This document shows positions 1 to 64,000 of a DNA stretch of 64,000 nt, piece after piece. Numbering within the stretch: position 1 is the stretch's first letter; each line of letters opens with the position of its first letter. The DNA lies in assembly GCA_020253445.1 (NCBI GenBank), contig JADCBP010000006.1, forward strand, positions 124,001 to 188,000, read 5' to 3'. A program made the translations under genes and the position numbers. The notes beneath the pieces were generated by a model. That model searched no databases. It had not been told where the DNA came from and worked only from the letters and a program-made list of their open reading frames with translations. This DNA is from Methylobacterium sp. (lineage in GTDB: Bacteria; Pseudomonadota; Alphaproteobacteria; Rhizobiales; Beijerinckiaceae).

Positions 1-251
1 CAGAAGGCCACGGCCATCAGCGCATAAAGAAAGGTCCAGACGATCGGGAACGCCATGTCCGGCGGGTTGAAGAACGGCTTCTGCAAGGTGCGATACCAGC
101 TCACCATCCCCACGGCCGTGAAGAGCTGGCCGATCACGCTCGCGAAAAGCGACGGCAGGATCGCGACCGGCAGCAGCGCCAGCCCGCGCCAGGACATGGC
201 CGGATGAAGCGGCGGGCTGGTGGTCGCGGAAGGCTGAGGGGGCATCGTCAT
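1..251 (-). CDS. tspO: TspO/MBR family protein (N-terminal part only)
   Basis: The gene runs off the left edge, so only about 83 N-terminal residues are visible. They contain a first hydrophobic segment (about residues 21-50) and then the WYRTLQKPFFNPPD / FPIVWTFLYALMA stretch, which is the tryptophan- and proline-rich loop and second helix typical of TspO (tryptophan-rich sensory protein, peripheral benzodiazepine receptor homologue). Family members are five-helix membrane proteins that bind porphyrins. Two in-frame ATGs (positions 251 and 245) could start it; the N-terminus before the first helix is proline-rich and about 20 residues long. It is on the same strand as the EamA permease just upstream (272-1156) and may be cotranscribed with it. 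The family call is secure; substrate and role here are not known. Confidence 0.85.
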   Translation of the reverse strand, partial: MTMPPQPSATTSPPLHPAMSWRGLALLPVAILPSLFASVIGQLFTAVGMVSWYRTLQKPFFNPPDMAFPIVWTFLYALMAVAF

Positions 252-271
252 GAGAGGGTCCTTGCCGTCTG

Positions 272-1156
272 TCAGGCCGGCCTGGCGGGCCGGGTGGCGA
301 GATACACACCAAAAGCGGTCAGCGCCATGAATGCGATCTGCAGAACGGTAAGGGTTTCACCGAACATCAGATAGGCCTCGATCGCCGCCGTGGGCGGGAT
401 GAGGTAGATCAGCGCTGCGACCCTCGATACCGCACCACGGCGGATCATCATCAGCATCAGGCTGATCGCACCCAGCGAAAGCGGGATCACCGACCAGGCG
501 AGCGCCGCCCAGGTCTCCCAACGGCTCTCGAAGCGCAAGGGTTCCAGCAGGAGCGCGAGCGGCAGCAGCGCGAGGAACGCGCCGGCATATTGCAGGCTGG
601 ACACCACGCGCAGGTCGCCGGAGGCGATATAGCGCTTCTGGTAGAAGGTCCCGAGCGTCACCGCGATCATCGCGATCACGTTCACGAGAACCGGTCCGGC
701 GAGGCTCTCGAGTGTCCCGGCCGAAAGCCCCGCGAGCTTCGGCGCAATCACCCCCATCACGCCGAGGAACCCGATTGCGATGCCCGAAAGCTGCAGGGCG
801 CCGAGCCTTTCGCCGCCAAGGCGGGCCGCGAGCGCCGCCGTGATCAGCGGCTGGATGGCCGCAATGAGTGCCGAGACGCCCACCGGCAGCCCGTGGGCCA
901 CGGCCCACCACACCCCGCCGAGATAGATGGCATGCAGCAGAACGCCGCTCAGCATGCCATGGCCATAGGCCGCGCGGTTGCGCGGCCATTCTGCCCGGAA
1001 GGCGAGGGCGATCAGCGCCATGAGCACGAAAGCACAGGCGAAGCGGATGACCAGGAAGAACAGCGGATCGGCAAAGGACGCCGCGTATTTCGCGACGATC
1101 CAGCCGGTGGACCAGATGAGAACGAAAAGCGCCGGCGCGACCGTGACAAGCGACAT
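272..1156 (-). CDS. EamA/DMT-family permease
   Basis: The product is 294 residues with about ten hydrophobic helices arranged as two EamA repeats, the layout of the drug/metabolite transporter superfamily (inner-membrane export of amino acids, metabolites or drugs). The N-terminal part reads SLVTVAPALFVLIWSTGWIV, a common EamA opening. An in-frame ATG lies further upstream (1234), but the extra 26 residues are hydrophilic and overlap a palindrome, so the start at 1156, immediately before the first helix, is preferred. The C-terminus ends ATRPARPA. The transported substrate cannot be read from the sequence. Downstream on the same strand lies tspO with a 20-bp gap. Confidence 0.85.
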   Translation of the reverse strand: MSLVTVAPALFVLIWSTGWIVAKYAASFADPLFFLVIRFACAFVLMALIALAFRAEWPRNRAAYGHGMLSGVLLHAIYLGGVWWAVAHGLPVGVSALIAAIQPLITAALAARLGGERLGALQLSGIAIGFLGVMGVIAPKLAGLSAGTLESLAGPVLVNVIAMIAVTLGTFYQKRYIASGDLRVVSSLQYAGAFLALLPLALLLEPLRFESRWETWAALAWSVIPLSLGAISLMLMMIRRGAVSRVAALIYLIPPTAAIEAYLMFGETLTVLQIAFMALTAFGVYLATRPARPA

Positions 1157-1203
1157 GGCTCCCCCTGTAGAGGAAGCCTGTCGCCAAGGGAATGGGTCAT
1201 GAG

Positions 1204-1236
1204 CCGTGATGGCCGGACATGGCCCGGCCATCACGG
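1204..1236. repeat. 13-bp perfect inverted repeat between clpB and the EamA gene
   Basis: CCGTGATGGCCGG (1204-1216) is followed by a 7-nt loop and its exact reverse complement (1224-1236). No T-tract follows on either side, so it is not a canonical intrinsic terminator, although it could stabilise the 3' end of the clpB transcript. The core ATGGCCGG...CCGGCCAT recurs at 12426-12448, so this looks like a member of a dispersed palindromic repeat family. Confidence 0.8.
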
Positions 1237-1246
1237 CGCTGACTTC

Positions 1247-3868
<2,622 letters not shown>

Positions 3869-3974
3869 GCTCTTCCCTCATCCGGCGAAGTGGCGGTCGC
3901 CCCGTTTTGGCAACGATCGATCTTGCGCAATGTAGGTGTGGCCAATCCGCAACAAAAGGGGCAGGATCAAAGGA

Positions 3975-4781
3975 ATGTCGGAAATCACCCAATCGCGGCT
4001 CGGCGCGCGCCAAGATAGTATAGCGCGCCTCGCCGCGCTTCATCGCTACCCCGTGAAAGGCCTCTCGCCGGAGGCGATGTCCGAGGCGCAACTCACGGAA
4101 GGCGAGCATTTTCCCGGTGACCGCCTGATGGCGATCGAGAACGGCCCCTCGGGGTTCGATCCCGCCGCGCCCGAGCATCTGCCGAAGCAGAAATTCCTGA
4201 TGCTCATGCGCAACGAGAAGCTGGCGCGCATCGCGGCACGCTTCGAGGATGCCACGCGCCGGCTCACCCTCAGCCAGGGCGGCGGGGTGGTCGCGAGCGG
4301 CGTGGTGGATGAGGAAACGGGCCGCGCGGCCATCGAGCGCTTTTTCGAAAGCTATATGGGCGATGAGATGCGCGGCCCGGCACGCCTGCTCGTCGCACCG
4401 CCGGGCCACCGCTTCATGGATTCGCGGCACGGCTTCCTCTCGATCATCAACCGCGCCAGCGTGGAGGCCATCGCCAGGCTCGCGAACCGAGCGAGCATCG
4501 ATCCGCTGCGCTTTCGCGGCAACCTGCTGGTGGAGGGGCTTGCGCCCTGGGCCGAGTTCGATCTCGTGGGCCAGCGGGTGAAAATCGGAGAGGCCGAACT
4601 CGAAATCACCCGGCGCATCGACCGATGCGCCGCCATCGATGTCGACCCGCGCGCAGGCCTGCGTGACCTGCGCATGGTGTCGCTGCTGGAGCAGAATCTC
4701 GCGCACCATGATTGCGGGGTCTATGCCCGCATCCTTCGCTCGGGTCTCATCCGGCCGGGCGATGCGCTGACCGTGCCCTGA
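3975..4781 (+). CDS. MOSC domain-containing protein
   Basis: This 268-residue protein has an N-terminal MOSC beta-barrel part (starts near HRYPVKGLSPE) and a C-terminal MOSC domain. The family's conserved cysteine appears as DRCAAIDVDP near residue 220. MOSC domains occur in molybdenum cofactor sulfurases and in mARC/YcbX-type reductases, where the cysteine handles sulfur or binds Mo cofactor. Because no ferredoxin domain is fused, this looks like the short bacterial type, for which the reaction is not settled. The ATG at 3975 is chosen because AAAGG sits just upstream; an earlier in-frame ATG at 3936 adds 13 basic residues. Divergent from clpB and convergent with the DUF4167 gene. Confidence 0.88.
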   Translation: MSEITQSRLGARQDSIARLAALHRYPVKGLSPEAMSEAQLTEGEHFPGDRLMAIENGPSGFDPAAPEHLPKQKFLMLMRNEKLARIAARFEDATRRLTLSQGGGVVASGVVDEETGRAAIERFFESYMGDEMRGPARLLVAPPGHRFMDSRHGFLSIINRASVEAIARLANRASIDPLRFRGNLLVEGLAPWAEFDLVGQRVKIGEAELEITRRIDRCAAIDVDPRAGLRDLRMVSLLEQNLAHHDCGVYARILRSGLIRPGDALTVP

Positions 4782-4785
4782 GACG

Positions 4786-4808
4786 AAAAAGGGCGACTGG
4801 AGCCGCCC
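4786..4808 (-). terminator. Rho-independent terminator of the DUF4167 gene
   Basis: On the minus strand GGGCG, an 8-nt loop and CGCCC are followed directly by TTTTT. It lies 26 bp past the DUF4167 stop codon, between two convergent genes. The plus-strand reading has no T-tract, so it serves mainly the minus-strand gene. Confidence 0.7.
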
Positions 4809-4833
4809 TCAATTCCTTGATTTTTCGAGTTAT

Positions 4834-5634
4834 TCAGGCCTCGTTTTCACCTTCGCCGGCCAGCGCGCCCTCGGGGCGACCAGTCCGGCCGCGACGGCGG
4901 CGACGATGGCGGAACGGCCCGCGGCCGTCATCCCCCTCGCCCGCCTCGGGCGGACCATCGACATCGCCTTCCGGGCCGACCGCGCGCGCGGGCATGGTGA
5001 GGAAAGCCGGCAGATCGGGCTGATCGCCGGTGCCCTCGACCTCGACCGGCGGACGGCGCGGTTGCTGGAAGCGATCATTGTCGCGGAACCGGTTGCGATC
5101 GCGGTCGCGATCATGGCGGCCACCGCGACGATCCTCACGCGGAGGACGTGGCTGGAACCCACCCTCGCCAACCATGCGCGGCTGGGGCTGGCCTTCGCCG
5201 CCCTCACCTTCGGCCGGCTGTTCGCCGGAAGCGAATTCGCCGCTCTGGCGCTCACCGCCGGAACCGTAGGAGGTGCCGCCATTCTGCTGTTGCATCGCCT
5301 GTGGCGAGCGGAAGGTGAAACGGTCCGAGGACGGGTCGAAATCGTCATCATCATCGTCGCGATCATCCGCCTGGCCGGAAAGCGCAGCCTGCTGGGCCTG
5401 CACGGCCGCGGCGATGAGGCGGTAATAATGCTCGGCATGCTGCAGATAGCTCTCCGCGGCCACCGGATCGCCGGAGAGATGCGCATCGCGGGCGAGCTGG
5501 GTGTATTTCTCGGCGATGTGCTGGGCCGTGCCGCGGACTTTCACATCCGGACCGTTCGATTCATACGAACGCGTCAACGGGTTGGGCCCGCGACGGTTGC
5601 GACCCCGCATGCGCTTGTTCTGTCCTGGTCTCAT
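4834..5634 (-). CDS. DUF4167 domain-containing protein
   Basis: This is a 266-residue, strongly charged protein. The conserved DUF4167 domain is at the N-terminus (about 1-85): a basic opening MRPGQNKRMRGRNRRGPNPL, then VRGTAQHIAEKYTQLARDA and a helix with YLQHAEHYYRLIAA. The remainder is low-complexity, rich in G, R, D, E, P and Q, and ends in a basic RRRRRGRTGRPEG stretch, suggesting RNA binding and disorder. The family is nearly confined to Alphaproteobacteria, is often found beside prmC/prfA as here, and has no established function. The gene is followed by its own terminator. Confidence 0.9.
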   Translation of the reverse strand: MRPGQNKRMRGRNRRGPNPLTRSYESNGPDVKVRGTAQHIAEKYTQLARDAHLSGDPVAAESYLQHAEHYYRLIAAAVQAQQAALSGQADDRDDDDDDFDPSSDRFTFRSPQAMQQQNGGTSYGSGGERQSGEFASGEQPAEGEGGEGQPQPRMVGEGGFQPRPPREDRRGGRHDRDRDRNRFRDNDRFQQPRRPPVEVEGTGDQPDLPAFLTMPARAVGPEGDVDGPPEAGEGDDGRGPFRHRRRRRGRTGRPEGALAGEGENEA

Positions 5635-5933
5635 CCGTGTTTTTCTCGGCTGGCTCGGTTTACGGGCGGGCTTGGCGTTGCCTGGAGGCTGTCATCCGGG
5701 GAACAAATCCCCGCTCGTCGCGTCCGGCGCCCCGGAGGGAGCGCGGGCCTTGCGACAGGTCTTTCGGTCAAGGATCCCGGCGCCGCCGGCTCAATCAACG
5801 TGACGGAAAGAGGCGATGCTTGTCCCAGCTGCGTCGAGTCCAACCCCTGGATGACCCTGACGCGTGCACCACACGCTGCTTCCTTAGCGGCTCTTTCGCA
5901 GGGTTGCAAGCAAAGGCATCGGGCCCCTTCGTT
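5635..5933. other. 299-bp gap between prmC and the DUF4167 gene
   Basis: No convincing gene is present; the open frames here have no recognisable protein content. It should hold the promoter and leader of the DUF4167 gene. One small perfect hairpin is visible at 5697-5713 (CGGGGA, 5-nt loop, TCCCCG), which would fall in that gene's 5' leader. Confidence 0.4.
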
Positions 5934-6794
5934 TCATCCCCGGCCAAGGAGATGTCGCGCATGCCCGGCAAGGTCATACCGGATCGCCATATCCTGGAAA
6001 CCAGCCGCCTCCATCAGGGCAATCACGCTTTCGGATTGCCCCGCTCCCAGTTCGACGCCCAGCCAGCCGCCGGGCATGAGAAAGGCGCGCGCCTCACCCG
6101 CGATGCGCCGGTAGAAGGCGAGGCCATCCGGCCCCCCATCGAGCGCGAGGGGAGGATCGAAATCCCGCACCGCCAGCTCAAGACCCGCGAGATCGGCGCT
6201 GGGGATGTAGGGTGGGTTGGAGAGGATGGCGTCGAACGGCCCGGCGAGCCCCGCGAACAGATCACCGTGATGGAAAGCCACCCGGCCAGCCACGCCCAAG
6301 GCTTCCGCATTCCCCCCCGCCACCGCAAGCGCTGCGGGCGAGAGATCCACCGCCACGCCGGTCGCCTCGGGGATTTCGGCCAGCAATGTGAGGATGATCG
6401 CGCCCGAACCCGTGCCAAGATCGAGCAGGCGCGGTGCCCGCTGCCCCGCCAGGCGCTTCAGCATCTCCTCCACCAGCAATTCGGTCTCGGGCCGGGGGTC
6501 GAGCACATCCGGCGTCACGCGGAAATCGCGACCGCAGAAGCTGCGTCGCCCCGCGATTCGTGTCAGCGGTTCGCCCTTGAGCGCCCGCGACAGGGCCGGA
6601 CCGAGACGCTCCGCCGTTTCGCCGATCAGGCGATCCGGGTGAAGAAAGAGTTCACCGGGCTCCACGCGGAGGGCATCCGCCAGAAGCCGGCGCGCCATGA
6701 GGCGGCAATCCTCGAAACCCGCCTTGCCGAAGGCGGTCGCGAGCAAATCCCCCGCTTCAGCGCGCCGCATGTCGGGCCGGAACGCCCCGCTCAT
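5934..6794 (-). CDS. prmC: Peptide chain release factor N5-glutamine methyltransferase
   Basis: The 286-residue product has a helical N-terminal domain (about 1-85) that binds the release factor and a Rossmann methyltransferase domain with the S-adenosylmethionine loop DLGTGSGA (125-132) and the catalytic NPPY motif (193-196). PrmC methylates the glutamine of the GGQ motif in RF1 and RF2. Its partner prfA lies immediately upstream and the two overlap by 4 nt (6791-6794), so translation is probably coupled. Confidence 0.97.
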
Positions 6795-7876
6795 GCCTCT
6801 TCCCCGGCGAGCAGACGCGCCTGATGCTCGGTGATCAGCGCCTCGATCAGTTCCTCAAGCCCGCTGCCTTCCAGGATCGCCTCGATCTTGTAGAGCGTGA
6901 GGTTGATGCGGTGGTCGGTCACGCGACCTTGCGGGAAATTGTAGGTGCGGATGCGCTCGGAACGATCACCCGAGCCGATCTGGTCCTTGCGGGCAGCCGC
7001 GCGAGCCTTGGCGAGGCGCTGGCGCTCCATGTCGAAGAGGCGCGTGCGCAGGATATCCATGGCCCGCGCCCGGTTTTTATGCTGGGAGCGCTCCTCCTGC
7101 ACCAGAACCGCAAGGCCGGACGGGATATGCGTGATGCGGATGGCCGATTCGGTCTTGTTGACGTGCTGGCCGCCGGCCCCCTGCGAGCGCATGGTCTCGA
7201 TGCGAAGGTCTGCCTCGTTGATCGAGACATCCACCTCTTCGGCGAGCGGCAGCACGGCGACCGTGGCGGCGGAAGTGTGGATGCGTCCCTGCGCTTCGGT
7301 TTCGGGCACGCGCTGCACGCGATGCACGCCGGATTCGAATTTCAGCCGGGCGAAGACACCCTCGCCATGGATTTCCGCGACGATTTCCTTGAAGCCGCCC
7401 ATCGCGCCTTCATTGGCCGAAAGCACCTCGACCTTCCAGCCCTTCAATTCGGCATAGCGCTGGTACATGCGGAAGAGATTGCCGGCGAAGAGCGAGGCTT
7501 CATCGCCGCCCGTGCCCGCACGCACCTCCAGGATGACCGAGCGGTCATCGGCGGAATCGCGCGGCAGCAGGCCAAGGCGGATCACCTGCACGATTCGCTC
7601 GTGCTCGGCCACCAGCATGGCCAGTTCCTCCTCGGCCATCGCGCGCATCCCGGCATCGATCGCGGCATCGGCGAGCATCTCGCGGGTGGCGGCGAGATCG
7701 GCCGCGACACGCCGCTCGGCGGCGATCGCCTGCACGAGGGGGCCAAGTGCTGCGAGCTCCTTCGAGAGCGCGACGATGCTCGTGGCGTCGGCGGTGGCGG
7801 CGAGCCGCGCTTCCAGATCGGCATGCTTGGCCGAAATGGCATCGAGCTTCTCGCGGGGGAGAACGTTGTCGCTCAT
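6791..7876 (-). CDS. prfA: Peptide chain release factor 1
   Basis: The protein has 361 residues. The catalytic GGQ is at 235-237 within [19 protein letters not shown], and the codon-reading PxT tripeptide is PET (191-193) in [14 protein letters not shown], which marks RF1 (UAA/UAG) rather than RF2. It overlaps prmC and lies 12 bp downstream of ptsP, forming a ptsP-prfA-prmC unit that is widely conserved in Rhizobiales. Confidence 0.98.
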
Positions 7877-7888
7877 GGAAAAGGCCGG

Positions 7889-10159
7889 CTACGAGGCCAG
7901 CTCGCCTTTCGGCACGAAGGGTTTCAGCTTCTGGCGCAGCGCCGGCGCATCGAGCCCCGCCGCCAATGCCTCGCGCACCAGCGGTTCCACCGCCGTGATC
8001 TCCAACCCCTGCAACATGGCCTTGAACGGCCCGATGCCCGAGGGTGAGACCGAGAACGACCGGAAGCCCAGCGCGATCAGCGCCAAAGCCTCCGCTGGTC
8101 GCCCCGCGATTTCGCCGCAGATCGAAACCGGCATGCCCGTGGCCTTCGCCTTGTCTGCCACCTTGCAAAGCGCGCGCAGGAAGGAGGGGTGCAGCGCATC
8201 AAACCGATTTGAGACCATCGCATTATCACGATCGACCGCGAACATGAACTGCATCAGGTCATTCGTGCCGATGGAGATGAAATCGGCTTTCTCGAAGACG
8301 CGATCAAGATCGAAGAGCAGCGAGGGCACTTCGAGCATCACGCCGAGTTGAACGGTCTTCGGCCCCGGCTGGCCGAGGCGGCGCTGCCGTTCGCGCTCGC
8401 GGCCGAGCATGGCCTTGGCGGCATCAAGCTCCTCCACCACCGAAACCATCGGCAGCATGATCCGCAGGTCGCGATCCTTCGCGGCGGCGAGCAGCGCGCG
8501 AAGCTGCGTGCGCAGCAAAGCGGGCCGATCCAGCCCGATGCGTACCGCGCGCCAGCCAAGCGCGGGGTTCTCTTCCTCGAGTTGCTTCAGGTAGGGCAGC
8601 ACCTTGTCGCCGCCGATATCGAGCGTGCGGAAAGTGACCGGGCGCCGCCCGGCAATATCGATGATCGAACGATAGAGTGCTTCCTGTGCCTGCGCACGCG
8701 GCAGCGAAGACGCGACCATGAACAGGATTTCCGTGCGGAAAAGCCCGATGCCGCTGGCGCCCGTCTCATCGAGATTCGCCATGTCGATCAGGAGGCCGGC
8801 ATTCATCTGCAGGTCGATCGAAACGCCGTCCTTCGTGCGCGCGGGCTGATTGCGCAGGGCCCGATACTGCTCCTGACGGCGCGCGCGCAGGCGGGCCTTC
8901 TCGGCATAGGCGGATTGCACATCGGGCGAAGGGCGCAACTGCACCTCGCCCGCGGTCCCATCGACGATGATCGCGTCGCCCTGCTCCACAAGGCCGACAA
9001 TCCGTTCGACGCGACCGACCGTAGGGATACCGAGAGCGCGCGCGACAATCGCCACATGGCTCGTGGAGCCGCCCTCCTCCAGCACGAGGCCCCGCAGGCG
9101 CTGGCGCTGGTAATCGAGAAGCGCGGCCGGGCCCATCGCACGCGCCACGAGAATGGCATTCTCCGGCAACTTGTCCGCCGGCAGGGTGAAGGCGGCGCCC
9201 GTGAGTTCATGCAGCAGGCGGTTCGCGAGATCATCGAGATCGTGAAGGCGCTCGCGCAGATAGGGGTCGGTCTGGCGCAGCAGGCGCGCGCGGGCATCGG
9301 ATTGCACGCGCTCCACCGCCGCTTCCGCCGTGAGGCCGGTATTGATCGCCTCCTGCAGCCGCCGGATCCAGCCGCGATCATGCGCGAACATCCGGAAGGT
9401 TTCGAGCACATCGCGATGCTCGCCCGCTCCACCCAGCGAACCGCCCTCCATCAGGTCGTCGATGGAAGCGCGCATCTTCTCCATCGCGGCATGGAGGCGG
9501 CGTAGCTCCTCCTGCGGATCATCCGCGACGAGGTTCCTGATCTCGATGCGCGGCTCGTGGAGCACCGCATGGCCCAGGCCCACGCCTTCCGCGATGGATT
9601 GGCCGGAGAGCGTCAGCGCCCGGCGAATGGCCGTGCCGCCCGAGCCGGGGCGCGCGAGCGCTTCGAGTTCACCGCCCGCCACCAATTCCGCAAGGATCAT
9701 CGCGGTCGTCTGCAGCGCTTCCATTTCCTCTTCGGAATAGGCGCGCTTGGCGCGGTTCTGCACCACGAGAACGCCGAGCGTGTTGCCCGCCCGCAGGATG
9801 GGCACACCCGCGAAGGAGGCGTAGTTTTCCTCGCCCGTTTCCGGCTTGTAGGAGAAGGCAGGGTGGTTCTGCGCATCGGCCAGCGCCAGTGGCTCCGCTT
9901 CGCGGGCGATCAGGCCGACAAGGCCCTCATCCGCGCGCATGGTGGTGAGGTGAACCGCCTCGCGATTGAGGCCCTCGGTCGCGTAGAGTTCAAGCGCGCC
10001 ATCCGCCCGCTTCACATAGACCGAGCACACCTCTGCCACCATGTTGGAGGCGATGAGGACGACGATCTTGTCGAGCCGCGCCTGCGCGCTCATCTGCTCC
10101 GACATCACCTCGCGGAGGCGACGCAGCAGCAGGCGAGGTCCGCCGAGCGCTTGACGCAT
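7889..10159 (-). CDS. ptsP: PTS enzyme I-Ntr (PEP-protein phosphotransferase, GAF type)
   Basis: This 756-residue protein starts with a GAF sensory domain (about 25-165), followed by the enzyme I N-terminal/HPr-binding domain, the phosphohistidine domain with GGSTSHVAIVA (active His368), and a PEP-binding TIM barrel carrying the family's VSICGEIAG (active Cys) and MLEVPSLLFDLD segments. In the nitrogen-related PTS it passes phosphate from PEP to NPr and then EIIA-Ntr; the GAF domain is thought to sense glutamine or nitrogen status. It is a regulatory, not a sugar-uptake, enzyme. It sits between lysC and prfA on the same strand. Confidence 0.96.
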   Translation of the reverse strand: MRQALGGPRLLLRRLREVMSEQMSAQARLDKIVVLIASNMVAEVCSVYVKRADGALELYATEGLNREAVHLTTMRADEGLVGLIAREAEPLALADAQNHPAFSYKPETGEENYASFAGVPILRAGNTLGVLVVQNRAKRAYSEEEMEALQTTAMILAELVAGGELEALARPGSGGTAIRRALTLSGQSIAEGVGLGHAVLHEPRIEIRNLVADDPQEELRRLHAAMEKMRASIDDLMEGGSLGGAGEHRDVLETFRMFAHDRGWIRRLQEAINTGLTAEAAVERVQSDARARLLRQTDPYLRERLHDLDDLANRLLHELTGAAFTLPADKLPENAILVARAMGPAALLDYQRQRLRGLVLEEGGSTSHVAIVARALGIPTVGRVERIVGLVEQGDAIIVDGTAGEVQLRPSPDVQSAYAEKARLRARRQEQYRALRNQPARTKDGVSIDLQMNAGLLIDMANLDETGASGIGLFRTEILFMVASSLPRAQAQEALYRSIIDIAGRRPVTFRTLDIGGDKVLPYLKQLEEENPALGWRAVRIGLDRPALLRTQLRALLAAAKDRDLRIMLPMVSVVEELDAAKAMLGRERERQRRLGQPGPKTVQLGVMLEVPSLLFDLDRVFEKADFISIGTNDLMQFMFAVDRDNAMVSNRFDALHPSFLRALCKVADKAKATGMPVSICGEIAGRPAEALALIALGFRSFSVSPSGIGPFKAMLQGLEITAVEPLVREALAAGLDAPALRQKLKPFVPKGELAS

Positions 10160-10294
10160 GTCTCACGATCTCCCTGCCGGATCGGAAGGCGGCACGCGAT
10201 TCCGCCCGACCCCTGAAACGAGCTACAACGCCCGGGCCAAGGCATGCAAGCTTTCCCGCGCCCCGGGGACGGAAAAGGCCAGGATAGCGGGGCT

Positions 10295-11533
10295 TCAGGC
10301 CGCGTCGAGGCCGTAAAGCGAGTGTAAGGTGCGCACCGCCAGTTCTGTATAGGCTTGATCGATCAGCACCGAGAACTTGATCTCGCTGGTGGTGATGGCC
10401 CGGATATTGATGCCACGATCGGCGAGCGCCTTGAAGGCCTTCGCGGCGACGCCCGCATGCGAACGCATGCCGACACCAATTGCCGAGACTTTCGCCACAT
10501 CCTGCGCGCCCTCGATGGAGGGGTAGCCGATCGTATCCTTCTGCTTGGCGAGAACCGCCATCGCGCGGGTGTAATCCGCCGATGGCACGGTGAAGGTGAT
10601 GTCGGTGGTTTTCCCATCGGGCGAGATGTTCTGGACGATCATGTCCACGACGACATTCGCATCGGCGAGCGGGGTGAAGACGGCCGCCGCCACGCCGGGC
10701 TTGTCCGGCACGTTGCGGAGCGTGATCTGCGCCTCATCCTTCGAATAGGCGATACCGGTAACGACTTGGCTTTCCACGATTTCCTCCTCGCCGCAGATCA
10801 GCGTGCCAGGCTTGGGATTGTTCGGATCATCAAAGGACGAGCGGACGAATGTGCGCACATTATGCACCATCGCCACTTCCACGGAACGGACTTGCAGCAC
10901 CTTCGCGCCGGCGGAAGCGAGTTCCAGCATCTCCTCGAAGGAGACGCGATCCAGCCTCTGCGCCTTCGGCACGATGCGCGGATCAGTGGTGTAGACCCCG
11001 TCGACATCGGTGTAGATATCGCAGCGATCAGCCCCGATGCCAGCGGCCAAGGCCACCGCCGAGGTATCCGAGCCGCCGCGGCCAAGCGTGGTGAGCCGCC
11101 CCGTGGGCGGATGGATGCCCTGGAAGCCCGCGACCACCGCCACTTCCCTGCGCTCCTCGAAACCCTTCAGGATGCCCGCGCCGCCAATGCCGGTAATGCG
11201 TGCGGCGCCATGGGCGGCATCGGTTTCCACCGGAACCTGCCAGCCCTGCCACGACCGGGCGGGAATGCCGATTTCCTGAAGCGCGATCGCCAGGAGGCCG
11301 GTTGTCACCTGCTCGCCCGAGGCGACCACAGCATCATATTCGCGCTGGTCGTGAAGGGGCGCGGCTTCCTTGCACCAGGCCACAAGCTCGTTCGTCTTGC
11401 CGGACATGGCGGAGACCACGACGGCCACGTGGAATCCCGCCTCGACCTCGCGTTTCACGTGGCGAGCGACATTCTTGATGCGCTCCACATTGGCGACCGA
11501 GGTGCCGCCGAATTTCATGACAAGACGAGGCAT
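10295..11533 (-). CDS. lysC: Aspartate kinase
   Basis: The 412-residue protein opens with the kinase motif VMKFGGTSVANVERI (Lys7) and contains TLGRGGSDTSAVALA and the TDVDGVYTTDPRI loop. Two ACT domains occupy the last 150 residues, as expected for a feedback-regulated monofunctional enzyme. It catalyses the first step toward lysine, threonine, methionine and diaminopimelate. Transcribed divergently from ubiG (146-bp intergenic region) and followed by ptsP after 135 bp in which I see no other gene. Confidence 0.97.
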   Translation of the reverse strand: MPRLVMKFGGTSVANVERIKNVARHVKREVEAGFHVAVVVSAMSGKTNELVAWCKEAAPLHDQREYDAVVASGEQVTTGLLAIALQEIGIPARSWQGWQVPVETDAAHGAARITGIGGAGILKGFEERREVAVVAGFQGIHPPTGRLTTLGRGGSDTSAVALAAGIGADRCDIYTDVDGVYTTDPRIVPKAQRLDRVSFEEMLELASAGAKVLQVRSVEVAMVHNVRTFVRSSFDDPNNPKPGTLICGEEEIVESQVVTGIAYSKDEAQITLRNVPDKPGVAAAVFTPLADANVVVDMIVQNISPDGKTTDITFTVPSADYTRAMAVLAKQKDTIGYPSIEGAQDVAKVSAIGVGMRSHAGVAAKAFKALADRGINIRAITTSEIKFSVLIDQAYTELAVRTLHSLYGLDAA

Positions 11534-11678
11534 AGGCTTGAACCCGCACCTTCGCGAAATGGTTTCAACAAGGGTTGGCCGGGGCTATAGAGAGGGGGTG
11601 CGGCGAGGTCAATGCAGGCAGGAGGGAAAGCACTCAGCCGGTCACATTCCCCTCGCCCCGGAAAGAAGGACACAGGAC

Positions 11679-12419
11679 ATGAGCCGCGACGCCGCCTGGC
11701 GCGACGAAAGCGAGATCGCCCGTTTCAATGCCATGGCCCGGCAATGGTGGGACCCCAACGGCCCCATGAAGCCCTTGCATCGGCTGAACCCGACGCGCCT
11801 CGCTTTCTTCCGCGCCGAAGCCGCGCGCCATTTCGGCCGAGATGCGCGCAGCCTGCGCCCCTTCGAGGGGCTGAGCCTGCTCGATATCGGCTGCGGGGCG
11901 GGCCTGGTGACCGAGCCAATGGCCCGCATGGGCTTTGATGTCTCCGGCATCGACCCGGCGGAGGAGAACATCGCCATCGCCGGGGATCACGCCGCGAAAG
12001 GCGGGCTCTCCATCCGCTACCGCACGATGACCGTGGAAGCGCTGCCGGCCGATGAACGCCATGATGTCGTGACTTTGCTCGAAGTGGTGGAGCATGTGCC
12101 CGATGTTGGCGCCATGGTGGCGGCGGCGGCAAAGCACCTGAAGCCCGGCGGACTTTTCATCGGTTCCACGATCAACCGCACGCTGAAGGCCTTCGGGCTC
12201 GCCATTCTCGGTGCGGAATATGTGCTGCGCTGGGTGCCCAGGGGCACGCATTCCTACGAGAAATTCGTGACCCCCGACGAGTTCGAGGATCACCTCGCGG
12301 CAGCCGGGCTGGAGCCGATGACGCGGCAGGGCATGGTGTTCAACCCGCTCACGAACCAGTGGCTGCTCGCGAACGACACGGATGTGAATTACTTCGTGAC
12401 CGCGCGGAAGCCGGGCTAG
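11679..12419 (+). CDS. ubiG: Ubiquinone biosynthesis O-methyltransferase UbiG
   Basis: The 246-residue protein has the UbiG N-terminal signature DESEIARFNAMARQWWDPNG, the SAM loop LLDIGCGAGLV (about 67-77), and the internal EVVEHVPD and GSTINRTLKAF segments. It performs both O-methylations in ubiquinone synthesis. The start at 11679 is placed where homologues begin and has AGGA just upstream; open frame continues further upstream but would overlap the lysC promoter region. Confidence 0.97.
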   Translation: MSRDAAWRDESEIARFNAMARQWWDPNGPMKPLHRLNPTRLAFFRAEAARHFGRDARSLRPFEGLSLLDIGCGAGLVTEPMARMGFDVSGIDPAEENIAIAGDHAAKGGLSIRYRTMTVEALPADERHDVVTLLEVVEHVPDVGAMVAAAAKHLKPGGLFIGSTINRTLKAFGLAILGAEYVLRWVPRGTHSYEKFVTPDEFEDHLAAAGLEPMTRQGMVFNPLTNQWLLANDTDVNYFVTARKPG

Positions 12420-12422
12420 GGC

Positions 12423-12506
12423 GTCATGGCCGGATGTGTTCCGGCCATCCACGTCTTCAAGAAGCGTCGCAAATTCGTGGATGCAAGGGCCAAGCCCGTG
12501 CATGAC
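12423..12506. repeat. Nested palindromic repeat after ubiG
   Basis: The element is bounded by GTCATG (12423-12428) and CATGAC (12501-12506). Inside are ATGGCCGG/CCGGCCAT (12426-12433 and 12441-12448) and ATCCAC/GTGGAT (12447-12452 and 12477-12482), so it can fold as a cruciform or branched hairpin. Related composite palindromes are scattered between genes in many Rhizobiales. It lies between the convergent ubiG and DUF1178 genes and may act as a bidirectional 3' end. Confidence 0.65.
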
Positions 12507-12516
12507 AGCGCGCGGC

Positions 12517-12948
12517 TCAATTCCGCTCGTCCGGCAGCACGGGGATCGGCGCGATCTCGATGCCCTCCTCCGCGAGTTCCTTCACTTCGGAAAAGGTGGC
12601 CTCGCCATAGATCGCGCGCTCTTCGGTCTCGCCATAATGGATCTTCCGCGCCTCCTCGGCGAATTTGTCGCCCACGGCTTCGGCATTCTCCTCGATGAAC
12701 TGGCGATAGGCACGGAACATCTGGCGCATGGCCGCATCGCGCGGGTCCGCGAGCGCGACCGGGCGCTTCGCCTGGGGCTCCTCGCGCACGCGAACCGCCG
12801 GCGCCATGATCTGCTTTTCGACCTTCGCCGAGCCGCAATGCGGGCAGACAACGAAGCCGCGCTTGGCTTGGCTGTCGAAATCCCCGGACGAGCGGAACCA
12901 GCTTTCGAAAGCATGCCCCGCCTCGCAGGCCAAAGCGTAGCGGATCAT
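12517..12948 (-). CDS. DUF1178 family protein
   Basis: A 143-residue soluble protein of the DUF1178 family. It begins IRYALACEAGHAFESWFRSS and carries a probable zinc-binding pair CPHCGSAKVEKQIMAP (Cys35, Cys38) with Cys8 and His12 as possible further ligands, followed by a helical, acidic C-terminal half. The function is unknown. The start at 12948 is chosen because it overlaps the upstream nitrilase-like gene by 4 nt and matches the family start; the longer frame adds 54 low-complexity residues. Last gene of the comF-grxC-nitrilase-DUF1178 operon. Confidence 0.9.
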   Translation of the reverse strand: MIRYALACEAGHAFESWFRSSGDFDSQAKRGFVVCPHCGSAKVEKQIMAPAVRVREEPQAKRPVALADPRDAAMRQMFRAYRQFIEENAEAVGDKFAEEARKIHYGETEERAIYGEATFSEVKELAEEGIEIAPIPVLPDERN

Positions 12949-13793
12949 TCCGCCGCCTCCCTTGCTCCCTCCCCGACCGTGGTGACGGTGATGGCGCGCG
13001 TATGCTTCAGCGTGGGGATGCGCCCGCGCGCATCGGCCACCCTCGCAAGGTCGATCTCGGCGAGGATCACGCCCGGCGCATCTTCCGCCTCCGCGAGCAC
13101 CCGGCCCCACGGATCGATGATGATCGAATGGCCATAGGTCTCGCGGCCATCCTCATGCGTGCCGCCTTGCGCGGCGGATATCATGAAGGAGCCGGTCTCG
13201 ATGGCGCGCGCGCGTTGCAGCACCACCCAATGCGCCTCGCCGGTCTGCTTCGTGAAGCAGGCCGGAGCAGTGAGAATATCCGCGCCCGCTTCGGCCATCG
13301 CGCGGAAAAGGTAGGGGAAACGCAAATCGTAGCAGATGCCCATGCCGAGTTTCGCGCCGTTTACCGGTGCCACAACCGCACAGGCGCCCGCCGTGTAGGT
13401 GGCACTCTCGCGCCAGGTCTCGCCATTGGGCAGGTCCACATCGAAGAGGTGAAGCTTGTCGTAGCGCGCGACGAGCCCGCCATCCGGCCCGATCAGGAAG
13501 GCGCGGTTCGCGATCTTCTCGCCTTCGCGGATGGCGAGCGAACCCAGATGGATCGTCACCTTCGCTTCCGCCGCGAGCTTGCGCGCCGCCGCGAGAAACG
13601 GATCGGCCTCCTCGGTTGCGATCTTCGCGAAGAGGTCGGCGCGCGACCGCTCGACGAGGTTCGACATTTCCGGGCTTTGCAGGAAGCTCGCCCCCTTCGA
13701 GACGGCCTCGCCGGCAAGCGCAAGAAAATCCGTGATGTTCCGCTCCACCGAGCGGGTGGAACGCATCTGCAGGCAGGCGGCGACAAAACTCAT
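12945..13793 (-). CDS. Carbon-nitrogen hydrolase (Nit2/omega-amidase-like)
   Basis: The protein has 282 residues of the nitrilase superfamily. The catalytic triad is visible as Glu42 (SPEMSN), Lys113 (RYDKLHLFDVDLP) and Cys154 (GMGICYDLRFPYLFR). The HLFDVDLPNG and CYDLRFP wording is closest to the Nit1/Nit2 branch, whose members hydrolyse deaminated glutathione or alpha-ketoglutaramate. Being next to a glutaredoxin gene fits a glutathione-repair role, but that is inference. It starts 4 bp after the grxC stop. Confidence 0.9.
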   Translation of the reverse strand: MSFVAACLQMRSTRSVERNITDFLALAGEAVSKGASFLQSPEMSNLVERSRADLFAKIATEEADPFLAAARKLAAEAKVTIHLGSLAIREGEKIANRAFLIGPDGGLVARYDKLHLFDVDLPNGETWRESATYTAGACAVVAPVNGAKLGMGICYDLRFPYLFRAMAEAGADILTAPACFTKQTGEAHWVVLQRARAIETGSFMISAAQGGTHEDGRETYGHSIIIDPWGRVLAEAEDAPGVILAEIDLARVADARGRIPTLKHTRAITVTTVGEGAREAAE

Positions 13794-13797
13794 GGCA

Positions 13798-14055
13798 TCA
13801 CCCCTGAAGCAGCGGGTCGAGCCCACCCCTGTCATCCAGCGCGTGGAGATCATCGCAGCCGCCGACATGCTTCCCGCCGATGAAGATCTGCGGCACGGTG
13901 GAGCGCCCGGCCTTCTGGGCCATGGCACGCTGGTCGGCGGGGTTGCTCACGTCGATTTCGGTGAAGCGCGCGCCCTTCCGCGTCAGCAGCGCCTTCGCAC
14001 GGATGCAATACGGGCAGGTCGGCTTCGTGTAGATGGTGATCTCGGGCATCATCAC
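13798..14055 (-). CDS. grxC: Glutaredoxin 3
   Basis: An 85-residue class I glutaredoxin: TIYTKPTCPYCIRAK carries the dithiol CPYC (Cys14, Cys17), followed by the cis-proline STVPQIFIGG and the glutathione-binding GGCDDLHALD. It reduces protein disulfides and glutathione mixed disulfides in the cytoplasm. The first codon is uncertain by up to two residues because three ATGs stand in a row. It lies 9 bp downstream of comF. Confidence 0.96.
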   Translation of the reverse strand: MMMPEITIYTKPTCPYCIRAKALLTRKGARFTEIDVSNPADQRAMAQKAGRSTVPQIFIGGKHVGGCDDLHALDDRGGLDPLLQG

Positions 14056-14064
14056 TCCATGGCC

Positions 14065-14802
14065 TCACGCGCCTTCCGGCACGAGTGTGAAGGTCAGAAC
14101 ATCAATGCGGGCAGCACCCGCCTGCCGCAAGATATGGGCGCAGGCGTTCAAAGTCGAACCCGTCGTGCGCACATCGTCGATCACGAGACAGTGACGGCCT
14201 TCCACAACCGCCTTTTGCCCCGGCTCGATGAGGAAGGCCCCCGCAAGATTGCTGCGGCGTTCGTTGCGCGAAAGGCCCACCTGAGGCGGCGTCCGCTTCA
14301 CGCGGCGCAGCGTATCGGGAAGAACGGGTTTTGCAGCCAGAGCACCGATCTCGTTCGCGAGCAGCGCCGCCTGATTGTAGCGCCGCTGCCAGAGCCGCCC
14401 GCGATGCATCGGCACGGGAACCAGCACATCGGCGCAGGCGAGAAGCGGCCCGCCTGCATGCACCATCATCCGCGCCATGGCGCGGGCGAGATCGAGCCGC
14501 TCGCCATATTTCAGACGCGCGACCATGGCCTTCGCGGCACCCTCGTGGATCGCCACCGCGCGGGCGCAATCAAAGCGCGGCGGATCGGCGATCGCTGCGG
14601 GCGAAAGCATGCCCGGCCCGAAATCATGCGCGAAGGGCGTGCCGAGCCGGGCGCAAACGGGGTCGGAAATGAAGGGAATGCCCGCCCAGCAGGTGGAGCA
14701 GAGCGCATGCGGCTCTCCGGTCGCGCTGTTGCAGGCGATGCATTGCGGCGGATAGACGATACCCAGGGCGCCGCGGCCGAACCGTGCGAGCAGGCGCGTC
14801 AT
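14065..14802 (-). CDS. ComF family phosphoribosyltransferase-like protein
   Basis: The 245-residue protein starts with a zinc-finger-like segment (CIAC at 21-24 and CSTC at 35-38). It ends with a phosphoribosyltransferase fold bearing CLVIDDVRTTGST. ComF proteins are needed for DNA uptake in competent bacteria, but in Alphaproteobacteria the gene is usually a conserved solo without a competence locus, and none is seen here. The frame is open to 15144; the ATG at 14802 fits the family start. It is divergent from the methyltransferase at 14873. Confidence 0.92.
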   Translation of the reverse strand: MTRLLARFGRGALGIVYPPQCIACNSATGEPHALCSTCWAGIPFISDPVCARLGTPFAHDFGPGMLSPAAIADPPRFDCARAVAIHEGAAKAMVARLKYGERLDLARAMARMMVHAGGPLLACADVLVPVPMHRGRLWQRRYNQAALLANEIGALAAKPVLPDTLRRVKRTPPQVGLSRNERRSNLAGAFLIEPGQKAVVEGRHCLVIDDVRTTGSTLNACAHILRQAGAARIDVLTFTLVPEGA

Positions 14803-14872
14803 GCCGCGGAACGCGCGCGGAGGCGCTTCTGTGCTATCTCCAGGGGAATCAGATTCAGGAGCAGTCACGCGC

Positions 14873-15775
14873 ATGGCCTCATCGAATGCCGAGGTTCCGC
14901 AACTCTTCGACGAGGTCAAGGCTCGCATGGCGATCCAGCGTGCGGCAAGGCAGGGCGCGGCCACTTTCCTGCTGGAACGCGCGCAGATCGACCTGATCGA
15001 GCGGCTCGAGACCGTTCTTCGCAGCTTCGATCCTGCGCTGGATCTCGGCACGCCCGGCGGGCTCTTCGCCACGGCGCTGAAGCGCGCGGAGCGGGTTTGC
15101 GGGATCGACCATGTGGGCGAAGTGGCGCCGGGCGATCCATCCATCGCCTATCGCAGGATCGACGGGCCGGATCTGAAGCTGGAGGCAGGCCGCTATGGGC
15201 TCATCGTCTCCGGCCTCTGGCTTCAGCGTGTGAATGATGTGCCGGGCATTCTCGCGCAGGTCAGGCGCGCGCTGAAGCCCGATGGCCTGTTTCTCGCGGC
15301 CTTTGTGGGCGGCGACAGCCTCGCGGAACTGCGTGATTGCCTGCTGACGGCTGAAAGCGAAATCACCGGCTCGGCCGCGCTCCGGGTCTTTCCCTTCGTG
15401 GATGTGCGCGCGGCCGGGCAATTGCTTCAGCGCGCCGGCCTCGCGCTTCCCGTCACCGACAGCGAGAAGCTGACGATCCGCTATGGCAGCTTCTTCGCGC
15501 TGGCCGCGGAATGGCGCGCCATGGCCTCCAGTGCGAGCCTGCTCCGGCGACCGGGCACGCCACCTCTGACGCGCCGGGTCCTGTTGCGTGCCGCCGAACT
15601 CTATGCCGAGCGCCATGCCGACGCGGATGGTCGCCTTCGGGCAAATGTAGAGATTGTCTGGATGTCGGGCTGGGCGCCGCATGAAAGCCAGCAGAAACCG
15701 TTGAAACCAGGCTCCGCAAAGGCGCGATTGGAAGATGCGCTGGCCGATATCGCCAGCAGCAAGAAGTTCGACTGA
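14873..15775 (+). CDS. SAM-dependent methyltransferase (BioC/NDUFAF5-like)
   Basis: A 300-residue class I methyltransferase. It has ALDLGTPGGLFATALK as a modified SAM-binding loop, YGLIVSGLWLQRVNDVPGILAQVRRALKPDGLFLAAFVGG as motif IV and beyond, and a C-terminal part with the GFxxP-like segment. The resemblance is to the BioC/NDUFAF5 group, common in Alphaproteobacteria as a stand-alone gene; NDUFAF5 hydroxylates an arginine of complex I. The acidic residue after the glycine loop region is IDHVG. Start chosen at 14873 with AGGAG about 12 nt upstream. The exact reaction cannot be read. Confidence 0.75.
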   Translation: MASSNAEVPQLFDEVKARMAIQRAARQGAATFLLERAQIDLIERLETVLRSFDPALDLGTPGGLFATALKRAERVCGIDHVGEVAPGDPSIAYRRIDGPDLKLEAGRYGLIVSGLWLQRVNDVPGILAQVRRALKPDGLFLAAFVGGDSLAELRDCLLTAESEITGSAALRVFPFVDVRAAGQLLQRAGLALPVTDSEKLTIRYGSFFALAAEWRAMASSASLLRRPGTPPLTRRVLLRAAELYAERHADADGRLRANVEIVWMSGWAPHESQQKPLKPGSAKARLEDALADIASSKKFD

Positions 15776-15786
15776 CAATCTTCAGG

Positions 15787-15969
15787 TCACGGCGCCTTCA
15801 CGGCATTCTGGATGACCTCGCCGGCATTCGTCCAGGAGGCCATGAAACCTCCATAAAAGCTCGGCCACCCCGCCAGCAATGCGGTGCAGAGCATCACGGC
15901 GATGAGCGTATACTCGATTGCGGTCGCTCCCCGCTCGTCTTGCACAAAGGCTTTAAGAACCTGCTTCAT
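15787..15969 (-). CDS. Flp/Fap family type IVb pilin
   Basis: A 60-residue protein with the short N-terminal leader MKQVLKAFVQDERG, the prepilin peptidase site at G/ATAIEYTLIAVML, and one hydrophobic helix. These are the hallmarks of Flp pilins assembled by Tad secretion systems for surface adherence. The rest of a tad locus (cpa/tad genes, prepilin peptidase) is not in this window, so this copy stands alone between a methyltransferase and mutT. Confidence 0.93.
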   Translation of the reverse strand: MKQVLKAFVQDERGATAIEYTLIAVMLCTALLAGWPSFYGGFMASWTNAGEVIQNAVKAP

Positions 15970-16018
15970 TGTCCTGCGATTCCCGATCCGGCCACCCCGC
16001 TACATCGGGAGGGGACGC

Positions 16019-16417
16019 CTAAAGAAGATCACGAAGCATCGGGATCAGCGGCTCATCGGCCGCGGGCATCGGAAATTCCCGAAGCCGCATCGGCTCGACC
16101 CATCGCAAGGCCTGGTGCTCCATCGCCTGCGGAACTCCTTCCCATCTGCGACAGATGAACAATGGCATGAGCAGGTGAAAATCCGGATAACGATAGCTGG
16201 AAAATGTGAGTGGTGCGAGGCATGGCTCCTTGACGCTGATCGCCAGCTCCTCGCGGAGTTCGCGGATCAATGTCTCCTCCGGCCGCTCGCCGGGCTCCAC
16301 CTTGCCGCCAGGGAATTCCCACAGGCCCGGCAGCTGCTTGCCCTCCGGCCGCTGCGCGATCAGCACGCGGCGATCCGCATCGACCAGCGCGACGGCCGCG
16401 ACGAGCAGCAGCTTCAC
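16019..16417 (-). CDS. mutT: 8-oxo-dGTP diphosphatase MutT
   Basis: The 132-residue protein has the Nudix box at 37-59 ([14 protein letters not shown], then RELREEL) preceded by LPGLWEFP, the typical MutT context. It hydrolyses 8-oxo-dGTP to avoid A:T to C:G mutations. It overlaps the argJ stop by 4 nt, an adjacency (argJ-mutT) seen across Rhizobiales. Confidence 0.94.
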
Positions 16418-17664
16418 GAGCGGTAATCCCCGTTGATCTCGACATAAGCCTTGGTGAGATCGCAGGTATAGGCAACGGCCTTGCCGCGCCCCATGCCCAG
16501 CGACACCGTGATGTCGATCGCCTCGCCCTTCATATAGGCCGAGGTCGCCGCCTCGCTGTAAGAGGGGTCTCGCGCGCCCTCATGGGCCACCCGGATATCG
16601 CCGAAGGAAATCGAGATGCGATCGCGATCGGCCGGCTCGCCCGCCTTGCCGACGGCCATCACGATGCGACCCCAATTCGCATCCTCGCCGGCAACCGCCG
16701 TCTTCACGAGGGGGGAATTGGCGATGGACATCGCGATTTTCCTCGCCGAGCGGGCGGAAACCGCGCCTTCCACCTTCACGGTGATCAGCTTGCGCGCGCC
16801 TTCGCCATCGCGCGCGACCTGCACCGCGAGATCGAGCAGCAGCGCATTCAGCGCCCGCCTGAAGCTCGAGAGCCTGGGATCCTTCGCATCCGTGATTTCC
16901 GACTGGCCCCGGGCGGCAGCCTTGCCGGTGGCGAATAGCAGCAGGGTGTCGGAAGTGGATGTGTCGCTATCAACCGTCACGGCGTTGAAGCTCGGCCCCA
17001 CGCCCTTCGAAAGCAGGGCCTGCAACGCCTTCGGCGCAATCGCGGCATCGGTGAAGACGAAGGAGAGCATCGTCGCCATGTCCGGCGCGATCATGCCCGC
17101 GCCCTTGGCGATGCCTGAGATGGTCACGGGCAACCCGTCGATCTTCGCCTTGCGGGTCGCGACCTTGGGGAAGGTGTCGGTGGTCATGATGGCCCTTGCG
17201 GCCTCGAGGAAGGCGGTTGCGCTCACGCGGCCCGCGCAATCCGCCAGCACGCCTTCGAATTTCGTGGCATCGAGTGGCTCGCCGATCACGCCGGTCGAGG
17301 CGAGCGCCACTTCCTCCGGCTTGCAGCCCAGGGCCTTCGCCGCGATCCTCGCCGTCAGCGCCACGGCCTCACGGCCCTTGAGGCCCGTAAAGGCATTGGC
17401 ATTGCCGGAATTGACGACGAGCCCCTGCGCGCGACCTCCTGCAAGGATCGAGCGGCACCAATCCACGGGCGCCGAAGGGCATTTCGAACGGGTGAAGACA
17501 CCGGCCATGGCCGTGCCTTTTTCGAGGCGCGCGAGCAGCACATCCGTGCGGCCCCTGTAGCGGATTCCGGCTTCCGCCGTGGCGAAGGCCACGCCATCCA
17601 CCGCCGGCATCTTCGGATATTTCTTCGGCGCGAGCGGGGAAACGGGGACGGATTTGCCGGCCAT
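16414..17664 (-). CDS. argJ: Glutamate N-acetyltransferase / amino-acid acetyltransferase ArgJ
   Basis: The 416-residue precursor cleaves itself at the Ala-Thr bond in [13 protein letters not shown] (Thr198 becomes the nucleophile of the beta chain). Other family segments include [21 protein letters not shown] and the C-terminal EINGDYRS. ArgJ moves the acetyl group from acetylornithine to glutamate, closing the cyclic arginine pathway. It is followed by mutT and preceded by the parvulin gene. Confidence 0.97.
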
Positions 17665-17753
17665 GGGGCATGCCTCTTCACAAGCGGAAACGAGGTTTCG
17701 GCTCTGCCTGAAAGGCCGGCTTCTGGCAAGACCGGCGCGGGTTGGCGCCGCGC

Positions 17754-18563
17754 TTACTTCTTCTCCGTTCCGGGCCGGTCGATCTTGGCTTCCTTGCGGA
17801 GATTCTCGAGAAGTTCCGCCTGGGCACGCTCGGCGAGGGCCTGCGAGAGGCGCTCGCGCACATCGGCAAAGGCCGGCGCCGGGCGGTTGCGGCGATCCTC
17901 CAGCTTGATGACGTGCCAGCCGAACTGGCTCTTCACCGGCGCGGAAATCTCGCCGGCCTTCAGCGCGAAGGCAGCCTCGGCGAATTCAGGCACCATGCGA
18001 TCCTTCGAGAAATAGCCAAGATCGCCGCCACCCTTGCCCGAACCGGGGTCCTTCGAGGTCTCGGTCGCGACCTTCGCGAAATCCTCGCCGCCCTTGACCC
18101 GGGCATGGATCTTCTTCGCTTCCTCCTCGCTTTCGACGAGGATATGGCGCGCGCGCACTTCTTCCACCGGGGCGAGCTTGGCCACCTGCTCATCGTAGAA
18201 CTTTTTCACGGCTGCCTCGCCCGTGGCCTTGCTGCCCTCGACCGCGAAGAGCCGCTCCATCAGGATGCGATCCCGAGCGTAGCTCATCTTGAGGGTGAAA
18301 TCCGGTGACTGGTCGATCTTCGCCTTCCTTGCGGCCTGCGCTGCAAGCTTGACCTCGACGAGGAAATCGACCGCGACTTCCAGTCGCTTGTCTTCCGGCA
18401 CATTGGGGAGCTGCGTGAGCAGGTCCTCCAGCGCGACCTTGGCCTCGGCTTCCGTAATGGCCTCGCCATTCACGGTCGCAAGCACTTTCGAATTCTGCGC
18501 GACAACCGGCCCGGCCGTCAGCACGAAGAGGGCAAGCGCGGAAGCAAGAAGACGCACGGGCAT
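17754..18563 (-). CDS. Periplasmic peptidylprolyl isomerase, parvulin type
   Basis: A 269-residue exported protein. A signal peptide (about 1-23, ending GPVVAQ) precedes a SurA/PrsA-like helical N-terminal part and a rotamase domain (about 135-225) with [33 protein letters not shown] and [12 protein letters not shown]. Such proteins help fold outer-membrane or secreted proteins in the periplasm. The frame is open another 29 codons upstream, but the ATG at 18563 places the signal peptide at the terminus. It is divergent from secA, a fitting neighbour, and upstream of argJ. Confidence 0.93.
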
Positions 18564-18672
18564 GGAGGATCTCCGGAGAAAATCAATTGCCGCGAGGGTT
18601 AGCGGAAAGCGCAAGCTTTGGCGAGCACAACCTTGCCATCCACCCTTCACGCTGCCGCGAGCACGGCACGAA

Positions 18673-18707
18673 TTGGCGAAAAGCCCGAATTCGCCAAAGG
18701 ATTCGGG
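18673..18707. repeat. Two overlapping inverted repeats between ppi and secA
   Basis: Repeat A is TTGGCGAA (18673-18680) with TTCGCCAA (18690-18697). Repeat B is CCCGAAT (18684-18690) with ATTCGGG (18701-18707). They share position 18690 and could not both be paired. They lie 10 bp upstream of the secA -35 box, in the divergent promoter region, where they could be a protein-binding site; on the minus strand they could fall in the leader of the parvulin mRNA. Confidence 0.5.
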
Positions 18708-18716
18708 CGGCGAACG

Positions 18717-18745
18717 TTGACAATCCCGGCGCGCAATTCTTATCT
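18717..18745 (+). promoter_or_regulatory. Sigma-70-type promoter of secA
   Basis: TTGACA (18717-18722), a 17-bp spacer and TTATCT (18740-18745). Perfect -35, good -10 and ideal spacing, about 117 bp before the secA ATG, leaving a GC-rich leader of roughly 110 nt. Confidence 0.75.
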
Positions 18746-18861
18746 CCCGCTCGCGTTATTCGGCCCCTCGCACGGGGCTCATTGCTTCGCCCCCGGCTCC
18801 CGCCGGGCCGAGGCCAGGGCGTTCCGCGATTCCTGCGCGGAAGCCAGGGAAAGAGACATCC

Positions 18862-21747
<2,886 letters not shown>

Positions 21748-21762
21748 GGTGCCGAGGCGGCG

Positions 21763-22365
21763 ATGACAACCAATCCGTTCGCGATCCTGCGGCAGAATGC
21801 GCAAATCCTCGGCTGGGTCAGCCAGGGTTGCCCTGTTCCGCCGCCGCCTGCCGTCAAGCGCCGGCTGCTGCGAGCCTTCCAGCGCAAGCACAATCTCCCG
21901 GTTTTCATCGAGACCGGCACCTTCAAGGGTGACACGCTGGAAGACATGGCCAGCCACGTGAAGCGCGCGGTTTCGATCGAGCTGGCCGCCGAATTCCATG
22001 CCCGCGCCAAGAAGCGCTTTGCGAGCCGCCAGCATGTCGAGGTGCTCCATGGCGATTCGGGGCAGGTTCTGCCACCGCTGGTCGCCGCCCTGACCGAGCC
22101 CGCCCTGTTCTGGCTCGATGGTCATTATTCCGGCGGGGATACCGCCCATGGCGAGAATGCCTCGCCGATCAGCCGCGAGCTTGATGCGATTCTCGCCTCA
22201 CCCGTTCCCGGCCATGTCATCCTCATCGATGACGTGCACGAATTCACAGGCGCAGGCGGCTATCCGCCGATCGGGCGGCTCCTCACCACGCTGGCGAACG
22301 AGCCGCGTTTCGCCTGCCGGATCGAGGCGAATATCCTCATTCTTGAGCCGCGCAACCGGGCGTGA
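21763..22365 (+). CDS. Predicted Rossmann-fold methyltransferase-like protein
   Basis: A 200-residue protein with FIETGTFKGDTLEDMA resembling a SAM-binding motif I, VSIEL as the acidic end of strand 2, FWLDGHYSGGDT, and VILIDDVHEF. This pattern appears in small class I methyltransferase-like proteins of the TylF/FkbM kind, often linked to cell-surface saccharides. I do not recognise a characterised orthologue, so substrate and even activity are open. It follows secA by 15 bp and ends before a strong hairpin shared with the convergent L,D-transpeptidase gene. Confidence 0.55.
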   Translation: MTTNPFAILRQNAQILGWVSQGCPVPPPPAVKRRLLRAFQRKHNLPVFIETGTFKGDTLEDMASHVKRAVSIELAAEFHARAKKRFASRQHVEVLHGDSGQVLPPLVAALTEPALFWLDGHYSGGDTAHGENASPISRELDAILASPVPGHVILIDDVHEFTGAGGYPPIGRLLTTLANEPRFACRIEANILILEPRNRA

Positions 22366-22377
22366 CGAAACAGGAAC

Positions 22378-22402
22378 GGCCGGTGCGGAATGCCGCCCGG
22401 CC
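22378..22402. terminator. Hairpin between convergent genes
   Basis: GGCCGG-T-GCGG-AATG-CCGC-CCGGCC forms a nearly perfect 10-bp stem with one bulge and a tetraloop, followed on the plus strand by CCTTCTGTGTCATTTT. It lies 12 bp after the plus-strand gene and 25 bp after the minus-strand L,D-transpeptidase stop, so it probably ends both transcripts, more efficiently on the plus strand. Confidence 0.6.
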
Positions 22403-22426
22403 CCTTCTGTGTCATTTTCCGTTTGA

Positions 22427-23803
22427 TCAGCGGCGCTGCGGCGGGGTCGGCAGATCGGCTGCCGGCGTGCCCGGGTTCGATTCCGTGGCACCCGTGGCAC
22501 TCGCGGTCAGCCCCGAGAGCGAGCCCAGCCAGCGCTCGTAGAAGGCCGGCTTCTCACCCTTCTTCTCCTCGGCCACCAGAGCCGTGGCCTGCACGGCCGG
22601 AGGCGTGCCCGACGGGCGCGCGACCGTCTGCGCCGGCGTCGTGCGAGCATTGGGCGCGCCCGATATGGCGGCCACAGCCGTGGCGCTGGCGGGGCTCGCG
22701 GCCGGATCGGCGGCGAAGCGCTCGCGATGGGCGAGGGCCAGAAGCTGCTGGCGGTTCAGGCCGCGCGCCTTTTCGGCTGGGACATCCACCGGCCCGATAT
22801 CGAGCGCATCCGGCTGGGAAACGTCGGCCACGCGCGAGATGCCCTGCGGAACGGTCGCGGCCCGCGAGACATCCTCTGTCCCGACCGACGCATGCAGTGT
22901 GTGCTTAAAGGAATGGTGCTGGTCGCCATCCTGATAGATACGCTTCAGCGCCTTGTGGCCGGCCTTGCTGAGTTCCGCCACGCGGATCTCGTCCTTCTTC
23001 GCCTTCTCGCGCGCAGCCAGGGAGATCGGATCATCGGCGGCCGGGTTCGTGCAGAGCGCGTTCGGGTCCTGCGCGCCCGAGCCGAAGCGATACTTGCCGT
23101 TGCAGGCCGCGACCTGCACCTCGCGCTTCGAGACCTCGAAGCGATCCGCGCCTTCCTTCAGGTTCTTCCAGAAGGGAAGATTGTCATCCGCGCGATATTT
23201 CGCGAGGTTTTCCGGCGTGAAGCGGAAAGGGAAGCTGTGCATCTGGATGGCCTTCTGGCCACCCGCAAAGCTCTCGCGCGCCAGAGCGTAAATATCGGCA
23301 ATCTGCTTGTCGGTCATCGAGAAGCAGCCGCGCGACGTGCAGGCGCCATGCACCATGATGTTCGAGCCATTGCGGCCCAGCTGGCGGTCGAAGGTGTTCG
23401 GGTAGCCCACGTTGAAAGACAGGTAGAACGAGGAATTCGGGTTCATCATCTGTGGGGTGATGGAATAGAACCCTTCCGGCACCTGGCGGTCGCCTTCCAC
23501 CTTCTTCGGCCCGAGCTGGCCGGACCAGCGGCAGATGGGAAAGGTTTTCAGGAGCTTGTATTCTCCCGCATTGTCCGCCTTCCAGACCTCGAGTTCGCTT
23601 TCCTTCTTGTAGGCGCGAATCAGGATGGGCGAGGCCTTTGAAAGGCCCATTTCGCTCATCTTGCTCTGGATTTCAGGAGACAGGGCAACCCAGTGGCGGG
23701 AATCGCGCGGCAGATAGCTGTTATCGTTGCAGCCGGCGAGCAGGAGAGCCGCGACCAGCGCCCCGCCCATCCCCATCGCACGCCCGGAAATCGAATGCTT
23801 CAT
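22427..23803 (-). CDS. L,D-transpeptidase family lipoprotein (YafK-like)
   Basis: The 458-residue protein has a lipoprotein signal (LLLAGC, lipidated Cys25), followed by a YkuD-type catalytic domain ending in NIMVHGACTSRGCFSM (His152, Cys160 catalytic). That wording matches the YafK/DpaA group, some of which cut rather than form peptidoglycan crosslinks. After the domain (about residue 270) comes a long Ala/Pro/Thr-rich, probably disordered tail of nearly 190 residues without recognised motifs. It should be anchored in a periplasm-facing membrane and modify peptidoglycan or detach a peptidoglycan-bound lipoprotein. Its promoter must lie in the 148 bp before accA's end. Confidence 0.87.
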   Translation of the reverse strand: MKHSISGRAMGMGGALVAALLLAGCNDNSYLPRDSRHWVALSPEIQSKMSEMGLSKASPILIRAYKKESELEVWKADNAGEYKLLKTFPICRWSGQLGPKKVEGDRQVPEGFYSITPQMMNPNSSFYLSFNVGYPNTFDRQLGRNGSNIMVHGACTSRGCFSMTDKQIADIYALARESFAGGQKAIQMHSFPFRFTPENLAKYRADDNLPFWKNLKEGADRFEVSKREVQVAACNGKYRFGSGAQDPNALCTNPAADDPISLAAREKAKKDEIRVAELSKAGHKALKRIYQDGDQHHSFKHTLHASVGTEDVSRAATVPQGISRVADVSQPDALDIGPVDVPAEKARGLNRQQLLALAHRERFAADPAASPASATAVAAISGAPNARTTPAQTVARPSGTPPAVQATALVAEEKKGEKPAFYERWLGSLSGLTASATGATESNPGTPAADLPTPPQRR

Positions 23804-23951
23804 GCCTCAACCTGTTCTTTATCCGGGATAACGGCCCGAACATCTCAGCGCAAAACGCGACGCCTTTGTGGCATACTAGCCAGGCGCCGGTTTGAGTTCT
23901 ACAATTTCTGCCATTAGCATCAAGGCTTCGTTAACTGCGATCCCCTGCTGC

Positions 23952-24905
23952 TCAAAGTTTCCGGCCGATGGCGAGGAATTTTTCCGCGCGGTTCTCGCGC
24001 AACTGTTCCGGCGACATCCCCGCGAGGTCGGAGAGGGCATGTGCGATCGCATCGCCCGCCGACAGGATCGCCGCTTCCGGCGCGCGATGGGCACCGCCCA
24101 CGGGCTCGGAAATGATCATGTCGATCACTTTCAGCCGAAGAAGGTCCTGCGCCGTGATTCGCATGGTCGAGGCTGCTTCCTGCGCGCGGCTCGAATCGCG
24201 CCAGAGGATCGAGGCCGCCGCTTCCGGCGAGATCACCGAATAGATCGCATGTTCCAGCATCAGCACGCGATTGGCCGTGGCAATGGCGATCGCGCCGCCC
24301 GAGCCACCTTCGCCGAGGATCAGCGCGACATTCGGCACGCCGAGCGCGAGGCAGGCATCGGTGGATCGGGCGATGGCTTCGGCCTGCCCGCGCTCTTCCG
24401 CCCCGATGCCGGGATAGGCACCGGCGGTATCCACGAGGCTGACCACCGGCAGGCCGAAGCGATCCGCCAGTTCCATCAGGCGCACAGCCTTGCGATAACC
24501 TTCTGGCCGGGCCATGCCGAAATTGTGCTTCAGCCGCGTTTCCGTATCCTGTCCCTTTTCCTGCCCGATCACGCAGACGGATTGTCCCCGGAAGCGGCCG
24601 AACCCGCCGATGATGGCGGAATCCTCGCCGAAATAGCGGTCGCCCGCGAGCGGGGTGAAATCCGTGATGAGCCGGGAGATGTAATGCACGCAATGCGGAC
24701 GCTCGGGATGGCGCGCCACTTGCGTCTTCTGCCAGGGCGTCAGGGCGGCATAAACGTCGCGCAGGGCCTGTTGGGCCTTGCCTTCGAGCCGTGTGACCTC
24801 ATCGGTGATCGCAGCACCCGATTGCCCATCGGTCAGGGCCCGGAGTTCGGCGATCTTCGCCTCGAGTTCCGCGACAGGCTTTTCGAAATCGAGATAGGCG
24901 CGCAT
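23952..24905 (-). CDS. accA: Acetyl-CoA carboxylase carboxyltransferase subunit alpha
   Basis: The 317-residue protein starts [18 protein letters not shown] and contains [53 protein letters not shown] and [11 protein letters not shown], all AccA hallmarks. With AccD it transfers CO2 from carboxybiotin to acetyl-CoA for fatty-acid synthesis. It lies downstream of xerD on the same strand but after a terminator-like hairpin, so it may have its own promoter in the 113-bp gap. Confidence 0.98.
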
Positions 24906-25000
24906 GATTCCCTTTTCGGGTTGCCTCTAGGGGTTCTTGTCCCGCAAAGGGGGAGCGGAAGGGCGCCGCAAACTGGCGATGCGAGGCCCCCGCGTCAAGC

Positions 25001-25020
25001 AAAAAGCCGTGGCGGGGCTT
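25001..25020 (-). terminator. Probable terminator of the Xer recombinase gene
   Basis: On the minus strand AAGCC, a 7-nt loop and GGCTT are followed by TTT. The hairpin overlaps the TAA stop codon. The stem is short (5 bp). Confidence 0.45.
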
Positions 25021-25945
25021 ATCCCTCGTCGTTCAGCGGGTGCAGATCGCGCACCATGGAACGGGCGCGCTCATCCAGAACATGGGTATAGATCTGCGTG
25101 GTCGCGATGTCGGCATGGCCGAGAAGCTGTTGCACGATCCGCAGATCCGCGCCGTTCTGCAGCAGATGCGTCGCGAAGGCGTGGCGCATGCCATGCGGCG
25201 TGAGGCTCTCCGCTGCGATGCCCGCGCGGCCCGCGAGGCGCTTCAGGTCGCGCGCGAAAACCTGCCGGGCCAGATGCCCGGCCTCGCCATCGGCGGGGAA
25301 CAGGAAGCGCGAGTTTTCACCGCCCTTGCTCTCGTTCAACGCCGCCCGATAGCGCGAAACCGCATTCCGCGCGGCCTCGGTCAGCAGCACGATGCGCTCC
25401 TTGTTGCCCTTGCCGCGCACCACGAGATGATCCCGCTTCGCATTGATGCTGGCAGCGGGAAGCGCGAGCAACTCGCTCACGCGGAGCCCCGTGGCATAGA
25501 GCAGTTCCACCTGCGCCGCGAGCCGCAGGGCCGCGCGGCGCGCGGCGGGGGTCCTCGCTTCGGCTATGCCGGATTCCGCCGTCTTCAGCAGGCGATCGAC
25601 ATCCTCGAGCGTGAGCACATGCGGAACGCGCATGGTCTTGCGCGGGCCCTGCAAGGTGACGGTGGGGTCATCCCCGCGATGCCCCTCGGTGTAGAGAAAG
25701 CCGTGGAACTGCCTGAGAGCCGAGAGACGCCGGGCAATGGTCGCCGGCGCAAGCCCGGCCTCCGAGAGGCTCTGGAGATAGGCGCGGATCGCCGCGACAT
25801 CCGCGCTGAGCGGGTCGAGATTCCGGGCGGCGAGCGCGCTCATATAATCCTCGAGATCGCGCTCATAGCCGGCGATGGTGTTCGCAGCCGCACCCCGTTC
25901 GGCCGAGAGCATCGCCAGAAAGGCACGGACGGGGCGCGAGGCCAT
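25019..25945 (-). CDS. xerD: Site-specific tyrosine recombinase XerD
   Basis: A 308-residue recombinase with an N-terminal SAM-like core-binding domain (about 1-90) and a catalytic domain with all six residues: Arg155 (ATGLRVSELL), Lys179 (RGKGNKER), His251 and Arg254 (HGMRHAFATHLL), His277 (LLGHADIATTQ) and the nucleophile Tyr286 (IYTHV). It resolves chromosome dimers at dif with its XerC partner. The length, the PxHGMRHAFATH wording and the housekeeping setting beside accA and aroK argue for XerD rather than a phage integrase, though XerC cannot be fully excluded. Its ATG lies 3 bp after the stop of a small membrane-protein gene. Confidence 0.9.
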   Translation of the reverse strand: MASRPVRAFLAMLSAERGAAANTIAGYERDLEDYMSALAARNLDPLSADVAAIRAYLQSLSEAGLAPATIARRLSALRQFHGFLYTEGHRGDDPTVTLQGPRKTMRVPHVLTLEDVDRLLKTAESGIAEARTPAARRAALRLAAQVELLYATGLRVSELLALPAASINAKRDHLVVRGKGNKERIVLLTEAARNAVSRYRAALNESKGGENSRFLFPADGEAGHLARQVFARDLKRLAGRAGIAAESLTPHGMRHAFATHLLQNGADLRIVQQLLGHADIATTQIYTHVLDERARSMVRDLHPLNDEG

Positions 25946-25948
25946 GGC

Positions 25949-26107
25949 TCAGCCGCCAGGATTGCCGGCCGGGGCCCGCGGCATGGGAACGGGAACCACG
26001 ATGTCGCGCGGTTCGGGCTCCACCAGGGTGCCGAGCGCGTGGAGCACGCCATAGAGAAGCCCGGCCATCAGCGCCAATCCAACCAGCACGCGAAGCAGCA
26101 GACCCAT
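25949..26107 (-). CDS. Small single-span membrane protein
   Basis: A 52-residue protein with one hydrophobic helix (about 3-28, LLLRVLVGLALMAGLLYGVL) and a short proline-rich tail with PEPRDIVVPVPMP. It ends 3 bp before the xerD start and is divergent from aroK. Codon use and the tight coupling to xerD suggest it is real; I recognise no family and propose no function. A longer frame to 26368 exists but crosses the aroK promoter and start. Confidence 0.6.
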   Translation of the reverse strand: MGLLLRVLVGLALMAGLLYGVLHALGTLVEPEPRDIVVPVPMPRAPAGNPGG

Positions 26108-26278
26108 CGAGCCGGCCTCCCTTCCGCCGCGCCAACCCTTCCACCTTATCGGCGGCGAACCGATTCGCAGCAAGCCCCGGCGACCCCGCTCGGGCCGCCG
26201 CAGGCGAATTGAAGGGTAGCCTTTGCAGGAATTTTCTGCTTGAGGTGCGAACCGGGAGACCGGGGTTTGGCAATCGAC

Positions 26279-26908
26279 ATGGCCGATGAAGCGACAATCC
26301 TGCGCGGAACGGAGGAGCGTGACGGCCCCGCCGAGTCCGCGCTGCTCGCGCTCTTGAACGGTCGCCACATTGTGCTCGTGGGCCTGATGGGCGCGGGCAA
26401 GACCTCCGTCGGCAAGCGGCTGGCCCAGCGGCTACACCTTCCGTTCGTCGACAGCGACCACGCGATCGAGGAATCGGCGAACATGACGATTCCTGAAATC
26501 TTCAAGCTGCGAGGCGAGGCGGAGTTCCGATCCGGCGAGCGCCGTGTGATCGCGCGCCTGCTTGGCGAGCCGCAGCAGGTGATCGCCACCGGCGGCGGCG
26601 CCTATATGGATGCCGAAACGCGGCTGCGCATCCGCGAACGCGGCATCGCCGTATGGCTCAAGGCCGATTTGCCGGTGCTGATGCGGCGCGTGCAGCGCCG
26701 GCATGATCGGCCGCTCCTCGCCAATGCCGACCCGGAAGCCACGATGCGCGACCTGATGGCGAAGCGCTATCCGGTCTATGCCGAGGCGGATCTCTGCATC
26801 CTCTCCGACGAGCAGCCCCATGAAGCCATGGTGACCCGCGTGATCGATGCGCTTTCGGCCCATCTCGAACCGGCATCGGACCGCCCTTCCAGGGACAGAC
26901 CCGCGTGA
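26279..26908 (+). CDS. aroK: Shikimate kinase
   Basis: The 209-residue product has Walker A LVGLMGAGKTSVGKRLA, the shikimate-binding FVDSDHAIEE, the ATGGGAYMD loop and the lid arginine RRHDRPLL. It phosphorylates shikimate in the chorismate pathway. A 25-residue N-terminal extension before the P-loop is usual in Alphaproteobacteria. The ATG at 26279 is chosen over an in-frame TTG at 26240; neither has a strong ribosome site. It overlaps aroB by 4 nt. Confidence 0.96.
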   Translation: MADEATILRGTEERDGPAESALLALLNGRHIVLVGLMGAGKTSVGKRLAQRLHLPFVDSDHAIEESANMTIPEIFKLRGEAEFRSGERRVIARLLGEPQQVIATGGGAYMDAETRLRIRERGIAVWLKADLPVLMRRVQRRHDRPLLANADPEATMRDLMAKRYPVYAEADLCILSDEQPHEAMVTRVIDALSAHLEPASDRPSRDRPA

Positions 26909-28035
26909 GCCTTCCTGCCGAGAACCCTAGAGTGCGGGTCGATCTCGCCGGCCGCAGCTATGACATCCTGATCGGCCGCCACCTCCTTGCCGAGGCGGGC
27001 CGGCATCTTGCGCCGCTGCTTCCGCGCCGGCGGGTTCTGGTCGTGACCGACGAGAATGTTGCCGGCCGGCATCTGCCCGCGCTCATGACAAGCCTCGCGG
27101 CGACCGGCATTCCCGCGGCAAGCCTCACGCTGCCAGCCGGCGAGAAGACCAAGAGCTGGCCGTTCCTCGAGCAGGTGGTGGAGCGCATCCTCTCCGAGAA
27201 GCTCGAGCGCGGCGATGCCGTCATCGCGCTGGGGGGCGGGGTGATCGGCGATCTCACGGGCTTCGCCTCGGCAATCGCCCGCCGCGGCATGAAATTCGTG
27301 CAGATCCCCACGACGCTGCTCGCGCAATCGGATTCGAGCGTCGGCGGCAAGACCGGCATCAATTCGCCGGCGGGGAAGAACCTTGTCGGGGCATTCTATC
27401 AGCCGATCCTCGTGCTGTGCGATACCGGCGCGCTGGATACGCTGCCGATCCGGGAAATGCGCGCGGGCTATGCCGAGGTGGTCAAATACGGGCTGATCGA
27501 CCGGCCCGATTTCTTCGAGTGGCTGGAGGCCGGCGCCTGGCGCGGGCTGTTTTCCGGCGGGCCGGAGCGCGAGGAGGCGGTGCGCGCGGCCTGTGCCGCG
27601 AAAGCGGCGATCGTCGCGCGCGACGAGCATGAAACGGGCGACCGCGCGCTGCTGAACCTCGGGCATACCTTCGGCCATGCGCTCGAGGCGATCACGCATT
27701 ATGATTCCGCCCGCCTCGTGCATGGCGAGGCCGTGGCCATCGGCATGGCCATGGCGCATCGCTTCTCGGTGGTGGCAGGTTTGTGCAGCGGGCAGGATGC
27801 GACGCGCGTGGAGCGTCACCTCGCGGCGGTCGGATTGCCGACAGAACTTTCGGCCATTCCCGGCTGGAACGCCATGCCCGACGCGATGATCGAAGCGATG
27901 AGGCAGGACAAGAAGGTCAGCCAGGGCTCGCTCACCTTCATCCTCACGCGCGGCATCGGCCGGAGCTTCATCGCCAGGGGCGTGGAGGAGGCACCGATCC
28001 GCGCCTTCCTTGAAGCGGAGAGCCGGCGCGGCTGA
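26905..28035 (+). CDS. aroB: 3-dehydroquinate synthase
   Basis: The 376-residue protein starts with GTG inside the aroK stop (GTGA overlap). It has the NAD-binding VIALGGGVIGDLTGFAS, the QIPTTLLAQSDSSVGGKTGIN segment, NLVGAFYQP and the metal-ligand histidines in LNLGHTFGHALE and LVHGEAVAIGM. It converts DAHP to 3-dehydroquinate. Together with aroK it forms the usual aroKB operon; here aroB converges on the ABC exporter gene 11 bp away. Confidence 0.98.
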   Translation: MSLPAENPRVRVDLAGRSYDILIGRHLLAEAGRHLAPLLPRRRVLVVTDENVAGRHLPALMTSLAATGIPAASLTLPAGEKTKSWPFLEQVVERILSEKLERGDAVIALGGGVIGDLTGFASAIARRGMKFVQIPTTLLAQSDSSVGGKTGINSPAGKNLVGAFYQPILVLCDTGALDTLPIREMRAGYAEVVKYGLIDRPDFFEWLEAGAWRGLFSGGPEREEAVRAACAAKAAIVARDEHETGDRALLNLGHTFGHALEAITHYDSARLVHGEAVAIGMAMAHRFSVVAGLCSGQDATRVERHLAAVGLPTELSAIPGWNAMPDAMIEAMRQDKKVSQGSLTFILTRGIGRSFIARGVEEAPIRAFLEAESRRG

Positions 28036-28045
28036 ATGTTCCCGA

Positions 28046-29824
28046 TTAATCCGCCGGCAGGGTTTCGCTGTCGGACCCGGCCATGAACTGGGCGCGCGCC
28101 AGGGCCGCGAACCGGCCATTGAGGGCCACGAGCTGGTCGAACGTTCCCTGTTCGACAATCCGGCCCTTTTCCAGCATCACGATGTGATCGGCATTGCGGA
28201 TGGTCGCGAGGCGATGCGCGATGACGAAGGTGGTGCGTCCCTTCATCACCTCTTCCAGCGCCAGCTGGAGCTTCTGCTCGGTGCCGGCATCGAGCGCGGA
28301 GGTCGCCTCGTCAAGAATGAGGATCGGCGGGTCCTTCAGCAGGGCGCGCGCGATGGACAGGCGCTGGCGCTCGCCGCCCGATAGCGAACGGCCGCGTTCG
28401 CCCACAATCGTATCGAGCCCGTTCGACTGCCGCTCGATGAATTCGAGCGCCTGCGCGCGCTCCAGGGCGGCCATCATTTCCTCGTTGGACGCACCCGACC
28501 GGCCGACCTCGAGGTTCTCGCGGATGGTTCGGGCAAAGAGCATCGGCTCCTGGAACACCACCGCGATGTTGCGGCGGAGCGATTGCAGGGTGAAATCGCG
28601 GATGTCCTTTCCGTCGATGCGGATCGCGCCGGATTGCGGGTCGAAGGCGCGATGCAGCAGGCCGAGGGTCGTCGATTTGCCCGAACCCGTGGAACCCACC
28701 AGCGCGATGGTCTGGCCCTGCTTCGCGACGAGCGAAAGATCAAGGATCGCCGGGCGCTTCCCATCATAGGAGAAGCTCACGCCGTCGAAGGCGACTTCGC
28801 CGGTCAGGCGGCCGGCATCGGTCGCATTCGGGCGATCCTGCACCTGTGGAACGGTGTCGATCACCTCGAAGAACTCCTTCAGCTTCGGCGCCTGCATGAA
28901 AAGCTGGTTGATGAAGCCCACGGCGGCTTCGAGCTTGCCGATCAGCAGTGTGGAATAGCCAACGAAGGTGACGATATCGCCAATCGTCGCGAGATCGTTG
29001 AGATGAAGATAGGTGCCGAGCAGGAAGATGGCGGTTACGGTGATCGTCGAGGAGGCGCGCGTCGCGACCGAAACCAGCGCCCACCAGGCGAGAACCGGCA
29101 ATTGCGCGGAGAGCAGGCGGTCGATCACCGATCGAAGATGCTGCAACTCGGCCTGCACGCGGGTGAAACTCTGGATCACCGGGATGTTGCCGATCGCATC
29201 GGATGTGTGCTCCGCGAGCTCCGAATGATAGCCCTCGACGCTGTCCTGCATCCGGGCCGTGCGGTTGACGACGATCGCCATCATCACCGCGAAGAACACC
29301 ACCAGCACCACCAGCAGCAGGCCGAGCCGCCAGTTGATGAGCAGGGTCAGCGGCAACAGCACCAGCAGCGCCACCAAAGCCGCGCAATGATCGCGAAGGA
29401 ACCCGAGCCAAAGCCAGAACATGCCGTTCGCGCCATCCAGCATCACCTTCAGCGTGCGGCCCGAATGGGTGGAGGTGTGGTAGGAGAGGGGCAGCGTCAG
29501 CACATGCTCGAAATAATTGGCCATCATCTGGAGGCGCTGGCGATGCGAGAGCCGGTCGGCATGCATCGCGATCAGCACGCCTGCCCCGATGGTGAAGAGC
29601 CCGAAGATGAGCCAGGCGCCGATGAGCGGAAAGAGTTGTTCCACCTTCGGCTTCCCGCCCGTGCCTTGCGCGGCGGTGAGCACGTTGATGATCTGCCCGA
29701 AAAGCCAGGGCTCCACGAACTGCGCCACGGCCAGCAGGAGATTCGCGAGCACCAGGAGCAACGCCAGACGCATCTCCGGCCCCAGTTGGAGCAGCACCCG
29801 GATGTAGAGCCTTGCAAGCGCCAT
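28046..29824 (-). CDS. ABC exporter, NdvA-like (cyclic beta-1,2-glucan type)
   Basis: A 592-residue half-transporter: six membrane helices (about 1-310) and an ATPase domain with Walker [18 protein letters not shown] signature and DEATSALD Walker B. The membrane part has [22 protein letters not shown] and [20 protein letters not shown], which match the NdvA/ChvA group exporting cyclic beta-1,2-glucan to the periplasm. The glucan synthase (ndvB/chvB) is not in this window. The start at 29824 is preferred over 29842 because AGGTGAGG, its ribosome site, lies in the extra codons. It is convergent with aroB and divergent from motA. Confidence 0.8.
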
Positions 29825-29916
29825 GCGCGCCTCACCTTTCAAGAATGCCGGTTTGTCGCGCCCGGCTTATCGCCAAGGGCCGATGAACGCCACGTGAGCA
29901 GGAAAATGTTTAACGC

Positions 29917-29931
29917 TTAACCGTTCCTTTA
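29917..29931 (+). promoter_or_regulatory. Candidate CtrA-binding site upstream of motA
   Basis: TTAA-N7-TTTA, one base away from the full CtrA consensus TTAA-N7-TTAA, with a further TTAA 4 bp upstream (29910-29913). It is about 85 bp before the motA start. CtrA commonly controls motility genes in Alphaproteobacteria. This is a motif match only. Confidence 0.35.
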
Positions 29932-30015
29932 GCTCGTTCGACCTAGTCTTGCGCTCGACGAGGATGCCACCCGCGAGGTCGGGCCGGCACGGTTTCACGT
30001 GACGAGGACGGCGAG

Positions 30016-30792
30016 ATGGATATCGCAACCGCAATCGGGCTGTTCATGGGATGCATGACCGTCGCCGTGCTCGTGTTGATGGATGGCAGTTTCGGAATCT
30101 ACCTCGACAAGCACGCCTTCATCGTCATCTTCGGCGGCGCCATCTCGGCCACGCTGATTCGCTACCCCATGTCGATGATGCTGCACGGCCTGCCGATGGG
30201 TCTGCGCTTCGCTTTCCAGATGCGCAAGCTCGATCCGCGCGGGCTGATCGAGGAAATCACCAGGATCGCCGAGATCATGCGCAAATCCGGCCCGATGGCG
30301 CTTGAAACCTATCAGGTCGATGATCCGTTCCTCGCCCAGGGCATCCGCTACGTGGTCGATGGTTACGACGCGGATTTCATCAAGTCCACGATGGAACAGG
30401 ATCGCGACACCTTCCTCATGCATCTCGACGAGGGCCAGAAGATCTACCGCGCCATCGGCGACTGCGCCCCGGCCTGGGGCATGATCGGCACCCTTATCGG
30501 CATGGTGAACATGTTCGCGAACATGGAGGATCCCTCCAAGCTCGGCCCCTTCATGGCCATCGCGCTGCTGGCAACCCTCTACGGAGCGGTGGTGGCGAAC
30601 CTCTTCTGCCTGCCCATCGCCGACAAGCTGCACGTGAAGCTCGAGGAGGAGGATGTCTCGCGCAGCCTCATCATTGATGGCGTATTGCAGATTCGTCAGG
30701 CCAAGAGCCCGTCGATCATCCGCGAAATGCTGATTTCCTATCTGCCCGACCATCACAAGGTGCAGTTCCTCGAAGCGGAAGCAGCGGCCTGA
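30016..30792 (+). CDS. motA: Flagellar stator subunit MotA/PomA
   Basis: The 258-residue protein has four membrane helices, a cytoplasmic loop rich in charged residues, and the conserved stator segments APAWGMIGTLIGMVNMFANM (helix 3, with the essential proline) and LLATLYGAVVANLFCLPIADKL (helix 4). This is closer to the short PomA/MotP type than to the enterobacterial MotA. With MotB it makes the ion channel that turns the flagellar motor. No other flagellar genes are in the window. The MotB gene follows after 27 bp. Confidence 0.92.
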   Translation: MDIATAIGLFMGCMTVAVLVLMDGSFGIYLDKHAFIVIFGGAISATLIRYPMSMMLHGLPMGLRFAFQMRKLDPRGLIEEITRIAEIMRKSGPMALETYQVDDPFLAQGIRYVVDGYDADFIKSTMEQDRDTFLMHLDEGQKIYRAIGDCAPAWGMIGTLIGMVNMFANMEDPSKLGPFMAIALLATLYGAVVANLFCLPIADKLHVKLEEEDVSRSLIIDGVLQIRQAKSPSIIREMLISYLPDHHKVQFLEAEAAA

Positions 30793-30819
30793 CGCATCAG
30801 TCGAGTTGAGGAGGCGTTC

Positions 30820-31650
30820 ATGGCGCGAAAACGAGGTGGAGGCGGGCATGCCGGCGGCGGTCACGGCTGGTTCGTGACCTTCGCGGATCTGATGGCGTTG
30901 CTGATGAGCTTCTTCGTGATGCTCGTCGCCTTCTCCTCGCCCAACCAGAAGAAGATGCAGGTGGTGGCGGGCTCCATGCGCGACGCGTTCGGCGTGCAGG
31001 CGCATTCCCGCCAGACCGCCGTGATCGAGGCCGATGGCGTCCCGACCCGCTCGGCATTGAAGAACGTCACCAAGACCACCCCGGATTATGCCTCCGACCA
31101 GACAACCCCGCTGACCCATATCCAGCGCGACACGATGGGCAGCGGCACCTTCTATTCGGATCGGGGGTTCACCACTGCGGCCGCCTCGCTGCGCCAGGCC
31201 TTGCAGGAACTGCCGGAACTGACCGAAGTTTCGCGCAATGTCATCGTCGAGGAGACGAAAGACGGTCTCCACATCCAGATCACCGATCAGGAAGGACGCT
31301 CGATGTTCGCGGAAGGGTCGGCCTGGCCCTATGAGCGCATGCGCAGGACCATTGCCGGTATCGCTCCCACCCTGCGCCGCATGCCGAACCGCCTGCGCAT
31401 CACCGGCCATACCAGCGCCGGCCGGGGCGAGGGCCGCGATCGCAGCGAATTCTGGCGCCTCTCCAGCGAGCGCGCGCTGGGCGTGCGCGACCTGCTCTCG
31501 AACAATGGCATGCCCGATGAGCGCTTCGAAGCGGTCATCGGCAAGGCCGATACCGAGCCGCTCTTCCCGGACGATCCCTATATCGCGCCGAACCGTCGCA
31601 TCTCGATTCTCGTCATGCGCGAGGCCCCGCCGCTGCCGCCGGGGCGCTGA
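30820..31650 (+). CDS. motB: Flagellar stator subunit MotB/PomB
   Basis: A 276-residue protein with a basic, His/Gly-rich cytoplasmic start, a single helix beginning VTFADLMALLMSFFVMLVAF (Asp23 is the ion-binding residue), a plug/linker and a C-terminal OmpA-type peptidoglycan-binding domain (LRITGHTSAG, RLSSERALGVRDLL, PNRRISILVM). It anchors the stator to the wall. GAGGAGG precedes the ATG. It ends directly against the convergent channel gene with no gap. Confidence 0.93.
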   Translation: MARKRGGGGHAGGGHGWFVTFADLMALLMSFFVMLVAFSSPNQKKMQVVAGSMRDAFGVQAHSRQTAVIEADGVPTRSALKNVTKTTPDYASDQTTPLTHIQRDTMGSGTFYSDRGFTTAAASLRQALQELPELTEVSRNVIVEETKDGLHIQITDQEGRSMFAEGSAWPYERMRRTIAGIAPTLRRMPNRLRITGHTSAGRGEGRDRSEFWRLSSERALGVRDLLSNNGMPDERFEAVIGKADTEPLFPDDPYIAPNRRISILVMREAPPLPPGR

Positions 31651-34101
31651 TCAGCCATCTCGCTCCTCATCGTGACGAGGCAGGCCGCGCGGATCGACCA
31701 TGGGCGGGAGATTCATGATCTCCAGCTTGCGGGTGGGTGCGGAGAGCAGCACGCCGGCCTGCTGCAGGCGGCGATAGATGTCGAAAAGAAGGTCTGACCG
31801 GGTCGTGGCCATCGAATCGACATCCGTGAAGCAGCGCAACTCGAAATCGAGCCCGTTCTCGCCGAGATTCTTGAAGATCACCATCGGCTTCGGCTCGCTC
31901 ATCACCTCGATATGCGCAAGCGCCGCATCCATCAGGAGCTTCTGAACCTGTGCCGGGTCGGCGCTGTGGTCGACGCCCACCGGTATCATGATCCGGGCCG
32001 TGCGGTCGGAATGCACCCAGTTCTTCACCCGGCCGGAGATGAATTCCGAGTTGGGGATGATAACGCTCGCGCGGTCGAAGGTGAGGATCTCGGTCGAGCG
32101 CACATTGATGCGCTTCACCGTCCCCTGTTCGTCACCGACCACGATCCAGTCGCCCACGCGAATCGGCCTCTCCCAGAGCAGGATGAGGCCGGAAATGAAA
32201 TTCTCCACGATGGATTTAAGCCCGAAACCGATACCCACCGAGAGGGCGCCGGCCACGATGGTGATCTTGTCGAGGGAAAGCCCGAGCTGGGACAGCGCAA
32301 CCATCGCGGCGATGACGATGCCGATATAGCCCAGAATGGTGCGGATGGAATTCTGCAGGCCAGGGTCCAGCGTGGTGCGCGGCAGGTAGTGGGTATCAAG
32401 CCAGTTCTGCACCGCGCGCGTCGCGCCATATCCGAGGGTGAACAGCAGGATCGCGACCGCGATGGTTGAAAGCGAGATCGTGACGCCCCCGACCTGGAAG
32501 CCGAAGAAGGCGGCGCGGATGTTGTAGAGGAAGGATTGCGAATCCACGCCCCATGGAGCCAGCAGCAGCATGCCGAAGGCGATGAACAGCATGAGGCGCA
32601 GCAGGCCGGAACCCAGCACGCTCGCCTGATCAAGCGAAGAAGCTGCCATGCCTGTCGCCTCGCGAACGCGGCGGCCGAGGAAGCCATTGGCCGAAAGGCC
32701 GGTGCTGATGACCTCCTCGATGATCGTGAGCAGCAGCACCAGCGCCAGCGTGAGCGTGATGATCCAGGTGAGCTGCGTCACCAGGAAGGTCGCGAGCGGC
32801 ACGAAACCGAGCAAGGCTGCGCCGAGAACGATCAACGCCACCGTCCAGCCGAAAATGCGCAGGGGCAGCATGGGCTGGTTATGCTCGGCCGGGCGTTCGC
32901 GCTCGGCCTCCGCATGGGCGCGTTGCCCGAAAGCCCGGCGCAGGCCGCTCGTCATCGTGAGACTGACCATGATGGCGAAGACGCCGCGCATCGCGACGGT
33001 AAGCGGGAAAGACGCCACAATCGCCGCCAGAACGGCATCCACCACCCGCCCGATCACAACGATAACCGCGATGGTCAGGATGGTGCCGGCGAAGACGGTG
33101 GCCTGCTCATCCGAAAGTTCCACCATGCGCCAGCTGGGCCGGCCCGGCGCCAGCACCGCATGGGCGAGCCCGCGCAGGAAGATGATGAAGATCAGCCCGT
33201 AGATCATGGCATCCGCAACCTGGGAGGCTCGCCCGGGCAGAAGCTCGAAGCGGTCCAGCAGCAGATCAAGCAGGAGCAGCGCGCCGCCAGGAACGATCGT
33301 GACCAGAACCACGCGCCGCAACGCACGGAGAATCTTCTGGATCGGATCCGGCCGGTCGCCCTCGAAAAGCGCAACCCGAAGGAAGGAGCCGGTTTCCACC
33401 CAACCTTTCGCGCGCGGAAAGAGGATCACCATCCCGACCGCCATCATCGCCAGCACGAAGGCCTCATACCATTCGAGATTGGCAAAGATGGCCGAGGCCC
33501 ATTGCTGGCCCAGGAAATGCAGCGCCGCCGCATCTGCGGGGAGGGCCCTGGCGACATCGAGCCATAGCCAGGGGCTCGCCACCGCCGCATGCTGGGCGAG
33601 GATCTCGCGGGTAAAATTCTGTCGGCGGCGATCCGCGATGGTCTGCGCGGTCTGTTCGATGCGAAGCGCGAGCGCGCGCGCGCTGCGGAGTGTTTCGTCG
33701 GCCTCCTTCCAGAGCCGGCTCTGTTCGGCACGGTCACGCGCGACTTCCGGGCTTTCGGTCTGCCCCTTGGCGGCATCCGGTGCCGGCCCGAGCTGATCGA
33801 GCCGGGCCTTGATTTCATCCGCTGCCGGCTGCTCCTTCGCGATCACGCCATCGACGCTCTGCGCCAGCGGCACAAGCCTCTGCCGGAGATCGGCGAGGCG
33901 CCGATCATCCAGCGAATCCCGCTGGAATGCCGCCTCCACCTGTTGCAGCTCCAGGCGCGTGCTTTCCAGCACACCGCGCGAGCCGCCCGGCGCCGGGCTT
34001 TGCGCGAGCCCGATGCCGGAAAGGCAAAGCCCGAAAAGCCCCATGGCAAGCCAGGCTCGAAAGCCAGCCTTGATACCCGGCGTCAACGTTTTCGTCCGCA
34101 T
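31651..34101 (-). CDS. Large mechanosensitive channel of the MscS superfamily (MscK-like, DUF3772)
   Basis: An 816-residue membrane protein: signal peptide (about 1-34), a periplasmic coiled-coil region with DUF3772-like helices (about 40-190), roughly eleven membrane helices, and a C-terminal MscS domain with the pore-lining helix (SLDKITIVAGALSVGIGFGL), the beta domain VGDWIVVGDEQGTVKRINVRSTEI and a C-terminal alpha/beta part. Such channels release solutes on hypo-osmotic shock. The frame stays open to 34395, but those extra residues are low-complexity and run back over the Cys-rich gene's end and terminator; the ATG at 34101 starts a proper signal peptide. Confidence 0.9.
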   Translation of the reverse strand: MRTKTLTPGIKAGFRAWLAMGLFGLCLSGIGLAQSPAPGGSRGVLESTRLELQQVEAAFQRDSLDDRRLADLRQRLVPLAQSVDGVIAKEQPAADEIKARLDQLGPAPDAAKGQTESPEVARDRAEQSRLWKEADETLRSARALALRIEQTAQTIADRRRQNFTREILAQHAAVASPWLWLDVARALPADAAALHFLGQQWASAIFANLEWYEAFVLAMMAVGMVILFPRAKGWVETGSFLRVALFEGDRPDPIQKILRALRRVVLVTIVPGGALLLLDLLLDRFELLPGRASQVADAMIYGLIFIIFLRGLAHAVLAPGRPSWRMVELSDEQATVFAGTILTIAVIVVIGRVVDAVLAAIVASFPLTVAMRGVFAIMVSLTMTSGLRRAFGQRAHAEAERERPAEHNQPMLPLRIFGWTVALIVLGAALLGFVPLATFLVTQLTWIITLTLALVLLLTIIEEVISTGLSANGFLGRRVREATGMAASSLDQASVLGSGLLRLMLFIAFGMLLLAPWGVDSQSFLYNIRAAFFGFQVGGVTISLSTIAVAILLFTLGYGATRAVQNWLDTHYLPRTTLDPGLQNSIRTILGYIGIVIAAMVALSQLGLSLDKITIVAGALSVGIGFGLKSIVENFISGLILLWERPIRVGDWIVVGDEQGTVKRINVRSTEILTFDRASVIIPNSEFISGRVKNWVHSDRTARIMIPVGVDHSADPAQVQKLLMDAALAHIEVMSEPKPMVIFKNLGENGLDFELRCFTDVDSMATTRSDLLFDIYRRLQQAGVLLSAPTRKLEIMNLPPMVDPRGLPRHDEERDG

Positions 34102-34220
34102 CCTGATCCGCCCTGGCAAGAACGCTCGAATCAGCTGCGAGAATGGCAGAAGGCCGGCCAGCTGTCCGCCACGGCCAACCCGTCCGCCTGCATTTGCCTG
34201 GGAGAACCGGGCGTTGGGCG

Positions 34221-34244
34221 AAAAAAAGCACGCCCGAAGGCGCG
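34221..34244 (-). terminator. Rho-independent terminator of the Cys/Gly-rich peptide gene
   Basis: On the minus strand CGCGCC-TTCG-GGCGTG is a 6-bp stem (one G-T pair) with a UUCG tetraloop, followed by C and seven T. It lies 27 bp beyond the peptide gene's stop and insulates it from the channel gene. Confidence 0.85.
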
Positions 34245-34270
34245 TTCCGCGCCGGTTGCCATGCCGGCCC

Positions 34271-34516
34271 TCAGTGTTCCGTGCCCGACATCCCGCCGCC
34301 ATTGCCGCCGCCACCATCGCCGATGCCTTCGCATCCGCATCCACAGGTTGCGCCGCTGCCGCAGCCACAGCCAGCCGTGCCACAACTTCCGCCACCGCAG
34401 CCGCAGCCGCAATCTGCCGCGTTCATGGCCGCGATCGCCTCCGTCATGCGGCCCATTACGGCTTGAACGGCAGCATCCTCCATCCGGATCGACACCCGGC
34501 TCAGTGAAATCGTCAT
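34271..34516 (-). CDS. Cys/Gly-rich small peptide (possible modified-peptide precursor or metal binder)
   Basis: An 81-residue product in two parts. Residues 1-35 form a cysteine-free, likely helical leader (MTISLSRVSIRMEDAA..., ending AMNAAD). Residues 36-65 carry nine cysteines in CGCGCGGGSC, GTAGCGC and GSGATCGCGC, then a glycine-rich end (GIGDGGGGNGGGMSGTEH). Leader plus Cys/Gly core is the layout of ribosomal peptide precursors; metallothionein-like metal binding is the main alternative. The ATG at 34516 has AAGGGG 8 nt upstream; a GTG at 34525 is in frame but without such a site. The gene has its own terminator and is divergent from the WH/HH gene at 34717. No characterised homologue is recognised. 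Confidence 0.75.
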   Translation of the reverse strand: MTISLSRVSIRMEDAAVQAVMGRMTEAIAAMNAADCGCGCGGGSCGTAGCGCGSGATCGCGCEGIGDGGGGNGGGMSGTEH

Positions 34517-34571
34517 CCCTGACACCCCTTGAGTTGTGATAACACCGTCATGATGTTTAAAATGGTTAACG

Positions 34572-34606
34572 GGTCAAGAAAAAAGTTTACCTTTTGTCCC
34601 TTGACA
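34572..34606. promoter_or_regulatory. Back-to-back -35 boxes in an AT-rich divergent region
   Basis: TTGACC on the minus strand (34572-34577) and TTGACA on the plus strand (34601-34606) point away from each other, toward the Cys-rich peptide and the WH/HH gene. The 200-bp intergenic stretch (34517-34716) is strikingly AT-rich for this chromosome. I could not identify convincing -10 boxes at 16-18 bp for either, so exact promoters are unproven. GTCAAG/CTTGAC also forms an inverted repeat with a 21-bp spacer. Confidence 0.35.
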
Positions 34607-34716
34607 GGCAAATGGAATTTATGACAAGCTTTTAGAAATTCATCCGGGGTGTAATTTCTTCCAAAAGTTGTGTCGTGAGAACGCAACTTATGCTGTTTAT
34701 TGGGGAGGGTATTTGA

Positions 34717-35346
34717 ATGAGCAGTGTTTCTGATCAGGCAAATGAATCTTCATTGTTTGAGAGATTCTTTTCGCCAAGTCTCTACACTTATTTCCGTGTC
34801 AAGCGGCCCGAGATCGATGCCAACGAAATGCGCGTTCGGCTGACCGAGCTTCTGAAATTCCTGATCCTTTCCCATGAGTTTCCAGGAAATATTCTCTTCG
34901 GAGAGGAATTGGATGACCTTTGGCATCTCTGGATCATGCAAACGCGTGAATATGAAAAACTCTGCCGTTCATTGCCGGGCGGCCGGTTTATTCATCATGA
35001 CTCCAGGGATCAGCCCGCCGATACTGTGGTTTGGGCAGAGGTGGAGCACCTCGTCGCGCGAATGATCGCTGAAAAGAAAGCGAAGGGCGTCGCGCTGGCC
35101 GGCGCTGATCTCAGCCCTCAAAAGCTTCGGGAGAATGCGGAGAGGCTCCTGTCATTCTTTGCAAGTTACGTTGAGAACTTCGGACAAATACAATCTGAAG
35201 TTGTTCATTGCTGGCCGCCGCTCCAGCGGCTCATGCGACGCATGGACTGGAGCACCGATGAACTGAACGCGTTTCTGACCGAGCATTCCGTTCCAAGCGC
35301 GCCGCCGCCTGGCTCGCCGCCTCTTGGCCACGCTTCTCCGGCCTGA
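34717..35346 (+). CDS. WH...HH protein resembling the glycine-rich-domain (GRDP-like) family
   Basis: A 209-residue soluble protein. The central LDDLWHLWIMQTREYEKLC followed by GGRFIHH resembles the [DE]xxWHxxI/LxTxxYxxxC...HH core of GRDP-like (DUF1399-type) proteins. From memory, bacterial versions of this module can be joined to Gly/Cys-rich tails. The C-terminus is helical, then proline-rich. No enzyme activity is established for the module. The ATG has a strong ribosome site (GGGGAGGG, 7 nt upstream). Codons and base content are AT-richer than all neighbours, suggesting acquisition. It is divergent from the Cys/Gly-rich peptide gene and 10 bp before the membrane-protein gene. Confidence 0.6.
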   Translation: MSSVSDQANESSLFERFFSPSLYTYFRVKRPEIDANEMRVRLTELLKFLILSHEFPGNILFGEELDDLWHLWIMQTREYEKLCRSLPGGRFIHHDSRDQPADTVVWAEVEHLVARMIAEKKAKGVALAGADLSPQKLRENAERLLSFFASYVENFGQIQSEVVHCWPPLQRLMRRMDWSTDELNAFLTEHSVPSAPPPGSPPLGHASPA

Positions 35347-35356
35347 GAGCGGCACC

Positions 35357-36115
35357 ATGGCATGGGCCGAACAGCTGGGCGGGTCGGTCCATGCGAGCGG
35401 GCTTGGCCGGCTGGAAGCCGAATTGCTGCGCGCGGCGCTGCTCGTTCTTGCAGCGGGCATCCTCGCAGCCTCCGGCGCGCTCTTTGTCATCCTGCTTTAT
35501 GGCTGGCTCATTCCATCCGGGTCCGTCGTCCAACTGGCCTTTGCGGCCGGCGCAGCGCTGCTGCTGCTCGCTGTTCAGTTTCTTGCGCGCGCCCGGGCCG
35601 GCTCCATGGCCGACCGGGCGAGCCAGAAGCTTCTCGCCCGCCTCGATCAGCAGGGCGAGGCTGCGCGCCTCGCCGGCCAGCCGCTGATACGCGCCTTGCG
35701 CGGCCGCAGCTTCCTTCTTGCCGCCGATTGCGGCTGGGTGCCGATATTCCTCATGGTCGTGCTGGTACTCCACCCGCTCCTCGGTGCCACCACCGCCGTG
35801 GCCTTGCTTCTCCTGATCCGCTTTGGCGCAGCACCGGAGCCGCCTCCATCGAAACCCGATGCCTCCTTCCGCGCGGGCGAACGCAGGCGGCGGCTTGCGG
35901 TTGCGGGTCTGCGCGATACCCTGCAGATCCTGCTGTTGTCGCTCGGGGGAGCGCTGGCCATGGCAGGTACGCTGCAAATCGGGGAGATTGTGGCTGCGAC
36001 CCTCCTCAGCCTGCGAGCACTGGGCGCCCTTGGCGCCGCCCTCGAAGATGCGCCGACGCTGAAAGCGGCGCATCGCAGCTGGCAAGGCCTGCGATCCCGC
36101 GAGGGGATCGGCTGA
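35357..36115 (+). CDS. ATPase-less type I secretion permease-like membrane protein
   Basis: A 252-residue protein with about six hydrophobic helices. CGWVPIFLMVVLVLHPLLGA matches the D-x-P-W-x-P-I-F...HP-x-L-G signature of PrtD/AprD-type type I secretion exporters, and the layout before and after it (RALRGRSFLLAADCGW; later LRDTLQILLLSLGGALAMAG and AHRSWQGL) follows that family. It stops where those exporters continue into the ATPase: no Walker A, signature or Walker B motif exists here or downstream, where ugpC converges. It may be a degraded exporter or a permease that borrows an ATPase. The ATG at 35357 is chosen; an in-frame TTG at 35324 overlaps the previous gene. Confidence 0.65.
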   Translation: MAWAEQLGGSVHASGLGRLEAELLRAALLVLAAGILAASGALFVILLYGWLIPSGSVVQLAFAAGAALLLLAVQFLARARAGSMADRASQKLLARLDQQGEAARLAGQPLIRALRGRSFLLAADCGWVPIFLMVVLVLHPLLGATTAVALLLLIRFGAAPEPPPSKPDASFRAGERRRRLAVAGLRDTLQILLLSLGGALAMAGTLQIGEIVAATLLSLRALGALGAALEDAPTLKAAHRSWQGLRSREGIG

Positions 36116-36116
36116 A

Positions 36117-37163
36117 TCAGCCGATCCGCCGGCCCGTTTCGGGGTTGAAGAAATGCAATTGCGCGGCGGCGGCGGTGGCCTTCAAGCGTTGGCCCGGCGC
36201 ATGGGCCGCCCGACCCGGAACGCGGACGATAAGCTCCGGCCCATCCCCGTTCAGCGCGCCATAGAGATAGGTCTCCGCGCCCACCGCTTCGACCGCGCTC
36301 ACCACGATATCGATCGCGAGTTCGGATGAGTCGCTGCCGTCCTCGTGGAGATGTTCGGGGCGCACACCCAGAACCACCACCCCGGCCGGCCTTTGCCGCA
36401 GGGTGAGGCCGGGCATTCCGCCATCCGGCACGGTGATGAGGTTCATCGGCGGAGCCCCGATGAACCCTGCGACAAAGATGGTCTGCGGCTTTTCGTAGAG
36501 TTCCAGCGGCGCGCCCGCCTGCTCCACCTGACCCTTGTTCATCACCACGAGCTGATCCGCGAGCGTCATCGCCTCCAGTTGGTCGTGCGTCACGTAGATG
36601 GAAGTGGTCTTGAGTGCGCGCTGGAGCTTCCTGATCTCAACCCGCATCTGGATGCGCAGCTTCGCGTCGAGGTTCGAGAGCGGTTCGTCGAACAGGAAGA
36701 CTTTCGGCTTGCGCACGATGGCGCGGCCCATGGCCACCCGCTGCCGCTGGCCGCCCGAGAGCGCCTTGGGTTTGCGCTGAAGGAAGGGCTCGACCTCGAG
36801 AATTCGCGCGGCTTCCTTCACGCGGGCATCGATTTCTTCCTTGGGCGTGCCGCGATTGCGCAAGCCATAGGCCATGTTGTCATAGACCGACATATGCGGA
36901 TAGAGCGCGTAGTTCTGGAAGACCATGGCGATATCGCGGTCGGCCGGCTCGATCTCGTTCACGACACGGCCATCAATGGCGCAGGTTCCGCCGGAAATCG
37001 TCTCGAGCCCGGCCACCATGCGCAAAAGCGTGGATTTCCCGCAGCCCGAAGGCCCGACAAGCACACAGAACTGGCCATCGGCGATTTCGAGGCTGACGCC
37101 GTTCACCGCCTCCACCCCGCCTGCATAGACCTTGCGAACGGTATCGAGCCTCACGTCACTCAT
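36117..37163 (-). CDS. ugpC: sn-glycerol-3-phosphate import ATP-binding protein UgpC
   Basis: The 348-residue protein has Walker [29 protein letters not shown] with Walker [14 protein letters not shown]-loop [11 protein letters not shown], and a C-terminal TOBE/regulatory domain. The family of sugar-type ATPases (MsmK/UgpC/MalK) is interchangeable, but the operon defines it as UgpC. It overlaps ugpE by 4 nt. Confidence 0.94.
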
Positions 37164-38008
37164 TTTTCGGTCTCCACGAGGCCCTTCACGAAGAGTTTCT
37201 GCATCACCACCACCACGATCACCGGCGGCAGCATGGCGAGGATGGCGGTGGCCATGGCAAGCTGCCATTCGGTCAGCGCATCCTGGGTCACGATCATCTT
37301 CTTGATGCCGATGACAATCGTTTGCATGTTGTCCTTGGTGGTGATGAGCAGCGGCCAGAGATACTGGTTCCAGCCATAGATGAACTGCACCACGAACATC
37401 GCCGCGACCGAGGTGATCGAGAGCGGTACGAGCGTGTCGAAGAAGAATTTCATCGGCCCCGCGCCATCGATCTTCGACGCCTCGACCAGCTCATCGGGCA
37501 CGGTCATGAAGAACTGGCGGAAGAGCAGCGTCGCGGTCGCCGAGGCGATGAGCGGAATCGTAAGCCCCGCGAAGGTGTCGAGCAGCCTGAGGTCCGCCAC
37601 GATCTTGTAGGTGGGGAAAATGCGCACTTCCACCGGCAGCATCAGGGTCATGAAGATGATCCAGAACGCCGCCATGCGGAACGGAAAGCGGAAATAGACC
37701 ACCGCGAAGGCCGAGATCAGCGAGATCGCAATTTTGCCGAGCGCGATGCATATCGCCATGATGAGGGAATTGAGCATCATCGTGCCCACCGGCTCGCGCG
37801 TCGAGGACGAGGTGCCGATGAAGATCGTGCGGTAATAGTTCTCGAGAAAATGCGGGCCCGGCCGCAACGGCATCTGGCCGTTCGAGATCGTCGCGGCATC
37901 CCAGGTGGAGGCCACGAAGGCCACATAGACCGGGAAGGCCACGATCGCTATGCCGAGCAGCAGCACCAGATGCGGCACGAAATCGAGGAGGCGCCTGCGT
38001 TCGACCAT
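37160..38008 (-). CDS. ugpE: sn-glycerol-3-phosphate ABC transporter permease UgpE
   Basis: The 282-residue inner-membrane protein has six helices and the EAA loop [22 protein letters not shown] that docks to UgpC. The [17 protein letters not shown] segment is typical of UgpE. It follows the creatininase-family gene, sharing one base at 38008. Confidence 0.95.
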
Positions 38009-38769
38009 CAGCTCCGGCCCTCGGGTCCCGAAATCCAGCTGGCGAGCGCCTCTGCGCAGGCCGCAACGAGTTTCTCGCCCTTCTCGCGCGTGGCGACGCG
38101 GGCATCCCCGATCACGCCGGAGGGGGTCATTTCCATGAAAGGCCGGTAACGGGCGACCACGGGGCGCATGAGCGCGCCGGATTCCGCTTCCAGCATGCCA
38201 TAAGCCCCGGCGAGCCGATCCGCGCGCACCTCATCGGGCCGCAAGGCCATCATCATCGAGGTTTCCACCTCGCAGGCATGCATCGTGCCATCCTGCTTCT
38301 CGATCAAGGGAGTGATCGCGGGTTTGGCGAGTTCGAAATAGGTCACGGTGCGGATGGAGAGCGTGGTCTCCCGTGCGAAATCCGGCAGAAAGGCCCCAAG
38401 CGCCGCGATGTTCCCGCCATGGCCGTTGACGATCAGCACGCGCTTGAAACCGTGCCGCTCGATGCTCTTCAGCAGGCAGATCAGCACCGCGCGATAGGTC
38501 GGGATATCGAGCGTGAAGGTGCCACCCAGGGCCATGTGATGCTCAGCCATGCCGACCCAGAGCGTCGGCGCGACGATGCACGCACCTCCGGCCACCTGTT
38601 CGGCAGCCAGACGGCAAACGCTTTCGCAGAGATAGGTATCGACCCCCACCGCCAGATGCGGACCGTGCTGCTCCATCGAGGCCACGGGCAGGATGACCAG
38701 CGCGCCCGCCTTGGCGAGGGCATTGAGTTCGGGTGCCGTGCGCTGCTTCCACATCACGGATGCCATCAA
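38008..38769 (-). CDS. Creatininase family amidohydrolase within the ugp operon
   Basis: A 253-residue member of the creatininase superfamily with the metal-site motifs [16 protein letters not shown], a His in [16 protein letters not shown], and [11 protein letters not shown], and a glutamate in CEVETSMM. Known members are dinuclear-metal amidohydrolases acting on creatinine or on amides in cofactor pathways. The gene sits between ugpA and ugpE with overlapping ends (4 nt with ugpA, 1 nt with ugpE), so it is translated as part of the Pho-controlled operon. A role in releasing phosphate or glycerol-phosphate from an imported compound is possible but unproven. Confidence 0.9.
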
Positions 38770-39647
38770 TATTGCACCTTTCGCTCGACATAGCGGAACT
38801 GGATCGCGGTCAGCGCGATGACGATCGCCATGAGGATGACCGATTGCGCGGCCGAGCCGCCGAGATCGCCGCCACTCTTGCCATCGGAAAAAACCTTGTA
38901 GACGAGCGTCTCGGTTGCCCTCGCGGGGCCGCCTTGCGTCGCCGCATCGATGATGCCGAAAGTGTCGAAGAAGACATAGACGATGTTCACGACCAGCAGG
39001 AAGAACGTGGTTGGAGAGAGCAGCGGGAAGATGATGGTCCAGAAGCGCCGCATGGGCGTTGCGCCGTCAATCGCGGCGGCCTCGATCACCGATTTCGGGA
39101 TCGCCTGCAGCCCGGCGAGGAAGAACAGGAAATTGTAGGAGATCTGCTTCCAGGTCGCCGCCATCACCACCAGAGTCATCGCATGATTCTGGTTGAGCAG
39201 CGGGTTCCATTCGAAGCCGGCCGCGCGCAGGGCCTGGCTGACAAGGCCCAGCGAGGGCTGGAACATGAAGAGCCAGAGCACGCCGGCAATGGCTGGAGCC
39301 ACCGCATAGGGCCAGATCAGCAGCGTCTTGTAGCCGGTCGCGAACTTGAGGTGCTTGTCCGCCTGAACCGCGAAGAGCAGCGCGATGGAGAGCGAGAAGA
39401 ACGCCACCAGCGACGAGAAGATCGCCGTCGTCAGCATGGTGCGGTAGTAATCCGGCTTCGAGAGCAGGATCTGGTAATTCTCGAACCAGACGAATTCGGT
39501 GGAAAGCCCGAAAGCATCCTGCACAAGGAAGCTCTGCCACACCGCCTGTCCGGCCGGCAGGTAGAAGAAGACCAGCGTGACCAGCAATTGCGGCGCGAGC
39601 AGAATAAACGGCAGCAGCTTGCCATGGAACACCACGCGCTTTTCCAT
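38766..39647 (-). CDS. ugpA: sn-glycerol-3-phosphate ABC transporter permease UgpA
   Basis: The 293-residue protein has six helices, the [19 protein letters not shown] opening after helix 1, and [20 protein letters not shown] as the EAA loop. It forms the translocation pore with UgpE. It follows ugpB after about 65 bp that show no obvious terminator. Confidence 0.95.
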
Positions 39648-39712
39648 GACGGCCCCTCCCGCAACAAGAAACAGCCGGGCGCTGCTGTCGCCCGGCCGCC
39701 GGTTTTCGGAGT

Positions 39713-41035
39713 TCAGCGCGAAACCGTGCGCTCGAACTGGCGCAGCATCTCGTTGCCGCGGCTTACGGCAGCATCCATCGCTTCCTTGGCGGTCTTCTTG
39801 CCCGTCAGCGCGGCTTCATATTCCTCCGCCCAGATGTCACGGATCTGCACGAGGCTGCCGAAACGCAGTCCGCGCGAATTCTCCGTCGGCTCCTTGTTGT
39901 TGAGCTGCAGGAGCGGCGTCTCGAGATGCGGATTCTGCTTGTAGAAGCCCGAGGCCTTCACCTTCTCGTAGGCCGCCTTGGTGATCGGGAGATAGCCCGA
40001 TTCCGTGTGCAGCTTCACCTGGCGATCGACATCCGAGAGGAAGGTGAAGAATTTCGCGACACCCTTGTATTCATCCGCCTTCTTGCCGCCCATGACCCAG
40101 AGCGAGGCTCCGCCGATGATCGAGTTCTGCGGGGCACCGGCGACATCCGGGTAATACGGCATCACCGCATTCGACCACTCGAATTTCGCATTCGCGCGGA
40201 CATTGCCGAAGAAGGCCGAGGAGGTGAGGAAGAGCGGGCATTCACCCGAGGTGAAGCGGCCTTCACCCGTGTTCGTGCGGCCGGAATAATCGAAGGTCTT
40301 GTCCTTCTGCAGGTCCATCAGGTTCTGCAGGTGGCGGACATGCAGCGGCGAGTTGATCTGGAAGGTCGTGTCGAACCCGTCCATGCCATTGGCCCTGGTG
40401 CCGATCGGCACGTTGTGCCAGGCCGAGAACTGCTCGATGTTGAGCCAGGTGATCCAGGCGGTCGAGAAGCCGCAGGTCGGGCTCACGGTCTTGAGCTTCC
40501 GGGCGGCATCGAACACTTCCGGCCAGGTCTTCGGCGGCTTTTCGGGGTCAAGGCCGGCCTTGCGGAACTGGTCCTTGTTGATCCACATCACCGCCGAGGA
40601 CGAATTGAACGGGAAGGAGAGCATCTCGCCCTTCGATGTCGAGTAATAGCCGGTGATCGCCGGCAGGTAGCTTTTCGGGTCGAAATTCTCGCCCGCTTCC
40701 TTCATCAGGTCCTGCACCGGCTTGATCGCGCCCTTGGCGCCCATCATCGTGGCGGTGCCCACCTCGAAGACCTGCAGGATATGCGGCGCATTGCCCGCGC
40801 GGAAGGCGGCGATGCCGGCATTCAGCGTATCCGGGTAGGAGCCCTTGTAGGTCGGGACGACCTTGTATTCCTTCTGGCTCTGGTTGAACTCTTCGGCGAG
40901 CCGCACGATGACGTCGTTGTTGGCGCCCGTCATGGCGTGCCACCATTGCAGCTCGACCTGGGCGAAAGCCGGCGTGGCGCCGAGGGCCGACAGCGCGAAA
41001 GCCGCTCCGCACAGGAGACGACGATTGATGTTCAT
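39713..41035 (-). CDS. ugpB: sn-glycerol-3-phosphate-binding protein UgpB
   Basis: The 440-residue periplasmic protein has a Sec signal (about 1-25, ending ATPAFA) and the UgpB-specific [34 protein letters not shown] and [22 protein letters not shown] segments. It binds glycerol-3-phosphate and glycerophosphodiesters. The start at 41035 has AGGGAGGA upstream; a longer frame (to 41122) would run through the promoter. First gene of ugpBA-creatininase-ugpEC. Confidence 0.96.
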
Positions 41036-41093
41036 GAAGCAATCCTCCCTGGCCGCCCTGTCTCGTATCGCTGCGCGGCACTGCAAGGCCGCG

Positions 41094-41149
41094 CTTATCC
41101 GCAGGGTCAGCGACAGGTTCATGAAAGAACAATGTCAGGGCAATGACAA
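41094..41149 (-). promoter_or_regulatory. PhoB boxes and -10 of the ugp promoter
   Basis: Reading the minus strand: TTGTCAT-n4-CTGACAT-n4-CTTTCAT-n4-CTGTCGC. These are four 7-bp half-sites with exact 11-bp period (plus-strand starts 41143, 41132, 41121, 41110), the pattern of two tandem PhoB boxes (consensus CTGTCAT-n4-CTGTCAT). The last half-site takes the place of a -35 and is followed, 10 bp on, by GATAAG (41094-41099) as the -10. So the ugp operon should be activated under phosphate limitation. Confidence 0.85.
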
Positions 41150-41306
41150 GGGGGCATTCTTCGCCGGCAATATACCGGAGAATGGGTCCCGCCCCACTCC
41201 CCACGGGCAAAGAACGCCAGTCCGCTCGGGCGCTCATCCCTGCCAGAATCTTGAAAAGGCGAGAGGATTGGCGGAAGAAGCGCACAATCCCCGGCCCGGC
41301 TACAGG

Positions 41307-41339
41307 GCGATGGCTGGTGATCCCGACAGGATTCGAACC
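41307..41339 (-). repeat. Duplicated 3' end of the tRNA-Arg gene
   Basis: A 33-bp segment matches 41397-41429 with a single mismatch (27 bp exact, 41313-41339 against 41403-41429), a 90-bp direct repeat period. It contains CCA, the acceptor strand and most of the T-arm of the neighbouring tRNA-Arg, but the rest of a tRNA is absent. Such 3'-end copies are left by integration or loss of elements that use tRNA genes as attachment sites; no integrase is nearby. Confidence 0.85.
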
Positions 41340-41404
41340 ACCCGTCGAGCCTTGGCGAAGACGGGCAAGATCGATTGCAGGTTCGAAGGAGCCGTCGCGA
41401 TAGC

Positions 41405-41481
41405 TGGTGATCCCGACAGGATTCGAACCTGTGACCTACAGTTTAGGAAACTGCCGCTCTATCCTGCTGAGCTACGGGACC
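41405..41481 (-). tRNA. tRNA-Arg (anticodon CCU)
   Basis: The 77-nt gene folds as a full cloverleaf: acceptor GGTCCCG/CGGGATC, D-arm TAGCTCAGCAGGATAGAGC, anticodon arm GCAGT-TTCCTAA-ACTGT with CCU anticodon (reads AGG), T-arm ACAGG-TTCGAAT-CCTGT, and encoded CCA. It lies on the minus strand, 35 bp before the SNase-like gene on the other strand. Confidence 0.97.
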
Positions 41482-41516
41482 TTTCCGGCAAAGGGCTTCT
41501 AGCAGCTTTTCGGCGC

Positions 41517-42347
41517 TTGTGCATCCCTCTCCTGTTCGCGGGGGCGGCGCTTCTCGCCTCATCCGGCCTTGCGCATGCGCAGATTCCCGCGAGCCGGGCC
41601 TGCGCGCCCGAGGGTGCCCTTCCCGCCGACGTGCGGCGAATCGAGCCGGATGGCACGATCATGCTCAAGGAGGGGCCAACGCTTCGGCTCGCCAATATCG
41701 TCTGGCCGGATCATCTGGAGCCCAACCTGCGCGCGAAGCTCGCCAAGGGGCTCGTCGAATCACTCCAGGAGCAGAGAGTAAGCTGGAAGGCGGTCGCGCC
41801 GCCGGATCGCTGGGGCGCCATACCCGCCTTCATCTTCGTGCAGGAGCCCCATTCGCCATCGGCTGCGGCCTTGCCGCCTTTCTGGCTGCAGGCCGGAATG
41901 GTCGAGGCGGGGCTCGTGCCGGCCTGGCCGGAGATCACCGGCGGGTGCTGGGACGAACTTGTGACCCATGAGGCTGTGGCAATCGACCAGAGGCGCGGGC
42001 ACTGGGCGCCGCGCTTGCAAGCCCGGAGACTGGCCGGCATCGAGGCCGATCCCTCCCGCCAGGCCGGCCGGCGGATGGCGGTGATCTGGACGGTATCCGA
42101 AGTGCGGCGTTGGCGGGAAATCTTCTTCCTCAACATCCGGAATGCCGCACGCGGTGGGCCGGCCCTTTCGGCCAGTGCGGCGACGATTTCCGCGCTCACC
42201 CGGCGCGGGCTTCCGCCCGAATCGCTCGTCAACCGGCGGGTTGTCGTGCGGTTCATTGTCGCGCGGGAAGGCCTGAGCCGCTCCCGGCTCGAGAGTGCAG
42301 ACCACCTCACCGTGCTCGAAAAGGCCGGCGCAGCATCACAGCGATGA
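41517..42347 (+). CDS. Secreted SNase-like (thermonuclease-fold) protein
   Basis: About 276 residues. A signal peptide (LLFAGAALLASSGLAHA) is followed by an SNase-like OB-fold region: RRIEPDGTIMLKEGPTLRLANIVWP, DRWGAIPAFIFVQ, WLQAGMVEAGLVPAWPEITGGC and a GHWAP end. The arginines of true staphylococcal nuclease are not clearly kept, so nuclease activity is doubtful. No ATG is available between the tRNA and the signal peptide; the TTG at 41517 is the only reasonable start, giving a signal peptide with few positive charges. Its TGA overlaps the ATG of the M48 gene (ATGA), so the two are translated together. Confidence 0.65.
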   Translation: MCIPLLFAGAALLASSGLAHAQIPASRACAPEGALPADVRRIEPDGTIMLKEGPTLRLANIVWPDHLEPNLRAKLAKGLVESLQEQRVSWKAVAPPDRWGAIPAFIFVQEPHSPSAAALPPFWLQAGMVEAGLVPAWPEITGGCWDELVTHEAVAIDQRRGHWAPRLQARRLAGIEADPSRQAGRRMAVIWTVSEVRRWREIFFLNIRNAARGGPALSASAATISALTRRGLPPESLVNRRVVVRFIVAREGLSRSRLESADHLTVLEKAGAASQR

Positions 42348-43903
42348 CACAATCGCCGCATCAGGATAGAAAGATCCGGTCATTCCGGGCGCCTTGCCGA
42401 TCCATGCTCCTGACAACCTTGCTTTTTCCCGCAACCCTCCCGCCGCTCTGGCGCATCCTTGCGCCTGCCCTGCTCGCGGGGGCGCTCGCGGGCTGCGTCA
42501 GCGACACGATCCCCATTTCGATGGATGAGCCGCAACGGGTGGAATTGCCGGGCACAATGCCGATGCTCGAACCCGGCACGGCCCTCGAGCGCGAGCACCA
42601 GCGTCTCATCCACAGCTTCGGCGGCGAATATCGCGCCCCGCGGCTCCAGGCGCTGCTGAGCGAGATCGCCAACCGGCTGCGCCTTGTCTCGGATCGGCCC
42701 AACGAGACCTACCGCGTCACCATTCTGAACTCACCGAGCGTGAATGCCTTCGCGCTGCCAAATGGCTATGTCTATGTCACGCGTGGGTTGCTCGCGCTTG
42801 CAAACGACACGGCGGAGGCCGCTTCGGTGATCGCGCACGAGATTGCGCATGTCACCGGTCGGCACGCAATGGAGCGCGCGGAACTCGAAAGCCGGTCGGT
42901 GCTGGTGAGCCGCGTGCATCAGGAAGTGCTCGCCAATCCCGGCGCGAGCCGGCTGATGCGCGACCAGAGCCGCGTCGCGCTCGCGAACTTCTCGCGCCAG
43001 CAGGAAATGGACGCCGACGAACTGGGCGTGCGCGCCATCGCCAAGGCCGGCTATGAGGCGCATGGCGCGGTGCGCTTTCTCGTGGCGCTCGATCGTACGA
43101 GCCGGATGCGCAACAGCGTCGATGATCCGAACGTGACCGAGAAGAACGACATTCTCGCAACCCATCCGACCACGCCGGAGCGCCTGGAAAAGGCCATCGC
43201 CGTTGCGCGCCAGTTCGGGGCGCCCGGTGTCGGCGAGGCCAATCGCATGCAATGGCTGCAGGCGATCAACGGCATTGCCTATGGCGAGGATGTCAACCAG
43301 GGCCTCATCCGCGGCCAAAGTTTCCTGCATCCGCGCCTGCGCTTCACCTTCGATGCGCCCGAGGGTTTCACGCTGGAAAACTCGCCGCATGCCGTTCTGG
43401 GTGTCTCGCCCGGTGGCAACGAAGCCTTGCGGCTTGATTCCTCGCGCGGAGAGCCTGAGCGCTCGCTGACGGCGCTGCTCGCGCTGAACCCGATCGAAGG
43501 CATCGCGATTACCGATCTCAACGAGACGACAATCGGCAACCTGCCGGGCGCCCTGGGCCTCGCGCGCGGGCCGGACTGGACCTTCCGGGTTGTGCTGATC
43601 CGCATGGGTGAGATTGTCTTCCGCTTCATCTTTGCCGCGCAGAACTTCAGCGCGGAAGCCGATCAGCGTTTTCTCGCCGTGGCCAGGAGCTTCCGGGAAC
43701 TGAGCGAGGACGAGGTGAAGCGCCTCCGGGGCCAACGAATCGGCCTCGTCATGGCGCGCGCGGGAGATCGGCCCGAAGATCTGGTCGTGAGCCACATGGC
43801 GAATGTGGCGCAAGGTCTGGAACGCTTCTATGTGCTGAACGGGCTGACGCCGGACGACATGCTCGTTCCCGGGCAGCACTACAAGATCATCACCGGCGGC
43901 TGA
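42344..43903 (+). CDS. M48 family metalloprotease, lipoprotein (BepA-like)
   Basis: The 519-residue protein has a lipobox LAGALAGC (Cys51 from this start), a zinc site HEIAH (165-169) with the third ligand in QQEMDADELG, and a C-terminal LysM-like/bacterial domain ending PDDMLVPGQHYKIITGG. M48 lipoproteins such as BepA work in outer-membrane quality control. The start at 42344 overlaps the previous stop; ATG at 42404 would give a shorter lipoprotein signal and is an alternative. It converges on rpoH. Confidence 0.9.
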   Translation: MTQSPHQDRKIRSFRAPCRSMLLTTLLFPATLPPLWRILAPALLAGALAGCVSDTIPISMDEPQRVELPGTMPMLEPGTALEREHQRLIHSFGGEYRAPRLQALLSEIANRLRLVSDRPNETYRVTILNSPSVNAFALPNGYVYVTRGLLALANDTAEAASVIAHEIAHVTGRHAMERAELESRSVLVSRVHQEVLANPGASRLMRDQSRVALANFSRQQEMDADELGVRAIAKAGYEAHGAVRFLVALDRTSRMRNSVDDPNVTEKNDILATHPTTPERLEKAIAVARQFGAPGVGEANRMQWLQAINGIAYGEDVNQGLIRGQSFLHPRLRFTFDAPEGFTLENSPHAVLGVSPGGNEALRLDSSRGEPERSLTALLALNPIEGIAITDLNETTIGNLPGALGLARGPDWTFRVVLIRMGEIVFRFIFAAQNFSAEADQRFLAVARSFRELSEDEVKRLRGQRIGLVMARAGDRPEDLVVSHMANVAQGLERFYVLNGLTPDDMLVPGQHYKIITGG

Positions 43904-44782
43904 TCACCCGGAGATCGCCACCGCCTCCGCATAGCGCGGATTGCGTTCGATCAGCGCCTTCTTGAGCTTTTCCAGTGCGCGATTCTCGATCTGGCGCACG
44001 CGCTCCTTCGAGATGCCGAGCTTGGAACCGAGAGCTTCCAGCGTCTCCCCCTCTTCCGAAAGGCGGCGCTCGCGCAGGATGCGCAGCTCTCGCTCGGAGA
44101 GCACGGTGAGAGCTGAGCGAAGCCAGTCATGGCGGCGTTCGGTATCGATCTGGTCGCCCACGATCTCATCCGGCAGCGGCTTGTCATCGGCGAAGAAATC
44201 GAGGCGAACGGAATCGGAGGCACCTTCTTCCGAAACAGGAGCATGAAGCGACATGTCCGGCGCGGAGAGCCTCGCTTCCATTGCCATGACATCCGCCTTC
44301 TGCACGCCGACAGCCGCCGCGATTTCGGCATGCACATCGACATTCGGGTCGCCATCGGCCTTCTGGAGGATGCGCAGGCGCAGCCGGCGAAGGTTGAAGA
44401 ACAGGGCCTTCTGGGCGGAGCTGGTGCCGCCGCGCACAATGGACCAGTTGCGCAGCACGAAATCCTGGATGGAGGCGCGGATCCACCAGGTCGCATAGGT
44501 GGAAAAGCGCACTTCGCGATCGGGCTCGAAGCGGGCGGCTGCTTCCAGCAGGCCCACATGGCCTTCCTGGATCAGATCGGAAACGGGCAGGCCATAATTG
44601 CGGAAACGCGCCGCGATGGAGATCACGAGGCGCATATGCGCGGTTGTAAGCTGGTGGAGAGCATCCTTGTCCTGATGATCCCGCCAGCGAACGGCGAGGG
44701 CATGCTCATCCTCGCGAGTGAGAAAGGGGGCATCCATTGCCGCCCGGACAAAGGACCGACGAACTCCAGCGAGCTGCGCCAT
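43904..44782 (-). CDS. rpoH: RNA polymerase sigma-32 factor RpoH
   Basis: The 292-residue protein has region 2 (LIQEGHVGLLEAAARFEPDR, FSTYATWWIRASIQDFVLRN), the RpoH box QKALFFNLRR (124-133) that separates heat-shock sigma factors from RpoD, and region 4 with SERELRILRERR and GISKERVRQIENRALEKLK. It should direct heat-shock genes such as clpB in this window. Alphaproteobacteria often have more than one RpoH; I cannot say which paralogue this is. GGGGAGGT precedes the ATG. Confidence 0.96.
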   Translation of the reverse strand: MAQLAGVRRSFVRAAMDAPFLTREDEHALAVRWRDHQDKDALHQLTTAHMRLVISIAARFRNYGLPVSDLIQEGHVGLLEAAARFEPDREVRFSTYATWWIRASIQDFVLRNWSIVRGGTSSAQKALFFNLRRLRLRILQKADGDPNVDVHAEIAAAVGVQKADVMAMEARLSAPDMSLHAPVSEEGASDSVRLDFFADDKPLPDEIVGDQIDTERRHDWLRSALTVLSERELRILRERRLSEEGETLEALGSKLGISKERVRQIENRALEKLKKALIERNPRYAEAVAISG

Positions 44783-44908
44783 GCGTGACCTCCCCGTGTC
44801 ACTTGTTTGGAAAGGCTACGCGGCGCGAAGATGGTCGGATCACAGCGGTTAAATGATTCTTTTCAAACGCGATTTGTATAATTGGCGAATCCTTCTGGAA
44901 ATGAGCAT

Positions 44909-44938
44909 GAAAAAGGCCCGCCGGTGAGGGCGGGCCTT
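44909..44938 (-). terminator. Rho-independent terminator of carD
   Basis: On the minus strand AAGGCCCGCC, a 6-nt loop and GGCGGGCCTT (10-bp stem) are followed by TTTC. It is 28 bp past the carD stop. Confidence 0.9.
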
Positions 44939-44966
44939 GAGGGCCTGAAGAGAGTGCCTGCGCAAA

Positions 44967-45545
44967 TCAGGCCGCTTCGTCGCTCGCATCGTCGTTGTCG
45001 GCATCGCCGGCATCCGCCCCGCGCGAGCGGCGCGGGCTCTTGGCGAGGCTCGTCTCGACACGCTTCATGGCTTCCGTCTCGGTGGAGCCATCGACGGCGG
45101 CGATCTCGTCCACGAGGCGTGCGAGGGCCGTTTCGAAAAGCTGGCGCTCCGAATAGGACTGCTCCGGCTGGGCTTCCGAGCGATAGAGATCACGCACGAC
45201 TTCGGCGACCGCGATGAGATCACCCGAATTGATCTTTGCTTCGTATTCCTGGGCGCGGCGGCTCCACATCGTGCGCTTGATGCGCGCGCGACCGGTGAGA
45301 ACGTCCAGCGCCTTGGAAATGGCCGAGCTTTCGGAAAGCTTGCGCATGCCCACGCTCGCGGCTTTCGCCACCGGAACGCGAAGGGTCATCTTCTCTTTCG
45401 TGAAGTTCACCACGAACAGTTCGAGCTTGAAGCCCGCGATCTCCTGCTCCTCGATCGCCGTCACCTGGCCCACGCCATGGGCTGGATAGACGATGAATTC
45501 ACCCGGCTTGAACACATCCCGCTGCGTCGTCTTTTTGGTGCTCAT
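44967..45545 (-). CDS. CarD family transcriptional regulator
   Basis: The 192-residue protein has the RNA-polymerase-interacting domain (FKPGEFIVYPAHGVGQVTAIEEQEI), the DNA-binding helical domain (about 75-165) and an acidic tail. CarD-type proteins bind the beta subunit and stabilise open promoter complexes, notably at rRNA genes and stress promoters. An open frame reaches 45746, but the ATG at 45545 has AGAGGA upstream and gives the family start. The gene is followed by a strong terminator. Confidence 0.95.
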   Translation of the reverse strand: MSTKKTTQRDVFKPGEFIVYPAHGVGQVTAIEEQEIAGFKLELFVVNFTKEKMTLRVPVAKAASVGMRKLSESSAISKALDVLTGRARIKRTMWSRRAQEYEAKINSGDLIAVAEVVRDLYRSEAQPEQSYSERQLFETALARLVDEIAAVDGSTETEAMKRVETSLAKSPRRSRGADAGDADNDDASDEAA

Positions 45546-45874
45546 TTCATCCTCTTGTCGCCGCGCGCCGCTTTCGCGATGCGTGCGAGAGTGGCGTGCC
45601 TGACGCACGCGAAACCAAAGACCGGCCCTGGACCAATAGTCCTGGAGCCGGGGGCTCAACAGACCCAATCGAGGCTGCGCCTCTCCACAAAACAGAAAGC
45701 CAGCCCAAGCGCCCGAAGAACGCTGGAGCCGGATCAACCCGTTCAATGTGAAAGAAGTGGGCGCAAAGACAGTGCCACCGAATTCGACTGTTGGAAATGA
45801 CTAGCACGAAAAGCGGGGAAAATCAAAGGAAGTGCTCGTTGCCGCTCCCCCGTTAAGGCGAATGGTTAACAGCT
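45546..45874. other. Intergenic region between fdxA and carD
   Basis: 329 bp without a supported gene. It should hold the carD promoter. Composition is less GC-rich near 45690-45850. I see short imperfect inverted repeats (for example around 45633-45665) but no clear promoter or terminator. Confidence 0.35.
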
Positions 45875-46213
45875 TCAGTCGCCCTCGCCGGGATTCGGCG
45901 AGAAATGCGCCTCGAATTTGCCGGGCTTGCCGTCCCATTCCTTCGCATCGCCCGGCGCCTCGCGCTTGATGGTGATGTTCGGCCATTGGCTCGCATATTC
46001 GGAATTGAGCTTCAGCCAGCTTTCGAGGCCCGGCTCGGTATCCGGCTTGATGGCTTCCGCCGGGCATTCCGGTTCGCAAACGCCGCAATCGATGCACTCA
46101 TCGGGATGGATGACGAGCATGTTCTCGCCCTCGTAGAAGCAATCCACCGGGCAGACTTCCACGCAATCCATGTATTTGCACTTGATGCAGTTTTCGGTGA
46201 CGACATAGGTCAT
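45875..46213 (-). CDS. fdxA: Ferredoxin FdxA (7Fe-8S type)
   Basis: The 112-residue protein begins [25 protein letters not shown] and continues [17 protein letters not shown], the ligand pattern of one [3Fe-4S] and one [4Fe-4S] cluster, with the long C-terminal extension of the FdxA family. Two adjacent ATGs exist; the second (46213) has the better spacing to GGAG. It belongs to the helicase-S4-fdxA-carD gene row found in many Rhizobiales. Confidence 0.97.
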
Positions 46214-46280
46214 CATCGTTCTCCGTCAGGAACCGCGGGTTCAAGGCCCGGGTGAAACATTCGAGGCGCTTTCTGCTTCG

Positions 46281-46679
46281 CTAATGCCGATTGGCCTTCG
46301 GGGCAAGTGCCCGCCGATCAAAGGCCGCCCGCCCAAGGTCGATGCAGGTTTCGTCAGCCTGCGCTTCTGCCTCAGCACCATCAAGCCGGGTGTAGAGTGT
46401 CCGGCCCAACTCCGCCGGCCCGCGACGCTCGGAAAAGGCTTCGACCCGCACGATCCAAGTGCGACCGGGCAGTGCGAGGGTTAGAACATCGCCAGGCTTC
46501 AACGCATAGCCGGGTTGCGTCACGCGCAGCGAATTCACGCGGGCATGACCTTCCCGCACCAGTTCAGCCGCCGCCGAACGGGTGCGCAGAAGGCGTGCAT
46601 GCCAGATGAAAAGGTCGATGCGCTGGCGCGCGGGAAGCAATGAGCCCGGAGGTTCGGCACTGTCCCGCTTTCGCGCCAT
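46281..46679 (-). CDS. RNA-binding S4 domain protein (Hsp15/HslR-like)
   Basis: The 132-residue protein has an S4 domain (about 20-85) with RIDLFIWHARLLRTRSAAAELVREGHARVN, then a basic/acidic C-terminal part. HslR in E. coli binds stalled 50S subunits after heat shock. It starts 6 bp after the helicase stop, so it is coupled to it. Confidence 0.88.
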   Translation of the reverse strand: MARKRDSAEPPGSLLPARQRIDLFIWHARLLRTRSAAAELVREGHARVNSLRVTQPGYALKPGDVLTLALPGRTWIVRVEAFSERRGPAELGRTLYTRLDGAEAEAQADETCIDLGRAAFDRRALAPKANRH

Positions 46680-46685
46680 GCGGTC

Positions 46686-49600
46686 TCAATTCTTGCCTTC
46701 GAGCTGGGCCTTGAGGGCGGCGAGCTTCGCGAAGGGCGAATCCGGATCTGCCGCCTTCTCGCCCTTGCGGCCAGGCTGCGGGCCGCTGGTGGCGAAGACC
46801 CGATGTTCCGGCCCGCGCTCGCGGTTCTCGCGATCCGGGCGGCCAGCCTTGTGGAAGGGCTTGCCGCCGCGCTCGCTCCGGTCGCCCTGCGGGCGATTCT
46901 CGCGCTTGCCGAATTTCTCGAACGTCTCGCGCCGGTCGCGGCGCTGGTCATCGTGGCGGCGCGGCGCCTCGCCACTTCCGGCCGGCGCGCTCTCAGCCGG
47001 ACGCGGCTGCTCGCCGGGTTTCGGACCGCGCTTCCAAGGCGGCGGGCCACGACGCTGTTCACCTGGACGCTGTTCACCTGGTCTCTGCCCACCTGGACGC
47101 TGCTCGCCGCTGCGGTCTCCGGGCGCGCCCTCCGCCTGCCGATCCGGACGATTGGCGCGGTTGGGCCTGCGATCGCCCCGATGCTGCGGTCGCTCGCTGC
47201 GACCCATGCGCCAGACTTCGACCGTGACCGGCTCGGCAGGAGCCGCCGCTTCCGCGGCAGGCGCCTCAACGGCGTCGGATGCAGGCTCGGCCGCGACTTC
47301 CACCAGCGCTTCGGCAGGCGCCTCGGCCTCGGCGGGAGCCGCTTCCGGCTCCGCCACGGCTATCCCGGGTGCATCGGCCTCCACCGCTTCCGCCACGGCC
47401 TCGCCCCCGGGTTCGGCGGGCTTGAAGGGTTCCATCGGCGCAACCACCGCGCGCTTGATCGGAACGGTGATCGCCGGCCCCTGACGCGTTTCTGAACGAT
47501 AGCCGAGCGCCTTCAGAACTTCGGCGAAATCGGCACCCGCCGCACCCACGAGCGAGGTCATCGCGCCGGTCACGACGAAGGCGTCGCCATCGGCGGCGCC
47601 CGCCGGCGGCTCGCCCTCGGTCACGCCGGGGCGATAGGCGATCGCCGGGCGGATGAGATCCGCGAGGCGCTCGAGAATGTCGATGCGGATCGCGCGCGGC
47701 CCAGCCACACGATAACCCGCGATGCGATAAAGCTCGGCCGGGATCGCGGGATCGACCGGAATCGAGGTGCGGCCGGAATAGGCGAGATGGCTCACTTCCT
47801 TCAGGCCGGAATTATCGCCGCCGGTAAAAAGCACATGAAGCTGCGCCGCGAGACTGCGCGGGCCGGGCTTCATCAGCACCGGCAGGAAGAGGTGATGCGC
47901 ACCAAAGCGCACGCCGAGCTTGCGGAGTTCGCCGCGCGCGTTCTGGTCGAGCGCGCGGACGTCATTCGAAACCGCATTGCGGTCGAGCACGCCAAGATTT
48001 TCGGCAAGCCGGAAGGCAATCCCGCGCGCGATGCCCGTGGTGCCCTCACCGCTTTCCAGCGCAAAGAGCGGGCCCAGATGCTTCGCGACATGCGCCTTCA
48101 GCCAGAGGCCGAGGCGCGTTTCGGCCATCTCGCGATGGAGGCCCGCGAGTTCCTCGTCGGCCAGCAGCAGGAAGCGCGGCTCCAGCGCCTTCGCACCCGC
48201 CTGCAGCACCGCGATCGGCTCGCCGATGAAGCGGATGATGCCATCGAGGGACAAGGTCATCTGGTCGTCATTCGCCGTGGAGAGCCGCGTCGCGCGCGCC
48301 TCGATCTCGCCGGCCAAAGCCTTGGAGGCGGCGGCGCGCAGGGCCTTCGCCTCCTGCCCCTCGGCATTCGGATCGGGCGTGAAGCGGAAACCGGCGAGGC
48401 GACCGATATTCTGGCCCGCGACGATGACCTCTCCGGTCGGGCTCACGTCTGCATCCATGATCGCATTCTCTTTCAAGCGTCGCATCAGAACCGAGGTGCG
48501 CCGATCCACGAAACGTTGCATCAGCTTTTCGTGAAGCGCATCGGAAAGCCTGTCCTCTAGCGCGCGCGTCACGTTCTGCCAATGCGCTGGATCACCGAGC
48601 CAGTCCGGCCGGTTCGCACAATAGCTCCAGGTGCGCATGTAGGCGAGCCGCCAGGCGAGCGTATCGATATCGCCATCCAGCCGGTCGCAGGAGCGGATCT
48701 CGCGGGCGAACCAATCGCTGTCGATGGCCCCCTTCCGCATGATCGGCTCATAAAGCGAAACCACGAGATCTGCATGAATATTCGGGGAAACCTTGCGATA
48801 ATCCGGCAATTGGCAGAGGTCCCACAGACGGCGCACGCCATCCCGCGTGGAAGCCAGCGAGCGCACACCCGGCCTTGCGCTGGCGATATCCAGCGTCACC
48901 TCATCCTCGGCCTTGCCCGCGCGAATGAGGTCGATTTGCGGAGAGTTGCGCGAAAGGCTCGCTTCAAGTTTTTCAATCGAGGCGAAGTCGAGAACCCCGT
49001 TTCGCCACCAGGCGAAGGGGAGGGGGTCGAAGACGTGCTCCTCGATCGCCTCGACGAGTTCCTCCTCGAGAGGCGCGCAGCGGCCCGTCGTGCCAAAGGT
49101 GCCATCCTCCTGCGCGCGGCCCGCGCGGCCCGCCACCTGCGCCATCTCGGCCGGGGTCAGGCGGCGATGTCTTTTCCCGTCGAATTTGCGGTCGGAGGCG
49201 AAGGCGACATGCCCGATCTCGAGGTTGAGACCCATCCCGATCGCATCGGTCGCGACAATATGATCGACTTCGCCGGCCTGGAACATCGCGACCTGCGCGT
49301 TTCTCGTGCGCGGCGAGAGCGAGCCCATGACCACGGCAGCCCCGCCCCGCTGGCGACGCACCAGCTCGGCAATCGCGTAAACCTCCTCGGCCGAGAACGC
49401 GATGACAGCCGAGCGAGCGGGCAATCGCGTGATTTTCTTTTCGCCCGCGAAGCTGAGTTTGGAGAGCCGCGGTCGCGTCGCGATCTGCACGCCCGGCAGA
49501 AGCCGCTCGATCAGCGCCCGCGCCGTGCCGGCTCCGAGCAGCATGGTCTCGCTGCGCCCGCGTCGGTTCAGAACCGCATCCGTGAAGACATGACCGCGAT

Positions 49601-50063
49601 CCGCATCGGCAATGAGCTGCACCTCGTCGATCGCAACGAAGCTCACCACGAGGTCGCGCGGCATGGCCTCGACGGTCGAGACCCAGTAGCGTGGATTCGG
49701 CGGCTTGATCTTCTCCTCGCCGGTGACGAGCGCGACCGCATGAATCCCGGCCCGCGACACGAGCCGATGATAGACCTCGCGGGCCAGCAGGCGAAGCGGC
49801 AGGCCGATGAGCCCTGTATCGTGACCCAGCATCCGCTCGATCGCGAGATGCGTCTTGCCGGTATTGGTCGGGCCGAGAACAGCCGTGACGCCGCGCCCGC
49901 TGCCGACGGGGCCGGAATGCGCGGGGGAAGGCGGACGCGTCACAACCGTCTCCGGAATGGGCCGGGCGGAATCCGGCTGCCCGCTGACGGGCCGTTCAAG
50001 GTCAACGAGATGTGGCGCGCGGCATGCCGTTTCGCAAGGCTTGCGCCAGCGGAGCGCCGCCAT
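46686..50063 (-). CDS. SUV3-like superfamily 2 RNA helicase with long basic tail
   Basis: The 1125-residue protein starts with an SF2 helicase core: Walker A GPTNTGKT (64-71), DEVQ box near 147, motif VI AQVAGRAGRAQEDG, matching mitochondrial SUV3 helicases. A middle helical part (about 400-800) follows. The last 280 residues are low-complexity: Ala/Glu/Pro-rich, then Arg/Gly/Gln/Pro-rich with four GEQRP-type repeats encoded by 15-nt units (47047-47106). SUV3 unwinds RNA for degradation with polynucleotide phosphorylase; the basic tail probably binds RNA. The upstream DNA holds a dense GANTC cluster. Confidence 0.88.
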   Translation of the reverse strand: MAALRWRKPCETACRAPHLVDLERPVSGQPDSARPIPETVVTRPPSPAHSGPVGSGRGVTAVLGPTNTGKTHLAIERMLGHDTGLIGLPLRLLAREVYHRLVSRAGIHAVALVTGEEKIKPPNPRYWVSTVEAMPRDLVVSFVAIDEVQLIADADRGHVFTDAVLNRRGRSETMLLGAGTARALIERLLPGVQIATRPRLSKLSFAGEKKITRLPARSAVIAFSAEEVYAIAELVRRQRGGAAVVMGSLSPRTRNAQVAMFQAGEVDHIVATDAIGMGLNLEIGHVAFASDRKFDGKRHRRLTPAEMAQVAGRAGRAQEDGTFGTTGRCAPLEEELVEAIEEHVFDPLPFAWWRNGVLDFASIEKLEASLSRNSPQIDLIRAGKAEDEVTLDIASARPGVRSLASTRDGVRRLWDLCQLPDYRKVSPNIHADLVVSLYEPIMRKGAIDSDWFAREIRSCDRLDGDIDTLAWRLAYMRTWSYCANRPDWLGDPAHWQNVTRALEDRLSDALHEKLMQRFVDRRTSVLMRRLKENAIMDADVSPTGEVIVAGQNIGRLAGFRFTPDPNAEGQEAKALRAAASKALAGEIEARATRLSTANDDQMTLSLDGIIRFIGEPIAVLQAGAKALEPRFLLLADEELAGLHREMAETRLGLWLKAHVAKHLGPLFALESGEGTTGIARGIAFRLAENLGVLDRNAVSNDVRALDQNARGELRKLGVRFGAHHLFLPVLMKPGPRSLAAQLHVLFTGGDNSGLKEVSHLAYSGRTSIPVDPAIPAELYRIAGYRVAGPRAIRIDILERLADLIRPAIAYRPGVTEGEPPAGAADGDAFVVTGAMTSLVGAAGADFAEVLKALGYRSETRQGPAITVPIKRAVVAPMEPFKPAEPGGEAVAEAVEADAPGIAVAEPEAAPAEAEAPAEALVEVAAEPASDAVEAPAAEAAAPAEPVTVEVWRMGRSERPQHRGDRRPNRANRPDRQAEGAPGDRSGEQRPGGQRPGEQRPGEQRRGPPPWKRGPKPGEQPRPAESAPAGSGEAPRRHDDQRRDRRETFEKFGKRENRPQGDRSERGGKPFHKAGRPDRENRERGPEHRVFATSGPQPGRKGEKAADPDSPFAKLAALKAQLEGKN

Positions 50064-50099
50064 GCTGTGCCGTTTGCGAACAGAAATCGCTCCTGCTGA

Positions 50100-50457
50100 G
50101 AGTCTTCGGAAAGATTTCGAACGGGACTGGAACGAATCACAATCGAATCGGCGACTCTCCCTGAGTCACGGTTTGTTCACGCACAAGATGTGGCTGAGTC
50201 ATTCTGCATCTCTCCCAGATCTTGTGATTCGGCTCGACTCTGCGCAAGACTCGCCAAGGTGCCGCTCGACTCTTGCGTCGAGTCGGACGGAATCTCCTGT
50301 CAAGTGAAACATGCGCGAAATCATGGTTAATACTTGGTCGCGAGGCCAACGCATCTTCTGGCATGGCTGTATTAGGAATTGGTGCGGATGCGGAACGAAC
50401 CATCGACGAATCAGATTTCCGCATCCGCGGATCTTTTCCGGCAAAATGCGACGAATC
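50100..50457. promoter_or_regulatory. GANTC (CcrM) site cluster upstream of the helicase gene
   Basis: Twelve GANTC sites lie within 195 bp (starts 50100, 50134, 50145, 50153, 50163, 50196, 50226, 50236, 50248, 50268, 50280, 50290), plus two at 50408 and 50453. About 0.8 would be expected by chance in 195 bp. Spacings are 34, 11, 8, 10, 33, 30, 10, 12, 20, 12 and 10, mostly near multiples of the helical turn. The rest of the 530-bp gap (50064-50593) shows no gene. The site lies upstream of the helicase start on the gene's own strand. Confidence 0.7.
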
Positions 50458-50593
50458 GTATTTTAATCATTAATCACAAGGGCTTAGATGATCAGAAGAG
50501 CAGGAAAGCGCGCAGCCTGCTGCCCCTGCGGATCTCAAACGCCCGCGCGCAAAACGCATGCACGGCGTTAAAGCCTTGTGCCGATTTGGAGCG

Positions 50594-51403
50594 TTATCGC
50601 GGGCTCGACTGGAAGCGCCGGGCTTCGATGACCGAGGTTCCGACCATGGTGCGCACCGAGATGCGATAGGGCATCAGCGCCCGCCCGCCATTCACCGGCG
50701 CGAGCCAGGTATCGATGTTGCGATTCTCGGTCATGAATTTTACCGCCCGCCGATCCGGCCGGTGGCCTGCCACGGGCACGTAGCGCGCGGTGCACACGAG
50801 CACCGGGCCGACATAGCCATCCTCGGACTGCACGTTGCGAATGCCCGCGAAGCTCAGCACCACGTCGAAGCGCTGCGTGCCATCGAAAACCGGGAGGCGA
50901 CGCTCGCAATTTGCCTGGTCGAGCGGGTTGCCATTCAGCACGGGCATCACCAGCGCGCTGATGGGATCGATCACGCCCTGCCTGTGCTGATCGCGCAGGG
51001 GGATGCGCCCCTCCATTGGCAATGCGAGCGGCGGTGCGATGATCACGCCCCGCACATTGCCACCGGAAGCCCCGATCTGGATGGTGCGCGAGGCGCTGCC
51101 ATTCGTCGCAGTCACCGCGAAACCATTGGAGAGCGGCAGCGCGCCGCCAAGCCCGCCCCGGGCGGTGCCGGAACCGGAGCCATTCATCAGGGCGCCCACG
51201 AGGCCCGTGAGCGCGGCGCTGATATTGATGTTGTAGGAACCATTCTCCACCACGCCGGAAAGGCTGGCCCTTCCGATCGTGAGGCCGGCCAGCGTGATGG
51301 AATAGGTGGCATCCACTGTCCCGGCCCGCGTCTGGCTGGCGGCCAAACCCAGTAGCAGCCCGGCCAGGGCGATCGGCGTGGAGCGCTTTCGCAAGGCGTT
51401 CAT
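50594..51403 (-). CDS. DUF3108 domain-containing exported protein
   Basis: The 269-residue protein has a signal peptide (about 1-27, ending SQTRA) and a beta-rich DUF3108 domain (YSITLAGLTIGRASLSG; later VCTARYVPVAGHRPDRR). DUF3108 proteins are periplasmic, related in fold to outer-membrane-associated lipoprotein carriers, with no firm function. The C-terminal ARRFQSSPR follows the family's usual end. A longer open frame extends to 51772 but runs through rpmB's promoter. Confidence 0.85.
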   Translation of the reverse strand: MNALRKRSTPIALAGLLLGLAASQTRAGTVDATYSITLAGLTIGRASLSGVVENGSYNINISAALTGLVGALMNGSGSGTARGGLGGALPLSNGFAVTATNGSASRTIQIGASGGNVRGVIIAPPLALPMEGRIPLRDQHRQGVIDPISALVMPVLNGNPLDQANCERRLPVFDGTQRFDVVLSFAGIRNVQSEDGYVGPVLVCTARYVPVAGHRPDRRAVKFMTENRNIDTWLAPVNGGRALMPYRISVRTMVGTSVIEARRFQSSPR

Positions 51404-51574
51404 TCGTTCTGCCTGCCCCTGCATCGCGCCCATGGGCGCGGGTGGACGCCCCCCGCGCCCGCTCATCCGCTGCGCTGCCCGAAAACGGGCTGAAACGCGA
51501 AAAGAGATCTTCCTTTTGAACGCAAGCGTGATTCGGCGCAACTCGGCGCTTTCGTCACGCCTCGCGCTTCGCGG

Positions 51575-51603
51575 TTGACCCGGGGAATGGCTTCGACTAT
51601 ACG
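51575..51603 (+). promoter_or_regulatory. Promoter of rpmB
   Basis: TTGACC (51575-51580), 17-bp spacer, TATACG (51598-51603). About 110 bp before the rpmB start. The intergenic stretch 51404-51712 (309 bp) otherwise contains the DUF3108 gene's upstream region and no gene. Confidence 0.75.
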
Positions 51604-51712
51604 CCCTTTCTCGATTTCCCGAACCCATGCGTCGGAAGGCGGGTGCGACAGCACGGCCCCCCGCGTTTGGGTTGTCCTCCGCCCCTGGGGCGAGACCCGA
51701 AGGATCAAGACC

Positions 51713-51997
51713 ATGTCGCGTCGTTGCGAACTCACGGGCAAGGGTGCCCTGGTTGGCCACAAGGTCAGCCACTCCAACCGGAAGACGAAGCGCCGCTTCC
51801 TGCCGAACCTCGTCAACGTCACCCTGATGTCGGATGCGCTGAACCGTTCGGTGCGCCTTCGCATTTCAGCCAACGGCCTGCGCACCGTGGAGCATCGCGG
51901 CGGTCTTGATGCCTTCCTGCTCAAGGCGGGCGAGGCCGAACTGTCGCCGACCGCCCTCGGTCTCAAGCGCGAGATCACCAGGAAGCTGAACGGCTGA
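51713..51997 (+). CDS. rpmB: 50S ribosomal protein L28
   Basis: The 94-residue protein begins [21 protein letters not shown] and contains [12 protein letters not shown], the L28 signature, with the C-terminal extension usual in Alphaproteobacteria. It has its own promoter and terminator and is therefore monocistronic. Confidence 0.98.
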
Positions 51998-52021
51998 GGC
52001 CTGTTTCACGGGCGAAGGATC

Positions 52022-52046
52022 AGGGCGGCTCCGGCCGCCCTTTTTG
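52022..52046 (+). terminator. Rho-independent terminator of rpmB
   Basis: AGGGCGGC-TCCG-GCCGCCCT is an 8-bp GC-rich stem with a tetraloop, followed by TTTTG. It begins 25 bp past the stop codon. Confidence 0.95.
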
Positions 52047-52095
52047 TTGCCTGGAGCATTTTCCGATCCATTGGATACCGGTTGGTCGAAGAAAG

Positions 52096-52244
52096 TGCTT
52101 CTCTCTTTGCTTTATCGCATTTTCTTCACGCGAACCGGTTCGCACCCCCGCCTTCGCAGGGGCATGCTTCGCTTGAAAATGCTTCTCTCTTTGCTTTATC
52201 GCATTTTCGTGGCGCGAACCGGTGCCCACTTCGCTTGAAAATGC
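52096..52244. repeat. Two tandem copies of a Rhizobiales intergenic repeat
   Basis: A 29-bp segment is exactly repeated 84 bp apart (52096-52124 and 52180-52208). Each copy continues with CGCGAACCGGT and ends in TTCGCTTGAAAATGC (52168-52182 and 52230-52244). Copy 1 is longer because about 20 bp with its own dyad (CCCCCGCC...GGGG region, 52144-52163) interrupts it. Elements of this wording are common between genes in Rhizobiales. It lies between the rpmB terminator and the end of the phytase-like gene. Confidence 0.85.
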
Positions 52245-52245
52245 T

Positions 52246-53283
52246 CTATTCGCGATAGGCGAAGCGCAGCGCGATGTTGCGCTGCAGGATCGAGAAATTA
52301 TTGTCGGACATCAGCGTGAGGATCGCCCTGCCATCGCTGGCGCGGTGGATCATCAGCACCTCCATGTTGTCGATGTGATAGGCCATGTTGGCCTCGATCA
52401 GCGTTTCGCCGTCGAGCACGGCGCCAGGCACGATGCGCGCGAGCGGTATCCGGCGGATGCGGAACGCGACACCCCAAAAGGGCGAGAAACGCCGCTCGAG
52501 AATGAGCATGTCTCCACCCGGCAGGAAGTTCAGGTCCGTGATGTCGAAATCACCGCTGCGCTGGACAGAAAAGGCGCTGGATTGCGTTCCGCTGATGATC
52601 CAGCCGGGAATGCGCTCCGAAGGCTGTCCATCTGGCGCCCGCTCGGCGACCGCGATGAGAGAACCGGCATGGTGCGAACGGGAAGGGAGGGTGCCCAGAG
52701 CCTCGATGCCCTGGTTCACGCCCAGCCGCCGGATCTCGTCCGGCGTCGGCACGAGCGTTCCCCGCCCCTGCGGCCCGTTCGGGCCGATCTCGAACCGCAG
52801 GATCTGGTGCACGCGCTCCACGCTCACGAAAAGCCGGTTGCCGATCCGCGTCATGCCTTCCGTGTCGAAGGAGCGCGTGCGCTTCATCCTGCGCCCGTCC
52901 GGCGCCATCATCGGTGCCAGGCGGACATTCTCGATCCCCAGAAGGCGCTCGGCGGAATCCGAGACGAAGCGACCGGCGATCCAGTGAGCCTGATCGGAAG
53001 CCGCGATGAAGCCCTTGCCATCCGGATCGATCACGCCGGAGGAAATGCCTCCGAATTCACGGAGATCCCCCTGCAATTCGAGGCCACCCAGAAAGACAAG
53101 CGGGCCGAATTCGCGCCGCTCCGGCTCCGACACCGAAAAGCCGGAGAGGGAATGTGCCGTGACCCGCGTGGGTTGCCACGCGAAGCTTTCCGCCCCTTCC
53201 GCCCGCTGGGCCAAGGCAGCGCGCGGAAACACCGCCAGGGCCGGCAGGGTGGCCAGCAGGCCACGGCGCGAGAGCTTCGGCAT
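52246..53283 (-). CDS. Esterase-like activity of phytase family protein
   Basis: The 345-residue protein has a probable Tat signal (SRRGLLATLPALAVFPRAALA) and a beta-propeller-like phytase-like domain with GFSV, FGGISSGVIDPDGKGFIAASD, DTEGMTRIGNRLFVSVER and NQGIEALGTLP. The family is annotated from phytase-like domains; phosphatase or esterase activity is assumed rather than shown. Its stop is next to the end of tandem repeats; its start abuts the cobT stop (share base 53283). Confidence 0.87.
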   Translation of the reverse strand: MPKLSRRGLLATLPALAVFPRAALAQRAEGAESFAWQPTRVTAHSLSGFSVSEPERREFGPLVFLGGLELQGDLREFGGISSGVIDPDGKGFIAASDQAHWIAGRFVSDSAERLLGIENVRLAPMMAPDGRRMKRTRSFDTEGMTRIGNRLFVSVERVHQILRFEIGPNGPQGRGTLVPTPDEIRRLGVNQGIEALGTLPSRSHHAGSLIAVAERAPDGQPSERIPGWIISGTQSSAFSVQRSGDFDITDLNFLPGGDMLILERRFSPFWGVAFRIRRIPLARIVPGAVLDGETLIEANMAYHIDNMEVLMIHRASDGRAILTLMSDNNFSILQRNIALRFAYRE

Positions 53284-55190
53284 CAGGCCGCGCGCCGGCC
53301 GCCGCCGCCCGCATCCTCGCTGAAAAGTTCGGCGAGCTTCTCGGTCATCACGCCGCCCAGTTCCTCCGCATCGACGATGGTTACCGCACGCCGATAATAG
53401 CGCGTGACATCATGCCCGATGCCGATGGCGATGAGTTCCACCGGCGAGCGGGTCTCGATCGCCTCGATGACCTGCCGGAGGTGCCGTTCGAGGTAATTGC
53501 CGGAATTGACCGAGAGCGTGGTGTCATCCACCGGCGCGCCATCGGAGATCATCATCAGGATCTTGCGCTGCTCGGGCCGCGCAAGCAGGCGGTTATGCGC
53601 CCAATCGAGCGCCTCCCCGTCGATATTCTCCTTCAGCAGCCCCTCGCGCATCATCAGGCCGAGATTGCGCCGCGCGCGCCGCCACGGAGCGTCCGCGCTC
53701 TTGTAGATGACATGGCGCAGATCGTTGAGACGTCCGGGATTGGCCGGCTTTCCGGCCTGAAGCCAGGCCTCGCGGCTCTGGCCCCCCTTCCATGCCTTGG
53801 TGGTGAAGCCGAGAATCTCGACCTTCACGCCGCAGCGCTCAAGCGTGCGCGCGAGAATATCGGCGCAGGTGGCCGCGACCGTGATGGGCCGGCCACGCAT
53901 CGAGCCGGAATTGTCGATCAGCAGCGTGACCACGGTATCGCGGAAATTCGTGTCCTTCTCGCGCTTGAAGGAGAGCGGCGCGAAGGTGCCGCGCATGTCA
54001 TCGATGATGACGCGCGTGAGGCGCGCAGGATCGAGCGTGCCTTCCTCCAGGTCGAATTCCCAGGCGCGGCTCTGCTGGGCCAGCAGCTTGCGCTGGAGGC
54101 GGTTGGCGAGCCGCGAGACCACGCCCTGGAGCGAGGAGAGCTGCTTGTCGAGATAGGCGCGCAACCGCTCGAGTTCCTCGGCGTCGCAGAGTTCCTCGGC
54201 TTCGATGGTCTCATCGAATTTGTTCGTGAAGGCCTTGTACTCGCTTGCCGCACGGCTGTTATCCGGCTTCTGCGGCTGGCGGGCGGCCTCGGCCGGCTCT
54301 TCCGCATCCACCATCTCGCTTTCATCAGGGTATTCGCCCGGCGGAGCATCGGCGGCTTCCTGCGCACCTTCCGCGCTTTCCTCGGAAAGCGCTTCGGTTT
54401 CCTGCATGTCGAAACCGTCCTGCTCCTCGGCCTCGCCGCTTTCTCCCTCCTGCGGCTCCTGCTCGCCGGCATCGTCCTGATCGTCGGATTGCTGATCCTC
54501 GTCGTCCGAGCCGAGCGGATCGCCTTCCTCAAGGCCCATCTGCACGAGCATCTGGTGCACGAGCTTCGAGAAGGCCTGCTGGTCCTGCACCTGCCCGGCG
54601 AGCTGGTCGAGTGTGGTGCCCGCCTTCTCCTCGATCCGCTCTCGCCAGAGATTGGTGAGCCTCTCGGCGGAGGGCGGCGGGGCGAGGCCGGTGAGCCGCT
54701 CGCGCACGAGCATCGCCATGGCGTCCTCGATCGGGGCATCGCCGATCTCCGAGACAGCCGCGAGATTGGCGCGGGCGTAACGATCTTCCAGCATCGCGCC
54801 GATATTGGTGCCCACCCCCATCATGCGCCGGGCGCCGATGGCATCGCAGCGCGCCTGCTCCACCGCATCAAACACCTTGCGTGCTTCCGGAGGCTCTGGC
54901 GCCACCTTCCGGTGCAGCTTCTGATCATGCAGAGCGAGTTTCAGCGCGAAGCTGTCCGCATGGCCGCGCAGGATGGCGACATCCTTCGCGGAAGGCTTGC
55001 GCGGCGGCTCCGGCAGGCGGGCACGGGCCATCTCGCCGGCATCAATCAGCGAGGGGCGATCCGCCGCGAACTGCACCTCCACCTCCTCCTTGCCCGCCAT
55101 GGCGCGCAGGGCCGAGGAGACCGCCTTCTTGAGCGGTTCCGTGGGGGAGTTCTCGGGCTGGCCCGGCTTGCGGTTGGAAATGAGGGTCAT
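53283..55190 (-). CDS. cobT: Aerobic cobaltochelatase subunit CobT
   Basis: The 635-residue protein has an N-terminal helical part, a strongly acidic middle (about 210-330, rich in D, E and Q), and a C-terminal von Willebrand A domain with the metal-site motif [10 protein letters not shown] and a TCAD helix. With CobS (AAA+) it forms the chaperone complex that, with CobN, inserts cobalt into hydrogenobyrinate diamide. CobN is not in the window. ATG at 55190 is chosen as it overlaps the GNAT gene by 4 nt; 34 more codons are open upstream. Confidence 0.96.
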
Positions 55191-55609
55191 AATGTCTTGC
55201 TCAGCCAGTAGCAGGCATGCCCTTCGGGATAAGGCGAAATCTCCCCGAAAACCCGGTAGCCGCGCTTCTCGTAGAACGGGCGCGCCTGCCATGAATAGGT
55301 GGTGAGGTGCACGCCACGCGCTCCGAGCGAGCAGGCATGCCCCTCAAGCTCATCCATGACCCGCGATCCGATATCGCGGCCGCGCAGGTCATCTCTCACC
55401 CAGAAGAGATCGACATAGACCCAGCCGTGCCAGTAACGGCCCACGGCCCCGCCGACGATCACATCCCCGTCACGCACGCTGATCGAGACCGGCTGCCGGC
55501 CGCCATCTCCGCCCATTGCGGCGGTGTTGAAGGCGACGAGGCCGTCGAGCACCGCCTTGTGGACTTCTTCATGCCGGGTGTCGACTGCAACCGTGACCAA
55601 GGGCTGCAC
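55187..55609 (-). CDS. GNAT family N-acetyltransferase
   Basis: A 140-residue acetyltransferase with [18 protein letters not shown] as strand 4 leading into motif [18 protein letters not shown] and the C-terminal [14 protein letters not shown]. It lies between cobS and cobT, an arrangement common in Rhizobiales, but a link to cobalamin is not established. Substrate unknown. Confidence 0.88.
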
Positions 55610-55610
55610 C

Positions 55611-56618
55611 TCAGCTCAGCGCGACATTCACCGCGCTTTCCTTCAGTTCCACGCCGAAGGAGCGCTGGTAGAATTCCGCCACCAATTGGCGCTCCAGCTC
55701 GTCGCATTTGTTGAGGAAGGTGAGGCGGAAGGCCATGCCGAGATCGCCGAAGATCGCTGCGTTCTCTGCCCAGGTGATCACCGTGCGGGGCGACATGACG
55801 GTGGAGAGTTCGCCATTCATGAAGGCCTGGCGGGTGAGATCCGCCACGCGCACCATGCGGTTCACGATCTCGCGCCCTTCCTTGTTCTGGTAATGCTTCG
55901 CCTTGGAGAGGACGATATCCACCTCCTTGTCATGGGCGAGGTAGTTCAGCACCGTCACGATGGACCAGCGGTCCATCTGCGCCTGGTTGATCTGCTGCGT
56001 GCCGTGATAGAGGCCGGAGGTATCCCCCAGGCCCACCGTGTTGGCGGTCGCGAACAGCCGGAAGGCCTTGTGCGGGCGGATGACGCGGGATTGATCGAGC
56101 AGCGTGAGACGGCCCGAGGATTCCAGCACGCGCTGGATCACGAACATCACGTCCGGGCGTCCCGCATCATACTCGTCAAAGACGAGCGCGATGTTGCGCT
56201 GGTAGGCCCAGGGCAGGATGCCGTCCCTGAACTCGGTGATCTGCTTGCCTTCCTTGAGCACGATCGCATCCTTGCCGACAAGATCGATGCGGCTCACATG
56301 GCTGTCGAGATTCACGCGGATGCAGGGCCAGTTGAGGCGCGCCGCCACCTGCTCGATATGCGTCGATTTGCCCGTGCCGTGATAGCCGGTGACCATCACG
56401 CGGCGATTGAAGGCAAAGCCCGCGAGGATCGCGAGCGTGGTGTCGCGGTCGAACAGGTAATCGGGGTCGATCTCCGGCACGTGCTCGGAGGTCTTGGAAT
56501 AGGCTGGAACCTGCATCTCGGTATCGATGCCGAACAGCGCCTTGGCGCTGACCTTGGTATCCGGCTCGGCAGGGATCGCATCCGCCGGGTTCGCGCTCGC
56601 AAGGGCCGTCACAGACAT
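55611..56618 (-). CDS. cobS: Aerobic cobaltochelatase subunit CobS
   Basis: The 335-residue AAA+ protein begins with a short N-terminal part including [16 protein letters not shown], then Walker [15 protein letters not shown], Walker [11 protein letters not shown], and sensor [13 protein letters not shown]. CobS is the ATPase of the late cobalt-insertion complex. It is followed after 1 bp by the GNAT gene and then cobT. Confidence 0.97.
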
Positions 56619-56678
56619 TCATCACCTCCGGCTACCCCGATGGATTCGCCGTGTTCGTGGAAACGTTAGAATCAGCCT

Positions 56679-57284
56679 TCAGGCGAGGCCGACTGACTTC
56701 AAGTAATTATAGGCGTCGATGATGGCGCGCAATTTGTCCTCGCGCGACCTGTCCCCCTCATTAAGGTCGGGATGGAGGCGCTTGGCCATTTCCTTGAAGC
56801 GTCGTCGCACCAACGCCTTGTCGGCGGTTTCGTCAAGCCCCAACAATTCCAGAGCCTTCATCGCGGCCTTGCCGACGCGCACCCGTTTGCTTTCGGCCGC
56901 GGCTTCCTGGCGCATCCGGCGCAATCTCTCGATGCGCTCGCGCAGAAGCGCGGCGGAATCGATCTTCGAGGCCGCGCCGGGATCGGGAGCACCATTCACG
57001 CCGCTCTGCCAGGTCGGGCGATGGCCGGTCAGCGCGTCCTTCATGTAGGCCTGAACGGCGGCATCGGACATGCCGTTGAAATAATTGTAGGTCTGATTGT
57101 ATTCGCGCACATGGTCGAGGCAGAAGAACAGGTACTGCCCCTCGTAGTCCCGGCCCCGCGGCGCGCGATACTCGCCCTTTCGCGCACAAGCCGGATGCTG
57201 GCATTGCAACGCATCCTCCGGCCGGGCTTCCTCTGCCACAGGCCGGGTTCGAACCTTGTCGAAAAGGGGCGAGTTGAGATTCAT
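56679..57284 (-). CDS. J domain-containing protein
   Basis: The 201-residue protein has an N-terminal part with two cysteines spaced CQHPAC and a YLFFCLDHVREYNQTYNYF segment, a helical middle and a C-terminal J domain (about 135-201) with KEMAKRLHPDLNEGD, containing the HPD tripeptide. It should stimulate a DnaK partner. It sits upstream of cobS as in many Rhizobiales. Confidence 0.92.
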   Translation of the reverse strand: MNLNSPLFDKVRTRPVAEEARPEDALQCQHPACARKGEYRAPRGRDYEGQYLFFCLDHVREYNQTYNYFNGMSDAAVQAYMKDALTGHRPTWQSGVNGAPDPGAASKIDSAALLRERIERLRRMRQEAAAESKRVRVGKAAMKALELLGLDETADKALVRRRFKEMAKRLHPDLNEGDRSREDKLRAIIDAYNYLKSVGLA

Positions 57285-57895
57285 GAACCTCCATCAATAC
57301 GAGCAACCCACCCCCTCCGGCAAGCCAACGTTGCGAGCGTGAGTGTCTTGGCGGCAAGTGCCGGTGACGCCTCCTTTGGGTGGCGTAGCTTTTGGTCACC
57401 ACTGCTCTTGCTCGGCTTTGGCCCGGGCGGTTTCGTCAGGCCGGCACCTCCGACAGGTTCACTCGCGGATTGTCGCTCATCGGCGCGATGATTTCCGGCG
57501 TCATGGATCGGGCGCTCCGGTCGGCGCGCCCTGGGGCGTTACCGTCCCGAAGCGGCTTCAGCAGAACCGCAGCGGATGTCGCTGCCGCCGATTGGCAGCA
57601 GGCCCCCGATATTCCCTAATCGAGCGTGGTTGGCGGATTTCTGGCATCCCTGCCTGAAGGATGATCTGCGGACCGGCCTTCAGGGACCGGGAGAGGCGGG
57701 CGCCGCTCGTTTTCGCCCAACGCTTTCGCAATGGTGCGTGCTCGACCCGGATTGCGGAAGGCTTCATAAGACCAACCCGCGACTCCGACCGAACAGGATC
57801 ATCGAATGTGACCGCGACGATGATTTCCCGCCGGTTGGGGCGTCCACGAAGTCGCAATCATCATCATCGTCACCATGAATGAGGGGGCGGGCTCC
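57285..57895. other. Gene-poor 610-bp region
   Basis: No open frame here has recognisable protein content. It must hold the promoters of the J-domain gene and the GMC oxidoreductase gene. A possible folded element lies at 57363-57400 (GGTGAC...GTCACC outer stem with ACGCC/GGCGT inside). BolA, often found beside this J protein in the order, is absent. I see no transposase or tRNA remains. Confidence 0.35.
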
Positions 57896-59521
57896 ATGTC
57901 GTCGGCAGTCATGCAACTGGATGGCACATATGATTATATCGTGGTGGGTGCAGGCTCAGCGGGCTGTGTCGTTGCGAACCGCTTGTCAGCAGACCCGAAT
58001 GTGCGGGTTCTCGTGCTCGAGGCAGGCGGACAGGATAACTGGATCTGGTTTCACATTCCCGTGGGCTATCTCTTTGCTATCGGCAACCCGCGCTCGGACT
58101 GGATGTTCGAGACCGAAAGCGAGCCCGGCCTCAATGGTCGCTCGCTCCGATATCCGCGCGGCAAGGTGATTGGCGGGTCTTCAGCCATCAATGCCATGAT
58201 TTCGATGCGCGGGCAGTCTGCCGATTATGACGGCTGGCGCGACTGCGGACTTACCGGTTGGGGCTGGAATGATGTCCTCCCGATCTTCCGGCAACTGGAT
58301 GATCATTTCCTCGGCGAAACGCCGCATCATGGCGTGGGTGGCGAATGGCGCGTTGAAGCGCCTCGTCTGTCCTGGGAGGTTCTGGATGCGGTCTCGCGGG
58401 CGGCAATTGAAATGGGCATCCCGGCAACGCCTGATTTCAACACCGGCGACAACACGGGTGTCGGCTATTTCCATGTCAACCAGAAACGCGGCCTCCGTTG
58501 GTCGGCGGCGCGTGGCTTCCTGAAGCCGGCGCTGAAACGCCCGAACCTGAGGCTGCTCACTGGCGTATTGGTCGAGCGCATCCTCATGGAGGGGAAGCGC
58601 GCGGTCGGCGTCCGGTTTCGTGACCGCGAAAGGATATTCGAAGCGCGCGCCTCGCGCGAGGTCATCCTGTCTGCCGGCGCGATCGGCTCGCCGCATTTGC
58701 TGCAGCTCTCCGGCATCGGACCCGCCGCCGAACTGGCTGCATTGGGCATCATGCCGGCGCTCGATGCGCCCGGCATCGGCCGCAATCTCCAGGACCATCT
58801 CCAGCAGCGGGCCATCTATCGCGTCGATGGTGTCAGGACCTTGAACGAGACCTATCACTCCTGGCTCGGAAAGTTGGGCATCGGACTCGATTTCGCCCTC
58901 CGCCGACGCGGCCCGATGACAATGGCGCCCTCGCAACTTGGCATTTTCACCTCGTCCTCGCCGGATATCGCGCGCCCAAACCTGCAATTCCATGTCCAGC
59001 CGCTCAGTCTCGACAAGTTCGGCGATCCGCTGCACCGGTTTCCCGCCATCACCGTGAGCGCCTGCAATCTCCGCCCGACCTCGCGCGGGGAGGTGCGCCT
59101 CCGGTCGCCGGACCCCGCCGCCAAACCGATCATCGCACCGGCCTATCTTTCGACCGAGGATGACAGGCAGGTCGCCGCCGATGCGATCCGCGTGACGCGC
59201 CGGCTGATGGGCCAGCCCGCGCTCGCGCGCTACAATCCCCGCGAGCATGTGCCGGGCCCTTCCGTTGGCGACGCGCCCGACGAGCTCGCCAAGGCAGCCG
59301 GAGACATCGGAACGACCATCTTCCACCCGGTGGGCACGGCAAAAATGGGGTTGCCGTCCGATCCCATGGCGGTGGTCGACCATCGGCTCAAGGTCATCGG
59401 CCTTGATGGATTGCGTGTCATCGATGCTTCGGTGATGCCCACCATCACCTCCGGCAACACCAACACCCCGACAATCATGATCGGGCACAAGGGCGCGGAA
59501 ATGGTGATCCGGAATTCCTGA
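57896..59521 (+). CDS. GMC family oxidoreductase (choline/alcohol dehydrogenase-like)
   Basis: The 541-residue flavoenzyme begins with the FAD motif YIVVGAGSAGCVVANRLS, then LRYPRGKVIGGSSAINAM (GMC signature 1), AGAIGSPHLLQLSGIGP (signature 2) and the C-terminal catalytic stretch HPVGTAKMG with NTNTPTIMIGHKGA. Members oxidise choline, alcohols or sugar alcohols, passing electrons to quinone. The ATG at 57896 has GAGGGGG 8 nt upstream; 57875 is in frame but without a ribosome site. Placed next to a LysR regulator and TRAP transporter, it may act on the imported substrate. Confidence 0.93.
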   Translation: MSSAVMQLDGTYDYIVVGAGSAGCVVANRLSADPNVRVLVLEAGGQDNWIWFHIPVGYLFAIGNPRSDWMFETESEPGLNGRSLRYPRGKVIGGSSAINAMISMRGQSADYDGWRDCGLTGWGWNDVLPIFRQLDDHFLGETPHHGVGGEWRVEAPRLSWEVLDAVSRAAIEMGIPATPDFNTGDNTGVGYFHVNQKRGLRWSAARGFLKPALKRPNLRLLTGVLVERILMEGKRAVGVRFRDRERIFEARASREVILSAGAIGSPHLLQLSGIGPAAELAALGIMPALDAPGIGRNLQDHLQQRAIYRVDGVRTLNETYHSWLGKLGIGLDFALRRRGPMTMAPSQLGIFTSSSPDIARPNLQFHVQPLSLDKFGDPLHRFPAITVSACNLRPTSRGEVRLRSPDPAAKPIIAPAYLSTEDDRQVAADAIRVTRRLMGQPALARYNPREHVPGPSVGDAPDELAKAAGDIGTTIFHPVGTAKMGLPSDPMAVVDHRLKVIGLDGLRVIDASVMPTITSGNTNTPTIMIGHKGAEMVIRNS

Positions 59522-59535
59522 TGCACAAAGCCGGG

Positions 59536-60459
59536 TCAGGAAACGGAAGGCCGTGTTGCGGGAAGCAGTTGCGGACGCGCTTCGTGAACCCATCCGAGCA
59601 TCTCGTCGATGACGGTCCGAATGCGGAGCAGATGTGCCAGGCCATTGCTGAAGCTGAGGTAATAGGATCGGACGATCCTGATTCCGGGGGCAACGCGCAC
59701 GAGGCTTTCTTCCTGCGCGGCCATGTAGTCCGGCAGGACCGCGACGCCATGGCCCGCGAGCGTCATCATGTACTGGGCGACGATGTTGGTGCTGGTCAGC
59801 CGCGGTTGCAGATGCTCGGAAATCTCGTTCAGATAATCGAGTTCCTGGACGTACAGGAGATCCTTGATATAGCCGATGAAAGGGACACGCTGCAGGTCGT
59901 CGACCGACTCGATTGCGCCGTGCCGATCAAGGAAGGCCTTCGACGCATAGACGCTGAGCGAATAGTCGGTGAGCTTCCGGCAGGTCAGGTGCCCCTGCGA
60001 GGGGAGCGTGAAGCCGATGGCGATGTCCGCCTCGCGCTTGGAGGGATTGAGGACCTGCGGCATCGCGACAAGTTCGATATCGAGATCGGGATAGCGTGTC
60101 GAAAAGGCCCCCAAACGGCTGGCCAGAAAGAACATTCCCAGCCCATCCGGGGCTCCGATCCGGACGCTGCCGGACAAGCGAACATCGGCGCCGGAGACCG
60201 CGCTTGCAGCGACCAGCCAGCGTGACTCGATGTCCTCGGCAAAGGGCAGCAGTTCCTGCCCTTTGCCGGTCAGCTGGAAGCCGGTGGGTGGCCGCTCGAA
60301 GAGCTTGGCCGCAAGCGCCTTCTCGAGCGCGGTGATCCGCCGCTCCACCGTCGAGTGGTTCACCCCCAGATGCTTCGCTGCCGCTGTAAGCCGCCCACTG
60401 CGCGCCACCGCGAGGAAATATCGCAGGTCATTCCAGTCACCGCCCTTGCCGCCGCTCAT
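59536..60459 (-). CDS. LysR family transcriptional regulator
   Basis: The 307-residue protein has the winged helix-turn-helix at the N-terminus (DLRYFLAVARSGRLTAAAKHL, HSTVERRITALEKAL) and a periplasmic-binding-like effector domain. It is divergent from the TRAP genes and converges with the GMC gene; the 165-bp space to dctP (60460-60624) should hold its operator, where TTGAC and GTCAA occur in inverted order but no T-N11-A dyad is convincing. The likely effector is the transported substrate. Confidence 0.94.
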   Translation of the reverse strand: MSGGKGGDWNDLRYFLAVARSGRLTAAAKHLGVNHSTVERRITALEKALAAKLFERPPTGFQLTGKGQELLPFAEDIESRWLVAASAVSGADVRLSGSVRIGAPDGLGMFFLASRLGAFSTRYPDLDIELVAMPQVLNPSKREADIAIGFTLPSQGHLTCRKLTDYSLSVYASKAFLDRHGAIESVDDLQRVPFIGYIKDLLYVQELDYLNEISEHLQPRLTSTNIVAQYMMTLAGHGVAVLPDYMAAQEESLVRVAPGIRIVRSYYLSFSNGLAHLLRIRTVIDEMLGWVHEARPQLLPATRPSVS

Positions 60460-60624
60460 TCTTGCGCAACCACTTCGCGATTTGACTAAGTTCCCACGCG
60501 TAAAGCGTCCGTGCAGAATTATCTTTGTCAAGGTCGGTGCAAGAACCCGCAATCTGGAAATGGCCCGATCGACCAAGAGAACCACAGCGCCCTTCGGCGT
60601 TGAACGGAACAAGGGGAGAATTGG

Positions 60625-61695
60625 ATGTCTGCTTGGAAAAAGAGGGCGATTGCGGTCGCGTTCGGCGGCGCACTGGCCGCATCAGCCGGATTGGCAAGGG
60701 CTCAGGAGATTGACACCGTTCGCTGGGGAATCCCCATGGCGTTCGGATCGAACTTGGTGGCGCTGGGCGACACCATGCCGTGGGTGAGCCAGCAACTTGA
60801 GCGGGTATCGAGCGGGCGCATCCGGCTGCAGGTCTTCGAACCGGGCAAGCTGATTCCAGCGCTCGCGGTGTTTGACTCCGTCAGCCAGGGCAAGGTCGAG
60901 GCGGGCTACAGCTGGATGGGCTACGAGATCGGCAAGGTGCCGGCCTCGGCCCTGTTTGGCGCCGTGCCATTCGGCATGGAGAGCCCGCAATTCGCAGCCT
61001 GGATGTACTATGGCGGCGGTGATCAGCTGCTGAAGGAGGTGTTCCGCCCCCACAAGGTCCATCCGATCTTCTGTGGCACGATCAGCCCCGAGGCTGCCGG
61101 GTGGTTCCGCAAGGAGATCAATACCGTCGCCGATCTTCAGGGATTGAAGTTCCGCGCCGCCGGTCTTGGCGGGCGCGTCTATCAGAAAGTGGGTGCCTCG
61201 GTGACGCTGATACCGGGGGGCGAGCTGTTCCAGGCGCTGGAAAAGGGCGTGCTGGATGGCACGGAGTTCTCTCTGCCGACGGTGGACGAACAGCTCGGCT
61301 TCCACAAGGTCGCCAAGTACTACTACCTGCCGGGATGGCATCAGCCGTCGACCAACCAGTTCCTGTATGTCAACCTCGACCAGTGGAACCGGCTGAAGCC
61401 TGCGACGCAGGCGATGATCGAGATGAGTTGCACGGCAGGTGTCGCCATGGCCCTGGCCAAGGCCGAGGCCCTGCAGGGCGCCATGCTCGAAAAATTCGAG
61501 AAGGATGGTGTCAACGCCCGCAAGGTCAGCCCTGAACTCCTGGCTGCCTTCAAGAAGGCGTCAGACGAGGTGCTGGCCGAGGAAGCCGCCAAGGACCCGA
61601 TGTTCAAGAAGGTCCTCGACAGCATGGTCGCCTTCCAGCGCCAGAACGCCAAATGGCATGAGTTCGGCTTCCTGCCGCGCGACTTCAAGCGTTGA
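60625..61695 (+). CDS. TRAP transporter substrate-binding protein DctP
   Basis: The 356-residue periplasmic protein has a signal peptide (about 1-26, ending GLARAQ) and the TRAP family's GLKFRAAGLGGRVYQKVGAS (the arginine binding the substrate carboxylate) and PGGELFQALEKGVLDGTE. It belongs to the TakP/DctP type taking up carboxylates such as keto acids. Substrate not fixed. AGGGGAGAATTG provides the ribosome site. Confidence 0.95.
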   Translation: MSAWKKRAIAVAFGGALAASAGLARAQEIDTVRWGIPMAFGSNLVALGDTMPWVSQQLERVSSGRIRLQVFEPGKLIPALAVFDSVSQGKVEAGYSWMGYEIGKVPASALFGAVPFGMESPQFAAWMYYGGGDQLLKEVFRPHKVHPIFCGTISPEAAGWFRKEINTVADLQGLKFRAAGLGGRVYQKVGASVTLIPGGELFQALEKGVLDGTEFSLPTVDEQLGFHKVAKYYYLPGWHQPSTNQFLYVNLDQWNRLKPATQAMIEMSCTAGVAMALAKAEALQGAMLEKFEKDGVNARKVSPELLAAFKKASDEVLAEEAAKDPMFKKVLDSMVAFQRQNAKWHEFGFLPRDFKR

Positions 61696-61708
61696 GGTGG
61701 GCGGGTCC

Positions 61709-62272
61709 ATGGCGCAGGCTCAACATACAGACGGTCCCGCGGTGGCCGGATCCTCCGGCCTTGTCCTGCCGAGCACCCCATTCTCGCGCAGAGCGGACCG
61801 CGTCATCGCCTGGATGGGCGAAGCAGCGTCGTGGCTCTGGACCATCCTGATGTTGCTGATCGTAGCGCAGGTGATCCTGCGCTACGTCTTCTCGATCGGC
61901 TCGATCAAGATGGAAGAGATGCAATGGCATATCTTTGCCGTCGGGTTCATGTTGGGTCTGGCCTTCACGGAGATCGCGGAGCGGCATGTGCGTATTGACG
62001 TGCTGGCCGAACACTGGCCGCAGCGGCGGCGTCTCTGGGTCGAACTCTTCGGGATCCTGTGTTTCCTGCTGCCGATGTGCGCGATCATCCTGTGGTTCGC
62101 GGTGCCTTTCGTCATCACGTCCTGGCAGCTCAATGAAGTCTCGGCCGCGCCCGACGGGCTGCCGTTCCGATGGCTGCTGAAGTCCTTCATCGTCTCGAGC
62201 TTCGCGCTTCTTGCGCTTGCGGGGCTTTCGCGGCTCAGCCGCGTCCGCGCCGCGCTGCGCCCGGGCCATTGA
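61709..62272 (+). CDS. TRAP transporter small permease DctQ
   Basis: The 187-residue protein has four membrane helices, with the family's EEMQWHIFAVGFMLGLAFTEIAERHVRIDV between helices 2 and 3. It lies 13 bp after dctP and 54 bp before dctM. The ATG at 61709 follows GGTGGGCGGG. Confidence 0.93.
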   Translation: MAQAQHTDGPAVAGSSGLVLPSTPFSRRADRVIAWMGEAASWLWTILMLLIVAQVILRYVFSIGSIKMEEMQWHIFAVGFMLGLAFTEIAERHVRIDVLAEHWPQRRRLWVELFGILCFLLPMCAIILWFAVPFVITSWQLNEVSAAPDGLPFRWLLKSFIVSSFALLALAGLSRLSRVRAALRPGH

Positions 62273-62326
62273 TCGCGCTTTCGCCGTCGAGCGTCTCATT
62301 CATCATCTGTTCGGGGGGGGCGGAAC

Positions 62327-63685
62327 GTGCCCGTTTACGAGATCATCGTCATCGTTTTCCTCGTTGCCTTTATCGGATCGCTTTTCACGGGCTATCCGAT
62401 CGCCTGGCTGCTGGGCGGGCTTTCCCTGCTGGTTGGTGCGGCGGCCCTGGTGCTCAATGCCTTCGGCGTCGACACGTTCCTGCTGACCAGCTGGCCGAAA
62501 TTCGGCGCCATCATCGACCGTATCGATGCGGTGATGTCGAACTGGGTGCTCGTGTCGCTTCCGATGTTCGTTTACATGGGCCTGATGCTCGACCGATCGG
62601 GCGTCGCCGAACTGATGATGACGAATTTCGTCAAGGTCTTCGGTCGACTTCGCGGCGGTCTGGCCATCACAGTCATCCTGATCGGGATCATCCTCGCGGC
62701 TTCGACGGGGATCGTGGGCGCGTCAGTGGTCCTGCTTGCGACGCTGTCGCTGCCGATCATGATGCAGAGCCGCTATTCCAAAGAGCTGTCGGCCGGCGTT
62801 GTCGCCGCTTCCGGTACGCTCGGCATCCTGATCCCGCCATCGATCATGCTCGTCCTGATGGCGGACCAGATCTCGGTCTCGGTCGGCGATCTGTTCATGG
62901 GCGCGCTGATCCCGGGCGTCATGCTGGGCATCATGTACATCATCTACGTTATTCTTGTCGGCATCCTGACGCCGTCAAAGGTTCCCCCGCCGCCCGCCGC
63001 GCCACCCTTGACCGGCAAGGAAATCTGGGCGGCCATCCTTGCAACGGTGCCGACCGGTGGCCTGATCCTTGCGGTACTCGGGGCCATCTTCTTCGGCATC
63101 GCCACGCCCACCGAGGCCTCGGGCATCGGCGCCTTCGGTGCGACGCTGCTCGCGGCTGCCAACCGCAAGCTTGACCTTCAGGTGATCCGACGCGTCGGAA
63201 TTGAGACCACGCTGACGACCTGCTTCATTTTCGGCATCTTTATCGGGGCGACGATCTTCGCCTTCGTGCTGCGCATGCTCGGCGGCGACGAATTGATTGC
63301 TGATGCACTGAAAAGCCTGCCCTTCGGACCGACCGGCATCGTCATCTTCATCCTGTTCGTGGCCTTCGTCGCCGGCTTCTTCCTCGACTGGCTGGAGATC
63401 GTGCTGATCATCCTTCCGCTCGTCGCGCCGGTCATCAAGGCGCTGGGCTTTGACATGGTCTGGTTTCTGGTGGTGCTTGCGGTGATGCTCCAGACCTCCT
63501 TCCTGACGCCGCCGGTCGGCTTCTCGCTCTTCTACCTGAAGGGCGTCGTGCCGAAGGAGATAACAACGCGACATATCTATGTCGGCATTATCCCGTTCGT
63601 GATCATCCAGCTGATCGCCGTGTTGCTGTGTTTCCTGTTCCCCGAGATCATCACCTGGTTGCCGAAAAAAATGTACGGCTCTTGA
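62327..63685 (+). CDS. TRAP transporter large permease DctM
   Basis: The 452-residue protein starts with GTG and has about twelve helices with AGVVAASGTLGILIPPS, ATPTEASGIGAFGA and MLQTSFLTPPVGFSLFYLKG, the DctM hallmarks. It carries the sodium-driven translocation. Last gene of the cassette; no clear terminator is visible before tRNA-Glu. Confidence 0.95.
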   Translation: MPVYEIIVIVFLVAFIGSLFTGYPIAWLLGGLSLLVGAAALVLNAFGVDTFLLTSWPKFGAIIDRIDAVMSNWVLVSLPMFVYMGLMLDRSGVAELMMTNFVKVFGRLRGGLAITVILIGIILAASTGIVGASVVLLATLSLPIMMQSRYSKELSAGVVAASGTLGILIPPSIMLVLMADQISVSVGDLFMGALIPGVMLGIMYIIYVILVGILTPSKVPPPPAAPPLTGKEIWAAILATVPTGGLILAVLGAIFFGIATPTEASGIGAFGATLLAAANRKLDLQVIRRVGIETTLTTCFIFGIFIGATIFAFVLRMLGGDELIADALKSLPFGPTGIVIFILFVAFVAGFFLDWLEIVLIILPLVAPVIKALGFDMVWFLVVLAVMLQTSFLTPPVGFSLFYLKGVVPKEITTRHIYVGIIPFVIIQLIAVLLCFLFPEIITWLPKKMYGS

Positions 63686-63814
63686 GGGGATTCATCAGGC
63701 TGGCCCCGGAGGAGAACAGGGTCTCAGGTCGTCATCGGTCGAAAATCGAGTTTGCTCGACGCCGTGAATGGCCGTTCTTCTTTACCGCGAAAAGTTCGTG
63801 GTTCTGACCGTGAA

Positions 63815-63890
63815 TGGCGCTCCCAAGGGGATTCGAACCCCTGTTACCCACGTGAGAGGCGGGTGTCCTGGGCCTCTAGACGATGGGAGC
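63815..63890 (-). tRNA. tRNA-Glu (anticodon CUC)
   Basis: The 76-nt gene has acceptor GCTCCCA/TGGGAGC, D-arm TCGTCTAGAGGCCCAGGACA, anticodon arm CCGCC-TCTCACG-region with CUC anticodon (reads GAG), T-arm CAGGG-TTCGAAT-CCCCT and encoded CCA (as GCCA). Plus-strand order places the CCA end toward dctM. Confidence 0.95.
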
Positions 63891-63974
63891 ACGAGACGCG
63901 TTGCTATAGGGGCTGGCGCGGGATATCGCAAGGCCTTCGATGCGGGGCCGTCTTGCCGCCGCGATGAGAGCGCC

Positions 63975-64000
63975 ATGGCACGCCGTGAATTCCGTTTCGA
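63975..64000 (+). CDS. Possible start of a gene cut by the window edge
   Basis: An ATG at 63975 opens MARREFRF before the window ends. Eight residues are too few to name a family. A GATGAGAG stretch a few bases upstream could act as ribosome site. Confidence 0.2.

Follow-up and report, generated by a model that had tools for sequence, protein, structure and literature searches.

Does a short peptide rich in cysteine and glycine, encoded beside a protein with paired WH and HH motifs and a membrane protein resembling half of an exporter, belong with these neighbours in one functional unit, and, if so, what do the neighbours do for it? The question is raised by three genes in a 64,000-nucleotide stretch of Methylobacterium DNA (hereafter the window), for which a preliminary description had proposed a peptide-making, metal-handling or export module. 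Related loci and genomes are given below by their numbers (L and G, respectively).

Structure of the locus

The peptide gene (34271..34516, minus strand) encodes 81 amino acids between an ATG at 34516 and a stop codon at 34273-34271; a longer version could start at a GTG at 34525, and the ATG was preferred because the relatives align there. A cysteine-free leader (residues 1-35) is followed by a core (residues 36-62) with nine cysteines, held in CGC motifs, and then by a glycine-rich tail. By eye, an AAGGGG stands 8 nt upstream of the ATG, and no Sec-like signal was seen in the peptide; none of the Pfam families matched it, and hence no Pfam metallothionein. Neither a double-glycine site in the leader, nor HlyD, nor a C39-ABC exporter was found in the window trio. 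Downstream of the gene lies an intrinsic-terminator-like hairpin (34229..34244, minus strand) with a UUCG loop on a six-pair stem and seven T; six sites of this kind were counted in the region, compared with 2.9 expected from shuffled sequences. The peptide had been described as having 81 residues, with nine cysteines and a leader free of them, its own ribosome site and a terminator behind it, and the reading frame, the AAGGGG (by eye) and the hairpin agree with that description.

The WH/HH protein is encoded divergently from the peptide (34717..35346, plus strand; 209 amino acids) and is helical and, by sequence comparison, distantly GRDP-like. Its motifs, LDDLWH (residues 65-70) and FIHH (residues 91-94), were found as previously described, and the conserved residues are D66, W69, H70, T76, Y79, C83, G89, H93 and H94. 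Across 78 WH sequences (76 of them different), the cores of which were picked by a D..WH...HH pattern (alignment A5), so that the conservation of W, H70 and H94 is partly a product of how the sequences were selected, W69 and H70 were present in all 78, D66, Y79 and H94 in 77, C83 in 76, H93 in 74, G89 in 72 and T76 in 69. The conservation of this D-W-H...Y...C...HH set suggests a metal or active site, which these residues probably form. No Pfam or NCBIfam model scored above its cut-off against any of the three proteins of the trio, the WH protein included; no membrane segment was seen by eye in the latter, whose structure model, of low confidence (pLDDT 68), had no match in the PDB.

The third gene (35357..36115, plus strand) starts with an ATG 10 bp after the WH stop codon and encodes a membrane protein of 252 amino acids, assigned by profile, fold model and alignment as a PrtD-like ABC transmembrane domain. 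The NCBIfam PrtD profile (TIGR01842) matched with an E-value of 7.4e-10 and 38 bits, not reaching its cut-off of 510, and the fold model (pLDDT 81) matched the PrtD structure 5l22 (Foldseek E 3.9e-5, TM-score 0.69 by query), which together bear out the earlier likening of this protein to the permease half of PrtD. It has no ATPase domain, all six orthologues (252-257 amino acids) stopping after the membrane domain, and in an alignment with four full-length exporters it proved 48 residues short in the TM4-TM5 stretch and 11 short in the TM2-TM3 stretch (helix numbering taken from the comparison with ABC exporters), the larger gap being common to all six orthologues. The gene is under purifying selection (dN/dS 0.10-0.41 in six pairs). 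In ABC exporters the two loops concerned are intracellular and carry the coupling helices. With the ATPase gone, and with it the TM4-TM5 segment through which coupling to an ATPase would be expected, the ordinary role of an ATP-driven exporter is unlikely for this protein, unless it pairs with an unusual partner, and the idea that it is an export protein is correspondingly weakened.

Between the two divergent genes lie two divergent TTGAC elements that are unchanged in six sequences. One is part of a promoter-like site of the peptide gene (34550..34577, minus strand), in which all six genomes share the TTGAC of the first hexamer; the other is a conserved, -35-like TTGACA directed toward the WH gene (34601..34606, plus strand; CTTGAC invariant in six), for which a well-spaced -10 element was not seen. 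An inverted repeat follows in the predicted leader of the WH-permease transcript (34662..34692, plus strand). A repeat of differing sequence occupies the same place in the window, L009, L010 and L011, whereas the repeat finder detected none in L008 or L012. The consensus stem has 10 pairs, 7 of which are changed on both sides, and 85% of its cells are paired, compared with a shuffled mean of 65%. When single sequences were folded and compared with shuffles, only L009 (z -3.2) and L010 (z -3.9) were clearly better, L008 and L011 were weakly better, and L012 and the window (z -0.04 for the latter) were no better. By its covariation, the repeat 5' of the WH gene qualifies as a candidate for a regulatory hairpin in the WH-permease transcript.

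Conservation and distribution of the three genes

A scan of one genome per species gave seven relatives of the window WH protein. In all five alphaproteobacterial loci (L008-L012) the peptide, the WH gene and the permease share order and orientation, so that, with the window, the layout occurs in all six alphaproteobacterial loci that have a full-length WH relative. The site, between mscS/motAB and the ugp genes, is likewise shared by L008-L012. The trio proteins are 42-95% identical to the window copies, the peptide relatives (six of six loci, 8-10 cysteines each) being 49-88% identical to the window peptide, and the flanking genes are mostly 82-99% identical across L008-L012 (the exception being L012, with 70% for mscS and 82% for motB). 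The trio of L012 is only 45-52% identical, unlike its flanking genes. The dN/dS ratio, for which six of the 15 possible pairs were taken for each gene, was 0.11-0.28 for the peptide (six pairs) and 0.12-0.18 for the WH gene (two of six pairs saturated); for the trio overall, 16 of the 18 gene-by-pair comparisons were unsaturated and gave 0.10-0.41.

Among 149 genomes of the family, a full-length WH match was found in two (G000 and G286), with the short motif only in ten more, and the same two had the convincing peptide matches (G276 had two weak ones); L012 and G286 appear to be the same genome. In a sample of six genomes from the genus, the peptide and the WH gene were both present in two and both absent in four. 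The permease profile matched 74 of the 149 family genomes; among the matches listed, a near-complete match in a short frame (277-278 amino acids) was confined to G000 and G286, the remaining listed matches lying in frames of at least 522 amino acids except for a partial match in G314, in a 209-amino-acid frame with a stop. The mscS gene is present in each of the four genus members that lack the trio. In two of these (L066 and L067), about 9 kb of other genes, which we take to be a cbb3 oxidase and copper ATPase cluster, lie between mscS and ugpC.

Since all alphaproteobacterial examples share one neighbourhood in related genomes, their linkage alone is weak evidence. The search for linkage of the three genes that the preliminary description had called for did return the same layout in six of six alphaproteobacterial loci, in which the three genes are conserved beyond chance. 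The proposed three-gene module gains further support from the joint presence and absence within the genus and from the conserved divergent promoter-like blocks. That the WH protein is an unrelated neighbour of the peptide, as in one of the alternatives offered earlier, is unlikely.

WH domains fused to cysteine-containing tails

A survey model limited to the 61-position WH core, tails excluded, matched 29 of 398 genomes sampled from the phylum with an E-value of 1e-5 or better. The loci of 28 genomes (the window's own excluded) encoded 34 WH proteins, of which 28 carry cysteines after the domain, 25 of these with three or more; among the six without a cysteine tail, three are followed by a TIGR04222 protein with a Gly/Cys end, one adjoins a tailed paralogue and two are the pair in L153. 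A second survey matched 30 of 394 genomes, and 20 of its 34 match rows were read (four were in genomes already read, ten were left out); its proteins without a cysteine tail were those of L187, L188, L189, L197 and L205. At least three cysteines in the last 40 residues were far commoner in the WH proteins, with 18 of 34 and 15 of 20 in the first and second survey, respectively, than in the other ORFs of the same loci, with 14 of 258 and 5 of 158; these other ORFs contain some spurious antisense ones.

Among the tails are GGGCGGGGD and, at the other end of the range, tandem repeats (AWCAVEP, AFCSIEPSQAAA and TAYCAGPHIGK), and many members of this kind are Gly/Ser-rich with scattered cysteines. 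In L149 (5872-8238), L087 (5446-6345) and L080 (1348-2196), the WH domain is followed by tandem single-cysteine repeats resembling a multi-core precursor. L152 (4364-6384) encodes a WH protein with an NPCAATRCR tail, a TauD-family oxygenase and a methyltransferase, and looks like a small biosynthetic cluster; a long ORF downstream is presumably UvrA-like.

A WH protein with the tail CGCSGKGCGAGCSC, ending in CGCSGKGCGAGCSCNSR, is encoded on an E. coli plasmid (L155, NZ_KU932034.1) together with an ABC exporter and a JmjC-domain protein (3620-6830), a set that is a candidate plasmid-borne modified-peptide system. Plasmids of this type are small, mobilizable and mostly about 7.9 kb in size. A 3.3-kb plasmid query had a partial match in 88 of 5426 E. 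coli genomes and was matched over at least 80% in 29. Nearly all of the plasmid WH records listed are annotated 'hypothetical protein', and one of ten listed E. coli copies is named 'glycine-rich domain-containing protein' in RefSeq. For pEC16II, the one paper found in open-licence PubMed Central is on a kanamycin plasmid.

WH proteins beside separate cysteine peptides

In other loci the cysteines are encoded next door. The WH relatives of L013 (Albitalea) and L014 (a Rhizobacter MAG) are 36% and 30% identical to the window protein, respectively, and both loci have the order double-glycine peptide, WH protein, HlyD and C39-peptidase ABC exporter (HlyD of L014 assigned by eye), the peptide consisting of a double-glycine leader and a CCACHCCSCH core with 6-7 clustered cysteines. 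L153 (G957) encodes three ...ISGG-REESFCLELCLEFCLSLCFE-type peptides in tandem, with four cysteines each, one at every fourth residue; next come a pair of WH proteins, HlyD and a C39-ABC exporter. Tail-less WH proteins adjoin a 54-amino-acid peptide with a seven-cysteine core in L188 and a double-glycine peptide (GGGCERWVETCGCKSGLCDWCGK) in L189; the double-glycine peptide of L197 has two cysteines after the GG, and a C39-ABC exporter is present. L187 (5269-10073) encodes a TauD-family oxygenase, the WH protein, HlyD and a C39-ABC exporter; a leader-bearing cysteine peptide was not found there, the only small cysteine-containing ORF seen upstream on the WH strand being a leaderless one of 34 amino acids with four cysteines, 1.2 kb away. 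At L205 neither a cysteine peptide nor an exporter was found. Altogether, both surveys gave 11 tail-less WH proteins, eight of which adjoin a clear cysteine peptide or a tailed protein; of the other three, that of L197 adjoins the two-cysteine double-glycine peptide and those of L187 and L205 adjoin none. Five tail-less loci have a C39-peptidase ABC exporter, and three of these have double-glycine peptides with at least four cysteines.

Outside the Pseudomonadota, a 33-amino-acid ORF ending in GHCSNCGHCSASF lies just before the WH protein of L156 (Bacteroidota; Aureibacter tunicatorum plasmid pAT2). The neighbours there are annotated as CobN, MotA/TolQ/ExbB and a TonB-dependent receptor, and the locus is possibly linked to metal or haem. 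The stretch 5768-7394 of L156 comprises the Cys/His-containing 33-amino-acid ORF, the WH protein and a protein of 310 amino acids without an assigned family, with the CobN-like/ExbB genes on one side and the TonB-dependent receptor on the other.

Alignment A4 combined the window protein with 20 of 36 relative rows (near-copies, duplicate loci, a histidine kinase, L019, L021 and L025 were omitted), and L154, in which the D..WH...HH pattern is absent, was omitted from the WH tree. The tree (79 columns) was weakly resolved; the six alphaproteobacterial and two betaproteobacterial proteins formed one clade with full support, and the proteins of L153, L156, L187, L188, L189 and L197 fell, without strong support, into a second group together with the tailed E. 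coli protein. By this grouping, the layout of a WH protein with a separate cysteine peptide may have had more than one origin. The earlier suggestion that the WH/HH protein acts for the peptide is well supported: the WH family recurs in other classes beside unrelated cysteine peptides and C39 exporters, and the fusions of the domain to cysteine tails further back the partnership.

Comparison with known families and systems

The region of the WH motif is shared with the GRDP-like family (PF07173; plant glycine-rich domain proteins, formerly DUF1399). PF07173 matched four of 21 WH relatives weakly (best E 4.8e-4), one protein (L147) passes its cut-off (28.0 vs 22.7 bits), and a profile of the window family (A1) aligned with residues 35-94 of L147 (hhalign E 2.5e-4, probability 43); against the WH protein of the window, PF07173 gave no match. 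Judging from these profile comparisons, the window family is distant kin of the GRDP-like family and not a member of it. We know of no biochemistry for the plant GRDP members, nor of a biochemical function for any WH member seen here. Within open-licence PubMed Central, no title on GRDP-like or DUF1399 proteins concerned bacterial peptides, cysteine peptides or exporters, 'glycine-rich domain-containing protein' did not occur together with 'bacteriocin', and GRDP and RiPP vocabulary were not found together.

TIGR04222 proteins have C-terminal Gly/Ser tails with cysteines, as do many WH proteins. The WH domain is fused to TIGR04222 in L142, L146 and one of 21 A4 members (taken as L089), and the WH gene lies one gene upstream of a TIGR04222 gene in L138, L143 and L145; the three window proteins had no TIGR04222 match (NCBIfam). 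Genes for MNIO (PF05114) were found in none of the six alphaproteobacterial trio genomes, several of which are MAGs and four of unstated completeness, and in both betaproteobacterial genomes, away from the WH locus. In the main text of a 2025 survey of MNIO substrates (PMC12452194), where the terms 'GRDP' and 'glycine-rich' are absent, TIGR04222 membrane proteins with cysteine tails are treated as putative MNIO substrates, and a third of the genomes with TIGR04222 proteins have no MNIO. The WH protein is therefore a candidate partner in such MNIO-free cases.

L013, L014 and L153 share a leader peptide, a small protein, HlyD and a C39-ABC exporter with class II microcin and other double-glycine clusters, from which the window trio differs in lacking the last two and the leader double glycine. 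To our knowledge, a WH helper family has not been described from microcins. PrtD-type type I secretion ABC exporters share the transmembrane fold of the window permease and differ from it in their fused ATPase and in the TM4-TM5 and TM2-TM3 residues (48 and 11, respectively).

Discussion

The reading that we favour, with about even chances of being right, is that the trio is one module and that the WH/HH protein is a dedicated partner that acts on, loads or protects cysteine-rich segments. The conservation, the linkage, the association in cis and in trans and the missing ATPase and loop are observed; from the sequences, our best guess is that the WH/HH domain matures the peptide or loads it with metal. 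The leader-bearing Cys/Gly-rich peptide would be the product or substrate of the module. Its dedicated partner would belong to a large, mostly undescribed family, seemingly distant kin of PF07173, to which the cysteine-rich segment may be supplied in cis, as a C-terminal tail, or in trans, by the gene next door, and the D-W-H...Y...C...HH site may act on the cysteines through thiol chemistry or load them with metal. The permease would be the membrane domain of a former type I exporter that has lost its ATPase and TM4-TM5 coupling loop; its probable role is to anchor, receive or protect at the membrane, and not to pump by ATP hydrolysis. Against this reading stand the low-confidence WH model with no PDB match, the lack of a Pfam match above cut-off for the window WH protein, the exceptions L187, L197 and L205, and the single neighbourhood shared by the alphaproteobacterial loci; in the cis proteins, moreover, the WH domain could be no more than the usual N-terminal domain of some structural protein. 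The linkage of WH/HH proteins and cysteine peptides is strong and, within open-licence PubMed Central, undescribed.

A more specific version, possible but doubtful, is that the WH/HH proteins form a so far unrecognised class of metal-dependent enzymes that mature peptides by introducing a cysteine-based modification, the exporter having decayed into a membrane partner in the window trio. The substrates would be the leader peptides of the window, L013, L014, L153, L188, L189 and L156 in trans, and the tails and tandem cysteine repeats (AWCAVEP, TAYCAGPHIGK and the E. coli plasmid tail) in cis, and the class would span at least Pseudomonadota and Bacteroidota. The trio could instead be an intracellular, metallothionein-like metal or thiol buffer, with the WH/HH protein as metal chaperone and the permease handling metal. 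Nine cysteines in CGC motifs without a double-glycine site or Sec-like signal (by eye), the conserved His, Cys and Asp of the WH protein, the want of a functional exporter and the CobN, MotA/TolQ/ExbB and TonB-dependent receptor genes around the Bacteroidota relative all fit, but we consider such a buffer unlikely: homologous WH proteins adjoin double-glycine peptides and C39 exporters, which implies secretion, and Gly/Ser tails with few cysteines (e.g. GGGCGGGGD) would make poor metallothioneins.

Rather less probable is a Gly/Cys-rich structural material, secreted or at the surface, for which the WH domain would be the assembly chaperone; neither tandem single-cysteine repeats nor short double-glycine peptides resemble matrix proteins, although many cis members are Gly/Ser-rich with scattered cysteines and some are fused to TIGR04222 membrane proteins. 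The gene order of L013, L014 and L153 also resembles that of precursor-immunity-HlyD-PCAT operons, in which the WH protein would be the self-immunity protein of a bacteriocin-like peptide. We hold this to be improbable, since a single WH motif is retained beside peptides of widely differing sequence, the domain is fused to cysteine tails in many proteins, and the window WH protein has no membrane segment visible by eye. Synteny alone might hold together unrelated neighbours, the flanking genes being common to the alphaproteobacterial loci; yet the peptide and the WH gene come and go together within the genus, and the association of WH domains with cysteines recurs in other classes and in Bacteroidota, which leaves very little room for such a coincidence.

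The favoured reading, that of a module with a dedicated WH/HH partner, leaves the ATPase-less, loop-less ABC membrane domain as a separate puzzle, a part of a transporter that is still under selection after the loss of its motor. The trio and its WH relatives point to an undescribed way of making cysteine-rich peptides. If this is true, the WH domain would give access to cysteine-rich peptides that may escape current mining rules, one of them carried by small mobilizable E. coli plasmids, and it would suggest a role for a domain whose plant members are the GRDP proteins.
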